Part shown: positions 1 to 64,000 of the stretch, in pieces
How positions within the stretch are numbered: position 1 is the first letter of the stretch
Layout of the letters: every line of letters starts with the position of its first letter
Translations under genes and position numbers: made by a program
The notes under the pieces: model-generated
What the model saw: only the letters and a program-made list of their open reading frames with translations
Databases searched by the model: none
Told to the model about the DNA's origin: nothing
NCBI RefSeq assembly: GCF_002959895.1
Contig: NZ_PPDD01000012.1
Coordinates: 186,001 to 250,000 of the forward strand
DNA: 64,000 nucleotides
Direction: 5' to 3'
DNA from: Veillonella infantium
Lineage (GTDB): Bacteria; Bacillota; Negativicutes; Veillonellales; Veillonellaceae

Positions 1-2
1 AA

Positions 3-488
3 CCCACAACTGGCAGTATTCAATGTGATGATACAACGTGGGTTGATCGAGATAAAAAAATCTGGGTACCTGCGCAAGACCGTCAAGTAGGCTATATGCC
101 ACAAGGTAATATCGTATTTCCTCACTTATCTGTAGAAAATAATATTACCTACAGTAAACGCGGTACACTTGATATGTGTGATACGCTATTACAGCGATTA
201 GGTTTAGAGAAATACCGAAAAACTAAGGCGGGCAGTTTATCTGGTGGTGAGCAACAACGGGTTGCGCTGGGGCGGGCCCTTTACTCTAAACCGACTATTT
301 TGCTCCTCGATGAGCCTTTATCTGCACTAGATTGGAACTTGAGAAAACAAGTTCGTGAGGATCTCGTATCTATCATCCGTGAATGGGATGTACCTTGCGT
401 ATGGGTTACCCATGATGAAAGTGAAGCAGAAAGCGTCGGAGATAGACATTGGACCTGTGAAAACGGAATTATTACAATTCCTAAATAA
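3..488 (+). CDS. ABC transporter ATP-binding protein, molybdate-like (partial, 5' end outside window)
   Basis: The reading frame is open from base 3 and its start lies upstream of the window. It is the C-terminal part of an importer ATPase: the Q-loop region (GYMPQGN), the signature LSGGEQQRVALGRAL, the Walker B box ILLLDEPLSALD and the H-loop VTHDE are all present. The VGYMPQ...FPHLSVENN arrangement resembles ModC and related molybdate, iron or thiamine importers. The protein stops about 50 residues after Walker B, so it lacks the TOBE regulatory domain of full ModC. The substrate is inferred only from motif style. The permease and binding protein must lie upstream, if present. Confidence 0.75.
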   Translation, partial: PTTGSIQCDDTTWVDRDKKIWVPAQDRQVGYMPQGNIVFPHLSVENNITYSKRGTLDMCDTLLQRLGLEKYRKTKAGSLSGGEQQRVALGRALYSKPTILLLDEPLSALDWNLRKQVREDLVSIIREWDVPCVWVTHDESEAESVGDRHWTCENGIITIPK

Positions 489-558
489 GAGTAAAACTTA
501 AGAACATATAATTTTGATGTAATGGTAAAATATTTCGAAAATTAAAGAACAGATACAT

Positions 559-647
559 AAAAACACCTTCATAAACGTTATCATATGGTATATCCTATTC
601 AACTTGAATAGGTCCTTATTATGATGACTGTTTGTGAAGGTGTTTTT
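559..647 (+). terminator. Rho-independent terminator after the ABC ATPase gene
   Basis: An 18-nt arm at 559-576 pairs with 630-647, with one wobble, and ends in a T run. A second hairpin (594-600 with 606-612) is nested inside. The structure lies between the ABC gene and cytX, which converge, and could serve both. Confidence 0.7.
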
Positions 648-651
648 GCTA

Positions 652-731
652 GTATGTTATTGCTCTGGTATGCTATTGCTCTAGTATGCTATTACTCTAG
701 TATGCTATTGCTCTATTATGCCATTACTATA
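652..731. repeat. Five-unit 16-bp tandem repeat
   Basis: Five imperfect copies of GTATGCTATTGCTCTA run head to tail directly after the terminator, between the converging ABC and cytX genes. The second and fourth copies are identical and the others differ at one to four positions. No function is evident. Confidence 0.85.
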
Positions 732-777
732 ATCTTTATTATTGATTTAGTATACGTACATTAGGTTTTTGTTGTTG

Positions 778-1974
778 TTACTGTTTAATTTCTGCCGATG
801 TGTGTGCTGTTTTACTTATAAATCCAACGATAGCTGTAACGACAAATGCCATTGTAAAGGCTGGTAATGTAGCACCTATTGTGCTTTCACTATGTAACAT
901 ATAGTGGTATAAACCAACGGATACGGCCCAAATAAGACCTCGTACGAGATATGCGGATAATGTTTGTACTTGTTGGCGATTGATAAAGTAGTCTGCCAAT
1001 AAGATGGCAATCATCGGTGCAAATACAGAGCCGATGAGGTATAGGAAGTCTGTAATATCATCCATTGGATATAGAATAGCTGCAATAGTGCCTACGATAG
1101 TAACGATGACGGCGATGCCTTTGCTAGATGCACCGTTATAGATAGTCGTACTAGATACGCCAGCAGAGTAAGCGTCCATAAAGGTTGTAGTAACGGTAGA
1201 AAAGATGATAACGATGAGGCCCGCAAGGCCAAGTCCTGCATTCATCATGATAGTAATGATGGAGTCGCCACCGCCAAAGATAGCTGCACTAAGCCCTAAG
1301 GTGTACATAACGATACTTGTTATAGTGTAGACTGTAGCACTTGTAAGTGATGCGGAGAAAGGTTTTTTGCTTTCACGAGTATAATCACTGATGAGCGGTA
1401 GCCAAGATAGTGGCATGGCAATAGATAATTCAAGAGCCGCGATGAAACTCATGTTTCCGCTACTTAGAAGGCTAGCTTCACTAGGCCACTGTGAAATCAT
1501 GTGAACGCCCATGTAGAGGGTGAGGCCTAGCAATAGCACAGAAACGATGGCTTGAATATAGCCCGTATTGTGGAGGCCGATGAAAAGCCATAGGATGACA
1601 AGCGCTCCGATAGCTATCGTCCAAATCATAGGGGATAGGGGTGCTAGCTCTTGTAAGGCTAGCATAGCATCGTAGATCATGATGCTAGTCCAGCCGATGA
1701 GTTGTAGCATATTTAAAAAGGCAAAGCCTTTAGCTCCTAGTGGACCAAAGCTGAAGGCGGTAGTATTCATACTACCTTGCCGCAGCCGTCCACCGATGAG
1801 GCCAGCTCCAAAGAGTAATATACCGCCGATGATATGTCCCAGAATGATGGCATATAGACCTTGGGTGAGCCCTAAGGGGGCCAGGTAAGTCCCTGTCATA
1901 ATTTCCGCTATAGATAGGGCGGCACCAAACCATATCATGGCGAACTGTGGTTGTGTAATGTGTGTATCTTTCAT
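778..1974 (-). CDS. cytX: CytX-like hydroxymethylpyrimidine permease (NCS1 family)
   Basis: This 398-residue polytopic membrane protein belongs to the NCS1 cytosine/purine permease family. Its TPP riboswitch and the divergent thiamine salvage operon identify it as the CytX type, thought to import the pyrimidine moiety of thiamine. The start is ATG at 1974, which has an AAGGAGG site four bases upstream. The longer in-frame start at 2016 is rejected because it falls in the loop of the riboswitch terminator hairpin. Expression should be off when thiamine pyrophosphate is abundant. The family call is secure; the substrate is inferred from regulation and context. Confidence 0.85.
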   Translation of the reverse strand: MKDTHITQPQFAMIWFGAALSIAEIMTGTYLAPLGLTQGLYAIILGHIIGGILLFGAGLIGGRLRQGSMNTTAFSFGPLGAKGFAFLNMLQLIGWTSIMIYDAMLALQELAPLSPMIWTIAIGALVILWLFIGLHNTGYIQAIVSVLLLGLTLYMGVHMISQWPSEASLLSSGNMSFIAALELSIAMPLSWLPLISDYTRESKKPFSASLTSATVYTITSIVMYTLGLSAAIFGGGDSIITIMMNAGLGLAGLIVIIFSTVTTTFMDAYSAGVSSTTIYNGASSKGIAVIVTIVGTIAAILYPMDDITDFLYLIGSVFAPMIAILLADYFINRQQVQTLSAYLVRGLIWAVSVGLYHYMLHSESTIGATLPAFTMAFVVTAIVGFISKTAHTSAEIKQ

Positions 1975-2000
1975 ACGTCCTCCTTGCCAGGAAGTCATAG

Positions 2001-2030
2001 AAAAAGCCGAGTTCATAGGAACTCGGCTAT
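2001..2030 (-). terminator. Intrinsic terminator of the cytX TPP riboswitch
   Basis: A perfect 10-bp stem (2005-2014 with 2019-2028) with a 4-nt loop is followed on the minus strand by a U run. It lies between the aptamer and the cytX ribosome binding site, so it is the probable expression platform, acting by transcription termination. Confidence 0.8.
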
Positions 2031-2041
2031 TAATCCTCTAT

Positions 2042-2124
2042 GTTCCCTACGTTGGCATTATCCAAATCAGGTTATGGGTTAAAGCGTTAGCTTACTCTCA
2101 GCCCACTCTTGTGAGCACCCCGTT
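2042..2124 (-). promoter_or_regulatory. TPP riboswitch (THI element) of cytX
   Basis: Read on the minus strand the segment contains the conserved THI-box blocks in order: GGGGTGC, GGCTGAGA, ACCTGAT, GGATAATGCCAACGTAGGGA. These form the thiamine pyrophosphate aptamer. A terminator and then the cytX start follow directly. Confidence 0.93.
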
Positions 2125-2132
2125 ATGGCTTC

Positions 2133-2161
2133 ATTATATGCGGATAATAGGAAACCGTCAA
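2133..2161 (-). promoter_or_regulatory. Sigma-A promoter of cytX
   Basis: On the minus strand TTGACG (2156-2161) and a perfect TATAAT (2133-2138) are separated by 17 bases. Transcription should start near 2126, just at the 5' edge of the TPP aptamer. Confidence 0.8.
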
Positions 2162-2169
2162 TTCTTTTG

Positions 2170-2198
2170 TTGCATAGATTGTATAATAATGTTATAAC
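2170..2198 (+). promoter_or_regulatory. Probable promoter of the thiW operon
   Basis: TTGCAT at 2170-2175 and TATAAC at 2193-2198 have a 17-base spacer and lie about 20 bases before the second TPP aptamer. It is back to back with the cytX promoter. Confidence 0.6.
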
Positions 2199-2218
2199 TA
2201 GAGTATAAAAATATATTG

Positions 2219-2296
2219 CCACTAGGGGTGCTTTAGCTGAGATTGACCATTCAAAACCCTAGACCTGATCCAGATAATACTGGCGGAGGGAAGTGG
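2219..2296 (+). promoter_or_regulatory. TPP riboswitch of the thiW-thiD-thiM/E operon
   Basis: The plus strand carries AGGGGTGC, GCTGAGA, GACCTGATC, GATAATACTGGCGGAGGGAA and a closing P1 stem (CCACT 2219-2223 with AGTGG 2292-2296). This matches the TPP aptamer. A terminator at 2321-2354 separates it from thiW. Confidence 0.93.
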
Positions 2297-2320
2297 AGTG
2301 AAACATAATACTAAACTATT

Positions 2321-2354
2321 ACGAGACCATTCCATTTGGAGTGGTCTTGTTTTT
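2321..2354 (+). terminator. Intrinsic terminator of the thiW TPP riboswitch
   Basis: AGACCATTCC pairs with GGAGTGGTCT (one wobble) and is followed by a T run. It lies between the aptamer and the thiW Shine-Dalgarno site, which suits TPP-induced premature termination. Confidence 0.8.
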
Positions 2355-2371
2355 ATATGTTTGGAGGTATT

Positions 2372-2851
2372 ATGAAAAAACTGATTGTTGCTAGCATATG
2401 TGTGGCCTTAGGCGTAGTGTTATCTACTACATCAATTCCTGTTGGACCAGCTCGTATTTTTCCGTTTCAACATATGATTAATGTTATCTTAGCCGTTGTG
2501 GTAGGCGCAAGATTTTCAGTAGGTGCTGCCTTTAGTACATCTTGTTTACGGAATGTATTGGCACTAGGTTCTCCGCTAGCCTTCCCTGGCAGTATGATCG
2601 GTGCTTGGTTATCTGCGTATTTGTATAAAAAATATAACGCTCTATGGGCAGCCGCTCTTGGTGAAATTATTGGTACCGGACTTATTGGTGCTCTCGTGAG
2701 TTATCCAATAGCCCATTTCCTACTAGGTAAACCTTTGGCATTGTTGACTTTAATTACATCTTTCTCCATGAGCTCTGTGGCAGGTGCTTGCATTGGTTTC
2801 ATAGTATTACAAATTTTATCTCGTCGTCATTTATTACATAAGGAGGCATAA
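2372..2851 (+). CDS. thiW: ThiW, energy-coupling factor S component (thiazole uptake)
   Basis: This 159-residue hydrophobic protein has about five or six membrane segments and the small size of ECF substrate-binding (S) components. It matches the ThiW type, which is predicted to take up the thiazole moiety of thiamine with the shared ECF energizing module, not seen in this window. The start at 2372 follows TTGGAGGT. An upstream in-frame ATG at 2336 lies inside the riboswitch terminator and is rejected. The stop overlaps the thiD start by one base (TAATG). Regulation is by the TPP riboswitch upstream. Confidence 0.85.
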   Translation: MKKLIVASICVALGVVLSTTSIPVGPARIFPFQHMINVILAVVVGARFSVGAAFSTSCLRNVLALGSPLAFPGSMIGAWLSAYLYKKYNALWAAALGEIIGTGLIGALVSYPIAHFLLGKPLALLTLITSFSMSSVAGACIGFIVLQILSRRHLLHKEA

Positions 2852-3693
2852 TGAAACTACATACTGCATTGACAATTGCTGGTACCGACCCTAGCGGTGG
2901 TGCTGGTATTATGGCCGATTTGAAGTCCTTCCAAAGTCGTCACGTATACGGCATGGCTGTTGTGACCTCTGTAGTGGCTCAGAATACAACGGGCGTTCAC
3001 CACGTAGAACATTTATCGCTAGAGAGTATTGACCGACAATTACACGATGTGTATTCCGATATTGAACCGCAAGCCGTTAAGACGGGTATGATTGCGTTGC
3101 CGGAGATGATGGACCTCATCTATCCTTATGTGAGTAAAGCAATTCCTTATGTAATGGATCCCGTTATGATTGCTACTAGCGGTGATAGACTCGTATCAGA
3201 TGAAGCGGTGAATTTCTTAAAATCTAAACTCATTCCTACCGCAACTGTTATTACCCCTAATCGCAGCGAGGCTGAGGTCTTAGCGGACATGTCTATTACG
3301 TGTGAAAGTGACATAACAACAGCGGCGAATCGTATCTTACAGGACTTAGGACCTCAAGTCGTTATCATTAAAGGCGGTCACATCGGTAAAGATGCGACGG
3401 ATTATGCTTTCACCAAAGATGGCAGTGTCCGTACTTGGACTAGTCCTAAATACGATACGATGCATACACATGGTACGGGCTGTACTTTCTCCGCAGTGAT
3501 TACGGCGGAGCTTGCAAAGGGCCGTGATGTAATGGATGCCATTGGTATTGCCAAGGACTATATAGCCCTTGCTATTAAATATAATCCTGGACTGGGTAAT
3601 GGCTGTGGCCCCGTTAATCATATGGCGTATGGACTGTTATCTAATGGACCTGAAACGATGGATGAGCTCTTGAAAAACGACGAGAGGAGATAG
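2851..3693 (+). CDS. thiD: Hydroxymethylpyrimidine/phosphomethylpyrimidine kinase ThiD
   Basis: This 280-residue ribokinase-fold enzyme phosphorylates HMP to HMP-P and then to HMP-PP, the pyrimidine precursor of thiamine phosphate. The N-terminal TIAGTDPSGGAGIMADLK motif is the ThiD fingerprint. The anion-hole motif HGTGCTFS near residue 210 carries the catalytic cysteine and glycines. Length is typical. It is translationally coupled to thiW by a one-base overlap and is followed four bases later by the ThiM/ThiE fusion, giving a pyrimidine plus thiazole salvage operon. Confidence 0.95.
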   Translation: MKLHTALTIAGTDPSGGAGIMADLKSFQSRHVYGMAVVTSVVAQNTTGVHHVEHLSLESIDRQLHDVYSDIEPQAVKTGMIALPEMMDLIYPYVSKAIPYVMDPVMIATSGDRLVSDEAVNFLKSKLIPTATVITPNRSEAEVLADMSITCESDITTAANRILQDLGPQVVIIKGGHIGKDATDYAFTKDGSVRTWTSPKYDTMHTHGTGCTFSAVITAELAKGRDVMDAIGIAKDYIALAIKYNPGLGNGCGPVNHMAYGLLSNGPETMDELLKNDERR

Positions 3694-3697
3694 TGAT

Positions 3698-5215
3698 ATG
3701 ATCTATGAAAATCCATATATGAACGGTCAAATTTGGCCTGAACTCAATATATTAGAAATTTTGCGCCAGAGAAACCCTCTCGTTATTTGTATTACCAATG
3801 ATGTAGTGAGAACCTTTACGGCAAATGGTTTATTAGCTATTGGCGCATCACCGGTGATGAGTGAGTGTAGTGAAGATTTGAAAGACCTCATCGTTCATGC
3901 GGCAGCGCTGCTCATCAATATTGGCACTCTTACGCCAGACAAGGTTAGTTACTACAAAGATGCCATAGTGCTGGCGAAGAAACATGAGGTTCCTATCGTT
4001 TTAGATCCTGTAGGTTGTCATGCGGGGGCTTATCGTTTATCTGTGGTGTTAGACTTGATTAAGACTGGTGACATCTCATTATTGAGAGGTAATCAAAGCG
4101 AAATTAAAGCTATCTACGATGCTTTAAGTCCTAATAATCAGGCAGATACTTCCACTAACGGTAAAGGTGTAGATGGAGGACAGGTCGAGGATAGTGCTGT
4201 TGTCGTATATCGTCTGGCGCGCCTTATTAACTGCCCTGTTGTAGCTACTGGTGAAGAGGATTATGTGTCCGATGGAACTCGAGTATTTGCAGTGCCACAC
4301 GGACACTCTATTATGACGGCTGTAACGGGTACGGGTTGTCTATTAGGCGCTGTATTGGCGGCTTTCTTCAGCGCTTATTATCCATGTAAAAACAGACTAT
4401 CTATCGGTGAGTTTCTCGCCTATGCATTGGCTTACTATGGTTTAGCTGGTGAAAGTGCCGTGCAGGTAAGTGGCGTACAACCTGGTGGCTTTAGTATAGC
4501 CTTTATGGATAGTTTATATACACTGGATGATGCGGTGCTTATGTCTGAAAATCGTATACGCCCTGTAGTTGTGCCAGATCAATTAGAAGTATATTTCATC
4601 AGTGGTACACAAAATGTGGAACTGAATGAACATCGTTTGCTCTCTATCGTAGAGGACGCTTGTCGCGGCGGTGTGACTTGTTTCCAATTTAGAGAAAAGG
4701 GCGTAGGTACCTTAGTGGGGCAACAGAAACTAGAGTTAGCCCAACAGTTAAAACAAATCTGTGCCAAATACAACGTACTCTATATTATCAACGATGATGT
4801 AGACTTAGCAGTAGCTGTTAATGCTGATGGCGTTCACGTAGGGCAAGAGGATATGAGCCTAGAAGCAGTTCGTGATCTTGTAGGCCATAAGGTGGTTGGC
4901 ATCTCTATTCATTCCGTAGAGGAACTTCATAAGACTGATATAATCTATGCTGACTGTGTAGGTGTAGGTCCTATGTATGCTACAAGTAGTAAACCTGATG
5001 CACAAGAGCCATGTGGACCGGAGCGTGTCGCTGAACTACAGGCAGAAGGCTTGACCTTACCATGTGTTGGTATTGGGGGAATTACTTTAGACAATGCGAA
5101 GCCTATACTGGAAGCAGGAGCTTGTGGTGTTGCCATCATATCTGCTATTGCTCATGCAGATAACCCTTATGAGGCGGTACAACAGTTTAAGCATTTAGTA
5201 GATAGTACTAAATAG
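3698..5215 (+). CDS. thiM/thiE: Bifunctional hydroxyethylthiazole kinase / thiamine-phosphate synthase (ThiM-ThiE fusion)
   Basis: The 505-residue protein joins two thiamine enzymes that are usually separate. Residues 1 to about 275 are ThiM, with PVVLDPVG-like (PIVLDPVGC) and TGTGCLLGAV motifs, and phosphorylate hydroxyethylthiazole. Residues about 290-505 are ThiE, with CFQFREKG, INDDVDLA, DGVHVGQEDM, GVGPMYATSSK and VGIGGI, and couple thiazole phosphate with HMP-PP to make thiamine phosphate. The ATG at 3698 follows GAGGAGA. Both halves look intact. With ThiD upstream, the operon covers all steps from salvaged moieties to thiamine phosphate. Confidence 0.93.
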   Translation: MIYENPYMNGQIWPELNILEILRQRNPLVICITNDVVRTFTANGLLAIGASPVMSECSEDLKDLIVHAAALLINIGTLTPDKVSYYKDAIVLAKKHEVPIVLDPVGCHAGAYRLSVVLDLIKTGDISLLRGNQSEIKAIYDALSPNNQADTSTNGKGVDGGQVEDSAVVVYRLARLINCPVVATGEEDYVSDGTRVFAVPHGHSIMTAVTGTGCLLGAVLAAFFSAYYPCKNRLSIGEFLAYALAYYGLAGESAVQVSGVQPGGFSIAFMDSLYTLDDAVLMSENRIRPVVVPDQLEVYFISGTQNVELNEHRLLSIVEDACRGGVTCFQFREKGVGTLVGQQKLELAQQLKQICAKYNVLYIINDDVDLAVAVNADGVHVGQEDMSLEAVRDLVGHKVVGISIHSVEELHKTDIIYADCVGVGPMYATSSKPDAQEPCGPERVAELQAEGLTLPCVGIGGITLDNAKPILEAGACGVAIISAIAHADNPYEAVQQFKHLVDSTK

Positions 5216-5266
5216 TTGCTCTTACAAAACACAACCAAAACACAACCTTAATAGCGAATAGAACAC

Positions 5267-5299
5267 AAAAAAGACGATGACCTAAGTCATCGTCTTTTT
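5267..5299 (+). terminator. Terminator of the thi operon
   Basis: AAGACGATGAC (5271-5281) pairs perfectly with 5286-5296 around a 4-nt loop, followed by a T run. It is flanked by an A run, so it may work in both directions between the converging thi operon and rubrerythrin gene. Confidence 0.88.
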
Positions 5300-5315
5300 G
5301 TTAAGGAAGTTGTTA

Positions 5316-5407
5316 GTACTTACTGTAAGATTATATTGTACTTACAGGTATGTTTAATTTAAATCTGTACTTACAGGTTGTTAGTTTAGTTAGTGTAGTA
5401 CTTACAG
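5316..5407. repeat. GTACTTAC(AG) short direct repeats downstream of rubrerythrin
   Basis: The octamer GTACTTAC occurs at 5316, 5338, 5367 and 5398, three times extended to GTACTTACAG, always in the same orientation. Two more copies lie on the other side of the rubrerythrin gene at 5969 and 6135. Confidence 0.8.
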
Positions 5408-5408
5408 A

Positions 5409-5954
5409 TTAGATGGATTCAACGAAACGGTGGAAGAAAGCTTGTGGGTGAGCACATACTGGGCAAAGTTTAGGAGCTTCTTCACCAACGTGTACATAAC
5501 CGCAGTTAGCGCAGATCCAAGCAACTGGTTCGTCGTTGTGGAATACTTTGTTACCGGATACTTGAGCTGCTAATGCAAGGTAACGAGCTTCATGACGAGC
5601 TTCGATTTTACCAACTTCGCGCATTTGGAAAGCGATTTTTGCAAAGCCTTCTTTTTCAGCTTCGTCAGCGAAATCTTTGTACATTGTAGTGTGTTCGTAG
5701 TTTTCGCCAGCTGCTGCGTCACGAAGGTTAGCTTCGATATCGGAAGATACGTCGCCACCATGAAGAGCTTTGAACCACAATTTAGCATGTGCGGATTCGT
5801 TGTGAGCTGTTTCTTCGAAATAATCAGCGATTTCGTTCATGCCAGCTTTACGAGCTGCTGCTGCGTAGAAAGTATATTTTTGGAATGCTTGGGATTCGCC
5901 AGCGAATGCTGCTTGAAGATTTTTTTCAGTGTTAGAACCTTTTAATTCTGCCAT
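5409..5954 (-). CDS. rbr: Rubrerythrin
   Basis: This 181-residue non-heme iron protein reduces peroxide in the cytoplasm of anaerobes. The N-terminal ferritin-like diiron domain (residues 1 to about 140) carries the glutamate and ExxH ligands (GESQA, ETAHNESAH, EVGKIEARHEAR). The C-terminal rubredoxin-like domain has two knuckles, CANCG and CPVC, for the electron-transfer iron. The start at 5954 follows AAAGGAG with seven bases between. The 5' region is long (628 bp to the next gene) and holds short repeats and a Fur-type box. Peroxide or iron control is plausible but not shown. Confidence 0.95.
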   Translation of the reverse strand: MAELKGSNTEKNLQAAFAGESQAFQKYTFYAAAARKAGMNEIADYFEETAHNESAHAKLWFKALHGGDVSSDIEANLRDAAAGENYEHTTMYKDFADEAEKEGFAKIAFQMREVGKIEARHEARYLALAAQVSGNKVFHNDEPVAWICANCGYVHVGEEAPKLCPVCAHPQAFFHRFVESI

Positions 5955-6294
5955 TTTAATACTCCTTTGTACTTACGATAATTTTCAAATTTGTTACTTA
6001 ACTTATATATTCATAACCACTTGGTTGTGAATTCAAATAATAGAATACTTATTCTACAATTTTCGTGGGCGACTTCGCCTTAGTAAGAAAACTTATTCTT
6101 AAATCAAATAGACACTTGCCTAACTCTTAAAATAGTACTTACTTGTTTGTGTTTTTCGGCACTTACCGTCTTAACAGTTTTATATACAATGTGCTATCCG
6201 TATACTTAACGAATAATCATTGTTGACTATATTGTAACATACTAAATGAGAAATGCAAGTGTTTTTGTAAAATTTATTTCGAAAATTTTCTAAA

Positions 6295-6309
6295 TGATAA
6301 ATATTATCA
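6295..6309. promoter_or_regulatory. Fur/PerR-type operator candidate
   Basis: TGATAAATATTATCA matches the Bacillus Fur box TGATAATNATTATCA at 14 of 15 positions and is a perfect 6-3-6 inverted repeat. It lies in the 628-bp gap (5955-6582) between the divergent rubrerythrin and DUF951/selD genes. Which regulator binds it, and which gene it controls, cannot be told from sequence. The rest of this gap is AT-rich and holds two GTACTTAC copies (5969, 6135). Confidence 0.45.
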
Positions 6310-6582
6310 ATGCAGTGAAAATGCGGTTTTTTAAAGACAGGATAGTATAGGATTTATAAAATAATCTGATTTTGATATTGAGAATGATAACTAAATGAAA
6401 AATCATTATTGATTAGTAATTAATAATCTTTTCGTTAAATGTACTAATAACTACCCGTAAAATAACTACAAAAACTACTATATAAACTACTATATAAACT
6501 ATAGAATTATGATATGTTTATAGAACTTTGTATTTTTTGTATAATAAGTATATTAATACTGAACGTTGAAAAAGGAGGCGCT

Positions 6583-6786
6583 ATGGCATTTGTTAGATAT
6601 TATGTAGGCGATGTGGTGAAAATGAAAAAATCACATCCTTGCGGTAGTGACGAGTGGGAAGTGAAGCGAATTGGCACGGATTTTCTCATCGTATGTAGCG
6701 GCTGTGGTCATCAACTGCTGATGCCGCGCCCTAAATTTGAAAAGGCTGTGAAGAAAATCGTTTCTCGATTGCCAGAGAATGAGTAA
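6583..6786 (+). CDS. DUF951 family small protein
   Basis: This 67-residue cytoplasmic protein belongs to DUF951, a family of about 65 residues found mainly in Firmicutes. It keeps the family pattern: YVGDVVKMKKSHPCGSDEWEV at the start, then a CSGCG knuckle and a RPKFEK stretch, suggesting a small beta-barrel that could bind metal or nucleic acid. The function is unknown. The ATG at 6583 follows AAAGGAGGCGCT; an earlier in-frame ATG at 6514 has no ribosome site and would add a hydrophobic stretch foreign to the family. It precedes selD by nine bases and is probably cotranscribed. Confidence 0.85.
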   Translation: MAFVRYYVGDVVKMKKSHPCGSDEWEVKRIGTDFLIVCSGCGHQLLMPRPKFEKAVKKIVSRLPENE

Positions 6787-6795
6787 GGAGGTCCT

Positions 6796-7827
6796 ATGGT
6801 ACGACTTACCGACTATGTGACAAATGGGGGCTGTGCGTGTAAGATTGGTCCTCATATATTAAATCGTGTTTTGAAAGCAGTGACACCTGTTACAAATGAT
6901 CAAGTCTTAGCCGATATGACCGGTTCTGATGATGCAGGTGTATATAAAATTTCTGATACATTAGCATTGGTTCAAACATTAGACTTTTTTACACCTATGG
7001 TTAATGATCCTGTTTTGTTTGGTAAAATTGCCGCTGCGAATGCATTAAGCGATGTGTATGCTATGGGTGGAACTCCATTGACTGCCATGAACATCGTAGG
7101 CTTCCCAGTACCTCTTGTTGAGCAAGGAATCTTAACAGACGTGTTAAACGGTGCAGGCTCAATGGTAGCCGAATCTGGTGCGGCTATCGTAGGTGGCCAT
7201 AGCATAGAAAATAAAGAACCTATCTTTGGTATGTCTGTGACTGGGCAAGTGAATCCCAATTGTATTTGGAAAAACAAAGGGGCCCAAGTAGGGGATGTGT
7301 TGGTACTAACAAAACGTATTGGAACAGGTATCATGAACAATGCGTTGAAAGCAGATTTATTCCCTGTAGGTACAGAGCAAGCTATCACTAGTATGAGTAC
7401 TTTAAATAGAGTCGGTGCAGAGGTAGCTCACAACTTTACTGTGCATGCTTGTACTGATGTGACTGGTTTTAGCCTTATGGGGCACTCTGTAGAAATGGCT
7501 AGTGCCTCTGATGTGACAATACACATTAAGGCTTACGACATTCCTCTCTTTGATGATGTCATCGAAGCGGCTCAAATGGGGTTAGTACCAGCTGCGTCTT
7601 ATGGTAACCGCAAGGCTATAACTGACGTACAAGTAGATGAATCTTTAGATCCTGTATGGACGGACATTCTCTTTGATCCACAAACCTCGGGTGGTTTGCT
7701 GTTCTCTGTTCCTGCTAATGAAGGTGAGCAACTGGTAGAGGCGTTACATAAGGCTGGTATAGACTGTGCGACTATAGTAGGTACTGTTGAAAGCTTCTCT
7801 GGATTGGCTGTACGCGTAACAAGCTGA
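6796..7827 (+). CDS. selD: Selenide, water dikinase SelD
   Basis: This 343-residue enzyme makes selenophosphate from selenide and ATP. The N-terminal glycine-rich loop GGCACK carries the catalytic cysteine (TGT codon) and lysine. This is the Cys form, not the selenocysteine form. Other family signatures include DDAGVY, NALSDVYAMGG, VGGHSIE, CTDVTGFSLMGH and FDPQTSGGLLFS. A GGAGG site precedes the ATG at 6796. It is followed by yedF and a DUF3343 gene. No selA, selB or tRNA-Sec appears in the window, so the selenophosphate may serve selenouridine or a selenium cofactor. Confidence 0.95.
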   Translation: MVRLTDYVTNGGCACKIGPHILNRVLKAVTPVTNDQVLADMTGSDDAGVYKISDTLALVQTLDFFTPMVNDPVLFGKIAAANALSDVYAMGGTPLTAMNIVGFPVPLVEQGILTDVLNGAGSMVAESGAAIVGGHSIENKEPIFGMSVTGQVNPNCIWKNKGAQVGDVLVLTKRIGTGIMNNALKADLFPVGTEQAITSMSTLNRVGAEVAHNFTVHACTDVTGFSLMGHSVEMASASDVTIHIKAYDIPLFDDVIEAAQMGLVPAASYGNRKAITDVQVDESLDPVWTDILFDPQTSGGLLFSVPANEGEQLVEALHKAGIDCATIVGTVESFSGLAVRVTS

Positions 7828-7876
7828 TATTAGGAAGAATATAATATAGCCTTAAGGTGTTAAATTAAATATCATT

Positions 7877-7953
7877 AGCTGATAGCTGATAGCTGATAGC
7901 TGATAGCTGATAGCTGATAGCTGATAGCTGATAGCTGATAGCTGATAGCTGAT
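7877..7953. repeat. Eleven perfect tandem copies of the heptamer AGCTGAT
   Basis: Exactly eleven identical 7-bp units run without interruption in the selD-yedF intergenic region, ending about 40 bases before the yedF start. Such arrays change copy number by slippage. A unit gain or loss would shift spacing by seven bases but would not alter any reading frame here. Confidence 0.95.
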
Positions 7954-7992
7954 ACTTTTATAAAACATATAATGTATATAATATAGAGGTGC

Positions 7993-8592
7993 ATGATGAG
8001 CAATACAAAGGAATTAACTGTAGATGTACGTGGTAGCTTGTGTCCAAAGCCTGTTATTGAAACTAAGAAGGTAAGTGATGCGAATCCGAGTGATGTTATT
8101 ATTACTATCGTAGATAATGAGGTTAGTCGCGATAATGTAGAAAAATTCGGTAAGTCTCGTGGTTATGGGGTGGATATCCGACAAGATGGTAAGGATTTTT
8201 ACCTCACTATGACCCCTAATGCAAATCCAGTAGCAGAAATTTGTGAACCAATGAGCTATGGCAACCGTGTTATCTTGATGACAAAGGACTATCTTGGTGA
8301 AGGTAGTGAAGAGTTAGGCCGTAACCTAATGAAAACGTTCTGGGTGTGCATGGTTGAAGCAGATGTGAAGCCATCTAAGATCTATTTCATCAACAGCAGT
8401 GTGAAGATGGTAACAAATGATTCGGTTCATTTAGAAAATATTAAAAAATTAGCTGATGCAGGTGTTGAAATTGCAGCATGTGGCATTTGTCTTGATTTCT
8501 ATGGGGTAAAAGAAAATGTTGGCGTAGGTAGTATTACGAATATGTATTCTATTACTGATGCTATCCTTGGAGATAATATTGTTAAGTTATAA
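7993..8592 (+). CDS. yedF: Selenium metabolism protein YedF (TusA-like plus DsrE-like)
   Basis: The 199-residue protein has an N-terminal TusA/SirA-like domain (about residues 5-75) with the LCPKPVIETKK motif, whose cysteine carries sulfur or selenium in relatives. A C-terminal DsrE-like domain follows (about 95-199), with the cysteine motif AACGICLDFYG. This is the YedF family seen with SelD and YedE and linked to selenium use, but its reaction is not established. ATG codons at 7993 and 7996 are both possible; 7996 has the better spacing from GAGGT. A DUF3343 gene follows. Confidence 0.9.
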   Translation: MMSNTKELTVDVRGSLCPKPVIETKKVSDANPSDVIITIVDNEVSRDNVEKFGKSRGYGVDIRQDGKDFYLTMTPNANPVAEICEPMSYGNRVILMTKDYLGEGSEELGRNLMKTFWVCMVEADVKPSKIYFINSSVKMVTNDSVHLENIKKLADAGVEIAACGICLDFYGVKENVGVGSITNMYSITDAILGDNIVKL

Positions 8593-8633
8593 TGTTAGCG
8601 CTTTATTTTGAGGTATAAGTAGGAGGTGAGGCG

Positions 8634-8891
8634 TTGGAAAATAAAAAATTACTAGTTGTCTTTACGTCCTATTATTTTGGCGATAAAGCAGACAAGGTAT
8701 TAACAGAATTAGAGGTGCCTCATCAATTGATGGCTACACCTCCTGAGCTTTACGATATGTGTGGTTTATCTGTGCAAATAGATCCAAGTATTGTAGAGCA
8801 GGTTCAGACTATTTTGAAAGAACATAAGATTAGTACATCTGGCCTCTTTTGGTATGAAAAAGGTGAGCTAGCTGTACCATATAAAAATTAA
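8634..8891 (+). CDS. DUF3343 protein (putative Se/S carrier-like)
   Basis: This 85-residue protein belongs to DUF3343, small proteins commonly found next to YedF, YedE and SelD. It starts at TTG (8634), supported by a strong AGGAGGTGAG site. The alternative ATG codons downstream would remove the first beta strand. It ends selenium locus A. A paralog lies at 27476 in selenium locus B. The molecular function is unknown; a role in handling selenium or sulfur is inferred from neighbours. Confidence 0.85.
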   Translation: MENKKLLVVFTSYYFGDKADKVLTELEVPHQLMATPPELYDMCGLSVQIDPSIVEQVQTILKEHKISTSGLFWYEKGELAVPYKN

Positions 8892-8936
8892 AAAAAGTCA
8901 CATAGTTACAAAAAAGTAACTATGTGACTTTTTTGT
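8891..8936 (+). terminator. Terminator of selenium locus A
   Basis: A perfect 19-nt stem (8891-8909 with 8916-8934) ends in TTTTTT. The A run on the other side makes it symmetrical. Confidence 0.9.
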
Positions 8937-9024
8937 GCGTTCTTGTCGGAAGATATCGTAAGGCTTATACTGACATTATCAGCTGAAGAAACTACTGAAA
9001 TTAAGAATATAAAAGGAGTTATTT

Positions 9025-9552
9025 ATGAATACAACAATGAATGCGATTAACTGGCCAAAAGAATATCTACCAGGTTTAACTGATAACTACGCATCTAATG
9101 AGGTTATTGTAAAAGGTATTACTGTAGAGGCTGTGTGGGAGTACTTAACAAATGTAGCTACATGGTCTTCATATTACAGTAATTCTAGTGATATTAAAAT
9201 GCTTAATCAAGAAGATACCCATCTTACATCTAATACACGTTTCTTCTTTAAAACCTTTGGCTTCCCTGTAGATGCTGAGGTTGTAGAATATGTAGCGCCT
9301 AGAGAAAATCAACCGGGCCGTATTTCCTGGCATGGTTGGGCTGGTGAAGTTGGTACAGCTGAACGGTTAGATGTAATTCACGCATGGCTTGTAGAGGAAC
9401 TAGACTATGGTGTGGTTCGTATTTTGACACAAGAAACACAAGTGGGGGAACCAGCAAAAACATTGCATACAGCAAAACCAAATCCTATGATTAACGGACA
9501 TCAAGAATGGCTAGATGGTTTGGTCAGTGTCGCAAAAAGCTTTAAGAAATAA
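9025..9552 (+). CDS. SRPBCC-superfamily protein
   Basis: The 175-residue sequence fits the START/Bet v 1-like SRPBCC fold of ligand-binding proteins: an early VWEYLTNVATWSSYYSN helix, FFFKTFGFPVDAEVVEY strands, and a long C-terminal helix. Members bind small hydrophobic ligands or act as cyclases or aromatase-like enzymes, and no specific role can be given. The start at 9025 follows AAAGGAG. It is followed on the same strand by an HxlR regulator and a nitroreductase, which together look like a small redox- or electrophile-responsive cluster. Confidence 0.7.
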   Translation: MNTTMNAINWPKEYLPGLTDNYASNEVIVKGITVEAVWEYLTNVATWSSYYSNSSDIKMLNQEDTHLTSNTRFFFKTFGFPVDAEVVEYVAPRENQPGRISWHGWAGEVGTAERLDVIHAWLVEELDYGVVRILTQETQVGEPAKTLHTAKPNPMINGHQEWLDGLVSVAKSFKK

Positions 9553-9608
9553 TAGAAATTATTTGTTACTTATCAACGCTCATGATACTATTAAAAGAGG
9601 AGGTTTCT

Positions 9609-9935
9609 ATGGAAGAAAAACTATTTAATTGTCCTGTAGAGGCATCCCTCAGTGTAGTAGGTGGTAAGTATAAATCTATTATTCTATATCACTTAATGAC
9701 AGAAGGCATATTGCGATTTAATGAAATTCAAAAGTTCATTCCTCAAGCAACGATTAAAATGCTTTCACAACAACTGAAGGATTTAGAGGCGGAGGGGATC
9801 ATTCACAAAGAGATTTACCCTGTGGTGCCACCAAAGACGGAATATAGTATTACCGAATTTGGAGAAACGTTGCGTCCTATTATCATGGCCATGTGTGATT
9901 GGGGTAAAACCTATAAAGGTGATATGATAAAATAA
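9609..9935 (+). CDS. HxlR-family transcriptional regulator
   Basis: This 108-residue winged-helix protein has the HxlR pattern: a conserved N-terminal cysteine (FNCPVEASL), GGKYKSIILYHL, FNEIQKFIP, then MLSQQLKDLEAEGII and the wing YSITEFGETL. The start at 9609 follows AGAGGAGG. Relatives (HypR, QorR, YodB) sense electrophiles or disulfide stress through that N-terminal cysteine and control a neighbouring reductase. Here the next gene is a nitroreductase, the likely target. This is inferred from context. Confidence 0.88.
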   Translation: MEEKLFNCPVEASLSVVGGKYKSIILYHLMTEGILRFNEIQKFIPQATIKMLSQQLKDLEAEGIIHKEIYPVVPPKTEYSITEFGETLRPIIMAMCDWGKTYKGDMIK

Positions 9936-9974
9936 GTATATACTGATAGAATTAATATCATTATGGAGGTGTAT

Positions 9975-10685
9975 ATGAGCAAGTACGAAATAGAAAATGT
10001 AAAATTAACAGCCCCTAAATTGGATCGTAAAGATTTAGAATATGCTATGACATATCGTTATGCATGTAAAAAGTTTGATAGTACGAAGAAGATTTCTGAA
10101 GAAGATTGGAATGCTATTCTAGCAGCAGCTCGCTTGGCACCTACATCCCTTGGATTTGAGCCTTTTGAATTGCTAGTTATCCAAAATCCAGAAATTCGAG
10201 AAAAAATGAAAGCTCATGGTTGGGGCATTCATGCAGGCCTTGAAGCAAGTCATTTGGTGGTATTCTTAGCACGTAAAAAAGAGGACTTAGAGTTTGACTC
10301 CCCTTATGTACGTTACATTCAAGAAACAGTTAAGCAATTACCTGCAGAAATAGATGCAGCATATCGCGAAAAATATGCTCAATTTACTACAAGTGACTAT
10401 AAAACTTTTGAATCTGAACGTGCTGCCTTTGACTGGGCTTCAAAACAAGCATATATCGTTATGGCAAACATGATGACAATGGCCGCTTATGAAGGCTTAG
10501 ATTCCTGTCCATTAGAAGGCTTCAATCAAGATGACATGACAGCACTCTTAGGTGATGAACTTGGCCTTTTCGATACTAAACACTTTGGTATTGCTGTAAT
10601 GGCAGCTTTCGGCTACCGAGATGAAGAACCACATCGTAACAAAACACGTCGTACTTTAGATGAAATTGTAACAGTAGTTGAATAG
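9975..10685 (+). CDS. Nitroreductase-family NAD(P)H oxidoreductase
   Basis: The 236-residue protein has the FMN-binding nitroreductase fold. The N-terminal AMTYRYACKKFD and APTSLGFEPFE motifs bind FMN phosphate. The later ASKQAYIVMANMM, LEGFNQDDM and YRDEEPHRNKTRR segments are typical of the NfsB-like group. It should reduce quinones or nitroaromatics in the cytoplasm. The start at 9975 follows TGGAGGTG. It lies 39 bases after the HxlR gene and is probably controlled by it. Confidence 0.9.
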   Translation: MSKYEIENVKLTAPKLDRKDLEYAMTYRYACKKFDSTKKISEEDWNAILAAARLAPTSLGFEPFELLVIQNPEIREKMKAHGWGIHAGLEASHLVVFLARKKEDLEFDSPYVRYIQETVKQLPAEIDAAYREKYAQFTTSDYKTFESERAAFDWASKQAYIVMANMMTMAAYEGLDSCPLEGFNQDDMTALLGDELGLFDTKHFGIAVMAAFGYRDEEPHRNKTRRTLDEIVTVVE

Positions 10686-10838
10686 ATCGTTATATATAGA
10701 ACTAAATCGAAATTCTTCATTTAATCTTTAAAATTGTATGCTATATTATAAATATATAAGAATTCTAGGATATTTATAAATACTGTGTTATTGGATAGAA
10801 TTTATGAATAGTCTGATTAAATAGGAAGGAGTGATTGT

Positions 10839-11078
10839 ATGTTATGGTCAATTATTGTTGGTGGTTTTATCGGGTTCCTAGCGGGTGCCATCACTAACAA
10901 AGGCGGTGCAATGGGCGTTATTGCTAAAGTTGTAGCTGGTTTAATTGGCTCGTCCATAGGTCAGTCCCTATTTGGTACATGGGGTCCTAGCTTAGCAGGG
11001 ATGTCCTTAATTCCATCTGTATTAGGTGCAGTAATTGTTGTTGCTGTAGTCTCATTTTTCTTCGGAAAAAGGGGATAG
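10839..11078 (+). CDS. GlsB/YeaQ/YmgE-family membrane protein
   Basis: This 79-residue protein is almost entirely hydrophobic, with three membrane segments separated by glycine-rich turns (GGFIGFLAGAITNKGG, LIGSSIGQSLFG). This is the transglycosylase-associated GlsB/YeaQ family linked to general stress. The start at 10839 follows GAAGGAGTG. A CsbD-like stress gene follows 64 bases later, which fits a stress cluster. No enzyme activity is known for this family. Confidence 0.85.
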   Translation: MLWSIIVGGFIGFLAGAITNKGGAMGVIAKVVAGLIGSSIGQSLFGTWGPSLAGMSLIPSVLGAVIVVAVVSFFFGKRG

Positions 11079-11142
11079 TAATCAACTTTTAAAAGTAGTT
11101 TTAATATAGTTAAACGTGATTTACATGAAAGGAGTCACTATT

Positions 11143-11385
11143 ATGGCATTAGAAGATAAATTGAACCAAGCTAAAGGTGCATTGAAAGAGAATGCTGGTA
11201 AATTAACTGGTGATAAACAATTAGAAGCAGAAGGGACTATTGAAAATACAGTGGCAAAAGTAAAAGATGTTGCTAACACTGTAGCTGAAGATATCAAAAA
11301 AGCTGCAGATGATGCTAAAGATGCTGTAGAAGGTGCGGTTAGTGGCCTTAAAAATGCATTAAGCGATGATGACAAAGAAAAGTAA
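11143..11385 (+). CDS. CsbD-family stress protein
   Basis: This 80-residue, highly charged protein opens with the CsbD signature [20 protein letters not shown], followed by a predicted amphipathic helix rich in Ala, Lys and Asp. In Bacillus such genes belong to the general stress response, but the biochemical role is unknown. The start at 11143 follows AAAGGAGTC; an in-frame ATG at 11116 lacks a site. It follows the GlsB-like gene, and the insertion sequence begins 30 bases after its stop codon. Confidence 0.88.
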
Positions 11386-11439
11386 ATAAAGCTATTATGT
11401 AGCATAAAAAAAGGCTTATAGGACAAAAAGTGTGTGTAA

Positions 11440-11482
11440 AAACCCTTATAACACTAGATATTTACTAGTGTTATAAGGGTTT
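11440..11482. terminator. 18-bp perfect hairpin inside the left end of the IS
   Basis: An 18-nt arm ending at 11457 pairs perfectly with 11465-11482 around a 7-nt loop. It may end transcription from csbD or block outside transcription into the transposase. No strong T run follows on the plus strand, so termination is uncertain. Confidence 0.6.
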
Positions 11483-11509
11483 AATCTTTTTCTGGAGAAG
11501 TTTGAGGGT

Positions 11510-11532
11510 GGACAAAAAGTGTGGGTGAAAAC
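11510..11532 (+). repeat. Second, imperfect left-end repeat of the IS
   Basis: GGACAAAAAGTGTG at 11510-11523 repeats the outer left end, continuing with GGTGAAAAC in place of TGTAAAAAC. It lies about 90 bp inside the element, upstream of the transposase. Confidence 0.8.
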
Positions 11533-11609
11533 ATCAATTAACCCTTGTAATTGCTAACTAAAATGAGGTTATATCTTCCTATATATAAACAAATATGGAG
11601 GAAGAGTTT

Positions 11610-12722
11610 ATGCGACAAATAAAATGTCCTGATTGTAATGAAAAATGTATTAAACATGGTATTTTAAAATCTGGTTCTCAGCGTTGGTTTTGCAAACATT
11701 GTAAGGGGGCATTTACCGTTAAAATTAATAATTTAAGTAGAGAGTTAAACCTATTCTTGAATTGGTTATTCAGTACCGATATTCAAGCTGATATGCCTGG
11801 TAAAGGTCGTACATTTAGGCGTAAAACCGCTAAATTTTGGTCCATATGGCCATTGCCACCAATAGTGGAAGAAGTACATGATGTGGTATATCTTGATGGA
11901 ATTTACTTATCTAGGAATTTATGTGTGTTGATTTGTTGCAATGATACTCATGTTCTAGGCTGGTATGTCTGCCGTTATGAGCATGCTAGAGCTTGGCAGT
12001 GCTTAATGGAACGGATTGTTGAACCTAAAGTCGTTGTGTCTGATGGTGCTAATGGTTTACCTAAAGCATTACGAAAAGTTTGGCCTCATAGTAGCCACCA
12101 AAGATGCCTATTTCATATTTTTTGTCAGGTTAGACGATATACGACAAGTAGACCTAAAACGTTAGCTGGGAAGGACCTTTATAGTCTTGCCAAAGCTTTA
12201 TTTAATGTGAAAACAATGGATCAAGCCTTTATATGGATTAATGAGCTTTCAGCGTGGCGCATGACATATTCTGATTTTTTACGAGAAATGACGATTGATG
12301 AATTTGGAAACAAACGCTCTACACATGAGCGTTTGCTTAAAGCTGAATCATCATTATGGCGCCTGATTAGGCAACAAACTTTATTTACATTTTTGGAATG
12401 CATTGATATTACAGTACCTACAACAAATAATCGTATTGAAGGTGGAGTAAATGCTCAACTAAGAAGTATGTTACGGGCTCATAGGGGCCTTTCACTTGAA
12501 AGAAGACTAAAAGCGGTCTATTGGTGGTGCTATATGCACTCACCAAGACCGCTTTCTATTTCAGATATATTAAATTGTATGCCTACAGATGAATCGATTG
12601 CTGCTATCTACAAACGGTTATCTGATTATTGCCAAATAGATCGTTCAATCCCTCAATGGGGTGATGCTCCTGTTTGGAATGAGCTACATATGTCTACAGA
12701 TTTTCCAACTTATTGGGATTAG
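11610..12722 (+). CDS. IS256/IS1249-type transposase
   Basis: The 370-residue protein begins with a zinc-ribbon (CPDCNEKC and CKHCKG), then carries a DDE-type catalytic domain. Its probable acidic residues are in YLDGIYL, VVSDGANGL and NRIEGGVNAQLR, the last being the conserved mutator-type segment. Zinc-finger-bearing members of this sort are classed as IS1249-like within IS256. The start at 11610 follows GGAGGAAGAG; an upstream in-frame ATG at 11595 overlaps that site. The stop lies two bases before the right inverted repeat. The gene looks intact and the copy may be active. Confidence 0.88.
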   Translation: MRQIKCPDCNEKCIKHGILKSGSQRWFCKHCKGAFTVKINNLSRELNLFLNWLFSTDIQADMPGKGRTFRRKTAKFWSIWPLPPIVEEVHDVVYLDGIYLSRNLCVLICCNDTHVLGWYVCRYEHARAWQCLMERIVEPKVVVSDGANGLPKALRKVWPHSSHQRCLFHIFCQVRRYTTSRPKTLAGKDLYSLAKALFNVKTMDQAFIWINELSAWRMTYSDFLREMTIDEFGNKRSTHERLLKAESSLWRLIRQQTLFTFLECIDITVPTTNNRIEGGVNAQLRSMLRAHRGLSLERRLKAVYWWCYMHSPRPLSISDILNCMPTDESIAAIYKRLSDYCQIDRSIPQWGDAPVWNELHMSTDFPTYWD

Positions 12723-12751
12723 TCACACACACTTTTTGTCCTATAACCCTA

Positions 12752-12787
12752 AAAAAACCAGTAAATCGACCGATTTACTGGTTTTTT
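12752..12787. terminator. Bidirectional terminator between the IS and ychF
   Basis: A perfectly symmetrical stem of 17 nt per side with a 2-nt loop has an A run on the left and a T run on the right. It serves the converging transposase and ychF transcripts. Confidence 0.9.
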
Positions 12788-12803
12788 ATTGTTATAAATT
12801 TAA

Positions 12804-13910
12804 TTATACGTTGAAGCGGAAGTGAGTTACATCGCCGTCTTTCATAACGTAGTCTTTACCTTCAAGGCGTACAAGTCCTTTTTCTTTAGCCGCATTTTGG
12901 CTACCGCAAGCTTGTAAGTCATCGAAGGATACGATTTCAGCACGGATAAAGCCTTTTTCGATATCGGAGTGGATTTTACCCGCTGCTTGTGGAGCTTTGG
13001 TACCATTTACAATTGTCCATGCACGAGCTTCCATTTCGCCTGCTGTAAAGTAGTTGATAAGACCTAAAAGTGCATAACTTGCTTTGATAAGTTTAGTTAA
13101 GCCAGATTCTTCAAGGCCAAGATCTTCAAGGAATGCAGCAGATTCTTCTTCAGATAATTCAGCAATTTCAGATTCGATGCGAGCAGAAACAACAACGATG
13201 CCAGCGCCTTCGTTTTTCGCATATTCCTCAACACGTTTTACATATTCATTGGAAGAGTAATCAGATACTTCATCTTCAGAAATGTTAGCTACATAAAGAG
13301 ATGGTTTTGCTGTAAGCAATGTCAACTCTTTGATCATTTCTAATTCTTCTTCTTCGAGACCTTGTGCACGAACTGGTTTTGCTTCACCTAGACCTTCGAT
13401 GATGCGTTCTAGTAATGGTAACTCAGCACGCGCATCTTTGTCACCAGATTTAGCGATTTTTTCAATACGTTGTTTACGTTTTTCCACGGATTCAAGGTCT
13501 GCAAGGCAGAGCTCAGTGTTGATGATTTCAATATCACGAATTGGATCGATAGAGCCAGAAACGTGAGTGATGTTAGGGTCATCGAAACAACGAATGACTT
13601 GAGCAATAGCGTCTACTTGGCGGATATGGCTAAGGAATTTATTACCTAAACCTTCGCCTTTGGACGCACCTTCTACAAGGCCTGCAATATCTACGAAGCG
13701 CATAGCAGCAGGAAGGATGCGTTTAGAACCAAACATTTCAGCCAATACAGCTAAACGATTATCTGGAACATCAACGACACCTACGTTTGGCTCAATTGTA
13801 CAGAATGGATAGTTGGCAGCTTCAGCGCCCGCTTTAGTAATGGCGTTGAATAATGTACTTTTACCAACATTTGGAAGGCCTACGATGCCTACTTCTAAAT
13901 TTGTGCTCAT
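12804..13910 (-). CDS. ychF: Redox-regulated ATPase YchF
   Basis: This 368-residue Obg-family P-loop protein is conserved across bacteria, hydrolyses ATP rather than GTP, and binds ribosomes. It has the G1 motif GLPNVGKSTLFNA, the DVPD and DIAGLVEGASKGEGLG switch regions, and the C-terminal TGS domain (about residues 280-365, ending MKDGDVTHFRFNV). The G4 motif is the altered NISE form that explains ATP preference in the family. The start at 13910 follows AAAGGTGG. It is a single-gene unit. Confidence 0.95.
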   Translation of the reverse strand: MSTNLEVGIVGLPNVGKSTLFNAITKAGAEAANYPFCTIEPNVGVVDVPDNRLAVLAEMFGSKRILPAAMRFVDIAGLVEGASKGEGLGNKFLSHIRQVDAIAQVIRCFDDPNITHVSGSIDPIRDIEIINTELCLADLESVEKRKQRIEKIAKSGDKDARAELPLLERIIEGLGEAKPVRAQGLEEEELEMIKELTLLTAKPSLYVANISEDEVSDYSSNEYVKRVEEYAKNEGAGIVVVSARIESEIAELSEEESAAFLEDLGLEESGLTKLIKASYALLGLINYFTAGEMEARAWTIVNGTKAPQAAGKIHSDIEKGFIRAEIVSFDDLQACGSQNAAKEKGLVRLEGKDYVMKDGDVTHFRFNV

Positions 13911-14013
13911 GGTACCACCTTTTATTAACTAATTGATTTCGTTCTTTGTGAAAGCTTCCGTAGAAACTCTATCAAATAAATATTATATCATATAGATGCT
14001 ATAAATTTGTACT

Positions 14014-14208
14014 AAAAAAGTGACACCATTAGTCACATTGGTGACTAGTAGTGTCACTAAATCCCTTTACATAGAAATCGACAAATTATATATTGATGTC
14101 GAGGCCTCTAGATGTGTCAGGTCTTGCCAATTTCTCGAGGATTGGCGGTGATAGCATGAAGACCTACGAAGTTTTATCTTTAATGATAGCTTTTGGTATG
14201 TTAGTTGC
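14014..14208 (-). ncRNA. Putative antisense RNA antitoxin to the 14156 toxin
   Basis: On the minus strand TTAGAA (14239-14244) and TATGAT (14216-14221) with a 17-base spacer could start an RNA near 14208. It would run through the toxin codons and leader and end at a strong nested hairpin (14020-14027 with 14051-14058; 14031-14036 with 14041-14046) followed by six U. The RNA would be about 195 nt and complementary to the toxin leader and most of the toxin coding sequence. The terminator is clear; the -35 box is weak. Confidence 0.5.
14066..14094 (+). promoter_or_regulatory. Promoter of the 14156 toxin mRNA
   Basis: TTTACA (14066-14071) and TATATT (14089-14094) are 17 bases apart, a near-consensus sigma-A promoter. 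The start point would be near 14101, giving a 55-nt leader. Confidence 0.7.
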
Positions 14209-14233
14209 TACCATTATCATAGCAGCAAGATAA
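14156..14233 (+). CDS. Putative holin-like type I toxin peptide (25 aa)
   Basis: This 25-residue peptide starts MKTYEVLSLMIAFGMLV and ends with a hydrophobic segment closing in Arg. The TYEVLSLMIAFGMLV core is that of the small putative holin-like toxins (Hol-Tox, relatives of TxpA) of Firmicutes, single-helix membrane peptides of type I toxin-antitoxin systems. The site GGCGGTGAT sits six bases before the ATG and is masked by a stem: TTGCCAAT can pair with ATTGGCGG. Leader blocks at 14101-14120 can pair with 14331-14356 in the 3' part of the message, as in other type I toxin mRNAs. It is not covered by any longer gene. Confidence 0.75.
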   Translation: MKTYEVLSLMIAFGMLVATIIIAAR

Positions 14234-14389
14234 TTGACTTCTAACTCAGGTTAGCTTTTATGTAGCAGGGCTTTGAAAAGGACCCTTTTGTCGTCAGGCC
14301 AAATTTTCAAACTAGTAAGAGATGTGAGAGCTGACGCCGGAAAACATCTACGCCTCACTTCTTCTAAGTAGTATACCATAGAAGTAGAT

Positions 14390-14417
14390 AAAATCCCACA
14401 CACTAGTGTGGGATTTT
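14390..14417. terminator. Bidirectional terminator of the toxin mRNA and ddh
   Basis: Twelve-nt arms (14390-14401 with 14406-14417) pair perfectly around ACTA. The A and T runs on either side suit termination of the toxin transcript (plus) and of ddh (minus). Confidence 0.85.
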
Positions 14418-14427
14418 ATTTTGTGTC

Positions 14428-15402
14428 TTATAGAGAGTGAGCTCGTAATTCTTCAGCAGAATGAGTAGAAATCCAAGCTGGTGGAATGTCGAATACTGTG
14501 TAGCAACCTGTGCCGCCGTGTTTAGCAAGGCGGTAGATACCACGTGCATAAGCAACAAGTGCAGAGCCAGTGAATTCAGGGTTGGAGTCAAGTTTTAAGG
14601 AATACTCAACAACATGACGTGTGCCGTCAGTGCTTTCACCAGAGCGAAGAACGAAGCCACCATGTGGAATACCTTTATGGTCGCGATCAAGTTCTTCTTG
14701 AGAAATGAAGTTTACTACAGTTTCATAACCTACGAAGTAGTTTTCCATAGTTTTGATTTCATTTTCAATTTTAGCTTTGTCAGCATTAGGTGCAGCTACT
14801 ACATAGCACTCACGAAGGTGACCTTTATAGCCATCAACGTCTGGAGTTTCACCATTACGGATTGCTTCAAGGTATTGTTCTTTAGGAACAGTGTATTGAC
14901 GAGCATCAAGAACGCCATCGATACGGCGGATAGCATCGGAGTGACCTTGGGAAACACCACGGCCCCAGAATGTGTAAGATTTGCCTTGAGGCAAGATGCT
15001 TTCAGCATATACACGTTGTAAAGAGAACATGCCTGGGTCCCAACCGCAAGAAATCAATGTAGCAGTTTTAGCTTCTTTAGCTACTTTGTCTACGTTTGCG
15101 AAATGCTCAGGGATACGTGCATGTGTATCGAAGGAATCGATACAGTTGAAGTATTTTGTTACCATTGGAGTTTGTTCGATAAGGTCTGTTGCAGAACCAC
15201 CGCAAAGAACCATAACATCGATTTTACCTTTGAAGTTTGGTAGATCTTCCATAGTATATGTAGGAACACCAGACACTGTTTCTAAACCTTTACGGCGAGA
15301 GAATACACCAACAAGCTCCATATCAGGTTGTAATTTTACGGATGCTTCAACGCCACGACCTAAGTTGCCGTAGCCAACGATACCAATACGAATTTTGCTC
15401 AT
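14428..15402 (-). CDS. ddh: meso-Diaminopimelate D-dehydrogenase
   Basis: The 324-residue enzyme makes meso-diaminopimelate in one step from tetrahydrodipicolinate, ammonia and NADPH, for peptidoglycan and lysine. The N-terminal Rossmann motif GIVGYGNLGRG and later VLCGGSATDL, SFDTHARI and SCGWDPGMFSLQR segments are the Ddh signature. Length fits. The start at 15402 follows TAGGAGG. dapL, for a different route to DAP, lies directly upstream on the same strand. Confidence 0.93.
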   Translation of the reverse strand: MSKIRIGIVGYGNLGRGVEASVKLQPDMELVGVFSRRKGLETVSGVPTYTMEDLPNFKGKIDVMVLCGGSATDLIEQTPMVTKYFNCIDSFDTHARIPEHFANVDKVAKEAKTATLISCGWDPGMFSLQRVYAESILPQGKSYTFWGRGVSQGHSDAIRRIDGVLDARQYTVPKEQYLEAIRNGETPDVDGYKGHLRECYVVAAPNADKAKIENEIKTMENYFVGYETVVNFISQEELDRDHKGIPHGGFVLRSGESTDGTRHVVEYSLKLDSNPEFTGSALVAYARGIYRLAKHGGTGCYTVFDIPPAWISTHSAEELRAHSL

Positions 15403-15567
15403 ATTAGCCTCCTATATAAATCGAGAAATTTAATAATTAACATAATCATTATAGCATAAAATGATAGTTATTAATATTTTTCTATAGAATCAAATAAAAT
15501 TAAATATATAATACTATCTATCATATTGATGCTGAGATAGATCATAACGTTTAACTAACATAAAAAG

Positions 15568-15610
15568 GACCGATTATACTCCTAATATAGGTGTACAATC
15601 GGTCTCGTTG
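15568..15610 (-). terminator. Terminator downstream of dapL
   Basis: GACCGATT (15568-15575) pairs with AATCGGTC (15597-15604) with additional inner pairing. On the minus strand the stem is followed by a U run, so it ends dapL transcription before ddh. Confidence 0.75.
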
Positions 15611-15655
15611 TCTTTTTAGATTCTATAGGGGATAAGCTGTATGCTAATTATCCTA

Positions 15656-16885
15656 TTAGAATTTTAATGTTTTAATTCTTTCAACGGCGCGAATTGTATT
15701 TTCACGGCTACCGAAAGCTGTTAAACGAAGGTAGCCTTCGCCGTGAGGACCAAAGCCAGAGCCTGGTGTAGATACGATTTGAACTTGTTCGAGCAAGATG
15801 TCGAATAATTCCCAGCTAGTCATATTACCAGGAGTTTTTAGCCAAATGTATGGAGCGTCAACGCCGCCGTATACAGTAAGGCCGATAGATTCAAGACCTT
15901 CTTTGATAATACGAGCGTTTTCTTTGTAGTATGCAATGTTAGCGCGAGTTTGTTCGCGGCCTTCTTTTGTGTATACTGCTTCAGCACTGCGTTGGATGAT
16001 GTAAGGAACACCATTGAATTTAGTGCATTGGCGACGGTTCCACATAGGGTTTAGTGCTTGGCGTTCGCCGGATTTAGTTTTACCAGTCACTTCTTTAGGT
16101 ACAACTGCGTAAGCACAACGAGTACCAGTGAAACCTGCAGTTTTGGAGAAGGAACGGAACTCGATAGCTACTTCACGAGCGCCTTCGATTTCGTAGATGG
16201 ATTTTACAGTGTCTTCTGTGCTGATGAAAGCTTCATAAGCAGAGTCGAACATCAAAATTGCATCATTATCTTTACACCATTTGATCCATTCTGCTAAACG
16301 AGCACGGCTCAAAACAGTACCAGTTGGATTGTTAGGGGAGCAAAGATATACGATATCTACACGTTCAGAAGGGAATTCTGGAGAGAAGTTGTTTTCTGCG
16401 TAAGTAGGGAGGTATACAACCTTTTGGAAGATACCATCTACTGCTTCGCCAGTACGACCGCCCATAACGTTAGAGTCTAAGTATACTGGGTACACTGGAT
16501 CAGTAATAGCGATGATGTTATCTTCGCTGAATAATTCTTGGATGTTACCAACATCAGATTTTGCACCATCGGAAACGAATACTTCGTCAATCGCAATGTC
16601 TACACCTAATGGTTTGTAGTCGCCATCAACAATAGCTTGACGTAAGAAGTCATAACCTTGTTCAGGACCGTAACCGCGGAATGTTTCAGCTTTGCCCATT
16701 TCTTGGACAGCCTTGCTCATAGCATCAATAATTGCAGGAACAAGCGGCAATGTAACATCGCCAATACCAAGACGAATGATGTCTGCATCTGGATGCGCTG
16801 CTTGGTAATCTGCAACCTTTTTAGCGATATTAGCAAATAAATAAGAACCTTGTAGGTTTAAATAGTTTTCATTAATATTAGCCAT
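15656..16885 (-). CDS. dapL: LL-Diaminopimelate aminotransferase
   Basis: The 409-residue class I/II PLP enzyme converts tetrahydrodipicolinate to LL-DAP using glutamate. The N-terminal [15 protein letters not shown] and [11 protein letters not shown] motifs, [14 protein letters not shown], the SDGAKSD segment and the PLP lysine motif [15 protein letters not shown] identify DapL rather than a generic aspartate aminotransferase. The start at 16885 follows AAAGGAG. It precedes ddh, with a terminator between them. Confidence 0.95.
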
Positions 16886-17224
16886 GATGACTCCTTTTTA
16901 TAATCAGATTTCTCTATATATAGTAAATTATATAGAATAATGACGCAAGGATTTTCTATAGAATTTTTCTTTAATCTAAACAGTATAAGTACTTTTAATA
17001 TAAAAGATTATAATATGGGGAATTTATTACTCGTAGTGAATAGTATAGTAAAAGCATAATAAATTTACATTAACTTTAGTTATTATTGATTTGAGGTGGG
17101 CGTTTCATCATTTACTCATAAAATTCTTGCTGATATAATTAATTTATAGTATAAATCTAACGGATATCACATATAAGCTAGTTATTCTTAATATTGGGGA
17201 AATTATTGATAAGGGAGAATAGAG
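16886..17224. other. Intergenic gap between dapL and the nuclease/MBL module
   Basis: These 339 bases are AT-rich and must hold the dapL promoter (minus) and the promoter of the nuclease-like gene (plus). I see no convincing RNA element, repeat or attachment site. It marks the left edge of an AT-rich accessory island. Confidence 0.5.
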
Positions 17225-18301
17225 ATGTCTGATTGTAAGCAGTTTTATAACAATATTTGCAAAGAAATTAGTAGGAGCGATAAATTAAAAGACTTTGAAA
17301 CAATATTTAGTGTTAAACAAGGCTCTAAAGACAAGAACGTAAAGCTTACAGAGGTGCAAAAATTTGCGGCAAACTTTTATAAAGCACCTATTATTAACTA
17401 CAAAGGGCATGTAACAGGTAAATCAAAAGTCAATAATACTCGATATAGCGAAGTTATTGCAGATACACTTGTATCAAAAGGTTACATTAAAACATGGCTC
17501 GAATTAGAACCTTTAAGACCTAAACATTTTGATACAGGTCATAATCATTCTGAAAGTGTGGATATAAATAAGTTGCAGAGCAGTAATCGAAAAGAAGAAA
17601 TCTTAGCAAAACTATTATTCTATCAACGTGACGTTAAGGATTTAGGTTATATTTTTGATTATCAAACACCGCTGAAAGCAAGTTTAAGTGATTCGTATGG
17701 CAAAATAGATCTTTTAGGTTATAACTCCAAAGATAAATGTTATTCAATAATTGAATTGAAATATCGTCCATCTGGGAGCGATGAAACTTTACTGCGATGT
17801 GTTTTAGAGGCGTATACATATTACAAATTATTTGATTTGAATCAGATAGAATCTGCTCAAGATCATAACGGTATAACTGAATTGAGAGCATTAAAGGATT
17901 ATAAACATACTAAGAACGCTGAATTAGTAATTTTATTTGATGAGAAGTCTCGGGCTAAAGACGATGGCGGAGAAAACTTAAATTTAATGCTACGGATAGA
18001 TTTGCCGAATAAAGATAAAGCAGATAAAACAAAGAAAGCAAATTATCCGTCTAAAACAGTTGAAAGCCAGCAGCATAAAGAGTGTCAAGATTTACTTAAT
18101 TCCGATAAACGTAATTCTTTACGAACTTTGTGTGACAGAATCTTAGAACAAGAGCCTAAGTTGAAACAAATTCGATTTGTTGTATTACGTGCTGATACAG
18201 ATAGTAAATCTTCTTATCCAACAAATATAAAAGGTTGGTCTAGAAAATTTGATCGATTATATCGAGCAGAAACATTGCTAACTATTCCTAGCAAAGGTTA
18301 A
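17225..18301 (+). CDS. PD-(D/E)XK nuclease-like protein, function unknown
   Basis: I do not recognise a named family for this 358-residue protein. The central part (about residues 120-205) reads like a PD-(D/E)XK nuclease core: a helix NRKEEILAKLLF, then D162 in GKIDLLGY, E177 and K179 in IIELKYRPSG, then a helix LLRCVLEAYTYYKLF. The N-terminal 110 residues and the Lys-rich C-terminal part have no clear assignment. It has no signal peptide or membrane segment. Base composition is more AT-rich than in neighbouring housekeeping genes. It ends two bases before a beta-CASP hydrolase gene, so the two are almost certainly co-translated. Confidence 0.6.
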   Translation: MSDCKQFYNNICKEISRSDKLKDFETIFSVKQGSKDKNVKLTEVQKFAANFYKAPIINYKGHVTGKSKVNNTRYSEVIADTLVSKGYIKTWLELEPLRPKHFDTGHNHSESVDINKLQSSNRKEEILAKLLFYQRDVKDLGYIFDYQTPLKASLSDSYGKIDLLGYNSKDKCYSIIELKYRPSGSDETLLRCVLEAYTYYKLFDLNQIESAQDHNGITELRALKDYKHTKNAELVILFDEKSRAKDDGGENLNLMLRIDLPNKDKADKTKKANYPSKTVESQQHKECQDLLNSDKRNSLRTLCDRILEQEPKLKQIRFVVLRADTDSKSSYPTNIKGWSRKFDRLYRAETLLTIPSKG

Positions 18302-18303
18302 GT

Positions 18304-19479
18304 ATGAATATAATTATCCATCGTGGCACTCATCAGATTGGTGGTAGTGCCATAGAAATTAGTACAGCATCTACTCACATTATGTTAGATTTTGGTAATG
18401 AATTAAGTTTAGATGAAAAGTACACACCTATAAATCTGGATATAGACGGTGTTACAAAAGGAATGCCGGATTGTGACGGTATTGTGATTTCTCATTATCA
18501 TATGGATCATTTAGGCCAACTAACCTCTGCACTATCAGAAATTCCATTATATATGGGTGAATTAAGTAAGGAAATCGCGCTAATAGGTGCTGAGTATCAA
18601 GATAGAGGTTTATACTTGCGCTTATTAGGTGCTAATACATTTCGGGGCGGAGATGTCTTTTCTATTGGTGATATACGTATCAGACCTTTAGTTATCGATC
18701 ATAGTGCTGCGGATAGTTATATGTTTGTCATTGAAGCAGAAGGTAAACGTGTCTTATATACAGGTGATTTCCGGATGCATGGGTTGCGCCATCACGTATT
18801 AGACAAATTAGTTAATACCTATATAGGTGAGGTTGATGTATTAATTACAGAGGGCACCTCATTGTCTAGAGACGCAGGTGATTATATATCTGAAGCCACA
18901 GTGTTAGACGATATTTCTTCATATATTCAAGATGGGAAATATGTTTTTGTTATGTGTTCCTCTACGAATATTGACCGTATTATGGGGATTTGGCAGAATA
19001 TGCCAACTGATAAAGTACTCATTTGTGATGCTTATCAGAAAAGAATATTAGATACTGTGATTAACAATGTATATTATGAAAGTTCTTTGTATCGTAGACA
19101 TGATAGTCCGCTAGTTCTTGATAAAGGCAAGTATCCTAAATACTATATGGAACATGGATTTGTATCCTTAGTAAGAGGGACAGAAAATTTTATTTCTAAA
19201 ATTAAAGAGTTCCCTAAAGATGATGTACGTATTATATATTCAATGTGGACAGGATATATTGAGGAAAATCTTCCGTTAAGAAATCTACTAAATATCTATC
19301 CATCTTATATATGTCATGCCAGTGGTCATGTGTCTAAAGATAATTTGATTAAGTTTATAGAATTAGTTAATCCTGACGTTATTATTCCGGTTCACACTGA
19401 TAATCCTGAGAGATTAGAGGCATTAGTACCTAATAGAAATGTGTATATCGTTAATGATAATGAGCCATTTATCATATAA
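18304..19479 (+). CDS. RNase J-like beta-CASP metallo-beta-lactamase-fold hydrolase
   Basis: The 391-residue protein has the metallo-beta-lactamase motifs: D29 in MLDFG, H64-x-H66-x-D68-H69 (SHYHMDHLG), H133 and D155 (TGDFRMHG). It also has beta-CASP-type C-terminal motifs HASGHVS (about 338) and IIPVHTDNPE (about 361-368), like RNase J and CPSF73-type nucleases. It is much shorter than RNase J (about 555 residues) and lacks its C-terminal domain, so it is not the housekeeping enzyme. RNA or DNA cleavage is likely. Pairing with the nuclease-like gene two bases upstream suggests one system. Confidence 0.8.
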   Translation: MNIIIHRGTHQIGGSAIEISTASTHIMLDFGNELSLDEKYTPINLDIDGVTKGMPDCDGIVISHYHMDHLGQLTSALSEIPLYMGELSKEIALIGAEYQDRGLYLRLLGANTFRGGDVFSIGDIRIRPLVIDHSAADSYMFVIEAEGKRVLYTGDFRMHGLRHHVLDKLVNTYIGEVDVLITEGTSLSRDAGDYISEATVLDDISSYIQDGKYVFVMCSSTNIDRIMGIWQNMPTDKVLICDAYQKRILDTVINNVYYESSLYRRHDSPLVLDKGKYPKYYMEHGFVSLVRGTENFISKIKEFPKDDVRIIYSMWTGYIEENLPLRNLLNIYPSYICHASGHVSKDNLIKFIELVNPDVIIPVHTDNPERLEALVPNRNVYIVNDNEPFII

Positions 19480-19518
19480 TTCCTTTAAGAAATTTCGCAT
19501 TTGATGTATAATAAATAA

Positions 19519-19627
19519 AAAGAGAGCCATCAACGTGTGGTTGCGTTAGGCTCATCTTATAAATGTTTTCTTATGATTGCCTAGCGTGCGAGTATTTTGA
19601 ATACTCTGTTGCGTTAGGCTTTTGTCT
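19519..19627 (+). ncRNA. Putative antisense RNA antitoxin to the 19710 toxin
   Basis: A perfect TATAAT at 19507-19512 is followed by a segment ending in a strong hairpin (outer arms about 19580-19587 with 19613-19620; inner GAGTATT with AATACTC) and TTTTGTCTTT. The RNA of about 110 nt would be fully complementary to the 3' part of the toxin mRNA running the other way. The -35 region is weak. Confidence 0.5.
19522..19553 (-). terminator. Terminator of the 19710 toxin mRNA
   Basis: On the minus strand GAGCC (19549-19553) pairs with GGCTC (19524-19528) and is followed by TCTTTTTATTT. It would end the toxin message so that its 3' part overlaps the antisense RNA. Confidence 0.5.
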
Positions 19628-19632
19628 TTATA

Positions 19633-19710
19633 CTATTTGAATAGTGCAAAGAGTGATATTGCTATGGAAATTACAAAAAGAATTAAGTAGTACTTTTCGA
19701 ATTTGCTCAT
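19633..19710 (-). CDS. Putative type I toxin, single-helix membrane peptide (25 aa)
   Basis: The peptide begins MSKFEKYY and continues as one hydrophobic helix (LILFVISIAISLFALF) ending in Lys. Size, charge pattern and the N-terminal FE motif resemble Fst/TxpA/holin-like type I toxins, though I cannot assign a subfamily. The ribosome site AAGGTGGTGAT is very strong but lies in a hairpin. The probable mRNA promoter is a TATACT at 19764-19769 with a poor -35. It directly follows the nuclease/beta-CASP pair on the other strand. Confidence 0.65.
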   Translation of the reverse strand: MSKFEKYYLILFVISIAISLFALFK

Positions 19711-19713
19711 AGT

Positions 19714-19732
19714 ATCACCACCTTTCGGTGAT
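19714..19732 (-). promoter_or_regulatory. Shine-Dalgarno-sequestering hairpin of the 19710 toxin
   Basis: On the minus strand ATCACC-GAAA-GGTGGTGAT folds on itself and hides the toxin ribosome site three bases before the ATG. This is a standard translation lock in type I toxin mRNAs. Confidence 0.7.
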
Positions 19733-19822
19733 GAGCCTAACTCACGTGATGACTCTTAGCATTAGTATATCAATGTAATTTTAGGAAAAATAGAATTGAC
19801 ATTTTGTTATATACCAATTTTT

Positions 19823-19848
19823 GCGTAGTGTTTTACTACGCTTTTTTA
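19823..19848 (+). terminator. Terminator-like hairpin before the MFS gene
   Basis: GCGTAGT (19823-19829) pairs with ACTACGC (19835-19841), followed by a T run. It has A-runs on the other side and may stop transcripts entering or leaving the island. Confidence 0.75.
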
Positions 19849-19945
19849 TTGAAAAATATCAAAACTATATAGGATTAACTTTGTTTTTGATATAATCTAA
19901 ATAAATACATATTATCGTGCGATTTTATATGAAAGTGGTGTCTTT

Positions 19946-21130
19946 ATGCTGACGATTAGCAATAAAGGATGGCTTTTTACTTCTATATTAAGTGCTTTGA
20001 TGGCGTTTACGTCGTTGTCGACGGATATTTATTTGCCTGCCATGCCAGAGATGGGGCGTGATCTCCATGGTGATGCAGAGCTTACGTTGACGGGCTTCTT
20101 AATTGGTTTTGCGTTGGCACAGCTGTTTTGGGGCGCCGTTAGCGATAAAATTGGTCGTAAGAAGCCTTTGGTTATAGGGATAGGCTTATTTATTATAGGC
20201 TCTGTGGGCTGTGCTCTAAGTTCGTCTATGCTGGAATTACTAGCTTGGCGTGTATTTCAAGCCTTTGGTGCCTGCGTAGGGCCTATGTTATCACGGGCTA
20301 TGATTCGTGACTTATATGGTCGGACTGAGGCTGCAAAAATGTTATCTACATTAGCCATTGTTATGGCCATAGCTCCTATAGCAGGGCCGATGTTAGCAGG
20401 GCATTTACTCGTATGGTATACATGGCATTCCATATTTTGGTTGCTTGTTGCCATCGGTATTTTAATGCTTGTTGCCGTATTAGTCATTCCTGAAACACAT
20501 CCTGTAGAGAAACGTAGTAAAAAGTCTATAGCTCATACCTATAATAATTATTGGATTTTATTGCGCAATAAAGGCTTTATGAAGTATACGCTATGTGTCA
20601 GTTCCTTTTATATTGCTATCTATGCATTTTTAACAGGTTCGCCTTATGTATATATTGATGTCTATGAGGTACCAAAAGAGTACTTTGGTTATCTCTTTTC
20701 TGTTAATATTATTGGCGTCATGTTATTAAGCGCCATCAATCGACGCATTGTAAGTGCTATACGTCTCGATAGATTATTGAGATTTGCCACCTTATTTGCT
20801 GCTATTTGTGTATCCGTTGTAATGGGCCTGATTGTCTTAGGCTACCATTCGCTGTGGTTAATCGTTATTGGTTGTTTTTTATTCTTCTCTATGAACGGCA
20901 TCATTGCGGCTGTAACGAATGCATTAGCTTTAGATAGAGCAGGTAGAATGGCTGGCTCTGGGGCAGCATTATTAGGGGCTATGCAATATGGTAGTGGTAT
21001 TGTATCATCGTTGATGCTTACCTTCTTACCAAACGATACGGCAGATCCTATGATGGGGGTTATTACATTATTTGTTATTATTTGCGCCATTATCGCTTTT
21101 CCTGAGGATGAAAAATATAATCGTATATAA
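19946..21130 (+). CDS. Bcr/CflA-family multidrug efflux MFS transporter
   Basis: The 394-residue protein has twelve predicted membrane helices and the Bcr/CflA pattern: STDIYLPAMPEMGRDL in helix 1, then LAQLFWGAVSDKIGRKKPL (MFS motif A) and WRVFQAFGACVGPMLSRAMIRDL. Members export bicyclomycin, sulfonamides, chloramphenicol or cysteine. The substrate cannot be read from sequence. The ATG at 19946 follows AAAGTGGTG. It is a single-gene unit with a terminator at its end. Confidence 0.9.
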   Translation: MLTISNKGWLFTSILSALMAFTSLSTDIYLPAMPEMGRDLHGDAELTLTGFLIGFALAQLFWGAVSDKIGRKKPLVIGIGLFIIGSVGCALSSSMLELLAWRVFQAFGACVGPMLSRAMIRDLYGRTEAAKMLSTLAIVMAIAPIAGPMLAGHLLVWYTWHSIFWLLVAIGILMLVAVLVIPETHPVEKRSKKSIAHTYNNYWILLRNKGFMKYTLCVSSFYIAIYAFLTGSPYVYIDVYEVPKEYFGYLFSVNIIGVMLLSAINRRIVSAIRLDRLLRFATLFAAICVSVVMGLIVLGYHSLWLIVIGCFLFFSMNGIIAAVTNALALDRAGRMAGSGAALLGAMQYGSGIVSSLMLTFLPNDTADPMMGVITLFVIICAIIAFPEDEKYNRI

Positions 21131-21139
21131 TATTAGTGA

Positions 21140-21178
21140 AAGCAAGGGTTTAAAATTGAACTCTTGCTTTCATTCTTT
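21140..21178 (+). terminator. Terminator of the MFS gene
   Basis: AAGCAAG pairs with CTTGCTT around an AT-rich loop, followed by TCATTCTTTTTT. It overlaps the probable -35 region of the rpsF promoter. Confidence 0.75.
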
Positions 21179-21186
21179 TTTTAGGT

Positions 21187-21243
21187 TATAATAGTAAGGC
21201 TTATTGATGGTAAGCACTTCCTACCCCTATGTGTCGATAGGGG
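21187..21243 (+). promoter_or_regulatory. rpsF operon promoter and leader hairpin
   Basis: A perfect TATAAT is at 21187-21192, with TTGCTT 17 bases upstream. The leader contains a hairpin CCCCTAT (21224-21230) with ATAGGGG (21237-21243) and a CCG at 21251. This resembles the S6:S18-binding leaders that autoregulate rpsF operons in many bacteria. The match to that element was judged by eye only. Confidence 0.5.
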
Positions 21244-21272
21244 CATTAGTCCGAAAGAGGAGGTGATTTTGT

Positions 21273-21557
21273 ATGAACAAATACGAAGTCATGTTTATTG
21301 TGAAACCAGCTGAAGAGGAAGCAACTAACGCTGTTATTGAAAAAGTAGAAGCTTTAATTGCTCGTGTAGGCGGCACAGTAGAAAAGGTAGATCGTTGGGG
21401 CAAGCGTCGTCTTGCTTACGCTGTGAAGAAATTCACTGACGGTTTCTATGTATTGATCAACTTTGAAGCAGCACCTGCTGAAATCAAAGAAATCGATCGT
21501 GTATTGAAAATCAACGATGAAGTCCTAAGACATCTAATTGTTAAACACGAAGCATAA
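21273..21557 (+). CDS. rpsF: 30S ribosomal protein S6
   Basis: The 94-residue protein starts MNKYEVMFIVKP and keeps the conserved GGTVEKVDRWGKRRLAYAVKKFTDGFYVLINF core of S6, which pairs with S18 on the small subunit platform. The site AGAGGAGGTGAT precedes the ATG. It leads the classical rpsF-ssb-rpsR operon and is followed by ssb after 19 bases. Confidence 0.97.
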   Translation: MNKYEVMFIVKPAEEEATNAVIEKVEALIARVGGTVEKVDRWGKRRLAYAVKKFTDGFYVLINFEAAPAEIKEIDRVLKINDEVLRHLIVKHEA

Positions 21558-21576
21558 TTAAAGCCTGGAGGAAAAC

Positions 21577-21975
21577 ATGAACTCTGTACAAATTCTAGGT
21601 AATTTAGCTCGTGATCCTGAAGTACGCTATACCAAAACTGGTCGTGCAGTAGCAACTTTCACAGTAGCTGCTACAAACACCTATATTGATTCCACAACAA
21701 ATGAGACGAAAGAACAAACTGCTTTCATCAACTGCGTTGCTTGGGGTAAACTTGGTGAAGCGGCAGGCAATCTTCGTAAAGGCAGTCGTTGCTTTGTAGA
21801 AGGTCGTTTGCAAACTCGTTCTTACGAGACTCAGGACGGTCAAAAACGGTACGTTACTGAAGTAGTAGCGAACTTTGTGGGCCAATCCCTTGATATGAAT
21901 ACTAATTCTTTCGAAGGTGGGTCCAATTTTGATAGTTTCAGTACAGGCGGCGATGACGAAAACATCCCGTTCTAG
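21577..21975 (+). CDS. ssb: Single-stranded DNA-binding protein
   Basis: The 132-residue protein has the N-terminal OB fold (NSVQILGNLARDPEVRYTKTGRAVATFTVA, then FINCVAWGKLGEAA and VEGRLQTRSYE). It has a short acidic tail ending in DDENIPF, the C-terminal tip that recruits replication and repair proteins. The linker is short compared with E. coli SSB. It lies between rpsF and rpsR, the standard bacterial order. Confidence 0.97.
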   Translation: MNSVQILGNLARDPEVRYTKTGRAVATFTVAATNTYIDSTTNETKEQTAFINCVAWGKLGEAAGNLRKGSRCFVEGRLQTRSYETQDGQKRYVTEVVANFVGQSLDMNTNSFEGGSNFDSFSTGGDDENIPF

Positions 21976-22014
21976 TGTCAGGGACTCCTACTAATTCGAA
22001 AAGGAGGATTCGCA

Positions 22015-22245
22015 ATGAGAAGAGATAGAGGCAGAAAGCCAAGAAGAAAAGTATGCGTTTTCTGTGCAGACCATATCGATCAAATCGACTATAAAGACGT
22101 TGCTAAACTTCGTCGTTTTACGACTGAACGCGGCAAAATCTTACCTCGTCGTATTTCCGGTACTTGCGCAAAACATCAACGCAAATTGACTACATCTATC
22201 AAACGTGCACGTGCAATCGCTTTATTGCCATTCACTGCTGAATAA
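22015..22245 (+). CDS. rpsR: 30S ribosomal protein S18
   Basis: The 76-residue basic protein has the S18 pattern [24 protein letters not shown] and the C-terminal [29 protein letters not shown]. The cysteine pair at CVFC suggests a zinc-binding (C+) form. The AAGGAGG site precedes the ATG. It closes the rpsF-ssb-rpsR operon. Confidence 0.97.
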
Positions 22246-22255
22246 TTGATGAATC

Positions 22256-22290
22256 AAGGCGGTACAACCATTTGGTTGTATCGCCTTTTT
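22256..22290 (+). terminator. Terminator of the rpsF-ssb-rpsR operon
   Basis: A long stem (AGGCGGTACAACCA with TGGTTGTATCGCCT) with a TT loop is followed by a T run. Confidence 0.92.
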
Positions 22291-22302
22291 GCTTTTATGA
22301 AT

Positions 22303-22335
22303 AGAGACTATGCTTTAAACGCATAGTCTCTTTTA
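22303..22335 (+). terminator. Second terminator-like hairpin after rpsR
   Basis: AGAGACTATGC (22303-22313) pairs perfectly with GCATAGTCTCT (22321-22331), followed by TTTTAT. It may back up the first terminator. Confidence 0.75.
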
Positions 22336-22574
22336 TATTCCTTTGATTCTCAGGGATTATCATATTTACTAAATTTAATAAATATTCAATATAATAGATA
22401 TAAAAATATATGATGAAAATTTATAATTATACCTTTAAAAACGGAGCCTATATGATTAATCTATATAGCCGAATTAATAAAACTAATGCATATAATCAGA
22501 AAAGCTTATGGTTTTTATACTATAATGTGAGTATATGCTTAATACTGTAAAGTTCAGTGAAAGGTGGTAAGTAC

Positions 22575-23438
22575 ATGGGATTTTTGAAAAAGGATATATC
22601 CCGTCGCCAGTTTATTGGTGGTGCTTTAGCGTTAGCAGCTGCGTCAGCTGTACCGTCATTTATACGCGGTGCCTATAAGCCAACACAATCCGATTCCTTG
22701 CAAGTATGGACTTGTGGTGGATTATCGGAAGCATTTCTAGATTTAAACCAAGTCTACACGATGCACACAGGGCACAATATTCAGTACACCGGTGCCTTTG
22801 CGGGGGCCATTGGTAAATCCTTATTGGCTGAAAAGAGCCGTACCGAAGTCTTTGGTGCTCGTGGTTTAGAGCTGGCAAAGAACATGCGCAAAAAGGGCGT
22901 AAGCATCGCTTTTGAACCATTATGTTTTACGGATTACGTCATCGTTACTCCTAAGGGGAATCCCGCAGGGATTCGGGACTTGAAGGATATGGCAGAGCCT
23001 GGTGTGCGCGTTATGTTGCCATTAGGTGCATCACCTCCTGGTAGTGCCTCTGTAAAAGGGATTATGAAGCTCTCAGGATTAACCGATGGTATTATGAAAA
23101 ACATGATAGCCGAAAATGCTTGTGTAATCTCCATGATGTGTGACCTTGTAGAAGGTAAAGCAGATGTATCTATTATTGAAAAGCGCCTTACTACACATGA
23201 TCGATTCAAGGATCGGATTGAGTACTTCCCCATTCCTGCACAATTTGTGCCGCCTGCACCACTTACTTTCACCATTAATACAATGAAATACGTACAAGAT
23301 CGTGCACTAGCTGCCGATTATATTGAATTTACACGGTCCCAAGAAGGACAACAAATTTTAGAAAATCACGGATTTACATCCGTTCATAGTGCGAGAGGTC
23401 TCGATTTGATAGAAAGGTTTGGTGTAAAAGATGTGTAG
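22575..23438 (+). CDS. Tat-exported substrate-binding protein (ModA-like)
   Basis: The 287-residue protein starts with a twin-arginine signal (SRRQFIGGALALAAASAVPSF) and then reads as a periplasmic binding protein. LQVWTCGGLSEAFLDL resembles the start of mature molybdate/tungstate-binding proteins, and the C-terminal ALAADYIEFTRSQEGQQILENHGF is typical of ModA-like SBPs. No permease or ATPase gene is adjacent. The start at 22575 follows AAAGGTGG. The stop overlaps the next gene by eight bases, coupling it to the membrane Fe-S protein and NifB-like enzyme. The ligand is unknown; molybdate or another oxyanion is a guess from family. Confidence 0.8.
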   Translation: MGFLKKDISRRQFIGGALALAAASAVPSFIRGAYKPTQSDSLQVWTCGGLSEAFLDLNQVYTMHTGHNIQYTGAFAGAIGKSLLAEKSRTEVFGARGLELAKNMRKKGVSIAFEPLCFTDYVIVTPKGNPAGIRDLKDMAEPGVRVMLPLGASPPGSASVKGIMKLSGLTDGIMKNMIAENACVISMMCDLVEGKADVSIIEKRLTTHDRFKDRIEYFPIPAQFVPPAPLTFTINTMKYVQDRALAADYIEFTRSQEGQQILENHGFTSVHSARGLDLIERFGVKDV

Positions 23439-24237
23439 TCATTGTCCGTCATCTACATCCTGTGGGTCTCAAGGTAGTTCTGGTGTATCTGGGAAACAAG
23501 CCCCTAAGAATTTAACGCTTTGGCGTCGTATCGTACAGTTTATATTCCTCTTTATTATGGGGAAATGGGTATATTATGGTATATTCCGATGCCCTTATAT
23601 CGTGCCGTTTGTAAACTGTGAAAGCTGCTCCATGATTACCTGCTGGGGCCGTATTACGACATATTTCTATGCTTGGTGGATTATTCTGCCAATTATGGTC
23701 GTATTCTTTGGTCGAGCATTCTGTAGTTGGTTCTGCCCAAGTGGGTGGGTTAACCAAATGCTGGGAAAAATATCTATGGGGCCTTTAAGAAATCGTAAAC
23801 ATTACATGCGATTCCTACAACTCGGCATGGTAGCTACTATAATTTTAGGTCTTATTGTGTATTTCAAATTTGGTAATCCCCGTATTATGATTCCTATTCG
23901 GACGAGCGATGAATATTTTAATGCAGTCATTTTATCTATGCAGTTCTCCGAATGGTATTGGGCGGCTCGCACTATAACGGTCGTGTCCATCATTGCTGGT
24001 TCCCTTATCATCGCCAATGCTTGGTGTCGCTTTGTATGTCCATTTGGTGGGGTAATGGAATTATTACGGAAAATTTCCATTTTTAAAGTATATAAAACTA
24101 GTGATTGTGACGATTGTGATGCGTGTCTACGTGTTTGTGAAATGGGTACACGACCAAATGAAATGAATTGCACCAACTGTGGTGACTGTTTGCATGTATG
24201 CCATAAAGATGCTATTAGATTTGGTCGGAAAGGTTAA
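23431..24237 (+). CDS. NapH/NosR-like membrane 4Fe-4S protein
   Basis: The 268-residue protein has a Cys-rich N-terminus (CSHCPSSTSC), about five membrane helices, and the two CxxxCP motifs of NapH/NosR/RdxH-type proteins (FCSWFCPSGW and WCRFVCPFGG). Two 4Fe-4S ferredoxin-like motifs close it (CDDCDACLRVC and CTNCGDCLHVC). Such proteins move electrons between the quinone pool or ferredoxin and periplasmic enzymes. It overlaps the binding-protein gene and is followed two bases later by the NifB-like gene. It may supply electrons to the neighbouring enzymes, but this is inference. Confidence 0.85.
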   Translation: MCSHCPSSTSCGSQGSSGVSGKQAPKNLTLWRRIVQFIFLFIMGKWVYYGIFRCPYIVPFVNCESCSMITCWGRITTYFYAWWIILPIMVVFFGRAFCSWFCPSGWVNQMLGKISMGPLRNRKHYMRFLQLGMVATIILGLIVYFKFGNPRIMIPIRTSDEYFNAVILSMQFSEWYWAARTITVVSIIAGSLIIANAWCRFVCPFGGVMELLRKISIFKVYKTSDCDDCDACLRVCEMGTRPNEMNCTNCGDCLHVCHKDAIRFGRKG

Positions 24238-24239
24238 TT

Positions 24240-25070
24240 ATGAAAGAAGTTCAAGGACAAAGTTTCCTACAAAATCATCCATGTTACAACAAGGATGCTG
24301 CCGCTAATTGGGGACGTTTACATTTGCCAGTTGCACCGAATTGTAATATTCAATGTAATTATTGTAATCGCAAGTACGATTGCGCTAACGAAAATAGACC
24401 GGGCGTGACGCAACATGTTTATACGCCACAAGAGGCAGCAGTCTTTGTGCATAAGGTATTTGATGCACGTAAGGATATTTCTGTTGTGGGCATTGCAGGA
24501 CCTGGAGATCCTATGTGTGATGCGGATAAGACACTTGAAACATTCCGTCTTGTAAAAAAAGATTTCCCTCACGTCATGCTCTGTTTATCTAGTAATGGCT
24601 TGGCAGTGCCTGATTATGTCGATGAAATCGCTGATTTAGGGATTACTCATGTAACGATTACGGCTAATGCTATTGATCCAGAGATTGCTAAACATGTGTA
24701 TTCCATGGTTCGCTATGATGGGAACATCTATAAGGGGATTGATGGGGCCCGTATCTTATTAGAACGTCAGGCTGAAAGTATTCGTAAATTAAAGGAAAAG
24801 AACATCATCGTTAAGATTAATACTGTAGTAGTACCTGATGTAAATATGGACCATGTACCAGCTATCGCTAAACAAGCAGAAGCATGGGGCGTAGATTTGA
24901 TGAACTGTATTGCTATGATTCCAGTTCATGATACAGCCTTTGAAAACCATCGAGGACCGACTGCAGAAGAGATTGACAATATGCGTCAGTTTATTGGTCA
25001 CTATGTGCCGCAGATGACGCACTGTAAACGTTGTAGAGCTGATGCTATTGGTCGTTTGTGTGAAGCGTAG
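24240..25070 (+). CDS. NifB-like radical SAM protein
   Basis: The 276-residue enzyme carries the full core of NifB, which builds the iron-carbide 8Fe precursor of nitrogenase cofactors. It has HPC (13-15), the radical-SAM C35xxxC39xxC42 inside APNCNIQCNYCNRKYDC, NENRPGV, AGPGDP, CLSSNGL, THVTITANAIDPEI, KINTVVVPDVN and the C-terminal CKRCRADAIG. The NafY-like tail of longer NifB proteins is absent. No nifH, nifD, nifK, nifE or nifN is in the window. It is the last gene of a tight three-gene operon with a Tat-exported binding protein and a NapH-like protein. The actual product is unknown. Confidence 0.88.
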   Translation: MKEVQGQSFLQNHPCYNKDAAANWGRLHLPVAPNCNIQCNYCNRKYDCANENRPGVTQHVYTPQEAAVFVHKVFDARKDISVVGIAGPGDPMCDADKTLETFRLVKKDFPHVMLCLSSNGLAVPDYVDEIADLGITHVTITANAIDPEIAKHVYSMVRYDGNIYKGIDGARILLERQAESIRKLKEKNIIVKINTVVVPDVNMDHVPAIAKQAEAWGVDLMNCIAMIPVHDTAFENHRGPTAEEIDNMRQFIGHYVPQMTHCKRCRADAIGRLCEA

Positions 25071-25076
25071 AAGCAT

Positions 25077-25107
25077 AAAAGGCTATATACCAGAGTATAT
25101 AGCCTTA
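25077..25107. terminator. Bidirectional terminator between nifB-like and class V aminotransferase genes
   Basis: GGCTATATAC pairs with GTATATAGCC around CAGA. An A run precedes it and TTA follows, and the flanking genes converge. Confidence 0.8.
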
Positions 25108-25118
25108 ACGATTATGTA

Positions 25119-26276
25119 TTATTTAGTATTTTTAAGGATTCTATGTAGCGCAGATAATGCGGTTTCCACATCTTCATATGTGTTAGCATAGCCAAAGGAG
25201 AATCGCACAGTTCCTTCTGGATAGGTACCTAGCGTTTGGTGTGCTCGTGGGGCACAGTGTAGTCCGACGCGTGTCATGATGTGATACTTTGACTCTAGTT
25301 CATATGCAATACTGGCAGCATCCATATCATCAATTGTGATGGATACGACGGCTGTTCTATCTTGGATATCTTGTTTGCCGATGATGTTAACTCCAGTTAT
25401 TGAGTGTAAACCTTCGAGAAAGGCTTTTGTCAAAGCTAGTTCGTGGTTGTGGATATTCTCCATGCCGATCGATTCGATGTAGGAAACTCCTTCATTGAGG
25501 CCGATAATGCCAGGTAGATTTAACGTGCCTGCTTCAAAGGCGTCGGGCATGTTAGTAGGCATCGTTTCTAAATGTGAAAAGCTGCCTGTACCGCCGGCGA
25601 TAAGAGGTGTTAAGATTTGAGCCATTTCTTTGGTTAAAATAATGCCACCAATACCTTGTGGTCCCAATAAGCCTTTATGACCCGTAAAGCAAAGTGCATC
25701 TATATGATATGCTTTCACATCAATAGGGATAACACCAGCTGTTTGGGCTGCGTCTACAATGAAATGTAGATTATGAGCCTTGCAGATAGCACCTATTGAT
25801 TCAATAGGCTGTATGGTACCACATACATTAGATGCGTGGTTGGTAATAATAGCCACTGTATTTGGACGGATAAGAGACTTAATGGCATCTTTTTCAATAG
25901 AGCCTGTAACATCACAAGGAATAATATCAAAGGTAATGCCCTTATCCAGTAGTTGGGTAAGAGGTCTCATAACTGCATTGTGCTCTATAGAGCTAACGAG
26001 TACATGATCACCTGCTTTCAATAGGCCCTTGATGACCATATTTAAGCTCATCGTCACATTTTGCGTAAAGATGACATGCGATGGATCATGGCCGTTGAAT
26101 AAGGTATTTAGTCGTTGTCTTGTTGTATAGATAATATCCTCTACATCGTAGGCGAGAGCATAGGATCCACGGTTAATATTAATACCGTAGTTCGTTATAT
26201 AGTTTGCCATGGCATTAGCCACATTAGGTGCTTTAGGAAACGTGGTACTTGCATTATCTAAATAGATATAGTCCAT
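25119..26276 (-). CDS. Cysteine desulfurase-like class V aminotransferase (EF2568-type)
   Basis: The 385-residue PLP enzyme has the class V hallmarks YLDNASTTFPK, the VDAAQTAG active-site segment and the PLP lysine in FTGHKGLLGPQGIGG, and a cysteine in RVGLHCAPRAH. The short N-terminus starting directly at YIYLDNAST fits the EF2568-like subgroup, often found beside SelD and selenium-cofactor genes. It could release sulfur or selenium from (seleno)cysteine. The start at 26276 follows GGAGA. A 45-residue upstream in-frame extension is not family-like. It is divergent from yedE, about 120 bp away. Confidence 0.85.
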   Translation of the reverse strand: MDYIYLDNASTTFPKAPNVANAMANYITNYGININRGSYALAYDVEDIIYTTRQRLNTLFNGHDPSHVIFTQNVTMSLNMVIKGLLKAGDHVLVSSIEHNAVMRPLTQLLDKGITFDIIPCDVTGSIEKDAIKSLIRPNTVAIITNHASNVCGTIQPIESIGAICKAHNLHFIVDAAQTAGVIPIDVKAYHIDALCFTGHKGLLGPQGIGGIILTKEMAQILTPLIAGGTGSFSHLETMPTNMPDAFEAGTLNLPGIIGLNEGVSYIESIGMENIHNHELALTKAFLEGLHSITGVNIIGKQDIQDRTAVVSITIDDMDAASIAYELESKYHIMTRVGLHCAPRAHQTLGTYPEGTVRFSFGYANTYEDVETALSALHRILKNTK

Positions 26277-26396
26277 AGGTAATCTCCATGAATAACAAGG
26301 TGTATTTATGGTTATTATATCATGAGTCATATGCTTGATAGGGTAGGAGTATATACTCATACATTTGTAGTGTAGTTTGTTTGAAAGGAGTTTATT

Positions 26397-27458
26397 ATGA
26401 GTGGGTCTCATGAAAAAAGGAATTTAATTATTGCAGGCCTTATTATTGGCGCTATTGCAGGCTTCCTCGTATTGGCTGGCAATCCGGGCAATATGGGCTT
26501 CTGTATTGCTTGCTTTGTTCGCGATACTGTCGGTGGCCTAGGTCTACATCGTGCTGCGCCGGTACAGTACATTCGCCCAGAAATTATCGGTCTTATTTTA
26601 GGGGCTTATTTATTATCCATGATTCGTGGTGAACACCAAAGCAAAGGTGGTTCTTCTCCAATTATTCGATTTATTCTCGGCTTCTTTGTTATGATTGGTG
26701 CTTTGATGTTCCTCGGCTGTCCGATTCGTATGATTTTAAGACTTGGCGGCGGTGACTTAAATGCGTTGTTCGGCATTGCTGGTTTTGCTGGTGGTATCGG
26801 CTTTGGTACTATATTCTTGAAAAAAGGTTATTCTTTACAGCGTACCTATGCATTGAGTAAATTAGAGTCCGCTATGATGCCTGCTATCCAAGTTGGTTTG
26901 CTAGTTTTAGTAGTAGCGGCTCCAGCATTTATCTTCTTTAGTCAAAAAGGTCCTGGTGCTATGCATGCACCTTGGTTAATTTCATTGGCGGCAGGCCTCG
27001 TGGTAGGTGGCTTATCTCAAGTTAGCCGTCTTTGTACCGTTGGTGGTTTCCGCGATTTATTCTTGTTCAAAAAATCTATCCTTATCTTTGGTTATTTAGC
27101 TGTTCTCGTTGGTGTATTCGTTGTAAATATTAGCTTTGGTAATTTCCATCTTGGCTTTGAAAACCAACCGATTGCACATACAGATGGATTGTGGAACTTC
27201 CTAGGCATGGCGCTTGCTGGTTTCTGTAGCATATTGCTTGGCGGTTGTCCGTTGCGTCAATTAATTATGACTGGTGAAGGTAATTCCGATTCTGCTGTTA
27301 CAGTACTTGGCCTCGGGGCTGGTGCAGCATTTGCTCATAATTTTGGCTTAGCCGCTTCTGGTGCAGGCCCTACATTAAATGGTGAAATTGCTGTAGTTGT
27401 TGGTTTTGTAGTAGCATTTATTATTGCTGTAGTTAATACAAAACGTGCCAATGCTTGA
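26397..27458 (+). CDS. yedE: YedE-family putative selenium transporter
   Basis: The 353-residue protein has about ten membrane helices and two YeeE/YedE repeats with conserved cysteines (NMGFCIACFVRD, FLGCPIRM, SRLCTVGGFRD, GGCPLRQL). The YedE group co-occurs with SelD and YedF and is thought to import selenium or sulfur species. The start at 26397 follows AAAGGAG. A DUF3343 gene follows 17 bases later. The nearby divergent class V aminotransferase completes selenium locus B. Confidence 0.9.
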   Translation: MSGSHEKRNLIIAGLIIGAIAGFLVLAGNPGNMGFCIACFVRDTVGGLGLHRAAPVQYIRPEIIGLILGAYLLSMIRGEHQSKGGSSPIIRFILGFFVMIGALMFLGCPIRMILRLGGGDLNALFGIAGFAGGIGFGTIFLKKGYSLQRTYALSKLESAMMPAIQVGLLVLVVAAPAFIFFSQKGPGAMHAPWLISLAAGLVVGGLSQVSRLCTVGGFRDLFLFKKSILIFGYLAVLVGVFVVNISFGNFHLGFENQPIAHTDGLWNFLGMALAGFCSILLGGCPLRQLIMTGEGNSDSAVTVLGLGAGAAFAHNFGLAASGAGPTLNGEIAVVVGFVVAFIIAVVNTKRANA

Positions 27459-27475
27459 GTTAGAAATGAGTGACT

Positions 27476-27724
27476 ATGAAATATATTGCTACGTTTTACT
27501 CTCACTTTGGAGCCATTCGTTTTAAACGAGAGGCTCCTGAAGGGGTAACAAATATAGAACTTCGTCCGGTGCCACGCGATTTGAGTTCTTCCTGTGGTAC
27601 AAGTGCATCATTTGATGCCGGTGAAAGCTTTACGTTTACAGATGATCCTACAGAGGAGATTGAGCAAATCGTTGCTGTCACTGATAAGGGGTATAGAACT
27701 ATATTTGAAAGTCCCAATAAATAA
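27476..27724 (+). CDS. DUF3343 protein (paralog of 8634)
   Basis: This 82-residue protein of DUF3343 starts MKYIATFYSHFGAIRFKR and has the family SSSCGTS motif with its cysteine near residue 40. GTG at 27470 is a possible alternative start, but ATG at 27476 fits the family. It follows yedE closely. Like its paralog in selenium locus A it probably belongs to selenium or sulfur handling, though its reaction is unknown. Confidence 0.82.
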   Translation: MKYIATFYSHFGAIRFKREAPEGVTNIELRPVPRDLSSSCGTSASFDAGESFTFTDDPTEEIEQIVAVTDKGYRTIFESPNK

Positions 27725-27782
27725 ACATTACAGCCTCTTAGCGTTGCTAATATAAGCGGTTCTATAATCATTTTGTAATGTA

Positions 27783-27817
27783 AAAGAGGAGCTATCCGTT
27801 GGATAGCTCCTCTTTGT
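27783..27817. terminator. Terminator between yedE-DUF3343 and merR
   Basis: AAAGAGGAGCTATCC pairs perfectly with GGATAGCTCCTCTTT around GTT. It is symmetrical between converging genes. Confidence 0.88.
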
Positions 27818-28314
27818 TATACAGCTCTATATTTTTTAGGTGATTCACCTTTTTCAGCGGCTTCTTTATCAGCGCGCCATTTGCGTTCGAAATATTTATG
27901 ATACTCTACAGGAACATCATCAGGTGTTAAGCTTTCATAAAAACTAGTAGTTCCATTTGCTTGAGCTTGTTCATAAAACCATGTTTTAAATTCTAGCATG
28001 GACAAGCGTGCTTGTAGGTTTTCGATTTCTACTAATACGCGATCTCGTTGATTTCTAATGATAGATAATCTTTCATTAATGCGACTATCACCTTCGACGC
28101 AGTAGTCGATAAAATGCTTTATTTCCTTAATAGGCATACCGGTATGCTTCATGCATTCAATCAATTCTAACCAATCCATATCTGTGTCATGGAATACACG
28201 GATACCACCAGCAGAACGTTCTACAAAGGGCAATAGACCTTCTTTATCATAGTAACGCAATGTAGAAGGTGCCACATTTAGTTTTTTTGCGATTTCGCCA
28301 ACAGTATATGTCAT
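27817..28314 (-). CDS. MerR-family transcriptional regulator
   Basis: The 165-residue protein has the MerR winged helix at its N-terminus (YTVGEIAKKLNVAPSTLRYYDKEGLLPF and the IRVFHDTDMDWLELIECMKHTGMPIKEIKHF wing and recognition parts). A long dimerization coiled coil follows (about 75-115). The C-terminal domain lacks an obvious metal-binding cysteine set, so the signal is probably not a heavy metal. The start at 28314 follows AAAGGAGGTCCT. It is divergent from the DXS-like gene, and the shared region carries dyads and a 19-bp-spaced promoter. Confidence 0.92.
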   Translation of the reverse strand: MTYTVGEIAKKLNVAPSTLRYYDKEGLLPFVERSAGGIRVFHDTDMDWLELIECMKHTGMPIKEIKHFIDYCVEGDSRINERLSIIRNQRDRVLVEIENLQARLSMLEFKTWFYEQAQANGTTSFYESLTPDDVPVEYHKYFERKWRADKEAAEKGESPKKYRAV

Positions 28315-28398
28315 AGGACCTCCTTTTGGGTTCATATTAAATTCGTAAAAGATTTAGTGTCAGGAGTAATGTATTAAGCGTATAATATACGTATATTT

Positions 28399-28460
28399 TT
28401 AAGGTTAGAGTTAAGTTTTACGTTCTCGCTTGACTTAAACCTAACTTTAAGTTCTATACT
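28399..28460 (+). promoter_or_regulatory. MerR-type promoter and operators between merR and the DXS-like gene
   Basis: TTGACT (28430-28435) and TATACT (28455-28460) are separated by 19 bases, the long spacer of MerR-activated promoters. A perfect dyad ACTTAAA-N6-TTTAAGT (28433-28452) fills that spacer. A related dyad, TTAAGG-TTAGAG-TTAAGT (28399-28416), lies just upstream. It could be a second operator or overlap the merR promoter. Confidence 0.75.
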
Positions 28461-28555
28461 TATTACATGCTGGACATACAGTATAGCACGGTTAGTAATA
28501 CAATACAAATTCTAGAGGTTGTATTGTTATATGACACCTAATGAAAGGAACACAT

Positions 28556-29701
28556 ATGAACTTAATTGATATAAAATCTCCAGCCGATTTAAAAGGCTTA
28601 TCTATTTCTGAATTAACAGACTTAACAGCACAAGCTCGTCAAGCTCTTATGACAAAGGTTTCTGAGCATGGTGGTCATTTTGGCCCTCCTATGGGCGTAG
28701 CGGAAATGATTATGGCCTTGCACTATGTATTTAATTCTCCTGTAGATAAGATTGTTTATGACGTGTCTCATCAGTCTTATGTACATAAAATGGTCACAGG
28801 TCGTGCATTGGCGTTCTTAGATCACGATCATTATGATGACGTAACGGGTTATACAGATCATACTGAAAGTGAGCACGATTTCTTCAATATTGGTCATACC
28901 TCCACATCTATTTCTTTAGCATCTGGTTTAGCAACAGCTCGTAATTTAAAAGGGGACTCTGAAAATATTATCGCTATCATTGGCGATGGTTCTTTGTCTG
29001 GCGGTGAAGCATTTGAAGGTTTTGATTATGCGGCCACATTAGACAGCAATATGATTATTATTGTCAATGATAATGACCAATCCATTGCAGAAAATCATGG
29101 TGGCTTGTATCGTGGTCTTCGTGAATTACGCGAGTCTAATGGTGAAAGCTCTAACAATATCTTTAAGGCTCTTGGTTTGGATTATCGTTTTGTAGCCGAT
29201 GGCAATGATTTGGAAACATTAATCAATGTGTTTAAGGATGTAAAAGATATTAACCATCCTATAGTTTTACATATTGTTACTCAAAAAGGTAAGGGTTATG
29301 CTATTGCAGAGCAAAATAAAGAGGCCTTCCACTGGACAAGGCCATTTGATTTAGAAACAGGTAAACTCAAAAAGGAACATCATGGTCCGACCTATGCTGG
29401 TACAATTGCGGACTATTTGATGGAACAAATTAAAGTAGATCCAACAGTGGTAGCTATTAATGCAGGGACACCAGGTGGCTTTGGCTTTAACTCTGAATGG
29501 CGTAACGAAGCTGGTAAACAATATATCGATGTAGGCATTGCGGAAGAACATGCCATTGCGATGAGTTCTGGTATTGCAAAAAATGGCGGTAAGCCAGTGT
29601 TCAGTGTAGATAGTACCTTCTTACAACGCGCTTATGACCAATTGGTTCAAGATCTTTGCGTCAATAATAACAGTGCGGTTATTATCAATCATATGGCATG
29701 A
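28556..29701 (+). CDS. DXS-like transketolase-family protein, N-terminal part (frameshifted gene)
   Basis: The 381-residue product contains the thiamine-diphosphate domain of a 1-deoxyxylulose-5-phosphate synthase-like enzyme (KIVYDVSHQSYVHKMVTGR; IIGDGSLSGGEAFEGFD...NDNDQS). It then has the first part of the pyrimidine-binding domain (VGIAEEHAIAMSSGIAKNGGKPVF). It stops inside that domain at TGA 29699-29701. The rest is encoded by 29698-30300 in another frame, so one enzyme of about 581 residues is split. It resembles DXS but has GHFGPPMG instead of the usual GGHL motif, so it may be a paralog. The start at 28556 follows GAAAGGA. Confidence 0.8.
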   Translation: MNLIDIKSPADLKGLSISELTDLTAQARQALMTKVSEHGGHFGPPMGVAEMIMALHYVFNSPVDKIVYDVSHQSYVHKMVTGRALAFLDHDHYDDVTGYTDHTESEHDFFNIGHTSTSISLASGLATARNLKGDSENIIAIIGDGSLSGGEAFEGFDYAATLDSNMIIIVNDNDQSIAENHGGLYRGLRELRESNGESSNNIFKALGLDYRFVADGNDLETLINVFKDVKDINHPIVLHIVTQKGKGYAIAEQNKEAFHWTRPFDLETGKLKKEHHGPTYAGTIADYLMEQIKVDPTVVAINAGTPGGFGFNSEWRNEAGKQYIDVGIAEEHAIAMSSGIAKNGGKPVFSVDSTFLQRAYDQLVQDLCVNNNSAVIINHMA

Positions 29702-30300
29702 ACGATGTTACGCATTTAGGATTCTTTGATATTCCTATGCTTACAAGCATTCCTAACTTAGTATACTTAGCACCTACTAATAATGAAGAATTGTTGGCTA
29801 TGACGGAATATGGAGTGCATCAACACGAGCATCCTGTGGCTATTCGTGTTCCTGTAGGTGAATTTACATCTACTGGTGTAGCCGATACGACTGATTACAG
29901 CATTTTAAATAAATCTGAGGTGACTCGTCGTGGTGAACGCATTGCCTTGTTAGGCCTTGGTAATTTCTACCATTTGGCAAATCAAGTGGCTGATGCATTG
30001 GCTAAAGACGGTATCAATGCAACTGTAGTAAATCCTAAATTTGCTTCTGGTCTTGATGAAGCATTACTGGAAGAATTGAAAGCAAATCATTCTGTAGTAT
30101 TTACATTGGAAGATGGTGTAGTTGAAGGCGGTTGGGGACAACGTGTAGCTAGCTTCTACGGTCCATCTGATGTGCGTGTTAAAAACTATGGTATTGCTAA
30201 AGAATTCCACGATCGCTATGATGCAACGGAATTGTTACGAGAAAATGGCGTTTCTTTAGATCAGATTGTAGCGGATGCTAAACAAATTTTATCCGTTTAG
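29698..30300 (+). CDS. DXS-like transketolase-family protein, C-terminal part (frameshifted gene)
   Basis: The 200-residue reading frame begins MNDVTHLGFFDIPML, which in DXS proteins continues directly from the pyrimidine-binding domain. It ends with the transketolase C-terminal domain (VEGGWGQRVASFYG near residue 143). ATG 29698 overlaps the upstream TGA as ATGA, so re-initiation is possible. However, the break falls in the middle of a folded domain and is best explained by loss of one G (GGG to GG at 29695-29696). It may be a real mutation or an assembly error. Confidence 0.75.
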   Translation: MNDVTHLGFFDIPMLTSIPNLVYLAPTNNEELLAMTEYGVHQHEHPVAIRVPVGEFTSTGVADTTDYSILNKSEVTRRGERIALLGLGNFYHLANQVADALAKDGINATVVNPKFASGLDEALLEELKANHSVVFTLEDGVVEGGWGQRVASFYGPSDVRVKNYGIAKEFHDRYDATELLRENGVSLDQIVADAKQILSV

Positions 30301-30337
30301 TTCGATGAAATATTAAATAAATAATTTTATCTATAAA

Positions 30338-30378
30338 TGCAGTAGAAATATGGGTTTACCCTGTTTCTACTGCATTAT
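30338..30378 (+). terminator. Terminator of the DXS-like gene
   Basis: TGCAGTAGAAA pairs with TTTCTACTGCA around a GGGTTTACCC-containing loop, followed by an AT-rich tract. No long T run follows, so strength is uncertain. Confidence 0.65.
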
Positions 30379-30578
30379 TTCTAGTTTTATATTTTATAAA
30401 AATATAAAATTTGTTAAAAGATTATAGATTTTTTTCGAATAGGACTATAAAAATTAGATGAAGTATTATATAATATTATCTACAGTATGTATTACAGTAG
30501 AACAAGTTTGTTGTTAATGTACAAAAATATCACAGTATTATATAAGTAAGTATTAATGAAAAGGGAGATTGTAAGACG

Positions 30579-31262
30579 TTGAAAAAAGTATTAACCTTAA
30601 CATTAGCCGTGGCCATCGTCGCCGGTGGCTATATGTCTGAGGCTAATGGGGCGGGAGAACAGCCTTCTAAGCAGGCACCGTCTATATCTGAGATAAACAT
30701 ATATACGCCTAAAGAACTCAATGCACGTCAAAAAGACTTGGTTGATATCGGTCGCTATACAGCATCCGGTGATCAAGGTGCATTGAAAAGTACAATCGCC
30801 TCTGCTATTGAGCGAGGTACGTTGACACCGCAAGAGGTGAGTATTGCGATTCGCCAACTTTACTCTGCTGCTGGTTTAAAGCAAATGAATGCAGCATTAG
30901 CTACATTTGATCAATTACGTGAGGAGCGTCCTGAGTTTGGCGCTGATTACGAAAAAATGGTTCCAAAGCAAACAGGACTTAGTGCTTTATTGGGGAATGG
31001 CACTAATGGGGCTGCTTTGGCTAAGGCTAAAAATGAGGATACAAAAGAAGCGGTTCAATACAATACGTTCCGTATGAAGAAACCAAAACCGCAAAATCGT
31101 AATCGCTCTCGCCTTGGTAAGTTGGACCGTGAATTGGTCGCTGCCGCAGCTTTAGGTACGCGTGTAGGTAAAAATAATCTATTCGCTGCATCTGAAAAGA
31201 GTTTATCTGAGCTTGGCCTCAGCAAATATCAAATTGAAAATCTTGAATCTTTGATTTTCTAA
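30579..31262 (+). CDS. Secreted carboxymuconolactone decarboxylase-like protein
   Basis: The 227-residue product starts with a signal peptide (LTLTLAVAIVAGGYMSEANGA). Residues about 45-120 (NARQKDLVDIGRYTASGDQGALKSTI...GLKQMNAALATF) resemble the CMD/AhpD-like helical fold. I do not see the CxxC active site that AhpD-type members use, so enzyme activity is doubtful. The C-terminal half is basic and ends in a second helical segment. Translation starts at TTG (30579), after AAGGGAGATT. It is a single-gene unit with its own terminator. The role is unknown. Confidence 0.6.
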   Translation: MKKVLTLTLAVAIVAGGYMSEANGAGEQPSKQAPSISEINIYTPKELNARQKDLVDIGRYTASGDQGALKSTIASAIERGTLTPQEVSIAIRQLYSAAGLKQMNAALATFDQLREERPEFGADYEKMVPKQTGLSALLGNGTNGAALAKAKNEDTKEAVQYNTFRMKKPKPQNRNRSRLGKLDRELVAAAALGTRVGKNNLFAASEKSLSELGLSKYQIENLESLIF

Positions 31263-31268
31263 GAATAT

Positions 31269-31304
31269 AAAGACCTACTTCTTTGGAAGTAGGTCTTTTT
31301 TATG
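31269..31304 (+). terminator. Terminator of the CMD-like gene
   Basis: AAGACCTACTT pairs with AAGTAGGTCTT, followed by a T run. Confidence 0.9.
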
Positions 31305-31423
31305 TATATGAGAAGGGAAATGTAATTGACGTTTAACTCCCCCTTTTCTATAATTAATAAGATAGGTATATGATCTGTAATAATAGATATAATTAATAGT
31401 TAACATAGATGTAAGGAGAAAGT

Positions 31424-32083
31424 ATGCGCCTTCGTAGAAAACCGTGGATTGATGAAGCTATCCACGAATATGACTCTCATATTATTTTGTCCGGCCAGGA
31501 ACAGTACAAGGGCAAATGGCGTGAGTTATTTGCCCATCCTGAACGACCATTATATATGGAACTTGGTACAGGTAAGGGTCGTTTTATTGCCGGTATGTCC
31601 GAAGCGTATCCAGATGCTAACTTCGTAGGATTTGAAGTGCAAATTGGGGTAATTTATTACGCAGCACAAAAAATCTTTGAAGCAGAGCGAGATAATGCTA
31701 AGGTATCTCTCTTTGATATTGCTGGTATTGAAGAGGTTGTTGCGCCAGGTGAAGTAGATCGCTTTTATATCAACTTCTGTGATCCTTGGCCTAAGGCAAA
31801 ACATGCTAAGCGTCGCCTCACATATCATACATTCCTTGATCGTTATGCTCGTCTTTTAAAAGACGGTGGTGAGGTTCACTTTAAAACTGATAATGAAGGT
31901 TTATTTATGTTCTCTCTTGAAGAATTCAAAGAATGTGGATGGGAACTTAAAAATGTAACCTATGATTTACATAGTACAGACCTTCCAAATGTAAAAACTG
32001 AGTATGAAGAAAAGTTTAGTGCTAAAGGGCAACCTATTTTCCGCTTAGAAGCAATTAAGCCAAAAGTACAAAAGGAGGCTTAA
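31424..32083 (+). CDS. trmB: tRNA (guanine-N7-)-methyltransferase TrmB
   Basis: The 219-residue SAM-dependent enzyme methylates G46 of tRNA. The SAM motif ELGTGKGRFIAGMSE, the FVGFEVQ segment, the NFCDPWPKAKHAKRRL signature and GGEVHFKTDNEGLF are all present. The start at 31424 follows AAGGAG. It lies one base before an FtsW/RodA-family gene and is cotranscribed with it. Confidence 0.95.
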   Translation: MRLRRKPWIDEAIHEYDSHIILSGQEQYKGKWRELFAHPERPLYMELGTGKGRFIAGMSEAYPDANFVGFEVQIGVIYYAAQKIFEAERDNAKVSLFDIAGIEEVVAPGEVDRFYINFCDPWPKAKHAKRRLTYHTFLDRYARLLKDGGEVHFKTDNEGLFMFSLEEFKECGWELKNVTYDLHSTDLPNVKTEYEEKFSAKGQPIFRLEAIKPKVQKEA

Positions 32084-32084
32084 C

Positions 32085-33428
32085 ATGGAAACACCGAATA
32101 AGGGGGATAGTCGGTGGGGCTCACTCTTTAAAAATGATTTACAAGGTATGCTCTTACCTATATTGCTTATCACGATTATAGGTAGTGTGAATATCTTCAG
32201 TGCCACTTATATTAACTCTATTTACGAAAATACAGGGCTTTTAGGGTACTTTTCAAAACATATAGGCTTCCTATTTCTTTCAATGGCAATAGGTGTTATT
32301 TTATATCGGTATGATTATAGGCAACTACAAAAGCCACATATGTTGCAACGCATAATGATTGCAACCCTAATAGGTATGGTGTTAGTCCTTGTGGCGGGCT
32401 CTGTCATTAATGGTGCGCGTCGGTGGATCGTTATCGGTCCCGTATCGATACAGCCGTCGGAATTTGCCAAGTTAGCTGCTATAATATGGACATCCGCTAA
32501 ATTGAGTACCATGAGAAAATGGGGTAAATCAAGATATAATAATCCACTCACAAACTTACAAGGTTATGTGAGTGAGCGGGTAGGTTATATGTTGCCAATG
32601 TTAGTTTGGCCGATAATCTTTGCAGTTCTAACCATCTTGCAACCAGATATGGGGACTACTGTACTAATCTTTGGGTTCTCCTTCATACTAATTTACTTAG
32701 CAGGCTTTGATGGGCGATTCTTTGGTGGTGCCTTTGCCGTAGCTGGTGTGATCGGCTTCATTGCAGCTCGTATGTCGCCATATCGTTGGGAACGGATTCA
32801 GTCATGGTTCGATCCTTGGCCGCATGCTCAAGATATGGGCTATCAAACTGTACAAGGTCTTTTGGCCGTAGGTTCTGGTGGTATTCTTGGGGAAGGCTTT
32901 ATGCAAGGTACATCTAAGTACTTTTACTTGCCAGAGGCTCATACAGATTTTGCATTTGCCGTGTGGGCTCAAGAAATGGGCTTTGTCGGTGCTGTCTTTG
33001 TCGTTCTCTTGGTAGCGGCCTTTACATACTTTGGTTTCCGCATTGCTAATAAATCTCGTGATGAATTTGGCAGATGGTTAGCTATGGGCATAACCTTGCT
33101 CATCAGTGGACAAGCATTATTTAATATTGCCATGGTTTGCGGGATTATGCCGGTAACAGGTGTGCCTTTGCCATTTATTAGTTATGGCGGTTCTTCATTG
33201 TTAATGAACTTTATGGCCATAGGCTTGTTAGCCAGTGTTGGTCGCCGTAATGTAGAAGGTGTAAAACAAGTTGGTACGGCTGAGGATTTACCATCCTTGC
33301 GTGAAGAGACACAAAGTCGCTTCAAACCTAAGGCGACTCAAGAAACAGACAAGACTGAAATGCCTGGTCCGTTTAGACCTAGAGAGCCTAGAAGACCAAC
33401 GCGTAGACGTCCGAGACCTAAAAATTGA
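32085..33428 (+). CDS. FtsW/RodA/SpoVE-family SEDS peptidoglycan polymerase
   Basis: The 447-residue protein has about ten membrane helices and the SEDS motifs: PSEFAKLAAI, a QPDMGTTVLI segment, LPEAHTDFAFAVWAQEMGF with the catalytic Asp region, and VTGVPLPFISYGGSS. It polymerizes lipid II with a partner class B PBP, not seen here. A basic, Pro/Arg-rich cytoplasmic tail closes it (REPRRPTRRRPRP). No mre or fts neighbours decide between RodA (elongation) and FtsW (division); its short GSVNIFSATY helix 1 leans to RodA. Confidence 0.9.
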   Translation: METPNKGDSRWGSLFKNDLQGMLLPILLITIIGSVNIFSATYINSIYENTGLLGYFSKHIGFLFLSMAIGVILYRYDYRQLQKPHMLQRIMIATLIGMVLVLVAGSVINGARRWIVIGPVSIQPSEFAKLAAIIWTSAKLSTMRKWGKSRYNNPLTNLQGYVSERVGYMLPMLVWPIIFAVLTILQPDMGTTVLIFGFSFILIYLAGFDGRFFGGAFAVAGVIGFIAARMSPYRWERIQSWFDPWPHAQDMGYQTVQGLLAVGSGGILGEGFMQGTSKYFYLPEAHTDFAFAVWAQEMGFVGAVFVVLLVAAFTYFGFRIANKSRDEFGRWLAMGITLLISGQALFNIAMVCGIMPVTGVPLPFISYGGSSLLMNFMAIGLLASVGRRNVEGVKQVGTAEDLPSLREETQSRFKPKATQETDKTEMPGPFRPREPRRPTRRRPRPKN

Positions 33429-33473
33429 TGTGTAATTCTTATGTTTCATAAGAGTAACATATATGTGTAAAAT

Positions 33474-33505
33474 CCAATGCTATATCATACCGGGTATAGC
33501 GTTGG
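33474..33505 (+). promoter_or_regulatory. Stable hairpin upstream of the uracil permease gene
   Basis: CCAATGCTATA pairs with TATAGCGTTGG (one wobble) around a 10-nt loop. No T run follows, so it is probably not a terminator. It may belong to the permease leader. No PyrR-binding consensus is visible. Confidence 0.4.
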
Positions 33506-33538
33506 AACCTAGTGTTGTTATTGTGGTGAGAGGAAAAA

Positions 33539-34822
33539 ATGAAGGATTATATTGATATTCAAGAGCGCCCGTCTTGGGGGCGTATGTTGCCACTTAGTTT
33601 CCAACATTTATTTGCTATGTTTGGCTCTACTGTATTAGTACCATATTTGTTAAAGGTAGATCCTGCAACAGCTTTATTTATGAATGGTATCGGTACATTG
33701 CTATACCTATTCGTATGTAAAGGTAAAATCCCTGCATACCTCGGTTCTAGCTTTGCTTTCATTGCTCCTGTAGCTGGTGTATTATCTGCCGGCCTCGGTT
33801 ATGAGGCAGCTAAAGGTGCCTTCGTTGTATTTGGTTTATCCTTTGTGATTTTATCTGTTCTAGTTCGCTATATTGGTACGCGTTGGATTGATAAGTTATT
33901 CCCACCGGCTGCCATGGGTGCTATCGTTGCTATTATTGGTTTGGAATTGGCACCAGTAGCGATGAGCATGTCTGGCCTTATTGGTAATCAAGATTTGGGC
34001 ATGAGCCACAGCCAAGCTGTATTTATTTCTATGTTTTCCTTAGTTGTTACCTTGCTTGGTACTGTTGTGTTCCGTGGTTTCTTAGCAGTTATCCCTGTTT
34101 TGATTGGCGTTGTTTCCGGCTATATATTATCCGCCTTTATGGGTGTTGTTGATTTCTCTAGCGTAGAGGCTGCACCTTGGTTCTCCTTACCGCAGTTCTA
34201 TGGCATGCCTGTATTTGATATCAATGCAATCATCATGATTATGCCAGCACTCTTTGTAGTATTTGCAGAACATGTAGGTCACTTGGTTGTAACTAGTAAC
34301 ATCGTATCCAAAGACTTGATGAAAGAACCAGGCTTACAACGTTCTTTGCTCGGTGATGGTCTTGCGAATATTTTATCTGGTTTCTTTGGTGCTACACCAA
34401 ATACGACATATGGTGAAAACATCGGTGTACTCGCTATCACCCGTTGCTTCAGTGTATGGGTTATCGGCGGTGCTGCTGTTCTTGCTATGATTATCTCCTT
34501 TGTAGGTAAAGTAGCTGCTCTTATCCATGCTATCCCAGTACCGGTTATGGGGGGTGTATCCATTCTCTTGTTCGGTATCATTGCAGCATCCGGTTTGCGC
34601 ATGCTTGTAGAACGCAAGGTAGATTATACAAATCCTGTGAACATGATCTTAACATCTGTTATCCTTGTTGTAGGCCTTAGCGGTGCTGAACTTGCTGTAG
34701 GTCCTGTTGTGTTGAAAGGCATGGGCCTTGCGACTGTAGTAGGCATGGCAATGAGTATCATCCTATTGATTCTTCAAAAAACAGGCGTTGGTAATGACCA
34801 ATTGAAAAAAACAGAAGTATAA
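33539..34822 (+). CDS. Uracil/xanthine permease (NCS2 family, UraA-like)
   Basis: The 427-residue membrane protein has the 14-helix NCS2 pattern. Markers are LSFQHLFAMFGSTVLVPYL in helix 1, the YLGSSFAFIAP half-helix, AEHVGHLVV with the substrate-binding glutamate, and GATPNTTYGENIGVLAITR. These fit UraA/PyrP-type uracil:proton symporters, though xanthine specificity cannot be excluded. It is a single-gene unit with a strong terminator. It has no nearby pyr genes. Confidence 0.88.
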   Translation: MKDYIDIQERPSWGRMLPLSFQHLFAMFGSTVLVPYLLKVDPATALFMNGIGTLLYLFVCKGKIPAYLGSSFAFIAPVAGVLSAGLGYEAAKGAFVVFGLSFVILSVLVRYIGTRWIDKLFPPAAMGAIVAIIGLELAPVAMSMSGLIGNQDLGMSHSQAVFISMFSLVVTLLGTVVFRGFLAVIPVLIGVVSGYILSAFMGVVDFSSVEAAPWFSLPQFYGMPVFDINAIIMIMPALFVVFAEHVGHLVVTSNIVSKDLMKEPGLQRSLLGDGLANILSGFFGATPNTTYGENIGVLAITRCFSVWVIGGAAVLAMIISFVGKVAALIHAIPVPVMGGVSILLFGIIAASGLRMLVERKVDYTNPVNMILTSVILVVGLSGAELAVGPVVLKGMGLATVVGMAMSIILLILQKTGVGNDQLKKTEV

Positions 34823-34905
34823 TTATAGTCAAACCTATTGATGAAATAGCATCTTACGATGATGACTGACAATAGTAAAGCTTTAAACTAATATACTTTA
34901 TAAAT

Positions 34906-34952
34906 AACGACTACTGAATCAGGTATGATCCTGTGAAAGTAGTCGTTTTTAT
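34906..34952 (+). terminator. Terminator of the uracil permease gene
   Basis: AACGACTACT pairs with AGTAGTCGTT with an inner CAGG/CCTG stem, followed by a T run. Confidence 0.9.
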
Positions 34953-35120
34953 TATCTTATACATATCATCGTTTAATACTTGTGAACCGAATAGGTTTAG
35001 GATGTAAGACTATTTGATATGAAATAGATTTATATGATAAGGGTTATCTTTATAATTTATTATTTATATTGTATAATGAATATATAAGTTGTATAAAATT
35101 AATTAAAGAGAGGAGGGCCT

Positions 35121-35585
35121 ATGGAGTTTTTAGTATGGATGGCTATAGGGATTGCCCTAATGGCTGTAGAACTTGTTGTTCCAGGTGGTATTTTGGGACT
35201 CATCGGTTATTGTACATTCCTTTGGGGTGTGTATGTAGCCCTTGGAGAAGGTACGGTGGCGCTATATGCCGTACTAGGATTAACAGCCTTGTTGATTGTC
35301 CTTATCATCGTGTTCTTTAATCACTTTGAAAAGACTTGGATAGGCAAATTGTTTACCTTAGGGCAACGATCTACGACAAAAGCTGGTTATGTATCTAATG
35401 ATGTATTAGATGACTTAGTCGGTAAAGAAGGCGTAGCTCATACTACACTACGCCCTGCAGGTATTGCTAAAATTGATGGTAATTTGGTGGATGTTGTGAC
35501 CGAAGGGGACTTCATCGATGCCGGTTCACCTATTGTGGTGCTTCGTGTTGTGGGCGGCCGCAATATAGTTAGAAAGCGCGATTAA
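35121..35585 (+). CDS. NfeD-like membrane protein
   Basis: The 154-residue protein has three or four N-terminal membrane helices (residues 1-75, with PGGILGLIGY) and a C-terminal OB-fold domain of about 60 residues (VGKEGVAHTTLRPAGIAKIDGNLVDVVTEGDFIDAG). It is the short NfeD form without the ClpP-like protease domain. Such proteins partner with flotillins, and floA follows 36 bases later. The start at 35121 follows AGAGGAGG. It should sit with FloA in membrane microdomains. Confidence 0.92.
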   Translation: MEFLVWMAIGIALMAVELVVPGGILGLIGYCTFLWGVYVALGEGTVALYAVLGLTALLIVLIIVFFNHFEKTWIGKLFTLGQRSTTKAGYVSNDVLDDLVGKEGVAHTTLRPAGIAKIDGNLVDVVTEGDFIDAGSPIVVLRVVGGRNIVRKRD

Positions 35586-35621
35586 GCTTTCACCACATCG
35601 TCGTATATAATGGAGGTTATT

Positions 35622-36578
35622 ATGGATGTAAGTATTTTAATCTTGATTCCCATTCTACTGATTGGGATTATGGTGTTCTTGTATGTTGTGCCATTAGGCC
35701 TTTGGGTATCTGCTCTTGCAGCAGGCGTTAATGTTGGTATCTTTACACTCGTAGGTATGCGCTTACGTCGTGTAAATCCATCTCAAATTGTAATGCCTTT
35801 GATTAAAGCAAATAAAGCAGGTCTTGATGTTAATGTAAATCAGCTTGAAGCACATTACCTTGCAGGTGGTGACGTTGACCGCGTTGTAGATGCTTTGATC
35901 GCCGCTGAACGCGCATCTATTCCTTTGACATTCGAACGTTCTGCAGCTATCGATCTTGCAGGTCGTGATGTATTGGAAGCAGTTCAAATGTCCGTTAATC
36001 CTAAGGTGATTGAAACACCAATTATCTCTGCAGTAGCAAAAAATGGTATCGAACTCAAGGTTCGTGCTCGTGTAACTGTACGTGCTAATATTGACCGCCT
36101 CGTTGGTGGTGCTGGTGAAGCTACGATTATCGCCCGCGTTGGTGAAGGCATCGTAACAACTGTAGGTTCCTCTGAAGAGCATACAGACGTATTAGAAAAT
36201 CCAGATCACATCTCTCGTACTGTATTGGGTAAAGGCCTTGATGCGGGTACTGCATTTGAAATCTTGTCCATTGATATTGCGGACGTAGACGTAGGACGTA
36301 ACATCGGTGCTCAATTGCAAACTGACCAAGCGGAAGCGGATAAGAAAATCGCGCAAGCTCGCGCCGAAGAACGTCGTGCTATGGCTGTTGCGACAGAACA
36401 AGAAATGCGTGCTAAAACACAAGACATGCAAGCTAAGGTTGTGGAAGCACAAGCTGAAGTACCTAAAGCATTGGCAGAAGCTTTCAGAAATGGTAATCTT
36501 GGCGTTATGGATTACTACAATATGAATAATATTATTGCAGACACTAAAATGCGTGAAAATTTAGCAGATAGTGAATAG
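35622..36578 (+). CDS. floA: Flotillin-like protein FloA
   Basis: The 318-residue protein has an N-terminal membrane hairpin ([23 protein letters not shown]), a SPFH domain (about 30-200) and a C-terminal helical region with Ala/Glu repeats. It ends with [25 protein letters not shown], diagnostic of the UPF0365/FloA family. FloA scaffolds membrane microdomains and affects fluidity. The start at 35622 follows TGGAGG. It sits between nfeD and a membrane-anchored hypothetical gene in a probable three-gene operon. Confidence 0.95.
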
Positions 36579-36586
36579 GAGTAGCT

Positions 36587-37336
36587 ATGGACTCTATTTT
36601 GTCTTCTGTGCTATCCATCTTTTCGCATAACCCTATATTTGTGCTAGGTATCATCGCGTATATTGCTTTTTCCATTATAAAAAGCAAGAATACAGAAGAG
36701 TCTGATGAGTATGACAATAATGAAAGCTCAGGCCAGACTTGGGAGGATATGGAACGTGAATATGGTATCTCTATAGAGAAAAAGCCTGTAGAACCTTCGC
36801 CTGAGGACTTGTTGTATGATGATGATTTCTATCGAGAAATATTTAAAAATAGACCGATTGAAAATCAGCACCCTGAGGCTCCCTTAAGACCGAAGGGGGG
36901 AAGACTGTTTCAATATGATGATTCGGAGACATCTGAAAAACATGTTGAAGAGCATCCAAGTAATGATAAAGCTCAAACAGTTTTAGCTTCCGAGCATCAT
37001 TACGATGAAGCGTCTACAACGCAACAAGGTACTCATGTTTCATCCAAGAAAACTTCAAGTAAATCAACTGGCTTTAGTACGAGTACAACTCGTTTAAGTA
37101 GAGAGTCTGTTACAGGGCCAACCTTAAGTGAACGATTGGCCGAATTCAAGCGAGATAAGGCTTCTAAAGAAGGAAAGGTACTCCTTGATACGAATATGGT
37201 AACGACTTCGCCAATCACTTCGACCAGTGTTCATACATCAAGTCATAAACGTATATCAAATCATGCTCTAAAAGAAGGCATGAAATGGTCTATTATCTTG
37301 AGTAAGCCTAAGGCTCTTGAACGCAGATATCGTTAA
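36587..37336 (+). CDS. Membrane-anchored disordered protein downstream of floA
   Basis: The 249-residue protein has one N-terminal membrane helix (IFSHNPIFVLGIIAYIAFSII). A long acidic, Ser/Thr-rich stretch (residues about 35-225) with low-complexity segments (SSKKTSSKSTGFSTSTTRLS) is probably unstructured. A short, basic C-terminal motif ends in WSIILSKPKALERRYR. I do not recognise a family. Its place eight bases after floA suggests a partner or adaptor of the flotillin scaffold. Confidence 0.65.
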   Translation: MDSILSSVLSIFSHNPIFVLGIIAYIAFSIIKSKNTEESDEYDNNESSGQTWEDMEREYGISIEKKPVEPSPEDLLYDDDFYREIFKNRPIENQHPEAPLRPKGGRLFQYDDSETSEKHVEEHPSNDKAQTVLASEHHYDEASTTQQGTHVSSKKTSSKSTGFSTSTTRLSRESVTGPTLSERLAEFKRDKASKEGKVLLDTNMVTTSPITSTSVHTSSHKRISNHALKEGMKWSIILSKPKALERRYR

Positions 37337-37507
37337 GTTGGGGTAGCCAATACGTTTATTAGTCATTAGAAAATATGGCTATCAAAATATTGGTCATAAC
37401 GTCTACTGGATTATTGGTGATTCATGATCATCGTTATTCGGGGATAGATGTTGTATAGCAATTATAACGGCACATATCCTATGTGGTGCATATAATTACA
37501 TATGGAA

Positions 37508-37556
37508 AGAGGTTCCTATTGGTCACCTATGTGACTATTAGGAACCTCTTTTTTAT
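37508..37556 (+). terminator. Terminator of the nfeD-floA operon
   Basis: AAGAGGTTCCTA pairs with TAGGAACCTCTT with an inner GTCAC/GTGAC stem, followed by TTTTATT. Confidence 0.9.
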
Positions 37557-37623
37557 TGTCTTTTTTTGATGGAACTTTCACAATAATAGGGAAAGGAGTT
37601 CGTCTACAAGGAAAGGTGATAGT

Positions 37624-38355
37624 ATGTATCGTAATGTGCGCGTTATACCTAAACAGTTACTGGAACAATTATATGTAGAGAAACAGTGGAGTGTTCGCGA
37701 GGTGGCAGAGTATTTTCAGTGTAGTGTAGATACTATTATGCGGCGTATGAAGGCATATGATATTGAGCGAAGACCGTTGAAGAAGGATATAAATATGGTT
37801 CATGTACAAGCTCTATATGAGTCAGGTAAGTGGTCATTACATTCTTTAGCGAAGCGTTATGATGTATCGATTACGACGATGGCAAGTCGGATGAAAGAAT
37901 ATGGACTAGCTTGTCAGCGTTCGACCAAGAATGTAGCTATCGATCCGGTGCGTATTTGTAGGGCCTATAAAAGTGGAAATACGTCAGACTCAATTGCACG
38001 CATGTATGGCATATCCCGATGGAAAGTACATCATGTATTGCGTCATATGGGAATGTGTACAACGCTTAAAGTAAAACCATCTCGAAAGGTGGACGAGATG
38101 GCTTACTTGTATATTCATCATCATATGAGTACGGATGATATAGGTTTAGCTTACGGTATACGAGGGTCAACAGTGGCCATGTATTTACGGGAGCAAGGTA
38201 TAGAAATTCGTTCAAATATATTAGAATTAGACGAAAATAGGATAAAAAACTTACGTGCTCAAGGGTATGGTGTTGCCAAAATTGCACAGATGATGGGCTG
38301 CTCTGCTTCTGCCGTAAGAAAACGACTAGCCATGAAAAAATATATCTCTCCTTGA
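37624..38355 (+). CDS. Protein of five tandem helix-turn-helix units
   Basis: The 243-residue protein is built almost only from five HTH repeats of about 45 residues. Their core helices are WSVREVAEYFQCSVDTIMRRM, WSLHSLAKRYDVSITTMASRM, TSDSIARMYGISRWKVHHVL, MSTDDIGLAYGIRGSTVAMYL and YGVAKIAQMMGCSASAVRKRL. Most units end with a short basic or polar tail. They resemble resolvase- or transposase-type HTH domains, but there is no catalytic or ligand domain. It should bind a long or repeated DNA target. The start at 37624 follows GAAAGGTGAT. The neighbours give no clue to its target. Confidence 0.7.
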   Translation: MYRNVRVIPKQLLEQLYVEKQWSVREVAEYFQCSVDTIMRRMKAYDIERRPLKKDINMVHVQALYESGKWSLHSLAKRYDVSITTMASRMKEYGLACQRSTKNVAIDPVRICRAYKSGNTSDSIARMYGISRWKVHHVLRHMGMCTTLKVKPSRKVDEMAYLYIHHHMSTDDIGLAYGIRGSTVAMYLREQGIEIRSNILELDENRIKNLRAQGYGVAKIAQMMGCSASAVRKRLAMKKYISP

Positions 38356-38409
38356 TGTAGTGCGGTAGATACTATATACTTAAATTTATACAATGATGGG
38401 AGGAATATT

Positions 38410-39348
38410 ATGCTTGAAATTATATCTGCTTTAATACCGTTTTTCTTACTTGGCATAGCGGCCGCTGGTTTATCCCGTGTATCTGGGGTGGCACTGTCGA
38501 TGATCATAGTACCAACACTATTGATTTGGGGAGCTAACGCGATTGATGTTATCGCCTTTATGCTGCTATTTGTGGTGTACAACAACTTTACAATGGAGAC
38601 ACAAGACGTTCGATTAGATTATAAAGACCTTGTATTATTCCCTAAATGGCGCTTATGTATTCCATTTATTTTGAGTTTAGTTGCTGCGTTCTTTGTACCA
38701 GCTGCAGGGATTGCCATCTTTATGGCCTGCTTTGTCCTAGAATTGTTAGCTACTGTATACAAACGCATTCCAGAAAATAAACGACCTCGCTTGCATCGCG
38801 TTATTGTTACATCCGTTTTAAGTGCTGTTGTAACTGCTGTAGGTGCTTATGCGGGCCCTAAAATTCCTAGTGAATACTATTTCATCTGTGCTGGTTTAGC
38901 CATCTTAATTATTACGGGCTTTGCTTGGTACGTAGGCAACCATCGAGATGCCTTTAGAGGTGCATGGGAAACAATTTGGGCTGACTTCAATTTGTTCTTG
39001 GGTATGTTTGGTGTAGAAGCCTCTTATTATCCAGCAGCGCTTACACGTTCCATTCCAAATCCAATGGACCGCATGTTACCAATGATTACCGTAGTAGGTG
39101 GATACGCTGGTCTTATGGTGGTATTTGGTATTTACAATATCTTCTCCATACCATCCTTGATTACCGCTATTGGTGCGGCTATTGGTATTCGTCTCTTTGG
39201 TATGTATGAGTTTCCACGTCATGGCAGCTTCTCCTTCTTAGCGATTGGTTTTGCTGTAGCTGCTGTTGTATGCTTGTATCTCGTATCTCCTACACCAGTA
39301 GGCTTTGATCATATTAATACATTAGTATCTCAACCAATCGGTCAATAA
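38410..39348 (+). CDS. TSUP (TauE/SafE)-family permease-like protein
   Basis: The 312-residue protein has about eight membrane helices and two glycine-rich internal repeats. The layout and the GLSRVSGVALSMIIVPTLLIWG start resemble the TSUP family that moves sulfite, sulfonates or other organic anions. The second half (YAGPKIPSEYYFICAGLAIL) diverges from well-studied members, so the family call is moderate and the substrate unknown. The start at 38410 follows GGGAGG. It stands alone between the HTH-array gene and a glycosylase gene. Confidence 0.6.
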   Translation: MLEIISALIPFFLLGIAAAGLSRVSGVALSMIIVPTLLIWGANAIDVIAFMLLFVVYNNFTMETQDVRLDYKDLVLFPKWRLCIPFILSLVAAFFVPAAGIAIFMACFVLELLATVYKRIPENKRPRLHRVIVTSVLSAVVTAVGAYAGPKIPSEYYFICAGLAILIITGFAWYVGNHRDAFRGAWETIWADFNLFLGMFGVEASYYPAALTRSIPNPMDRMLPMITVVGGYAGLMVVFGIYNIFSIPSLITAIGAAIGIRLFGMYEFPRHGSFSFLAIGFAVAAVVCLYLVSPTPVGFDHINTLVSQPIGQ

Positions 39349-39431
39349 AGACTATATATGATTAGTGATATAATTCATATATTATGCTGAAAGTTGAGTT
39401 CATACTAGATTGTGAAAGGGGTTGATGCTCT

Positions 39432-40025
39432 GTGGCAGAAACAATTGAAACGAGACCATTTCCACCGTTCTTACCAAAGAATACGACGGTGATGATGATG
39501 GGGACATTCCCACCAACTTCCGAAAAGCGATCTATGGAATTTCATTATCCTAACTTTCAAAATGACATGTGGCGCGTGTATGGCTTAGTATTCTTTGACG
39601 ATAAGGAACACTTTAGAAAAGGGGAGGAAAAAGCCTTTGATGCGGATAAGATTAAAGCGTTCTTATCTGAAGTGGGGATTGCTTCTTGTCCTACTGTATT
39701 AAAAGCTATACGCGAAAAGGGGAATGCATCAGATGCATTTCTTAAGGTTGTTGAACCTGTACCGTTGGCAGAGGTATTGGACCAAATTCCAGACTGTAAA
39801 CACATTGGTACCACAGGTGGTAAGGCCACAGAAATTTTGTTGAGCCTTTTACCAGAAAAGGTTAAATTACCTAAAACAGGGGAGACAATTCCTTTTGTGT
39901 TTAATGGTCGCGAATTGACGTTAACAAGATTACCATCTACATCTCGTGCGTATCCGTTGAGCCTTGCTAAAAAAGCTGAAGCTTATAAAAACTTCTTTAA
40001 GGCGTGTGGATTAAAAACGAAATAA
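39432..40025 (+). CDS. Uracil-DNA glycosylase-superfamily protein
   Basis: The 197-residue protein has UDG-fold motifs: MMMGTFPPTSEKRSMEFHYPN (motif A-like, followed by NDMWR) and the C-terminal RLPSTSRAYPLS (motif B-like). It resembles the mismatch-specific or family-unknown UDG group rather than Ung. It should act on damaged or mismatched bases in DNA, but the substrate is not known. Translation starts at GTG 39432 after an AAGGGG site. Confidence 0.75.
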   Translation: MAETIETRPFPPFLPKNTTVMMMGTFPPTSEKRSMEFHYPNFQNDMWRVYGLVFFDDKEHFRKGEEKAFDADKIKAFLSEVGIASCPTVLKAIREKGNASDAFLKVVEPVPLAEVLDQIPDCKHIGTTGGKATEILLSLLPEKVKLPKTGETIPFVFNGRELTLTRLPSTSRAYPLSLAKKAEAYKNFFKACGLKTK

Positions 40026-40096
40026 TATAGGTAGATATGTAGAGCATATAGATGTATCAGCTATATAGAAAAGTCATTAACTAAATAGTTATAAAT

Positions 40097-40158
40097 AACA
40101 CCTTTGATGTTATATCGTATCCTTACGGATGCAATATAATGATCAAAGGTGTTTTTAT
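40097..40158 (+). terminator. Terminator after the UDG-family gene
   Basis: ACACCTTTGAT pairs with ATCAAAGGTGT, with an inner ATATCGTATCC/GGATGCAATAT stem, followed by a T run. The rest of the gap to 40343 is AT-rich and shows nothing else. Confidence 0.88.
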
Positions 40159-40343
40159 TATTAAAAATTAATGTAAATAAAAATAACGACAATAACTATA
40201 TTATAATTGGTTATATATATCCTGTTATAAATAAAAGTAATGAGGTGTATAACATTTTAATTCTTGATTTTTATAGTGAGAGGTTTATAATTAACCGTTG
40301 TTGCAAATGGTTGACAATAGTTTAAGAAAATGGAGTTGATATT

Positions 40344-41594
40344 ATGGATAAGGCTAAAGAGGCCTTATGGACAAGAGCCTTTGTCCTTGATACTTTGATT
40401 AATTTCCTAGTATTTTTGATTTATTATTTATTAATCGTTATTATTGCGGTAGTAGCAAAGGATAATCTTCATGCCACAGCAAGTCAAGCTGGATTGGCTG
40501 TTGGTATTTATATTATTGGTACTGTTGTTGCTCGTTTGTTAGCAGGACGGTTTATTAGTATTTTAGGCTGTCGTAAGATGTTGTACTTAGGTTTATTGAT
40601 TTACTTAGTTTCAACAGCTATGTACTTCTACACACCTAATTTATTGATGCTCTACAGTGTTCGTTTCATAAATGGTTTTGCTTACGGTATTACATCTACA
40701 GCTACAAGTACAATCATAGCCGCTATTATTCCAATGTCACGTCGTGGTGAAGGGATTAACTACTATGGTTTGTCTACATCTCTTGCAGCTGCGGTAGGTC
40801 CGTTCTTAGGTATTTTGATGCTTCACAGCCTTGGCTATGACTTTATCATCGCCTTCTGTGTTGCCCTTATCATCCTTTGTGGTATCGGTTCCGTTATCAT
40901 GAAATTTAATGAACCTAAGCTCGATATTGATTCTGAAGAACATAAAGGCTTTAAAATTTCCGATTATATCGAACCACGTATGAATTCTATTAGTATTGTT
41001 TCTATACTAGTAGGTTTTGCATACTCTGGTGTTATCGGTTTTATGGCAGCTTATACAAAAGATTTAAACCTTATCTTAGCAGGTACATTCTTCTTCGTCG
41101 TATATGCTGTAGTTATTACGATAACAAGACCATTACTTGGTATTGTATTTGATATGAAAGGGGAAAACTTCGTTCTTTACCCTTGCTTCATATCTTTAGC
41201 ACTTGGTATTTTCTTATTGTCCATCGCTCACTCTACATGGCTTATACTCTTATCTGCTGTGTTTGTTGGTCTTGGTTACGGTACATTTATGTCAAACGGT
41301 CAAGCAGTAACTGTTAAAATCGTTCCTGTTCACCGCATTGGTGTTGCCACATCTACATATTTCATTGCCTTAGATATGGGCCTAGGTTTTGGTCCATACA
41401 TTTTAGGTGCTATTAAAGAGGTAGTCGGTTATACAAGTATGTTCCATGTTACTGTTGTAGTAGCACTTCTTGCATTCGTTGCTTATTATTTCCTCTATGG
41501 CCGTTATGTAGGTACTGAAAAAGATCTTTCTTTGAAAGCTCGCGCTGAAGAAGAACAAATCAGAAATCGTAAACGTAATGGAAAATTAGCATAA
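40344..41594 (+). CDS. Major facilitator superfamily transporter
   Basis: The 416-residue protein has twelve predicted membrane helices. The loop between helices 2 and 3 carries a degenerate MFS motif A (RLLAGRFISILGCRKML). NGFAYGITSTATSTIIAAIIP and GYGTFMSNGQAVTVKIVP suggest a drug:proton or metallophore exporter-like subfamily, but the substrate is unassigned. It ends in a basic cytoplasmic tail (EEQIRNRKRNGKLA). The start at 40344 follows AAATGGAGTTG. It forms a single-gene unit. Confidence 0.8.
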   Translation: MDKAKEALWTRAFVLDTLINFLVFLIYYLLIVIIAVVAKDNLHATASQAGLAVGIYIIGTVVARLLAGRFISILGCRKMLYLGLLIYLVSTAMYFYTPNLLMLYSVRFINGFAYGITSTATSTIIAAIIPMSRRGEGINYYGLSTSLAAAVGPFLGILMLHSLGYDFIIAFCVALIILCGIGSVIMKFNEPKLDIDSEEHKGFKISDYIEPRMNSISIVSILVGFAYSGVIGFMAAYTKDLNLILAGTFFFVVYAVVITITRPLLGIVFDMKGENFVLYPCFISLALGIFLLSIAHSTWLILLSAVFVGLGYGTFMSNGQAVTVKIVPVHRIGVATSTYFIALDMGLGFGPYILGAIKEVVGYTSMFHVTVVVALLAFVAYYFLYGRYVGTEKDLSLKARAEEEQIRNRKRNGKLA

Positions 41595-41631
41595 CATTAG
41601 CTATATTACTTACAAGCACATAACATATAGA

Positions 41632-41668
41632 AAGGACTATACGAGATATCGTATAGTCCTTATTTATT
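41632..41668 (+). terminator. Bidirectional terminator between the MFS gene and pepT
   Basis: AAGGACTATACGA pairs perfectly with TCGTATAGTCCTT around a GATA loop, followed by an AT-rich tail. Confidence 0.88.
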
Positions 41669-41778
41669 GTTCAGGTATCTTAGTATTCCATTGTATTCTA
41701 TACTACTAGTTTCGTATTTAAATATCGTTTAAATGCCATCTAGTAGTATAGGTGCATGAGAAGTTACATCGTAACCTA

Positions 41779-43002
41779 TTATTTCTCAATATTAACGATG
41801 TTTACGATAATTTCTACGGCTTTTTTCATGTCATCAATACATGCGAATTCGTGACGACCATGTAGGTTTTCTACGCCAGTGAAGATATTAGGGGTAGGGA
41901 TGCCCATGAAGGAAATTTTAGAACCATCTGTACCGCCACGGATAGGGTCGCAAATAGGAGTAATACCTGCTTTTTCCATAGCTGCTTTAGCTACGTTGAC
42001 ACATTCCATGTTGTCTTTGATGATATCGTACATATTGTAATATTGATCTTTTACGGATACTTCACATACTTCGCGGCCATAGATTTCGTTTAATGTTTGA
42101 CCAGCTTGTAAGAAGAATGCTTTTTTCGCTTCGAACAATTCTTTGTCATGATCGCGAATGATGTAGTTCATTTTGCCTGTATCTACTTGTGTTTCCATGC
42201 TCATGAGCATAAAGAAACCTTGGCGACCGCATGTGTGTTCTGGAACAGCAGCACCTGGTAATAGAGCATCGAATTGCATTGCTAATTTAGCACAGTTAAT
42301 CATAATGCCTTTCGCAGTGCCAGTATGAACTGATACACCTTTTAATGTAACAGTACCGCCAGCAGCATTAAATGTTTCATATTCAAGTTGGCCAAGGCTT
42401 TCACCATCAATAGTATAAGCAAAATCAACAGGAAATTGTTTTACATCAAAGTGATCTGCACCGGTACCGATTTCTTCATCTGGGCCAAAGGCACACATGA
42501 TTTTACCGTGCTTGATTTCTGGATGAGCTACGAGGTAGGCGAGAGCTTCCATGATTTCGCAGATGCCAGCTTTGTCGTCACCGCCTAGTAGTGTAAGACC
42601 ATCGGTTACTACCAAGGATTTACCAATATAGTTCTTTAAATTAGGGAAATCTGCACGACGTGTGTAGATTTGATGCTCTTCGTTGAGGCAAATATCGCTA
42701 CCATCATAGTTTTCTACAATGCGAGGTTTAATATTTTCTGCGTTGTAGTCTGCTGTATCCATATGAGCGATAAAGCCAATAGCAGGTGCTTTTTCATCTG
42801 TATTAGCATTTAATGTGCCTATAACAAAACCATTTTCACGGTTGTAAATAACTTCATCTAAACCGATTGCTTTTAAATCAGGAACAAGTACATTAGTTGC
42901 AAAATCTACTTGTGTTTGTGTACTCGGAATAGTAGTGCTTTCTTCGTTTGACCGAGTATTTATGCTTGTATAGCGTACAAAACGTTCGACCATTGATTCC
43001 AT
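41779..43002 (-). CDS. pepT: Peptidase T (tripeptide aminopeptidase)
   Basis: The 407-residue M20 metallopeptidase removes N-terminal residues from tripeptides in the cytoplasm. Its two-zinc ligands are in IGFIAHMDTADYN, LLGGDDKAGICE and GPDEEIGTGADHF, with a later PIRGGTDGSKISFMGIPTPN. The dimerization domain inserts between them. The start at 43002 follows GAGGAGG. It is divergent from an OPT oligopeptide transporter, and the two together would import and hydrolyse peptides. Confidence 0.95.
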   Translation of the reverse strand: MESMVERFVRYTSINTRSNEESTTIPSTQTQVDFATNVLVPDLKAIGLDEVIYNRENGFVIGTLNANTDEKAPAIGFIAHMDTADYNAENIKPRIVENYDGSDICLNEEHQIYTRRADFPNLKNYIGKSLVVTDGLTLLGGDDKAGICEIMEALAYLVAHPEIKHGKIMCAFGPDEEIGTGADHFDVKQFPVDFAYTIDGESLGQLEYETFNAAGGTVTLKGVSVHTGTAKGIMINCAKLAMQFDALLPGAAVPEHTCGRQGFFMLMSMETQVDTGKMNYIIRDHDKELFEAKKAFFLQAGQTLNEIYGREVCEVSVKDQYYNMYDIIKDNMECVNVAKAAMEKAGITPICDPIRGGTDGSKISFMGIPTPNIFTGVENLHGRHEFACIDDMKKAVEIIVNIVNIEK

Positions 43003-43246
43003 AATGAGCCTCCTCGTAAGTAAACATACGTGTTATACATATTGGTATAAATGCTGTATATAACAAAGATTCTTAATATACTTTCATTGTAGAACAGGGG
43101 CGATGAAAATGCAAAATAAATATTTACGGAAGGTGTGATATTTTATTCGCATAATGCATAGAAAACCATTGAACCATATATAGTGCCGTGTTAGTATAAA
43201 GGTGAATAGTTATACGTTTGTACATTTTCTGTGAGGAGGTTTTACC

Positions 43247-45184
43247 ATGTCGGACGAAACTCGTTCTATTCCGCCCGTAGAACCCGTATTAGATCCTAAG
43301 AAGGATTACGTAGAGATTAACTCATATGTAGTATTCTGGGGCCTATTCTATGCGGCAATTTTCACACTGGCTGTAGGGTATTTATGTTTGAAAATTGGTC
43401 AAACAGTAGATGCCTTTGCTCCAGTATCTGTACTTGCTATGGGTACAGCAGTTATTTTGAAACGGCAAAATGCTTTTGCCGAAACGGTTCACATTCAGGC
43501 TATCGCTAGTTCTAGTACGAACACATTAGCTGGTGCCATGTTCTTCTTACCAGCTCTATACATTTGGAATGTTACAGATGTAACCTTTGTACAAATGGCG
43601 ATTCCTATTATCCTTGGTGGCGTACTTGGTGTTCTATTATGCGTTATGTTCCGTCGCTACTTTGTTGAGGAAATGCACTATGTGTATCCGTTCCCAAGTG
43701 GTCGTGCTGCTGCTGAAGTGCTAATGAGTAATGAAGGTAGCAAAGCGAAACTCATGCTTGGTTCTGGCCTTATCGCTCTTGTATATGATTTTATTCTTAA
43801 CAGCCTCGGCTGGTGGGAAGAGGTTATCCGTACTACCGCATTTAAATGGGGGACAGCGCTTGCTGATCAAACTAAATTGACTGCAGCTGTAGATACTGAC
43901 GCAGCATTGCTTGGTCTTGGTTACTTCACAGGCTTACGGTATGCAGCGATTATCGCAGCTGGTTCCTTCTTCTCTTGGTTCGTATGTATTCCAATCGTAT
44001 ACTATTTAGCTCCGGAACACATCATGCAAATCAATGGGCATGCAGTTCCACTTGCAGAAGCTCCTATTCGTAAAGTATTCTTAGACTATGTTCGCCATAT
44101 TGGTATCGGTATGCTTGCTATGGCAGGTATCATCGGATTGCTCAATATGTCCAAGGTAGTAGCTAGTGTTGTTAAAAATGCAGTACTTGATATTTTCAGT
44201 TCCAAAACTGTTGATGTTAACTTGCTTCGTACACAACGCGACATTCCTACATCTTGGATTGGCGCTGGCATCTTATTATGTACAGTTTTATTTGCAGCAT
44301 ATTTCCACTTTATGTATGCTGAAAGCTTCTCCCAAACAATCGTAGCATTCTTAATCGTTCTAATTATGTCCTTCCTATTATCTGTAGTTGGTATCAGCTC
44401 CATTGCTTATACAGGTACAGAACCAGTATCTGGTATGACAATCTTCATGATTATCATTTCCGCTGTATGTTTAACAGCTGCAGGTATGACTGGTAAGGTA
44501 GGCATGATTGCAGTCCTCATGATGGCATCCTTCATCGGTACAACCATCGGTATGGCTGGTAACTTCATGTCTGAACTCAAAGTAGCGCACATGACAGGTG
44601 CGACACCTAAGAAAATGGAACAATGGCAAATCGTTGGTACCATTCTTTGTGCAGTCCTTTCTGTAGGCGTTATGATCCTCTTGAACGATGCATATGGCTT
44701 CGTAGGAGACCATGCATTAAATGCTCCACAAGCTAATGCTATGGCTGCTATCATTGAGCCAATGATGACTGGTGGTAGTGCTCAATGGCCTCTATACATG
44801 GCTGGTGCATTATTCGCTATTATCTTGTGGATGGTAAAAGTTCCACCATTGGCATTTGCACTTGGTACGTACTTGCCTATGGAAATCAACACACCATTAC
44901 TTATCGGTGGTTTGATTGCATACTTCGTACAAAATAGTACAAAAGATAAAGAATTGGCAGATCTTCGCTTCTCCAAAGGTAGCACAATTGCATCTGGTCT
45001 CGTAGCTGGTGGTGCTATTGGTTCTTTATTCAGTGCCGTACTTCGTATTGCAGGTGTTGATGTATTCGCTCAAGACTGGGTTGAAACACCAGAAGCAACA
45101 TACCTCAGTATCGTAATGTACTTATTACTTTGCATATTCTTGTACAAAGTAGCTATGTACGTAAAAGCTAAAAAAGCTAAATAA
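43247..45184 (+). CDS. OPT-family oligopeptide transporter
   Basis: The 645-residue membrane protein has about 15 helices and OPT signatures such as NTLAGAMFFLPALYIW and YPFPSGRAAAEVL near the first third. Bacterial OPT members (EspB-like) are thought to move small peptides by proton symport. The start at 43247 follows GAGGAGG. It faces pepT across 244 bp, which fits a peptide-use function. A strong terminator follows. Confidence 0.9.
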   Translation: MSDETRSIPPVEPVLDPKKDYVEINSYVVFWGLFYAAIFTLAVGYLCLKIGQTVDAFAPVSVLAMGTAVILKRQNAFAETVHIQAIASSSTNTLAGAMFFLPALYIWNVTDVTFVQMAIPIILGGVLGVLLCVMFRRYFVEEMHYVYPFPSGRAAAEVLMSNEGSKAKLMLGSGLIALVYDFILNSLGWWEEVIRTTAFKWGTALADQTKLTAAVDTDAALLGLGYFTGLRYAAIIAAGSFFSWFVCIPIVYYLAPEHIMQINGHAVPLAEAPIRKVFLDYVRHIGIGMLAMAGIIGLLNMSKVVASVVKNAVLDIFSSKTVDVNLLRTQRDIPTSWIGAGILLCTVLFAAYFHFMYAESFSQTIVAFLIVLIMSFLLSVVGISSIAYTGTEPVSGMTIFMIIISAVCLTAAGMTGKVGMIAVLMMASFIGTTIGMAGNFMSELKVAHMTGATPKKMEQWQIVGTILCAVLSVGVMILLNDAYGFVGDHALNAPQANAMAAIIEPMMTGGSAQWPLYMAGALFAIILWMVKVPPLAFALGTYLPMEINTPLLIGGLIAYFVQNSTKDKELADLRFSKGSTIASGLVAGGAIGSLFSAVLRIAGVDVFAQDWVETPEATYLSIVMYLLLCIFLYKVAMYVKAKKAK

Positions 45185-45259
45185 AGAATAAGATATACCC
45201 TTAAGAATGTGAGTATTTTGTTTGATTAAAAATTGTTAGGAATTCTCTACTCTAGGGAT

Positions 45260-45307
45260 GACCGCCTTTACCGAGTATTATCTGTGCTTGGTGAAGGCGG
45301 TCTTTTT
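45260..45307 (+). terminator. Terminator of the OPT gene
   Basis: GACCGCCTTTACC pairs with GGTGAAGGCGGTC (one wobble), followed by a T run. Confidence 0.93.
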
Positions 45308-45365
45308 ATTGTTAATTTTAGGCTTATTCCTGTGTCTATCAATAATTTCTTCGGTATAACTTAAA

Positions 45366-45396
45366 ACTATATTAATATAATACCTATTAATATAGT
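45366..45396. repeat. 11-bp inverted repeat upstream of the amino-acid-binding protein gene
   Basis: ACTATATTAAT (45366-45376) and ATTAATATAGT (45386-45396) are perfect inverted arms with a 9-bp loop, in the 369-bp gap after the OPT gene. It could be an operator. Confidence 0.6.
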
Positions 45397-45404
45397 CGGA
45401 TTAA

Positions 45405-45461
45405 TTGACCTTAACTATATCGAATGTTATCATAATACTATAATACCTCTAGAGGTATTAT
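45405..45461 (+). promoter_or_regulatory. Promoter with overlapping palindrome upstream of the binding-protein gene
   Basis: TTGACC (45405-45410) and TATCAT (45428-45433) are 17 bases apart. A perfect zero-loop palindrome, core TAATACCTCTAGAGGTATTA, spans 45440-45461 around the start point and is followed by a T run. It reads as an operator at +1 or an early terminator. A further 7-bp hairpin (45517-45523 with 45530-45536) precedes the ribosome site. Confidence 0.5.
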
Positions 45462-45553
45462 TTTTATTATGTTCATATAATGTAAGTATAGATATAATAG
45501 TTGATTGAAGAGAACTCCTGTTTCTAAGTAAACAGGGTTAAGTAGGGGCAATT

Positions 45554-46339
45554 ATGAAATTTAAGAAAATTGCAGCTCTTTTGGGAGCTTTTACAATTGC
45601 TAGCAGTCTATTTATTGCGGGCTGTGGAAATACAAATAGTAGTCAAAAGGTATGGCGCGTTGGTACTGATGCGACCTATGCACCTTTTGGTTTTAAAGAT
45701 AAAGATAGTGGTCAGTTAGCAGGTTTTGATATCGATATTATCAATGCCATTGCAAAAGAAGAGGGCATCGAAGCGGATATTCAAAACTTGAACTTTGATG
45801 CACTGTTGCCTGCATTGCAAAGTAATACTATCGACATTGCTATTTCAGATATGACCATTTCTGAAGAACGAGCAAAATCTGTAGATTTCAGTAAACCATA
45901 CTATATTGCAGGTAATGGGCTCGTTGTTAATATAGATAACACAAATATTAATAGCTTTAAGGATCTAGAAGGCAAGCGTATCGGTGTATCTATTGGTTCT
46001 ACGGGGGCTGAAATTGCTAGCAAGATTCCTAATGCTGATGTGCGCCAGTTCAATATCATCGTTGATGCCTTTTTAGAACTACAAAATAAAGGCGTCGATG
46101 TAGTTATTAACGATACGCCGGTAAACGAATATTATGTTAATGGGAAGGGGAAAGGTATTGCAAAAGTCACTGGAGAAGACTATGATGCGGCACCACTTGG
46201 TATTGCTGTGAAAAAAGGTAATACAGAGCTTCTCAATAAAATTAACGATGGCCTAGCTAAGATTAAAGCAAATGGCAAATATGCTGAGATTTATAAAAAA
46301 TGGTTTGGTAAGGAGCCACCAGCAGAGGTGTTAAAATAG
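45554..46339 (+). CDS. Amino-acid ABC transporter substrate-binding lipoprotein
   Basis: The 261-residue protein has a lipoprotein signal with the lipobox FIAGC (Cys 24). Next comes the family 3 solute-binding fold: WRVGTDATYAPFGFKD, GFDIDIINAIAKEEG, ISDMTISEERAKSVDFSKPYY and a C-terminal IKANGKYAEIYKKWFG. Polar amino acids (His, Arg, Gln, Cys) are usual ligands. No permease or ATPase gene is adjacent, so its transporter partners must be elsewhere. The start at 45554 follows AGGGGC. mmuM follows 78 bp downstream. Confidence 0.92.
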   Translation: MKFKKIAALLGAFTIASSLFIAGCGNTNSSQKVWRVGTDATYAPFGFKDKDSGQLAGFDIDIINAIAKEEGIEADIQNLNFDALLPALQSNTIDIAISDMTISEERAKSVDFSKPYYIAGNGLVVNIDNTNINSFKDLEGKRIGVSIGSTGAEIASKIPNADVRQFNIIVDAFLELQNKGVDVVINDTPVNEYYVNGKGKGIAKVTGEDYDAAPLGIAVKKGNTELLNKINDGLAKIKANGKYAEIYKKWFGKEPPAEVLK

Positions 46340-46416
46340 TTTGTAGATAGTACCCAAGCATATTATTTGATATAATACGCTTGGTAAGCCTCAAGTTGTA
46401 AGAGGTAAAGTATAGA

Positions 46417-47442
46417 ATGGGTGATATGATGGCTAAACGAAGAGCATTTTTAGATATAATTAAACAGAAGGGCGCCCTCGTTTTAGATGGTGGGTTAGGG
46501 TCAGAATTAGAACGTTATGGCTGTGATCTTCAACATAAGTTGTGGTCTGCCAAGGTTCTTATGGATCAACCGGATATCATCAAGAAAATACATATTTCCT
46601 ACCTAGCGGCTGGAGCAGACATTATTCAAAGCTCTGGCTATCAAGCAACTGTAGCAGGTTTTAAAGGATTAGGGCTTGGTACGGAAGAGGCCATAGAACT
46701 CGTTAAGCTATCTGTTCGTCTAGCAGTACAAGCTCGTAATGAGTTCGTGGAAGCCAAAGCGAGTGGGGCGCTTACACTTAGAGGTATTAAGCTGGGAGAA
46801 GAAACAGCAGATGGCGTTAAGTACTTTTCCGAAGGTGCATTACCGAAACCATTGGTAGCAGCCTCTGTAGGTCCTTATGGGGCCTTCTTGGCTGACGGAT
46901 CCGAATACCGTGGATATCCTGATGTACAAACAGAATACCTTGAGGTATTCCATATCCCTCGGTTAGCATTGTTTGCGGAAGAGAATCCAGATATATTATC
47001 CTTTGAGACGATACCATCTTATGATGAGGCCATTGCTATTGCTCGAGCCATGTCTGATCCATATACATCAAGGGGGATTCCTGGCTGGATTGCCTTCTCT
47101 TGTAAGGATGAACATCATGTCTCTAGTGGGGAAACCATCATTAAATGTGCGGAAATGATCGATAAGGTTCGTCCTATAACTGGCCTTGGTATCAATTGCA
47201 CCAAGCCAGAATATGTAGAGTCCCTAGTTAAGGATATTCGTACAGTTACCGATAAACCAATTGCTGTATATCCAAATCTTGGTGAAAGCTATGATAGTGA
47301 AACTAAAACTTGGTATGGTGACCCTGGATCTTTTGTTGATTACGTAGATGCATGGCGCGCGGCTGGTGCTAATATTATAGGTGGCTGCTGTAGAACAACA
47401 CCTGAAATCATCGGTGATATTGCAAAGAAAATTCATAAATAA
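46417..47442 (+). CDS. mmuM: Homocysteine S-methyltransferase
   Basis: The 341-residue enzyme methylates homocysteine to methionine, using S-methylmethionine as donor in the MmuM group. It has the domain signature LVLDGGLGSELERYG and AGADIIQSSGYQATVAGF. The zinc-binding cysteines are GINCTKPEY and the pair in IIGGCCRTTPEII. A roughly 20-residue insertion relative to E. coli MmuM (near VEAKASGALTLRGIKLGEE) is visible. The ATG codons at 46417, 46426 and 46429 are all possible; I kept the longest. A neighbouring amino-acid-binding lipoprotein suggests methionine or S-methylmethionine use. Confidence 0.88.
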   Translation: MGDMMAKRRAFLDIIKQKGALVLDGGLGSELERYGCDLQHKLWSAKVLMDQPDIIKKIHISYLAAGADIIQSSGYQATVAGFKGLGLGTEEAIELVKLSVRLAVQARNEFVEAKASGALTLRGIKLGEETADGVKYFSEGALPKPLVAASVGPYGAFLADGSEYRGYPDVQTEYLEVFHIPRLALFAEENPDILSFETIPSYDEAIAIARAMSDPYTSRGIPGWIAFSCKDEHHVSSGETIIKCAEMIDKVRPITGLGINCTKPEYVESLVKDIRTVTDKPIAVYPNLGESYDSETKTWYGDPGSFVDYVDAWRAAGANIIGGCCRTTPEIIGDIAKKIHK

Positions 47443-47452
47443 GTGAGACTAT

Positions 47453-47489
47453 AAAAGGCTATTCGAAGTATCTTCGAATAGCCTTTTGT
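47453..47489 (+). terminator. Terminator of mmuM
   Basis: AAAAGGCTATTCGAAG pairs perfectly with CTTCGAATAGCCTTTT around a 3-nt loop. Confidence 0.92.
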
Positions 47490-47512
47490 TATATAGAGTT
47501 AAGATATGAGAC

Positions 47513-47547
47513 ATAAGATATAAAATATAAGATATAAGATATAAGAT
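47513..47547. repeat. Five-unit heptamer tandem repeat ATAAGAT
   Basis: Five 7-bp units run head to tail, four identical and the second reading ATAAAAT. They lie between mmuM and tRNA-Ser. Confidence 0.85.
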
Positions 47548-47606
47548 AATATATTATTTTGAAAGTATAAAAGAGGAGATAAGTATTGCCTCTCTTTAGA
47601 GAAATA

Positions 47607-47634
47607 AAAAAGCAGTGCATAAGCACTGCTTTTA
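47607..47634 (-). terminator. Terminator after tRNA-Ser
   Basis: AAAGCAGTGC pairs with GCACTGCTTT around ATAA, just past the tRNA 3' end on the minus strand, with a U run. Confidence 0.85.
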
Positions 47635-47637
47635 CTA

Positions 47638-47728
47638 TGGCGGAGAGACAGGGATTTGAACCCTGGGTACGGGATAACCGCACACATGATTTCCAATCAT
47701 GCTCCTTCAGCCGCTCGGACACCTCTCC
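47638..47728 (-). tRNA. tRNA-Ser (anticodon GGA)
   Basis: The 91-nt minus-strand gene folds as a class II tRNA. The 7-bp acceptor GGAGAGG pairs with TCTCTCC (one G-U) and is followed by discriminator G and an encoded CCA. The anticodon loop ATTGGAAAT in the stem CATG/CATG-type arm gives anticodon GGA, reading UCC and UCU. The long variable arm (GTGCGG...CCGTAC) is typical of serine tRNA. The T loop is TTCAAAT. Confidence 0.95.
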
Positions 47729-47822
47729 ATGTATTCTGTTGTGTAACAGGTACTTGTATAGTATATTAGATAGGAGTTTAGATGTCAAGAAAATTTTTGA
47801 TGGAGTGTAGTATTTTCGATAG

Positions 47823-49295
47823 CTATTTATTGTGTTTATAGATGTTTCCTTCTGCATTGCTTTCAATACATGTCCATTCTGATTTATCTAGACTATTAGG
47901 AAACTGATCAGAATCTGTTAATAAATAGATGGCGGTATTGGAAGGTAATTCGTTAGCATAAGCTAAGGGCATGATTTTTTTTGCATCCCATGATAAACTC
48001 ATAGGATTTATAGAATCGTCTCGGGTTGCTTCCAATTTATAAATTGTGTGATTGCTATAGTACGTAGTTGATACACGATAATCATGACACGCACTGATAA
48101 TCATTGCATTATCGGAAATAGTATTGAGGATGTATTGACTGGTAATAACAGACGATGCATGATTCATTAGTGGCATCGCTACTGTATAGGTTAATATACC
48201 ATATAACATTACAGTTAATATTGCTGCTTTCCGAATGAAACGATAATGTGGTTTACATAGTATCGCTATAAGTATTGTCATAGGGGCAAGAGCTGGGAAG
48301 GTATATGTTGTATACTTAGTAGCCATACAAGTAAAAAATATAAGTACAGTTAAGGCCCATATACCTAAAAGGATGGTGAAGGGGGTTATATAATTGTGTT
48401 TTTGTAAGCGCTTTCTTTGTGTATAAAGCTTATAGGATATAATAAAAGACCATGGGAATAGGGCGATGAGTGTTACAATAATGTAGTAATACCATACATT
48501 GAATTGGGGATGTTCTGACACAGTAGCACGTAACCAGTTATGGACTCCCAAAAATACATTGATGAAATCACTACCATGCATTGTATACATATAGATATAC
48601 CAACTCCCACCTATGAAAGTAAGTAGTAATAAGCCTAGTGGTATTTTTAGATATAATAATTCCTTGAGATTATGTGATACAGCTAAATATATGAGGATGA
48701 TGAGTCCTGGCAATAAAAATCCAATAGGACCTTTTGTTAATACTGCTAGAGCGGCCCCTATATAAGCTATATAATAGTACGTAGCATATTTTTGATGTAA
48801 CATATGCTTTCGGTACCCAATATAAAAACTCATCAAGGTAATATTGATGAATAATACTAGCGTCATATCGGTAATGACAGCTTTGGAGATAATCCAGAAT
48901 TCCGCACAGGTAGCATATAGAATAGCGGCGATAACAGCCGTCTTTTTTCCTCGTATCTGATGTACAAAGCTATAGAGCAATCCAATATTCACCACTCCTA
49001 ATAGAGCGGAGAAAAAGCGTGCTCCGAAATTAGAAATGCCGAATAGTTTGTAACTTATGATAAGCTCTACATAATAAAAGATAGGTTTATCATACCAATA
49101 GTGGTTAAAAATCTGAGGAGAAAAATAGTTTTGATTTAATAACATTTCCTTTGCTGTTAAAGCATAATTGGACTCTACAGGATCCGTAATGGCAAGGCCC
49201 GCATTTCCTAGAAGATATAGTATTCCTGAGATTATTAGGATTATTGTTATATGAAAGTATTTAGCATGGATCCATCTACTACAAATTTGTGGCAT
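47823..49295 (-). CDS. ArnT-like glycosyltransferase (GT39/GT83 family)
   Basis: The 490-residue protein has about eleven membrane helices and the PMT/ArnT N-terminal pattern. The short periplasmic loop after helix 1 carries the acidic catalytic motif (ITDPVESNYALTAKEM), followed by YWYDKPIFYYVELIISYKLFG. This family moves sugars from undecaprenyl-phosphate carriers to lipid A or proteins in the periplasm. Which acceptor applies here is not known; a diderm envelope fits lipid A. It is followed on the same strand by nothing else and is preceded 32 bp away by a PAP2 phosphatase gene, a common pairing in lipid-linked sugar pathways. Confidence 0.85.
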   Translation of the reverse strand: MPQICSRWIHAKYFHITIILIISGILYLLGNAGLAITDPVESNYALTAKEMLLNQNYFSPQIFNHYWYDKPIFYYVELIISYKLFGISNFGARFFSALLGVVNIGLLYSFVHQIRGKKTAVIAAILYATCAEFWIISKAVITDMTLVLFINITLMSFYIGYRKHMLHQKYATYYYIAYIGAALAVLTKGPIGFLLPGLIILIYLAVSHNLKELLYLKIPLGLLLLTFIGGSWYIYMYTMHGSDFINVFLGVHNWLRATVSEHPQFNVWYYYIIVTLIALFPWSFIISYKLYTQRKRLQKHNYITPFTILLGIWALTVLIFFTCMATKYTTYTFPALAPMTILIAILCKPHYRFIRKAAILTVMLYGILTYTVAMPLMNHASSVITSQYILNTISDNAMIISACHDYRVSTTYYSNHTIYKLEATRDDSINPMSLSWDAKKIMPLAYANELPSNTAIYLLTDSDQFPNSLDKSEWTCIESNAEGNIYKHNK

Positions 49296-49327
49296 ATTTA
49301 TTAGTCCTTATTAGTCTGAAAAATAAA

Positions 49328-49957
49328 TTATTTTGTGAAACGCTTAGTTAAGGGGCGTTGAGACTCTATAATGAGAACGCTGGATCGTTTAAATATAGTG
49401 CTAAGGTGTCTTTGCATATGTTTTAAATTACTGATATATGGTGTAATTCTTTGTTTGAGTAACTTATTATATAAAAGAAATAACACATAGGTAATAATAA
49501 AACCACCGATAATATCTATAGGATAATGATGCCCTACAAATATTTTGGCAAATCCTGTAAGAAGTGTTAGGGCAATTAAAATGGAGCCTAATCTTTTATA
49601 TACAGCAAATAGAGATAGAGCTATAGCGCTCATTCCCATAGCATGTGTACTTGGAAAACTTGGATCTGCACTGTGTACTAGCAAGAGATTAACTGTATGA
49701 GATACGAATGGTCGTGGCTCTACATAGAAAAAACCGATTACTTGATGTATAGCAAGCGTAATTCCTAATAGTAAGATTGTATGTATGCTATTCATAGTAA
49801 GCTCTTTATCTTTTGTATAAAGGCCAAGCCCTAATAGGGTCGCTACTAGTATAGCCATGATTGGTGCACTAAATTTTACTATATAAATCATGAATTGATC
49901 TAAAATTGGGCTTATACCTGCTAGATTATTAATGACTTGAAACAATTCGTAGTTCAT
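49328..49957 (-). CDS. PAP2-family phosphatase (undecaprenyl-diphosphatase-like)
   Basis: The 209-residue membrane protein has about six helices and the PAP2 motifs EPRP (motif 1), PSTHAMG (motif 2) and the motif 3 segment GHHYPIDIIGG. The usual Arg of motif 3 (SRxxxxxH) is Lys here (FAKIFVGHHYP), a conservative change. It probably dephosphorylates undecaprenyl diphosphate or lipid phosphates on the outer face of the membrane. The start at 49957 follows TAGGAGG. It lies upstream of the ArnT-like gene on the same strand and opposite a two-component system. Confidence 0.85.
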   Translation of the reverse strand: MNYELFQVINNLAGISPILDQFMIYIVKFSAPIMAILVATLLGLGLYTKDKELTMNSIHTILLLGITLAIHQVIGFFYVEPRPFVSHTVNLLLVHSADPSFPSTHAMGMSAIALSLFAVYKRLGSILIALTLLTGFAKIFVGHHYPIDIIGGFIITYVLFLLYNKLLKQRITPYISNLKHMQRHLSTIFKRSSVLIIESQRPLTKRFTK

Positions 49958-50117
49958 AATTCCTCCTAATGTTGAGTATGGTTTTCTTAATGCATACATC
50001 ATATCGGAGAAATCTTACGAAAATCTTACGACCTTATAACAATATTAGAAAGGTGTACAGATGATATAGGATAATGTTATTTTTATGCTTATAATGGAGC
50101 TATTAAAGGAGGTTTTT

Positions 50118-51617
50118 ATGAATACATGGTTTCAAAACCTAAAGGTACAATATAAATTATTGCTCAGTAATTTATTAATGCTAGTGATACCACTTATTAC
50201 ACTATTCCTACTGGTTGGTGGTATTTGGAGTTTGTTGCGGTTTTCTAACCCTATAGAGCAGCGCTCTTGGATGATGTTAGCACCTAGTACGATACAATCT
50301 CAAATCCTTCAATTCGAACTAGAACAAATAAATAAAAAGTTATTATCTAAAGACACGACTGTGTTTAGCTTACGTAATAATACATCTGTTATAGAAGCGC
50401 AAGGCGTTGATGTTGTTATTATGAAAGATGATACGGTACTATATATGACACCTGACAGTGATGGTGAGCATATAGTGTCTACTTTCAAGAAAATAGGATT
50501 GATTACAGATAATGATAGTAGATACTATGAATGGGATGGTGATCGATTGACATATGTTAATCGTTATGGTGACGGTATGTTGGTCATTGGAGCGGGACAC
50601 ATCCCCTTTATGGCAAAATCGATGGGACATGAAACAGATGAGAAGGTACTGGTAGAGTTTCTATTTGGACTAGCTCTTGCTTTAGTAGTGGCATCGGCTG
50701 TATTTGGTGGTATTTATATTGCCAATCGCTTGTCTAAGCAAATTTTATTACCTTTACAATATCTTCAAAGGGCTGCTATAGATATTAAGAAAGGGGTTAC
50801 ACCTAGTCTTATTAAAGTGACCTATCATGATGAGTTAGGAGAAACTTGTGAGGCTTTTAATAATATGCAAAGATCCTTAGCCAGAGAAAAGCAATTGCGT
50901 GAAGAGTATGAAGAGAAACGGAGGCAAATGATTGCAGGCATTTGCCATGATATTGCAACACCGCTTACATCTGTTAAGGGCTATGCAAGTGGTATTTTAG
51001 ATGGTGTTGCACGAACTCCAGAAAAGCAAACTCATTATGTACAAATGATATATATTATGGCTGGTAATATTGAGAAATTAGTATCTATGCTGTCTGATTT
51101 TTCAAAGCTTGAGCTTGGGCAGATTGTGTATGATTATAGACCAGTTAGTTTGAATCAAGTTATTTCTGAATATATAGAAAGACATAAAGGAGATTTTGAA
51201 GATAAAGGGATTATACTGGTAGAGTCTTATGGTGAATCTGACCAACTTGTTAGAACTGATGTAAAACAATTTGTACGAATACTGGATAATATATTTTCCA
51301 ATAGTTGGAAATATAGGAGTACAGATCCACTTAAGATTAATGTTAGCACTGTCTATCAGAATCATAGGGTTCGCCTTACCATTACCGATAATGGAATAGG
51401 TGTACCAGAAGCATCATTAAATCAACTATTTGACATATTTTTCCGCACCGATGAGGCCCGTAGTGAAGTGGCTAACGGGAATGGGATAGGTCTTGCCATT
51501 GTAAAACAAATTGTAATGGATATGGATGGAGAAATTTGGGCCGAAAAGGGTTTGAATGGTTCCGGTCTATCGATTATTATGGAATTTCCAATTATGACAG
51601 AGTTGGAGGAAGCATGA
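50118..51617 (+). CDS. Sensor histidine kinase
   Basis: The 499-residue kinase has an N-terminal membrane helix (about residues 15-45), an extracytoplasmic sensor loop (about 45-180), and a second membrane helix (LVEFLFGLALALVVASAVFGGIYIA). HAMP (about 210-265), HisKA with His277 in ICHDIATPLTSVKGYASGIL, and HATPase with DNGIGVPEAS and GNGIGLAIV follow. The signal is unknown. The start at 50118 follows AAAGGAGG. It overlaps the response-regulator gene by four bases (ATGA). It is divergent from the PAP2 and glycosyltransferase genes, so envelope control is a possible role. Confidence 0.93.
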   Translation: MNTWFQNLKVQYKLLLSNLLMLVIPLITLFLLVGGIWSLLRFSNPIEQRSWMMLAPSTIQSQILQFELEQINKKLLSKDTTVFSLRNNTSVIEAQGVDVVIMKDDTVLYMTPDSDGEHIVSTFKKIGLITDNDSRYYEWDGDRLTYVNRYGDGMLVIGAGHIPFMAKSMGHETDEKVLVEFLFGLALALVVASAVFGGIYIANRLSKQILLPLQYLQRAAIDIKKGVTPSLIKVTYHDELGETCEAFNNMQRSLAREKQLREEYEEKRRQMIAGICHDIATPLTSVKGYASGILDGVARTPEKQTHYVQMIYIMAGNIEKLVSMLSDFSKLELGQIVYDYRPVSLNQVISEYIERHKGDFEDKGIILVESYGESDQLVRTDVKQFVRILDNIFSNSWKYRSTDPLKINVSTVYQNHRVRLTITDNGIGVPEASLNQLFDIFFRTDEARSEVANGNGIGLAIVKQIVMDMDGEIWAEKGLNGSGLSIIMEFPIMTELEEA

Positions 51618-52339
51618 AAAAAATCTTGATCATAGAAGATGATAAAGGAATTTCCGAGTTGGAAAGGGATTATTTAGAGATTGAAGGGTTTGAAGTCGAG
51701 ATTGCCACTGATGGCGTGACGGGGGTAGAAAAAGCCATACAAAATGATTATAGCTGTATTATCCTAGATATAATGCTTCCTAAAAAGGATGGATTCTCCA
51801 TATGTAAAGATATCCGTATGAAGAAGGAAGTACCGATTCTAATGGTTAGTGCTAAACGTGAAGATATTGATAAAATTAGAGGGTTAGGAATAGGAGCAGA
51901 TGATTATTTAACCAAACCTTTTAGCCCTGTAGAACTTGTAGCACGTGTAAAATCTCACATTCAACGTTTTGAAAGAATACTAGCCTCTACTGCATCTCCT
52001 GTGAAAGTTGAAGAACCTAAGATTACAGCAGGGCACCTTGAAATTAATTTGGCATCCCGTATGGTACTACTTCATGATGAGGTTGTACCTTTAACACCAA
52101 GAGAATACGAGATTCTAGTCCTTTTAGCTACACATCCAAGCCGTGTATTTACTAAAGAAGAGATTTATGAAAGGCTGTGGGAGGCAGATTCTTTTGGTGA
52201 AACATCTACGGTTATGGTTCACGTGAATCGATTGCGTATAAAGGTGGATAAGAAATATAATGGTGAACAATATATAGATACCGTATGGGGCGTAGGGTAT
52301 CGATTTCACCAATGGGACAATTATAAAATAATTAAATAG
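51614..52339 (+). CDS. OmpR/PhoB-family response regulator
   Basis: The 241-residue regulator has an N-terminal receiver domain (KKILIIEDDKGI; phospho-acceptor Asp in CIILDIMLPKKDG near residue 53; switch Lys in YLTKPFSP). A C-terminal winged helix follows (about 145-238; PLTPREYEILVLLATHPSRVFTKEEI and TVWGVGYRF). The start at 51614 overlaps the kinase stop as ATGA. It pairs with the kinase just upstream; the targets are unknown. Confidence 0.95.
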   Translation: MKKILIIEDDKGISELERDYLEIEGFEVEIATDGVTGVEKAIQNDYSCIILDIMLPKKDGFSICKDIRMKKEVPILMVSAKREDIDKIRGLGIGADDYLTKPFSPVELVARVKSHIQRFERILASTASPVKVEEPKITAGHLEINLASRMVLLHDEVVPLTPREYEILVLLATHPSRVFTKEEIYERLWEADSFGETSTVMVHVNRLRIKVDKKYNGEQYIDTVWGVGYRFHQWDNYKIIK

Positions 52340-52395
52340 AAAAAAAGCTAGAGGCTCATAGATTTTCTTGTCTACGAGCCTCTAGCTTTTTCTAT
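52340..52395. terminator. Bidirectional terminator between the response regulator and fprA-like genes
   Basis: AAAAAGCTAGAGGCTC pairs perfectly with GAGCCTCTAGCTTTTT around a long loop, with A and T runs on either side. Confidence 0.9.
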
Positions 52396-52399
52396 TCAA

Positions 52400-53635
52400 T
52401 TATAATACTTCTTTAATTTCAGCTGCATCGATGGATGCTTTGATATCGTCTGCCATTTTTTCGATTTTTGGAAGATCTTCTGGTTTTAAAGAGGATTTGA
52501 TATCAAGTGGTTCGGATACGATTTCAATATCTTTGAAGTCGTTTTCAAAGTGGGCAACCATTGTTTTCATTGCAGCAGATGCCCAAGAGTGGTTACCAAT
52601 GATGGATACCTTATGGTTTTGGAAGTTAAGTGCTTTCAATTCATGAATGAAGTTTTCCATAGTAAGGTATAGGTTCAAATTGTATGTAGGTGCAATTGTT
52701 ACCAAGTTAGTGTATTTCCAAGCATCAGCGATGATGTAGGAAGCATTAGTTTTGGAAACATCGTAGATTTTGATATCTGTGACGCCGCGTTTGGACAATT
52801 GCTTAGCCAATTGTTGTGCAATAGCACGAGTGTTACCATACATAGAACCGAAGGCAATAACAACACCTTTTTTACAAGCTGTGTAGCTGGACCAGTGCAA
52901 GTATTTGCGCAAGATATAATCGATAGTTTCAGGTGTACGCCAGATAGGACCATGAAGTGGAGCAATACGCTTGATGTCAAGACCAGAAACTTTACGGATT
53001 GCATTTTGTACTTGAGGACCGTATTTACCAACTATATTTGTGTAGTAACGACGAGCTTCATCTTCGTAGGTAGCAACGTAATCAGTTTGGTCTGCAAAGA
53101 TGTTACCGTTAACTGTACCGAATGTACCGAAAGCATCTGCAGAGAATAATGTACCAGTAGATTTTTCATATGTACAAGTTACTTCTGGCCAGTGAACCAT
53201 AGGCATAGTGTAGGAAACTAGTGTATGTTTACCTAGGCAGATTTCGTCGCCTTCTTTTACTGTGTAGTATTGATCAGGTTTTGGAGAATTGTAGAATTGT
53301 TCAAACATGCGGAATGTTGTAGCGTTACCAACCATTTTACAGTTTGGATAGCGTTCCAATGTTTCCAACAATGTTTGGCAATGGTCTGGTTCCATATGAT
53401 TTACGATGATGTAATCAAGGTCGCGACCATTTAATAGATGAGTCAAGTTATCAAAGTATTCTTCGCGAATTTCTGCATCAACAGAGTCTACAACGCAAGT
53501 TTTTTCATCGTCGATGAAATAGCTATTATAGCTAACACCATTTGGAATAGGGAATAAGTTTTCAAAACGTTCTGTAGTCCAGTCATTACTACCAATCCAG
53601 TAGATATTATGGGTCATTTTCTGAGCACAATGCAT
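52400..53635 (-). CDS. FprA-type flavodiiron protein
   Basis: The 411-residue protein joins a metallo-beta-lactamase-like diiron domain (residues 1 to about 260, with NHMEPDHC and APLHGPIWR) and a flavodoxin domain (about 265-405, starting VIAFGSMYGNTRAIA). The iron ligands follow the HxExDH pattern. Such A-type flavoproteins reduce oxygen or nitric oxide to protect anaerobes. The start at 53635 follows AAAGGA. It is a single-gene unit. Confidence 0.95.
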   Translation of the reverse strand: MHCAQKMTHNIYWIGSNDWTTERFENLFPIPNGVSYNSYFIDDEKTCVVDSVDAEIREEYFDNLTHLLNGRDLDYIIVNHMEPDHCQTLLETLERYPNCKMVGNATTFRMFEQFYNSPKPDQYYTVKEGDEICLGKHTLVSYTMPMVHWPEVTCTYEKSTGTLFSADAFGTFGTVNGNIFADQTDYVATYEDEARRYYTNIVGKYGPQVQNAIRKVSGLDIKRIAPLHGPIWRTPETIDYILRKYLHWSSYTACKKGVVIAFGSMYGNTRAIAQQLAKQLSKRGVTDIKIYDVSKTNASYIIADAWKYTNLVTIAPTYNLNLYLTMENFIHELKALNFQNHKVSIIGNHSWASAAMKTMVAHFENDFKDIEIVSEPLDIKSSLKPEDLPKIEKMADDIKASIDAAEIKEVL

Positions 53636-53750
53636 AATAAAATCCTTTCTTAACTCACATTTGTTATGTATAGGTTTACACGAATTCTCATGTTCGTAAA
53701 TATATCATCAACTTATAATACTAATATTTTCGAAAAAAATCAATATTGAA

Positions 53751-53776
53751 AAGCCTACCCCAAGGAGTAGGCTTTC
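53751..53776 (-). terminator. Terminator of purL
   Basis: AAGCCTAC pairs with GTAGGCTT around CCCAAGGA-type loop bases, followed on the minus strand by a U run. Confidence 0.8.
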
Positions 53777-53797
53777 ACATGAAAGAATAGTCATAAA

Positions 53798-56700
53798 TTA
53801 TTTGAAGTATTTTACACCAGATGTAAAGATTGGCATTTCTAATTGGCCAGGAATATTTTTGCTAATACCAACACCACAGCGTTCGGAGTGAGCCATCTTA
53901 CCGAATACGCGACCATCAGGACTATAAATACCTTCGATAGCAGCTACAGATTGGTTAGGGTTGAAGCGGCTATCCATGGATGCGATGCCGTCAAAGTCTA
54001 CATATTGTGTAGCAATTTGACCAGTTTTATTGAATTCCAATACTTGTTGAGGGGATGCGATGAAGCGACCTTCACCGTGAGAGATAGGTACAGTGTAGAT
54101 TTCGCCTGCTTTAGCATCGCTCATCCAAGGAGATTTTGTAGAAATAACTTTAGTGTTAACCATACGAGACAAGTGACGACCAATGGTGTTGTACGTCAAA
54201 GTAGAATGGTCAGCAGTTAAGGTTTCAATATGACCACCTGGCAACAAGCCTAATTTGATAAGTGCTTGGAATCCGTTACAAATACCAAGTACAAGGCCAT
54301 CTTGTTTGTACAAGAGATTTTCTAGGCCTTCAGCAAGGTATGGATTACGGAAGAGGGTAGCCATAAATTTACCAGAACCATCTGGTTCGTCGCCAGCACT
54401 GAAACCACCAGGGAACATAAGAATTTGAGATTCTGCTAATTTAGCTTTGATTACGTCGATAGATTCTTTTAATTGTTCTGGTGTTTGGTTTCGAATTACT
54501 ACAATATCTGTTTCGGCCCCAGCTCGTTCGAAGGCACGAGCCGCATCAAATTCGCAGTTTGTACCAGGGAATACGGGAATGAGAACTTTAGGTTTGGCAC
54601 CTAAGGATGTACTGCGAGGTTTAGCGTGTTGATCATGGATGTACGCTACTGCTTCTCCAGAGCCATTTGGAGCATGCATAGGGAATATATCGTTGAGTGG
54701 AGCTTCATAAGTTGCTTGGATCTCCTTGAGTGATACGGATTGATCCGCCCATTCAATAACTGGATTTGCTTGTGTTACACCGATTACTTTTAAACCTGGT
54801 AGCTCTAAGAGATAGTTAACAGCTTTAATATCTACCTCTACGATAAATGCACCAAGAGCAGGTTGGAAAATACCTCGTTCAGCATATTTATCGAATTTAA
54901 CACCGATGTTGTTGCCGAGGGCCATTTTTGTGACAGCTTCAGGGATGCCGCCTTGTTCAACTACATAAGCAGAGTAAACACGACCTTTTTCAATTTGTTC
55001 TTGCAAGGTATCGCAATTTTCTTTGAAACGATCCCAATCTGGAGTGTCGTCGTACATGCGAGGCACATCGAAGAATACGAGGCGATGATCTACGCCTTTA
55101 AGGTCCTGACTTACGATATTGTCTACATGAGCTGTACCAACCGCAAAGGATACGAGCGTTGGAGGAACTGTAAGGTCCATAAATGTACCGCTCATAGAGT
55201 CTTTGCCACCAATAGCGCCAATTTCAAGTTCTTTTTGTGCTTTATAAGCGCCGAGGAGGGCTGCTACAGGTTTACCCCAAGATTCTTTTGAGTTAAGGCG
55301 TTCAAAGTACTCTTGTAATGTTAAGTATGCATCTTCACGGCGACCGCCAAGAGCTACTAACTTAGCAACAGATAATAGCACTGCATATTGAGCACCATGG
55401 TATGGGCTCCAGTCGGATAATTCAGGTACAAAGCCGTGAGTCATGATGCTAGCTGTAGTAGTTTCACCATTTAATACAGGTAATTTGGCGACCATACCTT
55501 GAGTAGGTGTCTTTTGGAATTTGCCACCAAATGGCATGAGTACTGTGTTAGCACCCACAGTGCTATCAAAGCGCTCTGCTAAACCTTGTTGAGAGGCTGT
55601 ATTTAAATCGGATACGGCTGCAAGCCATTTTTCTTTGAAGTTATCTGCAGTAGAAGAACCACGTAAGAAGTAAGAACGATCTGCTGGAGCTTTTACAATT
55701 ACCTCTTGTTGTTGGCTTGCACCATTTGTGTTTAAGAAGTCGCGGCTAATGTCTACAATTGTTTCGCCATTCCAGTTCATGATTAGACGATTTGTATCGG
55801 TTACATCTGCTACGACTGTGCATTCTAAGTTCTCTTCATCGCAATAAGCTTTGAATGCATCTACATCGGTAGCGGAGATAACGCAAGCCATGCGCTCTTG
55901 AGATTCAGAAATGGCTAGTTCTGTACCATCGAGGCCAGCGTATTTTTTAGGCACTAAATCAAGATTAATAGTTACGCCATCTGTTAATTCACCGATAGCA
56001 ACAGAGACACCGCCTGCACCAAAGTCATTACAACGTTTGATAAGTGTAGTCACTTCACCGCGACGGAAGAGGCGTTGAATTTTACGTTCTGTAAGGGCAT
56101 TGCCTTTTTGTACTTCTGCGCCGCATGTAGAAAGGGATTCTACGGTATGTTCTTTAGAAGAACCTGTAGCACCACCACAGCCATCACGACCAGTTTTACC
56201 GCCCAGTAATACTACAACATCGCCTGGAACGGGTACTTCGCGGCGCACCTGATTGCGTGGAGCTGCACCGATAACAGCGCCAATTTCCATGCGTTTTGCT
56301 ACGTAGCCAGGATGGTAATATTCTTTTACCTCACCTGTAGCAAGACCGATTTGGTTGCCGTAAGAGGAGTAACCACGTGCAGCTTCTTGAGTAATTTTTT
56401 TCTGTGGTAATTTACCCTCTAATGTATCTTCAAGGCTCGTATGTGGGTCGCCAGAGCCAGTGATGCGCATTGCTTGGTATACATAGGCGCGGCCGCTCAA
56501 TGGATCGCGGATACAACCGCCTAAGCAGGTAGCAGCACCACCGAATGGTTCGATTTCAGTAGGGTGATTATGGGTTTCATTTTTGAATAATAACAACCAT
56601 TCTTCAGTTTTTCCGTCTACATCGACAGGAACGATGATAGTACATGCATTGATTTCATCAGATTCATCGAGATTTGTTAAACCACCAGCATGGCGCAATT

Positions 56701-57538
56701 CTTTTACGGCTAGTGTTGCCATGTCCATGAGGGAACGAGCTTTTTTCTTAGTTGTATAGAGCTCAGCACGACCTTCCATGTATTCTTCGAGGGCTTCTTC
56801 AATAGGGCCTGTGAAGCGACTCGCTTCGATAGAGATATCCGTTAACTCTGTCATAAATGTGGTATGACGGCAGTGGTCGGACCAATATGTATCGAAGAGG
56901 CGAATTTCTGTAATCGTAGGATCCCGGTGTTCTACCTCTGCATATTGTTGTCTAATCATTTGAAGGTCCGCTAATGTCATAGCAAGACCATAATTTTTGA
57001 TAAGTCCTTCTAACTCAGCATCGCTCATTGTCGTAAAGCCATCGATAGTTGCCACTGGTTTTGGGTCCTCTAAATTGAGAGCCAAAGTATTAGGTAATTC
57101 AAGGCTTGCTTCACGGGAATCAACTGGGTTAATGTAGTATGCTTTGATGGCATTTTCTTGTTCTTTTGTGAAAGTACCTTCGATAGCAAATACACGGGCA
57201 CAGCGAACAACATGTCCGGATGTAAGGGTTAGCATAGAAATACATTGCTCAGCACTATCAGCACGTTGATCATATTGCCCTGGTACATACTCAACGGCGA
57301 ATATGAAACCTTGTACAGCCGGAATTTCTTCTAATACTGTATCTACAGGAGGTTCGGAGAAAATTAGATTTTTTGCAGCTTCTAAATCTTTTGCATCTAA
57401 ATTTTCAATATCATATCGTTCATAAATGGTAACACCTGTAACAGGCATAGATAATTCCTGTTGCAAGGTATGTAACATGCGTTGTGCTTCTTGCTTGAAA
57501 GATTCTCGTTTTGTTACGAATAATCGTTGTATAGCCAT
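53798..57538 (-). CDS. purL: Phosphoribosylformylglycinamidine synthase (long PurL)
   Basis: The 1246-residue enzyme converts FGAR, glutamine and ATP to FGAM in purine synthesis. It is the large single-chain form, with synthase domains first (SDHCRHTTF, KNETHNHPTEIEPFGGAATCLGG, FGAGGVSVAIGE). A C-terminal class I glutaminase has nucleophile Cys in VLGICNGFQAL and a His/Glu pair in ISHGEGRF. The start at 57538 follows CAGGAGG; a 52-residue upstream in-frame extension is AT-rich and not family-like. It is divergent from a LysR regulator and separate from the purE operon. Confidence 0.95.
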   Translation of the reverse strand: MAIQRLFVTKRESFKQEAQRMLHTLQQELSMPVTGVTIYERYDIENLDAKDLEAAKNLIFSEPPVDTVLEEIPAVQGFIFAVEYVPGQYDQRADSAEQCISMLTLTSGHVVRCARVFAIEGTFTKEQENAIKAYYINPVDSREASLELPNTLALNLEDPKPVATIDGFTTMSDAELEGLIKNYGLAMTLADLQMIRQQYAEVEHRDPTITEIRLFDTYWSDHCRHTTFMTELTDISIEASRFTGPIEEALEEYMEGRAELYTTKKKARSLMDMATLAVKELRHAGGLTNLDESDEINACTIIVPVDVDGKTEEWLLLFKNETHNHPTEIEPFGGAATCLGGCIRDPLSGRAYVYQAMRITGSGDPHTSLEDTLEGKLPQKKITQEAARGYSSYGNQIGLATGEVKEYYHPGYVAKRMEIGAVIGAAPRNQVRREVPVPGDVVVLLGGKTGRDGCGGATGSSKEHTVESLSTCGAEVQKGNALTERKIQRLFRRGEVTTLIKRCNDFGAGGVSVAIGELTDGVTINLDLVPKKYAGLDGTELAISESQERMACVISATDVDAFKAYCDEENLECTVVADVTDTNRLIMNWNGETIVDISRDFLNTNGASQQQEVIVKAPADRSYFLRGSSTADNFKEKWLAAVSDLNTASQQGLAERFDSTVGANTVLMPFGGKFQKTPTQGMVAKLPVLNGETTTASIMTHGFVPELSDWSPYHGAQYAVLLSVAKLVALGGRREDAYLTLQEYFERLNSKESWGKPVAALLGAYKAQKELEIGAIGGKDSMSGTFMDLTVPPTLVSFAVGTAHVDNIVSQDLKGVDHRLVFFDVPRMYDDTPDWDRFKENCDTLQEQIEKGRVYSAYVVEQGGIPEAVTKMALGNNIGVKFDKYAERGIFQPALGAFIVEVDIKAVNYLLELPGLKVIGVTQANPVIEWADQSVSLKEIQATYEAPLNDIFPMHAPNGSGEAVAYIHDQHAKPRSTSLGAKPKVLIPVFPGTNCEFDAARAFERAGAETDIVVIRNQTPEQLKESIDVIKAKLAESQILMFPGGFSAGDEPDGSGKFMATLFRNPYLAEGLENLLYKQDGLVLGICNGFQALIKLGLLPGGHIETLTADHSTLTYNTIGRHLSRMVNTKVISTKSPWMSDAKAGEIYTVPISHGEGRFIASPQQVLEFNKTGQIATQYVDFDGIASMDSRFNPNQSVAAIEGIYSPDGRVFGKMAHSERCGVGISKNIPGQLEMPIFTSGVKYFK

Positions 57539-57656
57539 TGTAGCCTCCTGTAATGTATATAATTCCCTGTGGGATATTGACAAATTAAGTATAGTCGGTC
57601 TAGACTTATAAGTAAAGATAATCTTACTTATGAAAAGATTAGAAATACTAATAAAT

Positions 57657-57694
57657 ATGAAAGGTTCATGAAGGTCATAAGACCTAACTTTCAT
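57657..57694. promoter_or_regulatory. Dyad between purL and the LysR gene
   Basis: ATGAAAG (57657-57663) pairs with CTTTCAT (57688-57694), and inner AGGTC (57672-57676) with GACCT (57681-57685). It sits midway in the 277-bp divergent region and could be a regulator site. No clear PurBox is seen here. Confidence 0.4.
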
Positions 57695-57815
57695 GAAGAT
57701 TTCTACATATTCATTATATATTGAGAGTTTATAATTATAATATAGTAAATAATATGTATATTTAAAAGTAAGACATTACTATTAGCACTATTAGTATATA
57801 ACAGAGGTGACTAAA

Positions 57816-58721
57816 ATGGCAGTATCGGCAGATTTATATAGAACCTTTTTAGGGGTAGGCTTATATTTATCCTTTTCTCGTGCCGCAAAAGAGTTAGGCG
57901 TTTCTCAATCCGCTATTAGCCAAAGTATTAAGCAATTAGAAGGCGAACTTAATATGCCTCTTTTTGTGCGCACTACAAAATCTGTAGGGTTCACGCCGGA
58001 AGGTAAGGAGTTATTTGATACGGTAGCTAAGGCCTTTTCCATTCTTGATAATGGCGTTACTCAATTACAAGAACGGGTGAGTCAAGCTTATGAAAGTTTA
58101 AACCTTGCTGCTACAGATACATTATGTCGCCATTTTTTATTGCCCTATTTCCATAAATGGCAATTGCAAGAAAGTGAAATAGGGTTACATATTATTAATC
58201 GTCCATCTCCTGATTGCGTAGAGTTAGTACTTAATAAAGAAGCGCAGCTAGCAGTGGTCAATGATTATGAAGGTTTACGCGATAATCCTCAATTGGAGGT
58301 CACTACATTGGCTACAATTCAAGATGTATTTGTTGGTGGCCCTGACTATAAAGGGGCAGGCTTCTTTGATCAAGGTCGCTTACTTAACGAGCCTATCTTA
58401 TTATTACATAAGGGCTCTGCGAGCCGTACCTTCTTTGATGAAGTAACACATGGCGCATGCCGTAAGCCTCGTTTTGAACTTGGTAGCGTCGATGTATTGC
58501 TCGATCTTGTAGAAATTAATATGGGCATTTCCATGTTGCCTAACCATGTAGTGCAACAAAAGATGCAAGAAGGCTCCATCGTGCGTATCGATACAGATAT
58601 TCCTGTACCAACCCGTGATATTGTACTTGTCCGTTCTCGTTTGGTACCTCAATCTGAAGGGGCGGCGCGCTTCACATCCTTGCTTATTAATCGTGAAAGC
58701 ACTCGTGATAAGGTCTTATAA
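57816..58721 (+). CDS. LysR-family transcriptional regulator
   Basis: The 301-residue regulator has the N-terminal LysR winged helix (LYLSFSRAAKELGVSQSAISQSIKQLEGELNMPLFVRTTKSVGFTPEG) and a C-terminal periplasmic-binding-like effector domain (about 90-295). The ligand is unknown. The start at 57816 follows AGAGGTGA. It is divergent from purL and upstream of xpt, so control of purine genes is possible but unproven. Confidence 0.92.
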   Translation: MAVSADLYRTFLGVGLYLSFSRAAKELGVSQSAISQSIKQLEGELNMPLFVRTTKSVGFTPEGKELFDTVAKAFSILDNGVTQLQERVSQAYESLNLAATDTLCRHFLLPYFHKWQLQESEIGLHIINRPSPDCVELVLNKEAQLAVVNDYEGLRDNPQLEVTTLATIQDVFVGGPDYKGAGFFDQGRLLNEPILLLHKGSASRTFFDEVTHGACRKPRFELGSVDVLLDLVEINMGISMLPNHVVQQKMQEGSIVRIDTDIPVPTRDIVLVRSRLVPQSEGAARFTSLLINRESTRDKVL

Positions 58722-58725
58722 TTAT

Positions 58726-58768
58726 AAGACACACTTTTTGAGAGATTTCAGAAAGTGTGTCTTTTTAT
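58726..58768 (+). terminator. Terminator of the LysR gene
   Basis: AAGACACACTTT pairs with AAAGTGTGTCTT with an inner weak stem, followed by a T run. Confidence 0.9.
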
Positions 58769-58905
58769 ATTTTAGGCTAGTCTTATCTGTGCTATATTAT
58801 ATTGTTATAAACCTGTTGAATTTTATAATTCAGAGTTGAAAGTTTTTAAGTCTCTTTGATAGTTATTGTATTAGTCATATTGTTAAGGCTTTTACTTGAT
58901 ATAGG

Positions 58906-58934
58906 TTGACCCTAAGGGGTTATTTACGTTAAAA
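58906..58934 (+). promoter_or_regulatory. Probable xpt promoter
   Basis: TTGACC (58906-58911) and TTAAAA (58929-58934) are 17 bases apart, about 40 bases before the xpt start. No guanine riboswitch is seen between. Confidence 0.5.
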
Positions 58935-58968
58935 TTTAAAGATAGTTATACTGCGGAGGTAAGAGCAC

Positions 58969-59544
58969 ATGGAATTATTAAAACAACGCATTCGTGAAGA
59001 GGGGATTGTCCTCAATAATCGCGTGCTAAAAGTCGATGGTTTTTTAAATCATCAAATCGATCCACAATTGTTTAAAGCAATTGGTAAAGAAATTGCTGAT
59101 CGTTACCGTGATGCAGGGGTACAACGTATTGTTACTATTGAGGCATCTGGCATTGCATTGGCATTGATGGCTGCGCTTGAACTTGATGTGCCATTAGTAT
59201 TTGCGCGTAAGAAAAAATCTATTCTTATGGTAGACGATGTATATCATAGTGTGGTGTACTCCTACACAAAAGAAGAAAACTACGATATTACTATTTCTAA
59301 AAAATTCTTGCCAGCTGGTGAAAAAGTGTTAATCATCGATGACTTCTTGGCATCTGGTGAGGCGGCTATGGGCCTTGCTAAATTGGTAGAAGACGCAGGT
59401 GATGAAGTGGTAGGTATGGCTATTGCTATCGAAAAATCCTTCCAACCTGGTCGCGAACGCCTTGAACATGCAGGTTATCGTGTAGAGTCTTTAGTTCGTA
59501 TTAAAGAATTTAAAGACAATGGTTGTGTATTTATCGAAGACTAA
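58969..59544 (+). CDS. xpt: Xanthine phosphoribosyltransferase
   Basis: The 191-residue enzyme converts xanthine and PRPP to XMP for purine salvage. LLKQRIREEGIVLNNRVLKVDGFLNHQIDP at the start, TIEASGIALALMAA, and the PRPP loop VLIIDDFLASGEAAMGL identify Xpt. The start at 58969 follows CGGAGG. It precedes two YbjN-like genes and lies between purL and the purE operon, consistent with a purine region. Confidence 0.95.
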   Translation: MELLKQRIREEGIVLNNRVLKVDGFLNHQIDPQLFKAIGKEIADRYRDAGVQRIVTIEASGIALALMAALELDVPLVFARKKKSILMVDDVYHSVVYSYTKEENYDITISKKFLPAGEKVLIIDDFLASGEAAMGLAKLVEDAGDEVVGMAIAIEKSFQPGRERLEHAGYRVESLVRIKEFKDNGCVFIED

Positions 59545-59570
59545 TAGTCTGATTATTTGTAGAGGGAATT

Positions 59571-60017
59571 ATGAATCAAAAAGCAGAAAAATTCGACTTA
59601 CTCATCGCTGACCTAAACAAAGGTGGTAACTCTTGGTTTACAAAGGAAGAAATGACAGACGATCTTCATACAGTCGTTTATCACGGCCGTTTGGATGTTC
59701 ATGAGCATAGCTTGCCTGTATTCATCGTTGTGGATGATTCTGCATTCTCCTATGCTCGCATAGCTATCACAACCACATCTATTGATGAAAAAGTGATTCC
59801 TGCTGTGTTAAAAGAACTTAACACATTGAATCAAGATTATAAAGTATCTAAATACTATGTAAGCAATGAAGACAATAACATCTATATGGATGTATCTGTT
59901 CCTGGCTTGACAGAACAGTTTGATCCTACAGTAGTAGTTAATTTATTGCTTGAAGTTGTTCAACCACACTTAGATGCTGTGCATAAAGGCATTCTTAAAG
60001 TAGCTGGTTTAGCTTAA
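59571..60017 (+). CDS. YbjN-like protein, first of a tandem pair
   Basis: The 148-residue protein has the alternating strand and helix pattern of the YbjN/type III chaperone-like fold, with a short stretch SWFTKEEMTDD that may bind peptides. I do not recognise a characterised homologue. It is followed eleven bases later by a paralog of similar length (146 residues). Both share FDPT/FEPA-like C-terminal motifs and the YKVSKYYV/YKNYKLYI strand. Being downstream of xpt, both may belong to its transcript. Function is unknown. Confidence 0.6.
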   Translation: MNQKAEKFDLLIADLNKGGNSWFTKEEMTDDLHTVVYHGRLDVHEHSLPVFIVVDDSAFSYARIAITTTSIDEKVIPAVLKELNTLNQDYKVSKYYVSNEDNNIYMDVSVPGLTEQFDPTVVVNLLLEVVQPHLDAVHKGILKVAGLA

Positions 60018-60028
60018 TAGAGGTTGTT

Positions 60029-60469
60029 ATGAATCCTAAAGCGTTATTATTTGATAAGTTTTTAAAAGACGAAGAAATCACATCCTTTGAACGTAAGGAT
60101 TTTGATGATGAAGACGGTACTGTTGTATACCGTTCTTACATTAAATCCCCGTTGTGGGATATGCCGTTATTTGTCATTCTTGATAACAGTATTTACAGTG
60201 TTATTCGTTTGGTGTTGGGCCCTGAAAAGGTAACTGCACAAAATATGAATGCCTTGAATGCTTTGATTAACCGTGACAATGCGACATACAAAAACTATAA
60301 ACTATATATTGATGAACAAGATTCTAGTCTATATTTGGACTGCGTATATATGTGTGGTGATGATGCGTTTGAACCTGCATTAATGTATGCATTGATGTCT
60401 TCTATTGTAGATTATGTACCTGAAGCTGTAGGTGAGTTGAAAGCTGCTTTTGAAAGTGGTACTCACTAA
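60029..60469 (+). CDS. YbjN-like protein, second of a tandem pair
   Basis: The 146-residue protein is a diverged copy of the preceding gene. It shows the same order: a short Phe-rich start, acidic DDEDGTVVYRSY, WDMPLFVILDNSIYSVIRL, a central helix and a C-terminal DDAFEPALMYALMSSIVDYV. The pair probably forms a heterodimer or has partly redundant roles. This is inferred from tandem arrangement only. A strong terminator follows. Confidence 0.6.
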   Translation: MNPKALLFDKFLKDEEITSFERKDFDDEDGTVVYRSYIKSPLWDMPLFVILDNSIYSVIRLVLGPEKVTAQNMNALNALINRDNATYKNYKLYIDEQDSSLYLDCVYMCGDDAFEPALMYALMSSIVDYVPEAVGELKAAFESGTH

Positions 60470-60517
60470 TCAATAACAAATATATATTAATGAGCGTAAT
60501 GTTCGGAAATTAAATAA

Positions 60518-60558
60518 AAGAGGGTATTCTATCTTTATAGATAGAATACCCTCTTTTG
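60518..60558 (+). terminator. Terminator after the YbjN-like pair
   Basis: AAAAGAGGGTATTCTATC pairs perfectly with GATAGAATACCCTCTTTT around TTTATA, followed by a T run. Confidence 0.93.
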
Positions 60559-60688
60559 TTTTTGTGGAAAATATATATATGGTGTGAAATAGTGCGTTTA
60601 TTGCAAGGATATTTTTGTACAAGTTGAGAGGGGATTTGTAATCAACCAAGTTGAATAAAGTTGATATAATTAAAATTGATATTTTCAA

Positions 60689-60744
60689 ATAGTTCGGAAT
60701 ATAACGAATAATAAAAATAATTAATTATATAATATTCGAAAATT
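60689..60744. promoter_or_regulatory. PurBox-like operator pair upstream of purE
   Basis: 60689-60701 matches the reverse complement of the Bacillus PurR box (AWWWCCGAACWWT) at 12 of 13 positions, around GTTCGG. 60732-60744 matches the forward box at 11 of 13, around TTCGAA. The two are inverted but 30 bases apart, wider than the usual 16-17. Both lie just before the purE promoter. A PurR gene is not in the window. Confidence 0.5.
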
Positions 60745-60747
60745 GTG

Positions 60748-60776
60748 TTGATTTTGTAAATGTTAGGTGTTACAAT
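60748..60776 (+). promoter_or_regulatory. purE operon promoter
   Basis: TTGATT (60748-60753) and TACAAT (60771-60776) are exactly 17 bases apart. Transcription should start near 60783, about 20 bases before the leader peptide. Confidence 0.7.
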
Positions 60777-60801
60777 TTGTGTACAAGAAGGAGGTAGCAC
60801 C

Positions 60802-60876
60802 GTGAACTATGCAAATCAACAAACTCAAAGCAAGTCTACGGAGGCTATTTGTGCGCATTTGACCCAGTCTGTTTAG
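60802..60876 (+). CDS. Putative 24-aa leader peptide of the purE operon
   Basis: A GTG-initiated frame (60802) follows a near-perfect AAGGAGGT site seven bases upstream and encodes 24 residues before TAG. Four of the 24 residues are glutamine (Gln6, Gln7, Gln9, Gln22), with NYANQQTQSKSTEA in the first half. The stop codon lies in the loop of the intrinsic terminator that follows. This is the geometry of a translated attenuator leader. The peptide itself probably has no function. Confidence 0.6.
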   Translation: MNYANQQTQSKSTEAICAHLTQSV

Positions 60877-60889
60877 GCTGGGCTTTTTT
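60863..60889 (+). terminator. Attenuator terminator before purE
   Basis: CCCAGTC (60863-60869) pairs with GGCTGGG (60876-60882) around TGTTTA, followed by six T. It lies between the leader peptide and the purE ribosome site, so it stops transcription before purE unless prevented. Confidence 0.75.
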
Positions 60890-60902
60890 ATTAGGAGGAT
60901 CT

Positions 60903-61394
60903 ATGAAGGTCGGTATTATTATGGGCAGCAAGTCTGACCTAGACACAATGAAAAAGGCATCTGCCGTACTTGATGAATTTAACATTCCTTATGAAATGGT
61001 AATCGCTTCAGCTCATCGTACACCTGAAGCTGTAAAGGATTTTGTTACACGACTTGAAGATGAAGGGGCCATCGCTTTTATAGCTGGTGCTGGTGCAGCG
61101 GCCCACTTACCAGGTGTAGTAGCTAGCTTCACTACATTGCCTGTTATCGGAATTCCTCTTAATGCAACAGCTTTAAAAGGTATCGATTCCTTGCTTGCTA
61201 TTGTTCAGATGCCATCTGGTATGCCTGTAGCAACTATGGCTGTAGATGGTGCTAAAAATGCAGCACTTTTTGCAGTCCAAATTGGAGCAGCTTTCAACAA
61301 AGACTTGAAAGACCGATATGTACAGTATCGCAAAGATATGGCTGAAAAAGTATTAGCGGACAATTCTGAATTACAAGGTGCCATTAAACTATAA
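60903..61394 (+). CDS. purE: N5-Carboxyaminoimidazole ribonucleotide mutase PurE
   Basis: The 163-residue enzyme rearranges N5-CAIR to CAIR. It has the class I motifs GIIMGSKSD, the ASAHRTPE active-site His, AGAGAAAHLPGV, and PVIGIP near residue 80. No purK is visible in the window, so its partner or a spontaneous route must supply substrate. The start at 60903 follows TAGGAGG; the longer in-frame start at 60849 falls inside the leader and terminator. It leads purE-purC-purF-purM. Confidence 0.95.
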   Translation: MKVGIIMGSKSDLDTMKKASAVLDEFNIPYEMVIASAHRTPEAVKDFVTRLEDEGAIAFIAGAGAAAHLPGVVASFTTLPVIGIPLNATALKGIDSLLAIVQMPSGMPVATMAVDGAKNAALFAVQIGAAFNKDLKDRYVQYRKDMAEKVLADNSELQGAIKL

Positions 61395-61460
61395 TCGTTT
61401 GAAGCGTTTACATCATCATTTATACATCTTTGAATAGATAAGAGTAAAAGGAGACACATC

Positions 61461-62189
61461 ATGGCTAACATCGACTTGGAAACATTAACATTATTGTACG
61501 AAGGTAAAGCAAAACAAGTATATCAAACAGATAACAAAGACGAGTACATCGTTCATTACAAAGATGATGCTACTGCATTTAACGGTGAAAAACATGATAC
61601 CATCCTTGGCAAAGGCGTATTGAACAATAAGATTTCTTCTTTCTTCTTTGAATTATTGAAAAAAGAAGGCGTTCCAACTCATTTCGTTCGTCGTGAAGAT
61701 GATCGTAATCAAACAGTACTTACATTGGATATCATTCCTTTAGAAGTTATCGTTCGCAACATTGCAGCTGGTTCTATGGCTAAACGCTTTGGTATTGAAG
61801 AAGGTACTCCTCTTAAACATCCAATCCTTGAATTCTGCTACAAAAATGATGAATTAGGTGACCCATTTGCCAACGAATCCCAAATCACAGCACTTGGCTG
61901 GGCTACGCAAGAACAACTTGATGTAATCTCTACTATCACGTTAAAAGTAAACGATATTTTGAAAAAATTCTTGGCTACTAAAAATGTAACTCTTGTAGAT
62001 TTTAAATTAGAATTTGGTACACATAATGGTGAAGTATTATTAGGCGATGAAATCTCTCCTGATACATGCCGTTTCTGGGATGCTACAACAGGTGAAAAAC
62101 TCGACAAAGACCGTTTCCGTCGAGATCTTGGCAATATTGAAGAAGCGTACAAGGAAATGTTATTCCGTCTTACTGGCGAACGCGCCTAA
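61461..62189 (+). CDS. purC: Phosphoribosylaminoimidazole-succinocarboxamide synthase
   Basis: The 242-residue enzyme makes SAICAR from CAIR, aspartate and ATP. It has [10 protein letters not shown] near the start, [27 protein letters not shown], and a DFKLEFG signature in the last third. Size is typical of the bacterial form. The start at 61461 follows AAAGGAGAC. purF follows nine bases after the stop. Confidence 0.96.
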
Positions 62190-62198
62190 GGGGGCACA

Positions 62199-63617
62199 AT
62201 GAACTACGATCCAGTTTTTGATAAATGGCATGAAGAGTGTGGTGTATTTGGTGTCTATGATAGAACCATTGATGTAGCACGCTATGTATATTGGGGACTC
62301 TTTGCGCTCCAACACCGTGGTCAAGAAAGCGCGGGCATTGCCGTCACCGATGGTCATGATGTAGAACTAAAAAAAGGTATGGGCTTGTTGACTGAGGCCA
62401 TTAAAGAACTACCATCCTTACCAAGCCATATGGGGACTGGTCATGTGCGGTACTCCACAACAGGGTCCAATAATCCACGCAATATCCAACCTTTAGTAAT
62501 TCATTACCAAGGTGGTCAAATTGCGGTAGCTCACAATGGTAATTTAACGAATGCTTTAGCTATTCGCAAACGCCTTGAAGCAGATGGATCTATATTCCAA
62601 ACGACTATGGATTCTGAGGTTATCGTAAACCTCATTGCTCGATCTAAAGCTGAGACACAAGAGGAACGCATTGCCGATGCAGCACGTCAAATTGAAGGAG
62701 CCTTTTCTCTTGTTATTACTACGAACGACTCCTTGGTAGGTGTGCGTGATCCCCAAGGCTTTAGACCTCTTTGTTTAGGTAAAACGGCTAATGGCTATGT
62801 CCTTTCTAGTGAAAGCTGTGCCTTAGATGCTATAAAAGCCGAGTTTATTCGTCACATCGATCCAGGTGAAATGGTAATTATCGATGACTCTGGTGTGCGT
62901 AGCACAATCTACGCAGAACCAGAAAAAATCGACAAAAAGCTTTGCGTCTTTGAATATATCTATTTTGCTCGTGGCGATAGCCATATCGATGGTCAATCGG
63001 TATATCAATCTCGTCTTAATATGGGACGAGAATTATATAACGAAACAAAGTACGATGCGGATATTGTTATGTCTATTCCTGACTCTGGCACTACAGCTGC
63101 ACTAGGCTATGCTCGTGCATCGGGCATACCATTTGCAGAAGGCTTAGTGAAAAACCGTTATAGTGGTCGTACCTTTATCAAGCCAAATCAAGAGGAGCGG
63201 GAATTAGCTGTTCGTATGAAGCTTAATGCATTGCCCCACATTGTAGGGGGTAAACGGATTGTCCTTATCGATGATTCTATCGTTCGCGGTACTACGAGTG
63301 GTATCATTGTTAAGATGCTAAAAGAAGCAGGTGCTAAAGAGGTTTACATGTGTGTAAGCTCACCAACAATTGAGTATTCCTGCCATTACGGTATTGATAC
63401 GTCGGTGCGTAAAGAGCTAATTGCTGCTACACATACAGTAGATGAAATAAAAGATTATATTCATGCTGACAAATTACATTATTTATCTCGTGAAGGCTTA
63501 TGTCGTGCTGTATCTGATATAGCGCCTAATGATTTATGTTTTGCTTGCTTTAATGGTGATTACAGTGTAGAGATTCCTGCGGAACAAGAGGAAGGGGTCA
63601 AATATGTGCTCGAATAA
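62199..63617 (+). CDS. purF: Amidophosphoribosyltransferase
   Basis: The 472-residue enzyme commits PRPP to purine synthesis. A 13-residue propeptide ([13 protein letters not shown]) precedes the catalytic Cys14 (ECGVFGVYD), so it is probably self-processed. The Ntn glutaminase domain ([21 protein letters not shown]) is followed by a PRTase domain with PRPP loop [14 protein letters not shown]. Cysteines at LCVFEYIYF and [11 protein letters not shown] suit the 4Fe-4S cluster of the Bacillus type. It overlaps purM by 14 bases. Confidence 0.96.
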
Positions 63618-64000
63618 AACTAGTTTAACCTATCGCGATGCAGGCGTTGATATTGATGCAGGTAATCGCGCTGTCGAATTGATGAAAGAATCTGTAAAAC
63701 GCACCTATACACCTGGTGTTGTAGGTGATTTAGGTGGCTTTGGGGGACTCTATTCCTTAGCTGGTCACGCTATGTCTGAGCCTATGCTCGTATCTGGTAC
63801 GGATGGGGTAGGTACAAAATTGCGTCTCGCTATTATGATGGATAAACATGATTCTATTGGCCAAGACTGCGTAGCTATGAGCGTTAATGATATTCTTGTA
63901 CAAGGTGCAACACCTTTATTCTTTCTCGATTACATTGCAGTTGGTAAACTTGATCCTGTTAAAGTAGCAGATATTGTGCGCGGTGTGGCTGAAGCTTGTG
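63604..64000 (+). CDS. purM: Phosphoribosylformylglycinamidine cyclo-ligase PurM (partial, 3' end outside window)
   Basis: The frame starts at ATG 63604, overlapping the purF end by 14 bases, with GAGGAAGGGG upstream, and runs off the window after 132 codons. [44 protein letters not shown] and the [20 protein letters not shown] motif identify PurM, which closes the imidazole ring to make AIR. It is the fourth gene of the pur operon. Confidence 0.95.

Follow-up and report, generated by a model that had tools for sequence, protein, structure and literature searches.

The product of NifB is among the most complex iron-sulphur clusters in biology, and NifB is nearly always treated as an enzyme of nitrogen fixation. 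What, then, is the role of a NifB-type radical SAM enzyme encoded in a Veillonella genome in one unit with a Tat-signal protein of ModA fold (hereafter SBP) and a NapH-like membrane protein? The genome (G000) is 2.02 Mb in size and 99.95% complete, and the window analysed here is a stretch of 64,000 nt of contig NZ_PPDD01000012.1.

Organization of the cassette

The three genes are closely packed (Table 1). The open reading frames (ORFs) of SBP and the NapH-like protein overlap by 8 bases and a gap of 2 bases separates the latter from the NifB ORF, which confirms the original prediction that they form a single unit. An Rfam scan found no riboswitch 5' of the unit, and a promoter scan gave counts that were not above those of shuffled sequences.

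Table 1. Coordinates of the cassette and of neighbouring selenium-type genes within the window.
Feature	Position	Strand	Basis and remarks
Selenophosphate synthase SelD	6796..7827	+	TIGR00476 above cut-off; about 15 kb upstream of the cassette
YedF-like (SirA-like + DsrE-like)	7993..8592	+	By reading the sequence; adjoins selD
SBP, Tat-signal, ModA-fold (type II periplasmic-binding) protein	22575..23438	+	ORF, family profiles, predicted structure
NapH-like polytopic membrane protein	23431..24237	+	CxxxCP motifs, C-terminal ferredoxin-type domain
Single-domain NifB-type radical SAM enzyme	24240..25070	+	TIGR01290 profile, solved NifB structures, ligands
Terminator-like 12-bp inverted repeat	25079..25106		Separates the NifB and SclA-like genes, which converge
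Selenocysteine lyase/cysteine desulfurase family (SclA-like)	25119..26411	-	TIGR01977, 476.7 bits, above cut-off
YedE-family putative selenium transporter	26397..27458	+	TIGR04112, 505.9 bits, cut-off 200
DUF3343 putative Se/S carrier	27470..27724	+	PF11823

Several other features of the window were recorded. Two divergent TPP riboswitches, both above the Rfam cut-off, lie beside thiamine-type genes (2027-2132, minus strand, and 2214-2308, plus strand). A transposase-like ORF with a zinc-ribbon start and a DDE-type look (11595-12722, plus strand) is found among housekeeping genes, and a nuclease-like ORF followed directly by an ORF of metallo-beta-lactamase fold (17225-19479, plus strand) occurs as a pair in some sister genomes only. 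A dxs/transketolase-like gene (28541-30300, plus strand) is present as two ORFs of 386 and 200 aa with a 4-base overlap; the counterpart in the sister genome L034 is one ORF of 585 aa, and the split is a frameshift or an assembly error.

The cassette NifB

Scored against the NifB profile TIGR01290 the third gene product reaches 342.1 bits (E 4e-102), narrowly below the cut-off of 343.65 bits, with a match that spans only profile positions 9-278 of 441, the radical-SAM part. It also matches the solved NifB structures 6y1x (E 8e-78) and 7bi7 (E 1e-67), and contains the HPC, CNIQCNYCNRKYDC and CRADAIG motifs, all of which had been picked out in the original prediction. The cassette enzyme therefore shares with NifB the radical-SAM core, the RS, K1 and K2 ligands and the HPC and CRADA motifs, but it has no NifX domain, its genome has no nif or nitrogenase-family genes and its unit contains SBP and the NapH-like protein. 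The stand-alone radical-SAM architecture is known for NifB and is functional (PMC5715403).

Ligands were assigned by matching positions to the scheme for MaNifB, in which the K1 ligands are Cys30, 63 and 129 and the K2 ligands are Cys264, 274 and 277 (PMC6053413). The CxxxCxxC motif of the SAM cluster corresponds to Cys35/39/42 and was found in all examined copies. The K1-type cysteines are Cys15, 48 and 115, and the K1 histidine position is occupied by His28, which we take to be the equivalent of the K1 histidine ligand of NifB. The K2-type residues Cys262 and Cys265 are invariant among complete copies; the position comparison found no counterpart of MaNifB Cys264, the third K2 cysteine, in the NifB of the window. 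Complete copies of the type encoded downstream of SBP keep every examined ligand of the SAM cluster, K1 and K2. Copies of the upstream type are the only ones to lack Cys48, one of the K1 cysteines.

The two types are also separated in a maximum-likelihood tree (row L184 of which, labelled nif, is the same gene as L100). The downstream-type NifBs cluster with the nif NifBs of Desulfobacterota and away from those of Negativicutes. The upstream-type NifB-like proteins form a separate, deep-branching clade (L089, L090, L095, L101, L109, L111, L123 and L129) and are always encoded 5' of SBP or fused to it. The Campylobacter concisus copies branch within Veillonellaceae, which points to horizontal transfer of the whole unit.

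The Tat-signal ModA-fold protein and its putative membrane partner

The SBP ORF matches the SBP_bac_11 and TAT_signal profiles, and the twin-arginine motif is present in all rows of the SBP alignment that span that region. Against the ModA profile it scores 29.6 bits, below the cut-off of 62.5. The structure predicted with AlphaFold from 73 sequences (pLDDT 86) nevertheless has a ModA-type fold, and aligning it with the ModA-type protein 4kd5 gives a TM score of 0.86 on the target (E 1e-18).

Four residues, Cys47, Cys117, Cys183 and Glu202, are invariant across the 73 aligned SBPs, whose identity is as low as 41%. The molybdate contacts of E. coli ModA are Ser12, Ser39 and Tyr170. In an alignment made to 4kd5 and to the ModA-type protein from L147 these positions are occupied in SBP by Gly49, Ala76 and Glu202, which are likewise invariant in the 73 SBPs. 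The L147 gene (L147:577-1386, minus strand) is a ModA-type binding-protein gene near a nif-type NifB, and its product contrasts with the cysteine-bearing SBP. In the SBP model Cys47 and Cys183 immediately precede the helices 48-65 and 184-192, respectively, and Cys117 terminates a strand; the general layout of this fold puts the starts of both helices at the cleft and Cys117 near the hinge.

The original prediction had suggested uptake or reduction of a metal oxyanion linked to synthesis of an Fe-S or carbide-type cluster. Uptake of molybdate or another oxyanion by SBP is rejected: the Ser, Ser and Tyr contacts have given way to invariant Gly, Ala and Glu, three invariant cysteines are present, and the unit contains no ModB/ModC-like gene or ABC permease. 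ModA and SBP thus share a fold, but SBP has lost the molybdate contacts and gained three cysteines and a Tat signal. The loss of the contacts, together with the cysteines, indicates that the SBP cleft is no molybdate site; it could hold a metal cluster, and SBP is proposed to be a cluster-bearing exported protein. The other half of the earlier idea, which ties a membrane electron carrier to Fe-S or carbide-type cluster assembly, is reasonable.

The NapH-like protein matches Fer4_5 above the cut-off but the curated NapH profile far below it (53.7 bits, cut-off 213.05). Its CxxxCP membrane motifs and the cysteines of its C-terminal ferredoxin domain are conserved in 19 sequences. In these two features, and in a presumed delivery of electrons across the membrane to an exported metalloprotein, it resembles NapH, NosR and MauN, although its partner is a ModA-fold protein and not NapA or NosZ.

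Distribution and linkage of the three genes

A NifB-type match was found in 95 of the 300 genomes of the class that were searched. All 21 loci with a NifB of at least 50% identity, each in a Negativicutes genome, hold the order SBP-NapH-NifB; the nine next-best matches, below 50% identity, do not have this arrangement, and the non-cassette NifBs inspected in the class lie mostly beside nitrogenase or nitrogenase-like genes. Within the genus the unit is present in 6 of 14 genomes. The SBP gene is broken in two genomes, as two fragments (G040:C32:21387-21906) and by one in-frame TAA (G042:C17:167410-168255).

When the SBP alignment was used to scan species genomes, 77 loci with an SBP relative were recovered, 75 of them with a full SBP. 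They occur in Veillonellaceae, Sporomusaceae, C. concisus, many Thermodesulfobacteriota, Acidobacteriota and Planctomycetota, and in bins labelled Myxococcota and Fibrobacterota. NapH adjoins SBP in 71 of the 75 full loci, the remaining four being cut by the contig end, and the 8-base overlap of the two genes is retained across phyla. NifB is downstream of SBP in 42 full loci, upstream in 8, more distant in 4 and not adjacent in 10 that have room on the contig (11 were undecidable). The linkage anticipated among relatives is genuine, then, both in Negativicutes and in other phyla, and its retention across several phyla places it far beyond chance. In four Solidesulfovibrio loci a nif-clade NifB is found 5-7 kb from SBP-NapH; such distant copies, together with SBP-NapH pairs that have no adjacent NifB, suggest that NifB may act in trans or be dispensable in some organisms.

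In three loci, L101 and L109 (Phycisphaerae) and L129 (Chitinivibrionales), a NifB-like protein and SBP lie in a single open frame, with the NifB-like part upstream, a short linker and zero stops between them. The Tat motif is then internal, an unusual place for it in a protein meant for export. The shared frames are strong sequence evidence of a direct partnership but not final, because the sequences come from assembled bins and SBP could also be made alone from an internal start. The distance matrices of SBP, NapH and NifB correlate with r of 0.67-0.85, exceeding all 500 permutations, a correlation to which common genome ancestry contributes; for NifB, r is 0.79 with NapH and 0.67 with SBP.

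Pairs made up of a double-cubane-type protein and its ATPase activator (HGD-D/BadF) were seen near the cassette in several phyla (L044, L053, L071, L078, L111, L128 and L131), and a functional tie between 8Fe-cluster proteins is possible. An association with molybdopterin oxidoreductases in Desulfobacterota was set aside as uninformative, since the types are mixed (formate-dehydrogenase-like and others).

Independence from nitrogenase

No protein of nifD/K/E/N type (PF00148) was found in the whole Veillonella genome, the best score being 13.9 bits (cut-off 28.6). The sole match to PF00142 is a 38-residue partial one in an ORF of 256 aa, and a similar match occurs in E. coli. These genome-wide searches reject a nif cluster hidden elsewhere, and the description of this NifB as an orphan holds. 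Eight of the 21 cassette genomes of the class similarly have no PF00148 protein and a ninth has one fragment of 48.8 bits; none was found in the tested genomes of C. concisus, Acidobacteriota and Phycisphaerales. In the other carriers the cassette coexists with nitrogenase or nitrogenase-like proteins. A NifX/NafY-type carrier (PF02579) or a double-cubane protein (PF06050) was considered as cluster acceptor in the Veillonella carriers and rejected, both being absent from their genomes.

Selenium genes near the cassette

The original prediction ended at position 25070; it captured the cassette but overlooked the selenium genes at 25119-27724 and the SelD/YedF pair at 6796-8592. For the SclA-like gene, which is found near the cassette in most Negativicutes, the SclA model ranks second and the start is probably near 26276. 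SelD indicates an ability to activate selenium, and with SelD and YedF-like, SclA-like, YedE and DUF3343 proteins all encoded, the organism is expected to use selenium.

Within the class YedE is present in 23 of 23 SBP genomes and in 38 of 277 others, counts that ignore kinship, and in at least six of the 23 YedE and SBP are on different contigs. Outside Negativicutes the proportions are 15 of 40 cassette genomes and 18 of 40 controls, although YedE adjoins the unit in single loci of Geobacteraceae, Syntrophobacteraceae and Desulfovibrionaceae. A general, obligate selenium function of the cassette is weakened by these figures, and because the link vanishes outside the class selenium appears to be a local association and not the core function. 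It is possible that the cassette helps to supply reduced selenium in Veillonella and its relatives, as it is there linked with genes for selenium assimilation. The survey that names YedE, YedF and DUF3343 does not list the cassette with its candidate genes in the main text, where NifB, NapH and radical SAM do not appear either (PMC5322559).

Proposed function and alternatives

The reading preferred here, with a probability of roughly 0.5, is that the three-gene module makes and uses a NifB-type complex Fe-S cluster outside nitrogenase. From its conserved ligands we infer that the single-domain NifB would build an 8Fe cluster out of two [4Fe-4S] units and a carbon derived from SAM. The cluster would enter SBP in the cytoplasm, where it may be held in the former molybdate cleft by the three invariant cysteines and perhaps Glu202; a direct partnership of NifB and SBP is suggested by the shared reading frames and by co-inheritance. 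Tat export suits proteins that fold with their cofactor in the cytoplasm, such as other NapH- or NosR-linked enzymes. The folded holo-SBP would leave the cytoplasm by this route, for which its signal is seen in the sequence, and by analogy with NapH and NosR the NapH-like protein may relay electrons from the cytoplasm or the quinone pool to the exported SBP, which would serve as a reductase or electron-transfer protein outside the cytoplasm. More tentatively, and with somewhat less than even odds, a Tat-exported, NapH-driven carrier of ModA fold holding a carbide-containing 8Fe cluster made by NifB would represent a new class of extracytoplasmic metalloprotein.

The ModA-type fold also fits an unlikely alternative in which SBP serves as a receptor and captures, through its three cysteines, a soft metal or a selenium or sulphur species outside the cell; reduction of this ligand would fall to the NapH-like protein, YedE or another importer would take it up, and NifB would serve an unlinked need or the upkeep of the electron chain. 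The neighbourhood in Negativicutes (YedE, SclA-like, YedF, DUF3343 and SelD), the single YedE loci elsewhere and the presence of YedE in every cassette genome of the class agree with a receptor, but YedE is not enriched outside Negativicutes, the unit has no ABC permease, and the tight linkage of NifB and its frames shared with SBP are left unexplained. Somewhat less likely again, NifB may feed a complex cluster to another enzyme, either the NapH-like protein or an unlinked reductase, with SBP in a sensory or docking role. NifB distances do track those of NapH above those of SBP and DCCP/BadF genes lie near the cassette in the seven loci listed above; against this, Veillonella cassette genomes have neither PF06050 nor PF02579 proteins, and the three invariant cysteines and the shared frames favour SBP as the partner.

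Radical SAM maturases that act on other proteins are common, and the loss of Cys48 in the upstream type would be in keeping with a NifB homologue that modifies SBP or its cysteines, by methylation, crosslinking or sulphur insertion, and makes no 8Fe cluster. This we regard as improbable, since the downstream type keeps all examined K1, K2 and SAM-cluster ligands and stands beside the Desulfobacterota nif NifBs in the tree, neither of which a changed function needs. That the cassette is a functionless relic of a lost nif cluster is hardly credible: its patchy presence in the genus and the broken SBP genes of G040 and G042 could be read in this way, yet the frames are intact, the residues are invariant across phyla, the cassette NifB differs from the Negativicutes nif type and the unit spreads whole, as the C. 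concisus copy suggests.

Comparison with known systems

The closest experimental precedent for the cluster-making module is the activation complex of methyl-coenzyme M reductase (MCR) in methanogens, where NifB is required even without nitrogenase and [8Fe-9S-C] L-clusters are found in McrC/Mmp7, one of them held by two cysteines with a third nearby (PMC12176620). Both cases have NifB-type cluster chemistry outside nitrogenase and cysteines at the site, the cluster in SBP being a proposed one; the MCR system is archaeal and cytosolic with unrelated carriers, whereas the cassette has a bacterial Tat-signal protein of ModA fold. The original prediction that NifB outside nitrogen fixation is not an established system stands for these bacteria, as the open-access literature yielded no description of an SBP-NapH-NifB module or of a bacterial NifB in such a unit, but it requires amendment in view of the methanogens. 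Methylthio-alkane reductase and other nitrogenase-like systems similarly have a NifB-like enzyme in a non-fixing system; those use NifDK homologues, of which the Veillonella genome has none.

The module is real and widespread, and its proposed function is plausible and unusual. Its presence in a non-fixing bacterium suggests that NifB cofactor chemistry also serves outside nitrogen fixation and possibly outside the cytoplasm. If the proposed function is true, this would be a second bacterial use of NifB-type clusters, in human-associated as well as environmental anaerobes, and the small SBP might prove a more convenient acceptor with which to study and engineer cofactor transfer. It would also have a bearing on the evolution of the nitrogenase cofactor, and would extend nitrogenase-type cofactor chemistry beyond the cytoplasm and to non-diazotrophs of several phyla.

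What the first reader, a model, noticed from the sequence alone, without database searches (positions are those of the whole stretch)
37624..38355. Protein made of five tandem helix-turn-helix units
Five about 45-residue HTH units follow one another with no effector, catalytic or membrane domain. Most bacterial regulators carry one HTH and dimerize. Five fused units could read a long asymmetric site or several repeats, or organise DNA. Each unit resembles recombinase-type HTH, hinting at origin from a transposase.
Basis: partly seen in the sequence, partly recalled or inferred. Interest (0 to 1): 0.55.

Follow-up and report, generated by a model that had tools for sequence, protein, structure and literature searches.

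The report
Five-HTH regulator of competence genes
A small protein built only from five DNA-reading modules, found in every examined member of the Veillonella family, appears to switch on its own gene and genes for taking up foreign DNA by reading an unusually long DNA site, which would make it a candidate for the so far unnamed controller of natural transformation in these mouth and gut bacteria.

Summary
Window 37624-38355 encodes 243 aa with five tri-helical HTH units and nothing else. It is present in 28 of 28 genomes of its family and in 0 of 32 other genomes of the order; unit number varies (4, 5 or 6).

New result: the gene's promoter carries a 36-bp imperfect palindrome (37511-37546), 9 bp upstream of a -35 box. 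In 12 of 14 Veillonella genomes the same element occurs 2-9 times, always upstream of this gene and of yraN-comM-dprA (transformation genes), often upstream of a holin-like toxin ORF, at the same distance from a promoter. In two sister genera the operator sequence differs but marks the same gene plus yraN, comGA and a PD-(D/E)XK gene (g2: 21 of 21 genome-wide sites) or comGA and comEA (g3: 5 of 5 best held-out hits). The comGA locus is needed for transformation in V. parvula (PMC5397411).

Best reading: an autoregulated, lineage-specific regulator, probably an activator, of natural competence, made of tandem HTHs reading one long operator. Binding, sign of regulation and a competence phenotype are untested.

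The parts
37624..38355 (+). Coding sequence of the tandem-HTH protein (243 aa)
37651..37755 (+). HTH unit 1 (residues 10-44)
   Evidence: helices in the AlphaFold2 model
37795..37899 (+). HTH unit 2 (residues 58-92)
37945..38046 (+). HTH unit 3 (residues 108-141)
38077..38193 (+). HTH unit 4 (residues 152-190)
   Evidence: aligns to DeoR/SorC HTH with Z 7.0, rmsd 1.7-1.8, 44 residues
38233..38331 (+). HTH unit 5 (residues 204-236)
   Evidence: aligns to Tn3 resolvase HTH with Z 6.8, rmsd 2.0, 44 residues
37511..37546 (+). Candidate operator, 36-bp imperfect palindrome GGTTCCTATTGGTCAC-CTAT-GTGACTATTAGGAACC; five copies in the genome
   Evidence: arms 0.95-0.96 conserved against 0.59 upstream flank, 0.54 loop and 0.70 downstream among 7 chosen Veillonella sequences
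37556..37561 (+). Putative -35 box TTGTCT, 9 bp after the operator
   Evidence: consensus match only
37579..37584 (+). Putative -10 box CACAAT (CATAAT in 5 of the 12 promoters), 17-bp spacer
   Evidence: consensus match only
38410..39348 (+). TauE/SafE-like membrane protein gene (name recalled) directly downstream, likely same operon; a homologous ORF follows the HTH gene in 28 of 28 loci

Best explanation
The protein is a sequence-specific transcription regulator made only of tandem HTH units. Its units lie in a row along one long (about 36-bp) operator. The operator sits just upstream of the -35 box (centre near -62), so the protein most likely activates transcription from there, as class I activators do. 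It controls its own gene (positive autoregulation) and genes of natural transformation: yraN-comM-dprA in Veillonella and genus g2, comGA in g2 and g3, comEA in g3. Operator and protein have diverged together between genera while the target set stayed in competence. In Veillonella a holin-like toxin cassette has acquired the same promoter. Shown here: five HTHs, conservation, promoter elements, association of the element with competence genes. Inferred: that this protein binds the element, activation rather than repression, and the effect on transformation.
For: Element upstream of the HTH gene and upstream of yraN in 12 of 12 Veillonella genomes that have it; 54 copies in 12 genomes = 12 HTH gene, 12 yraN, 15 intact Hol_Tox ORF, 15 other. 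Operator-to-(-35) distance of 9 bp scores best of offsets 0-19 in each of the three promoter classes separately (mean consensus score 7.8, 7.4, 9.0 of 12). Genus g2: motif CACTCYTAMCAGTSWG, taken from the HTH and yraN promoters, has 21 sites in 6 genomes: 5 HTH gene, 6 yraN, 6 comGA, 4 PD-(D/E)XK gene, i.e. 21 of 21, and 10 of 10 that were not used to make the pattern; reversed control 1. Genus g3: a model built from six HTH promoters alone; all 5 other hits with E below 0.01 in whole genomes are comGA (4) or comEA (1) promoters. Gene families checked: UPF0102, Mg-chelatase/ComM type, DprA, T2SSE, HHH_3+SLBB, PDDEXK_2. The gspE/comGA locus is required for transformation in V. parvula (PMC5397411, abstract and passages seen). 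Cbp1 is a precedent for tandem HTHs lying along one site (PMC10883916, passages).
Against: No binding or expression data. In Veillonella itself the comGA promoter lacks the element, and yraN promoters of g3 lack the g3 motif. No shared motif was found in G001, G004, G016 and G022. Per-genome pairwise tests of HTH against comGA promoters are significant only in G015 and G018 of six g3 genomes. The Veillonella element also folds as a strong terminator-like hairpin. 15 of 54 element copies have no clear target. A palindrome is not the obvious target for a head-to-tail chain of five different HTHs.
Confidence: 0.68

Rival explanations
1. Same protein and same operator, but the protein represses: it shuts its own gene and the competence genes until a signal releases it.
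For: Autoregulation by small HTH proteins is often negative (general knowledge); in g3 genomes G020, G024 and G026 extra half-sites lie between the operator and -35.
Against: In all three Veillonella promoter classes the element ends 9 bp upstream of -35 and does not overlap the promoter, which fits an activator better; the -35 boxes are mostly weak.
Confidence: 0.2
2. The Veillonella element is a dispersed bidirectional terminator or mobile repeat that has nothing to do with the HTH protein.
For: It folds as a long stem followed by a T-rich tract, some copies sit at gene ends, and copies travel with a Hol_Tox cassette.
Against: Both arms are 95-96% conserved while the loop is 54%, unlike an ordinary terminator; a fixed 9-bp distance to a promoter in three unrelated classes; some copies lie between divergent ORFs where there is nothing obvious to terminate; in g2 and g3 different elements mark the same or functionally related genes.
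Confidence: 0.1
3. The elements are operators of another, unidentified competence regulator, and the HTH gene is merely one of its targets.
For: Association in promoters cannot tell regulator from target.
Against: Among the genes found next to the elements the HTH gene is the only evident DNA-binding regulator shared by all three genera; it is confined to the family (28 of 28; 0 of 32 in the rest of the order); its own promoter carries the element wherever one is known. Autoregulation is the simplest reading.
Confidence: 0.12
4. A Cbp1-like protein that coats CRISPR repeats or organises the nucleoid.
For: NCBIfam NF040595 (Cbp1) is the top NCBIfam match, E 1.5e-9; weak Foldseek match to a CRISPR repeat binding protein, 2lvs, E 0.45.
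Against: 37.9 bits against a cut-off of 140; five units, not three; predicted sites are few and lie in promoters. CRISPR arrays were not searched for.
Confidence: 0.03

Closest known systems
Cbp1 / Cbp2 of Crenarchaeota (CRISPR-repeat-binding proteins; PMC10883916, passages read)
   Same: A protein made only of duplicated HTH units that lie in order along one DNA site; best NCBIfam match.
   Different: Three or two units, not five; far under the family cut-off; the predicted targets here are promoters of competence genes, not CRISPR repeats.
Known competence regulators (ComK, ComX/SigX, ComR, Sxy/TfoX; recalled)
   Same: Dedicated regulators of DNA-uptake genes, often autoregulated.
   Different: Architecture is unrelated; none appears among the 23 NCBIfam matches of this protein.
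Bipartite HTH DNA-binding domains of transposases and paired domains (Tc3, Mos1, Pax)
   Same: Several small tri-helical HTHs in tandem on one site.
   Different: Two HTHs, attached to a transposase or eukaryotic factor; here five or six stand alone.
V. parvula competence gene locus (gspE/pilT-type, PMC5397411, passages read)
   Same: The comGA gene whose promoter carries the motif in g2 and g3 matches the first gene of that syntenic locus, with a second traffic NTPase behind it.
   Different: That paper names no transcription regulator in the passages seen; in Veillonella itself this locus lacks the element.

Membership tests
Cbp1 (NF040595) | Score above the curated cut-off of 140 bits | tested here: not met
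   37.9 bits
Cbp1 (NF040595) | Three HTH units | tested here: not met
   Five in the model
Cbp1 (NF040595) | Binds CRISPR repeats | not tested
   No CRISPR search was made
Resolvase/transposase (PF02796, PF13384, PF13542 HTH domains) | HTH domain score above gathering | tested here: met
   PF02796 44.3 of 23.8 bits; PF13384 46.4 of 24.6; PF13542 35.2 of 27.4
Resolvase/transposase (PF02796, PF13384, PF13542 HTH domains) | Catalytic recombinase or transposase domain | tested here: not met
   Five HTH units fill the 243 aa; no catalytic domain among the matches shown
Class I transcription activator (mode of action) | Operator upstream of -35, centred near -61 | tested here: met
   9-bp distance to a consensus-like -35 in 3 promoter classes; start sites are predicted, not measured
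Class I transcription activator (mode of action) | Binding to the operator and contact with RNA polymerase | not testable with these tools
   Needs protein
Competence regulator (role) | Promoters of several transformation genes carry its operator | tested here: inconclusive
   The elements do mark them: yraN-comM-dprA 12 of 12 in Veillonella and 6 of 6 in g2; comGA 6 of 6 in g2; comGA and comEA in g3; that they are operators of this protein is inferred
Competence regulator (role) | Loss changes transformation frequency | not testable with these tools
   No mutant data seen in the listings

The most novel reading that the evidence does not exclude
A lineage-specific master regulator of natural competence whose tandem HTHs act as a ruler for one 36- to 40-bp operator, with operator and HTH array changing together (five or six units) across genera, and with mobile holin-like toxin cassettes wired into the competence promoter in Veillonella, so that competence and a self-targeting membrane peptide are switched on together.
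Probability: 0.4. Interest if true: 0.85.

Novelty: new variant of a known kind. Interest (0 to 1): 0.7.

Why it matters
Veillonella are abundant oral and gut bacteria that are naturally transformable; in the papers searched no regulator of that ability is named. This gene gives a single, removable candidate with defined target promoters. It also offers a bacterial case where operator and HTH number can be compared across close relatives with 4, 5 and 6 units, which makes the code of tandem HTH arrays testable.

Tried and rejected
Repeats within the window alone: no convincing dispersed site family. Pairwise promoter comparison per genome with shuffles was too weak for G020, G024 and G026 and negative for yraN in g3 and for G001, G004, G016 and G022. 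In one search the loci L131 (G001) and L136 (G027) are truncated, and my script read a wrong place; both were dropped, but the G001 yraN rows rest on that wrong stretch and do not count. Half-site hits with 2-3 mismatches in G000 lie mostly inside ORFs (14 of 19 looked at); the rest are short palindromes or chance. The single-word g3 search was noisy (17 of 29 loci looked at lie in long ORFs), which is why I went to the held-out model. Pseudo-palindromic order of units (1 like 5, 2 like 4) was looked for and not found: the most similar pair is 1 and 2. Foldseek gave nothing at E up to 0.001; VIA-align rows mostly cover single units, and no Cbp1 chain was listed. PHROG matches (HNH endonucleases, D5-like regulator) were taken as shared HTHs. 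The Veillonella comGA leader has no Rfam match at gathering. In one search I gave a wrong frame for the toxin ORF (0 matches); one search is the corrected one. A D12 methylase with the g3 word upstream was seen in one genome only (G027) and is not counted.

Full report
What is there. The window lies in a Veillonella genome (named relatives of the locus: Veillonella sp. T11011-6, V. rogosae JCM 15642, V. parvula SKV38). ORF 37624-38355 encodes 243 aa. Pfam's best matches are HTH families, led by HTH_23 and HTH_7; NCBIfam's top match is Cbp1, a three-HTH CRISPR-repeat-binding protein, but at 37.9 bits against a cut-off of 140. AlphaFold2 on four close sequences shows five groups of three helices with flexible linkers (mean pLDDT 67, pTM 0.26).

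Distribution. A protein search finds the gene in 28 of 28 genomes held for the family and in 0 of 32 genomes of three other families of the order. A profile search of 250 genomes of the class adds one weak partial match outside the family (G113, E 2.5e-9). One genome (G023) has a second, partial match with an internal stop. By length and alignment, 20 of 28 have five units, 7 have six (six g2 genomes and G004) and one has four (G001, 211 aa). Unit identities are kept between genera g1 and g3 (5 of 5 best partners at the same position), less so with g2. A TauE/SafE-like gene (name recalled) follows in 28 of 28 loci.

A footprint in the promoter. Aligning upstream regions of ten Veillonella loci showed one nearly invariant block in otherwise diverged sequence: GGTTCCTATTGGTCAC-nnnn-GTGACTATTAGGAACC. 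In seven chosen sequences the arms are 95-96% conserved, the loop 54%, the upstream flank 59%, the downstream 50 bp 70%. The left arm occurs exactly five times in the genome, each time with the right arm. Allowing 2 mismatches, the element is in 12 of 14 Veillonella genomes, 2-9 copies each, with no hit for the reversed pattern. With 3 mismatches it is in the same 12 of 61 genomes of the order. The two Veillonella genomes without it are those whose protein is most diverged (43% and 35% identity).

Where the copies lie. Of 54 copies in the 12 genomes, 12 are upstream of the HTH gene, 12 upstream of yraN, 15 upstream of an intact small ORF such as MSTYKVLSLMISFGILVATIIMAAK, and 15 elsewhere, some of these being cassettes that have lost the ORF. 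In the window's genome yraN is followed by a ComM-type Mg-chelatase-like gene, dprA and a gene I recognise as topA (families UPF0102, Mg_chelatase/ChlI/Mg_chelatase_C, DNA_processg_A). ComM and DprA are transformation proteins (general knowledge). The small ORF matches Hol_Tox (PF16935, 29.8 bits against 23.3).

Promoter geometry. For each of the three classes I scored consensus -35/-10 pairs at every distance 0-19 bp from the element. Distance 9 bp is best in each class on its own: mean 7.8 of 12 (HTH), 7.4 (yraN) and 9.0 (Hol_Tox); for yraN distance 15 is close (7.2); the mixed class reaches 6.4, also at 9. In one of the 12 HTH promoters (L003) the distance is 10. If these promoters are real, the palindrome is centred about 62 bp upstream of the start site, where class I activators bind (general knowledge). 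Against this, the element also folds as a strong hairpin before a T-rich stretch and may double as a terminator.

Test in sister genus g2 (six genomes, six-unit protein). There the HTH and yraN promoters share a different word, with a common spacing to a second conserved block. The pattern CACTCYTAMCAGTSWG with one mismatch has 21 sites in six whole genomes, reversed control 1. All 21 lie just upstream of four genes: the HTH gene (5; in G017 the site has 2 mismatches), yraN (6), comGA (6) and a PD-(D/E)XK nuclease-family gene (4) (families). comGA and the PD-(D/E)XK gene played no part in making the pattern. The comGA-type NTPase with a second NTPase behind it corresponds to the locus whose deletion abolished transformation in V. 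parvula (PMC5397411; abstract and passages seen).

Test in genus g3 (seven genomes). The HTH promoters of six carry a 30-32 bp element, consensus near ACTGACAGTGCGTATGCGCACCAATGGTATG. A sequence-only model built from these six alone was run on eight whole genomes (the tool scored 150 of 244-436 first-look candidates per genome). Besides the six training sites, five hits have E below 0.01: comEA of G015 and comGA of G027, G018, G015 and G024. Between 0.01 and 0.1 there are five: comEA of G027 and G018, a second site in the HTH promoter of G018, and two inside ORFs. comGA and comEA of G020 follow at 0.48 and 0.6. comGA of G026 was missed by the model, though a looser pattern finds it. G022 and G016 gave nothing. 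yraN promoters of g3 do not carry the word.

How it most likely works. Shown: five HTHs; elements in own and competence promoters in three genera; fixed promoter geometry in Veillonella. Inferred: the protein binds the element; the units lie in a row along it, as reported for the three HTHs of Cbp1 (PMC10883916, passages); it activates. The three genera share a core near CTRAYAGT within their half-sites (CCTAATAGT, CCTAACAGT, ACTGACAGT; read by eye), which fits one protein family recognising drifting sites. What remains odd is that the Veillonella site is a near-perfect palindrome while the five units are different and head to tail; either two molecules bind or one molecule reads across both arms.

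Known or new. Searches of the open paper library for Veillonella with natural competence, comGA, comEC/dprA, Negativicutes competence regulators, and transformation since 2018 listed no paper on such a regulator by title or abstract; in PMC5397411 the words sigma, comEA, dprA and comGA do not occur, and regulation is mentioned only in general. Subscription papers and preprints were not searched. I file it as a new variant: tandem-HTH proteins are known (Cbp1), competence regulators are known, but a stand-alone five- or six-HTH competence regulator is not known to me.

Noticed in passing
L078:8264-8480, 10210-10430, 12036 (G000 contig C8): Hol_Tox (putative type I toxin-like) peptide cassettes, two intact and one without the ORF, each behind the same 36-bp element; seven element copies within 14 kb in V. 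rogosae (L099).
   Followed up: partly
window 7876-7954: Perfect heptanucleotide array TAGCTGA x 11.3 between a selD-like ORF (6796-7827) and a SirA/YedF-like ORF (7993-8592) (names recalled); could vary in length.
   Followed up: no
window 649-725: 16-bp tandem array, 4.8 copies, between an ABC ATPase ORF and a permease ORF.
   Followed up: no
window 47500-47548: 7-bp tandem array TAAGATA x 7 on the 3' side of the tRNA-Ser gene (47638-47728, minus).
   Followed up: no
window 38410-39348 and loci L001-L028: A TauE/SafE-like membrane protein gene follows the HTH gene in 28 of 28 loci; why a permease is tied to it is unknown.
   Followed up: partly
L198-L202, L205, L206 upstream of comGA: Veillonella comGA has a conserved leader of its own without the 36-bp element and without an Rfam match at gathering (five loci searched, L208 of G001 among them); possibly another control layer.
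   Followed up: partly
L162 (G027 contig C2): A D12-class adenine methyltransferase gene with a g3-type operator word upstream, in one genome only.
   Followed up: no
L068, L069, L073 (G000 contigs C7, C10): Short intergenic palindromes GGTGACNATTNGTCACC that resemble the inner part of the element.
   Followed up: no
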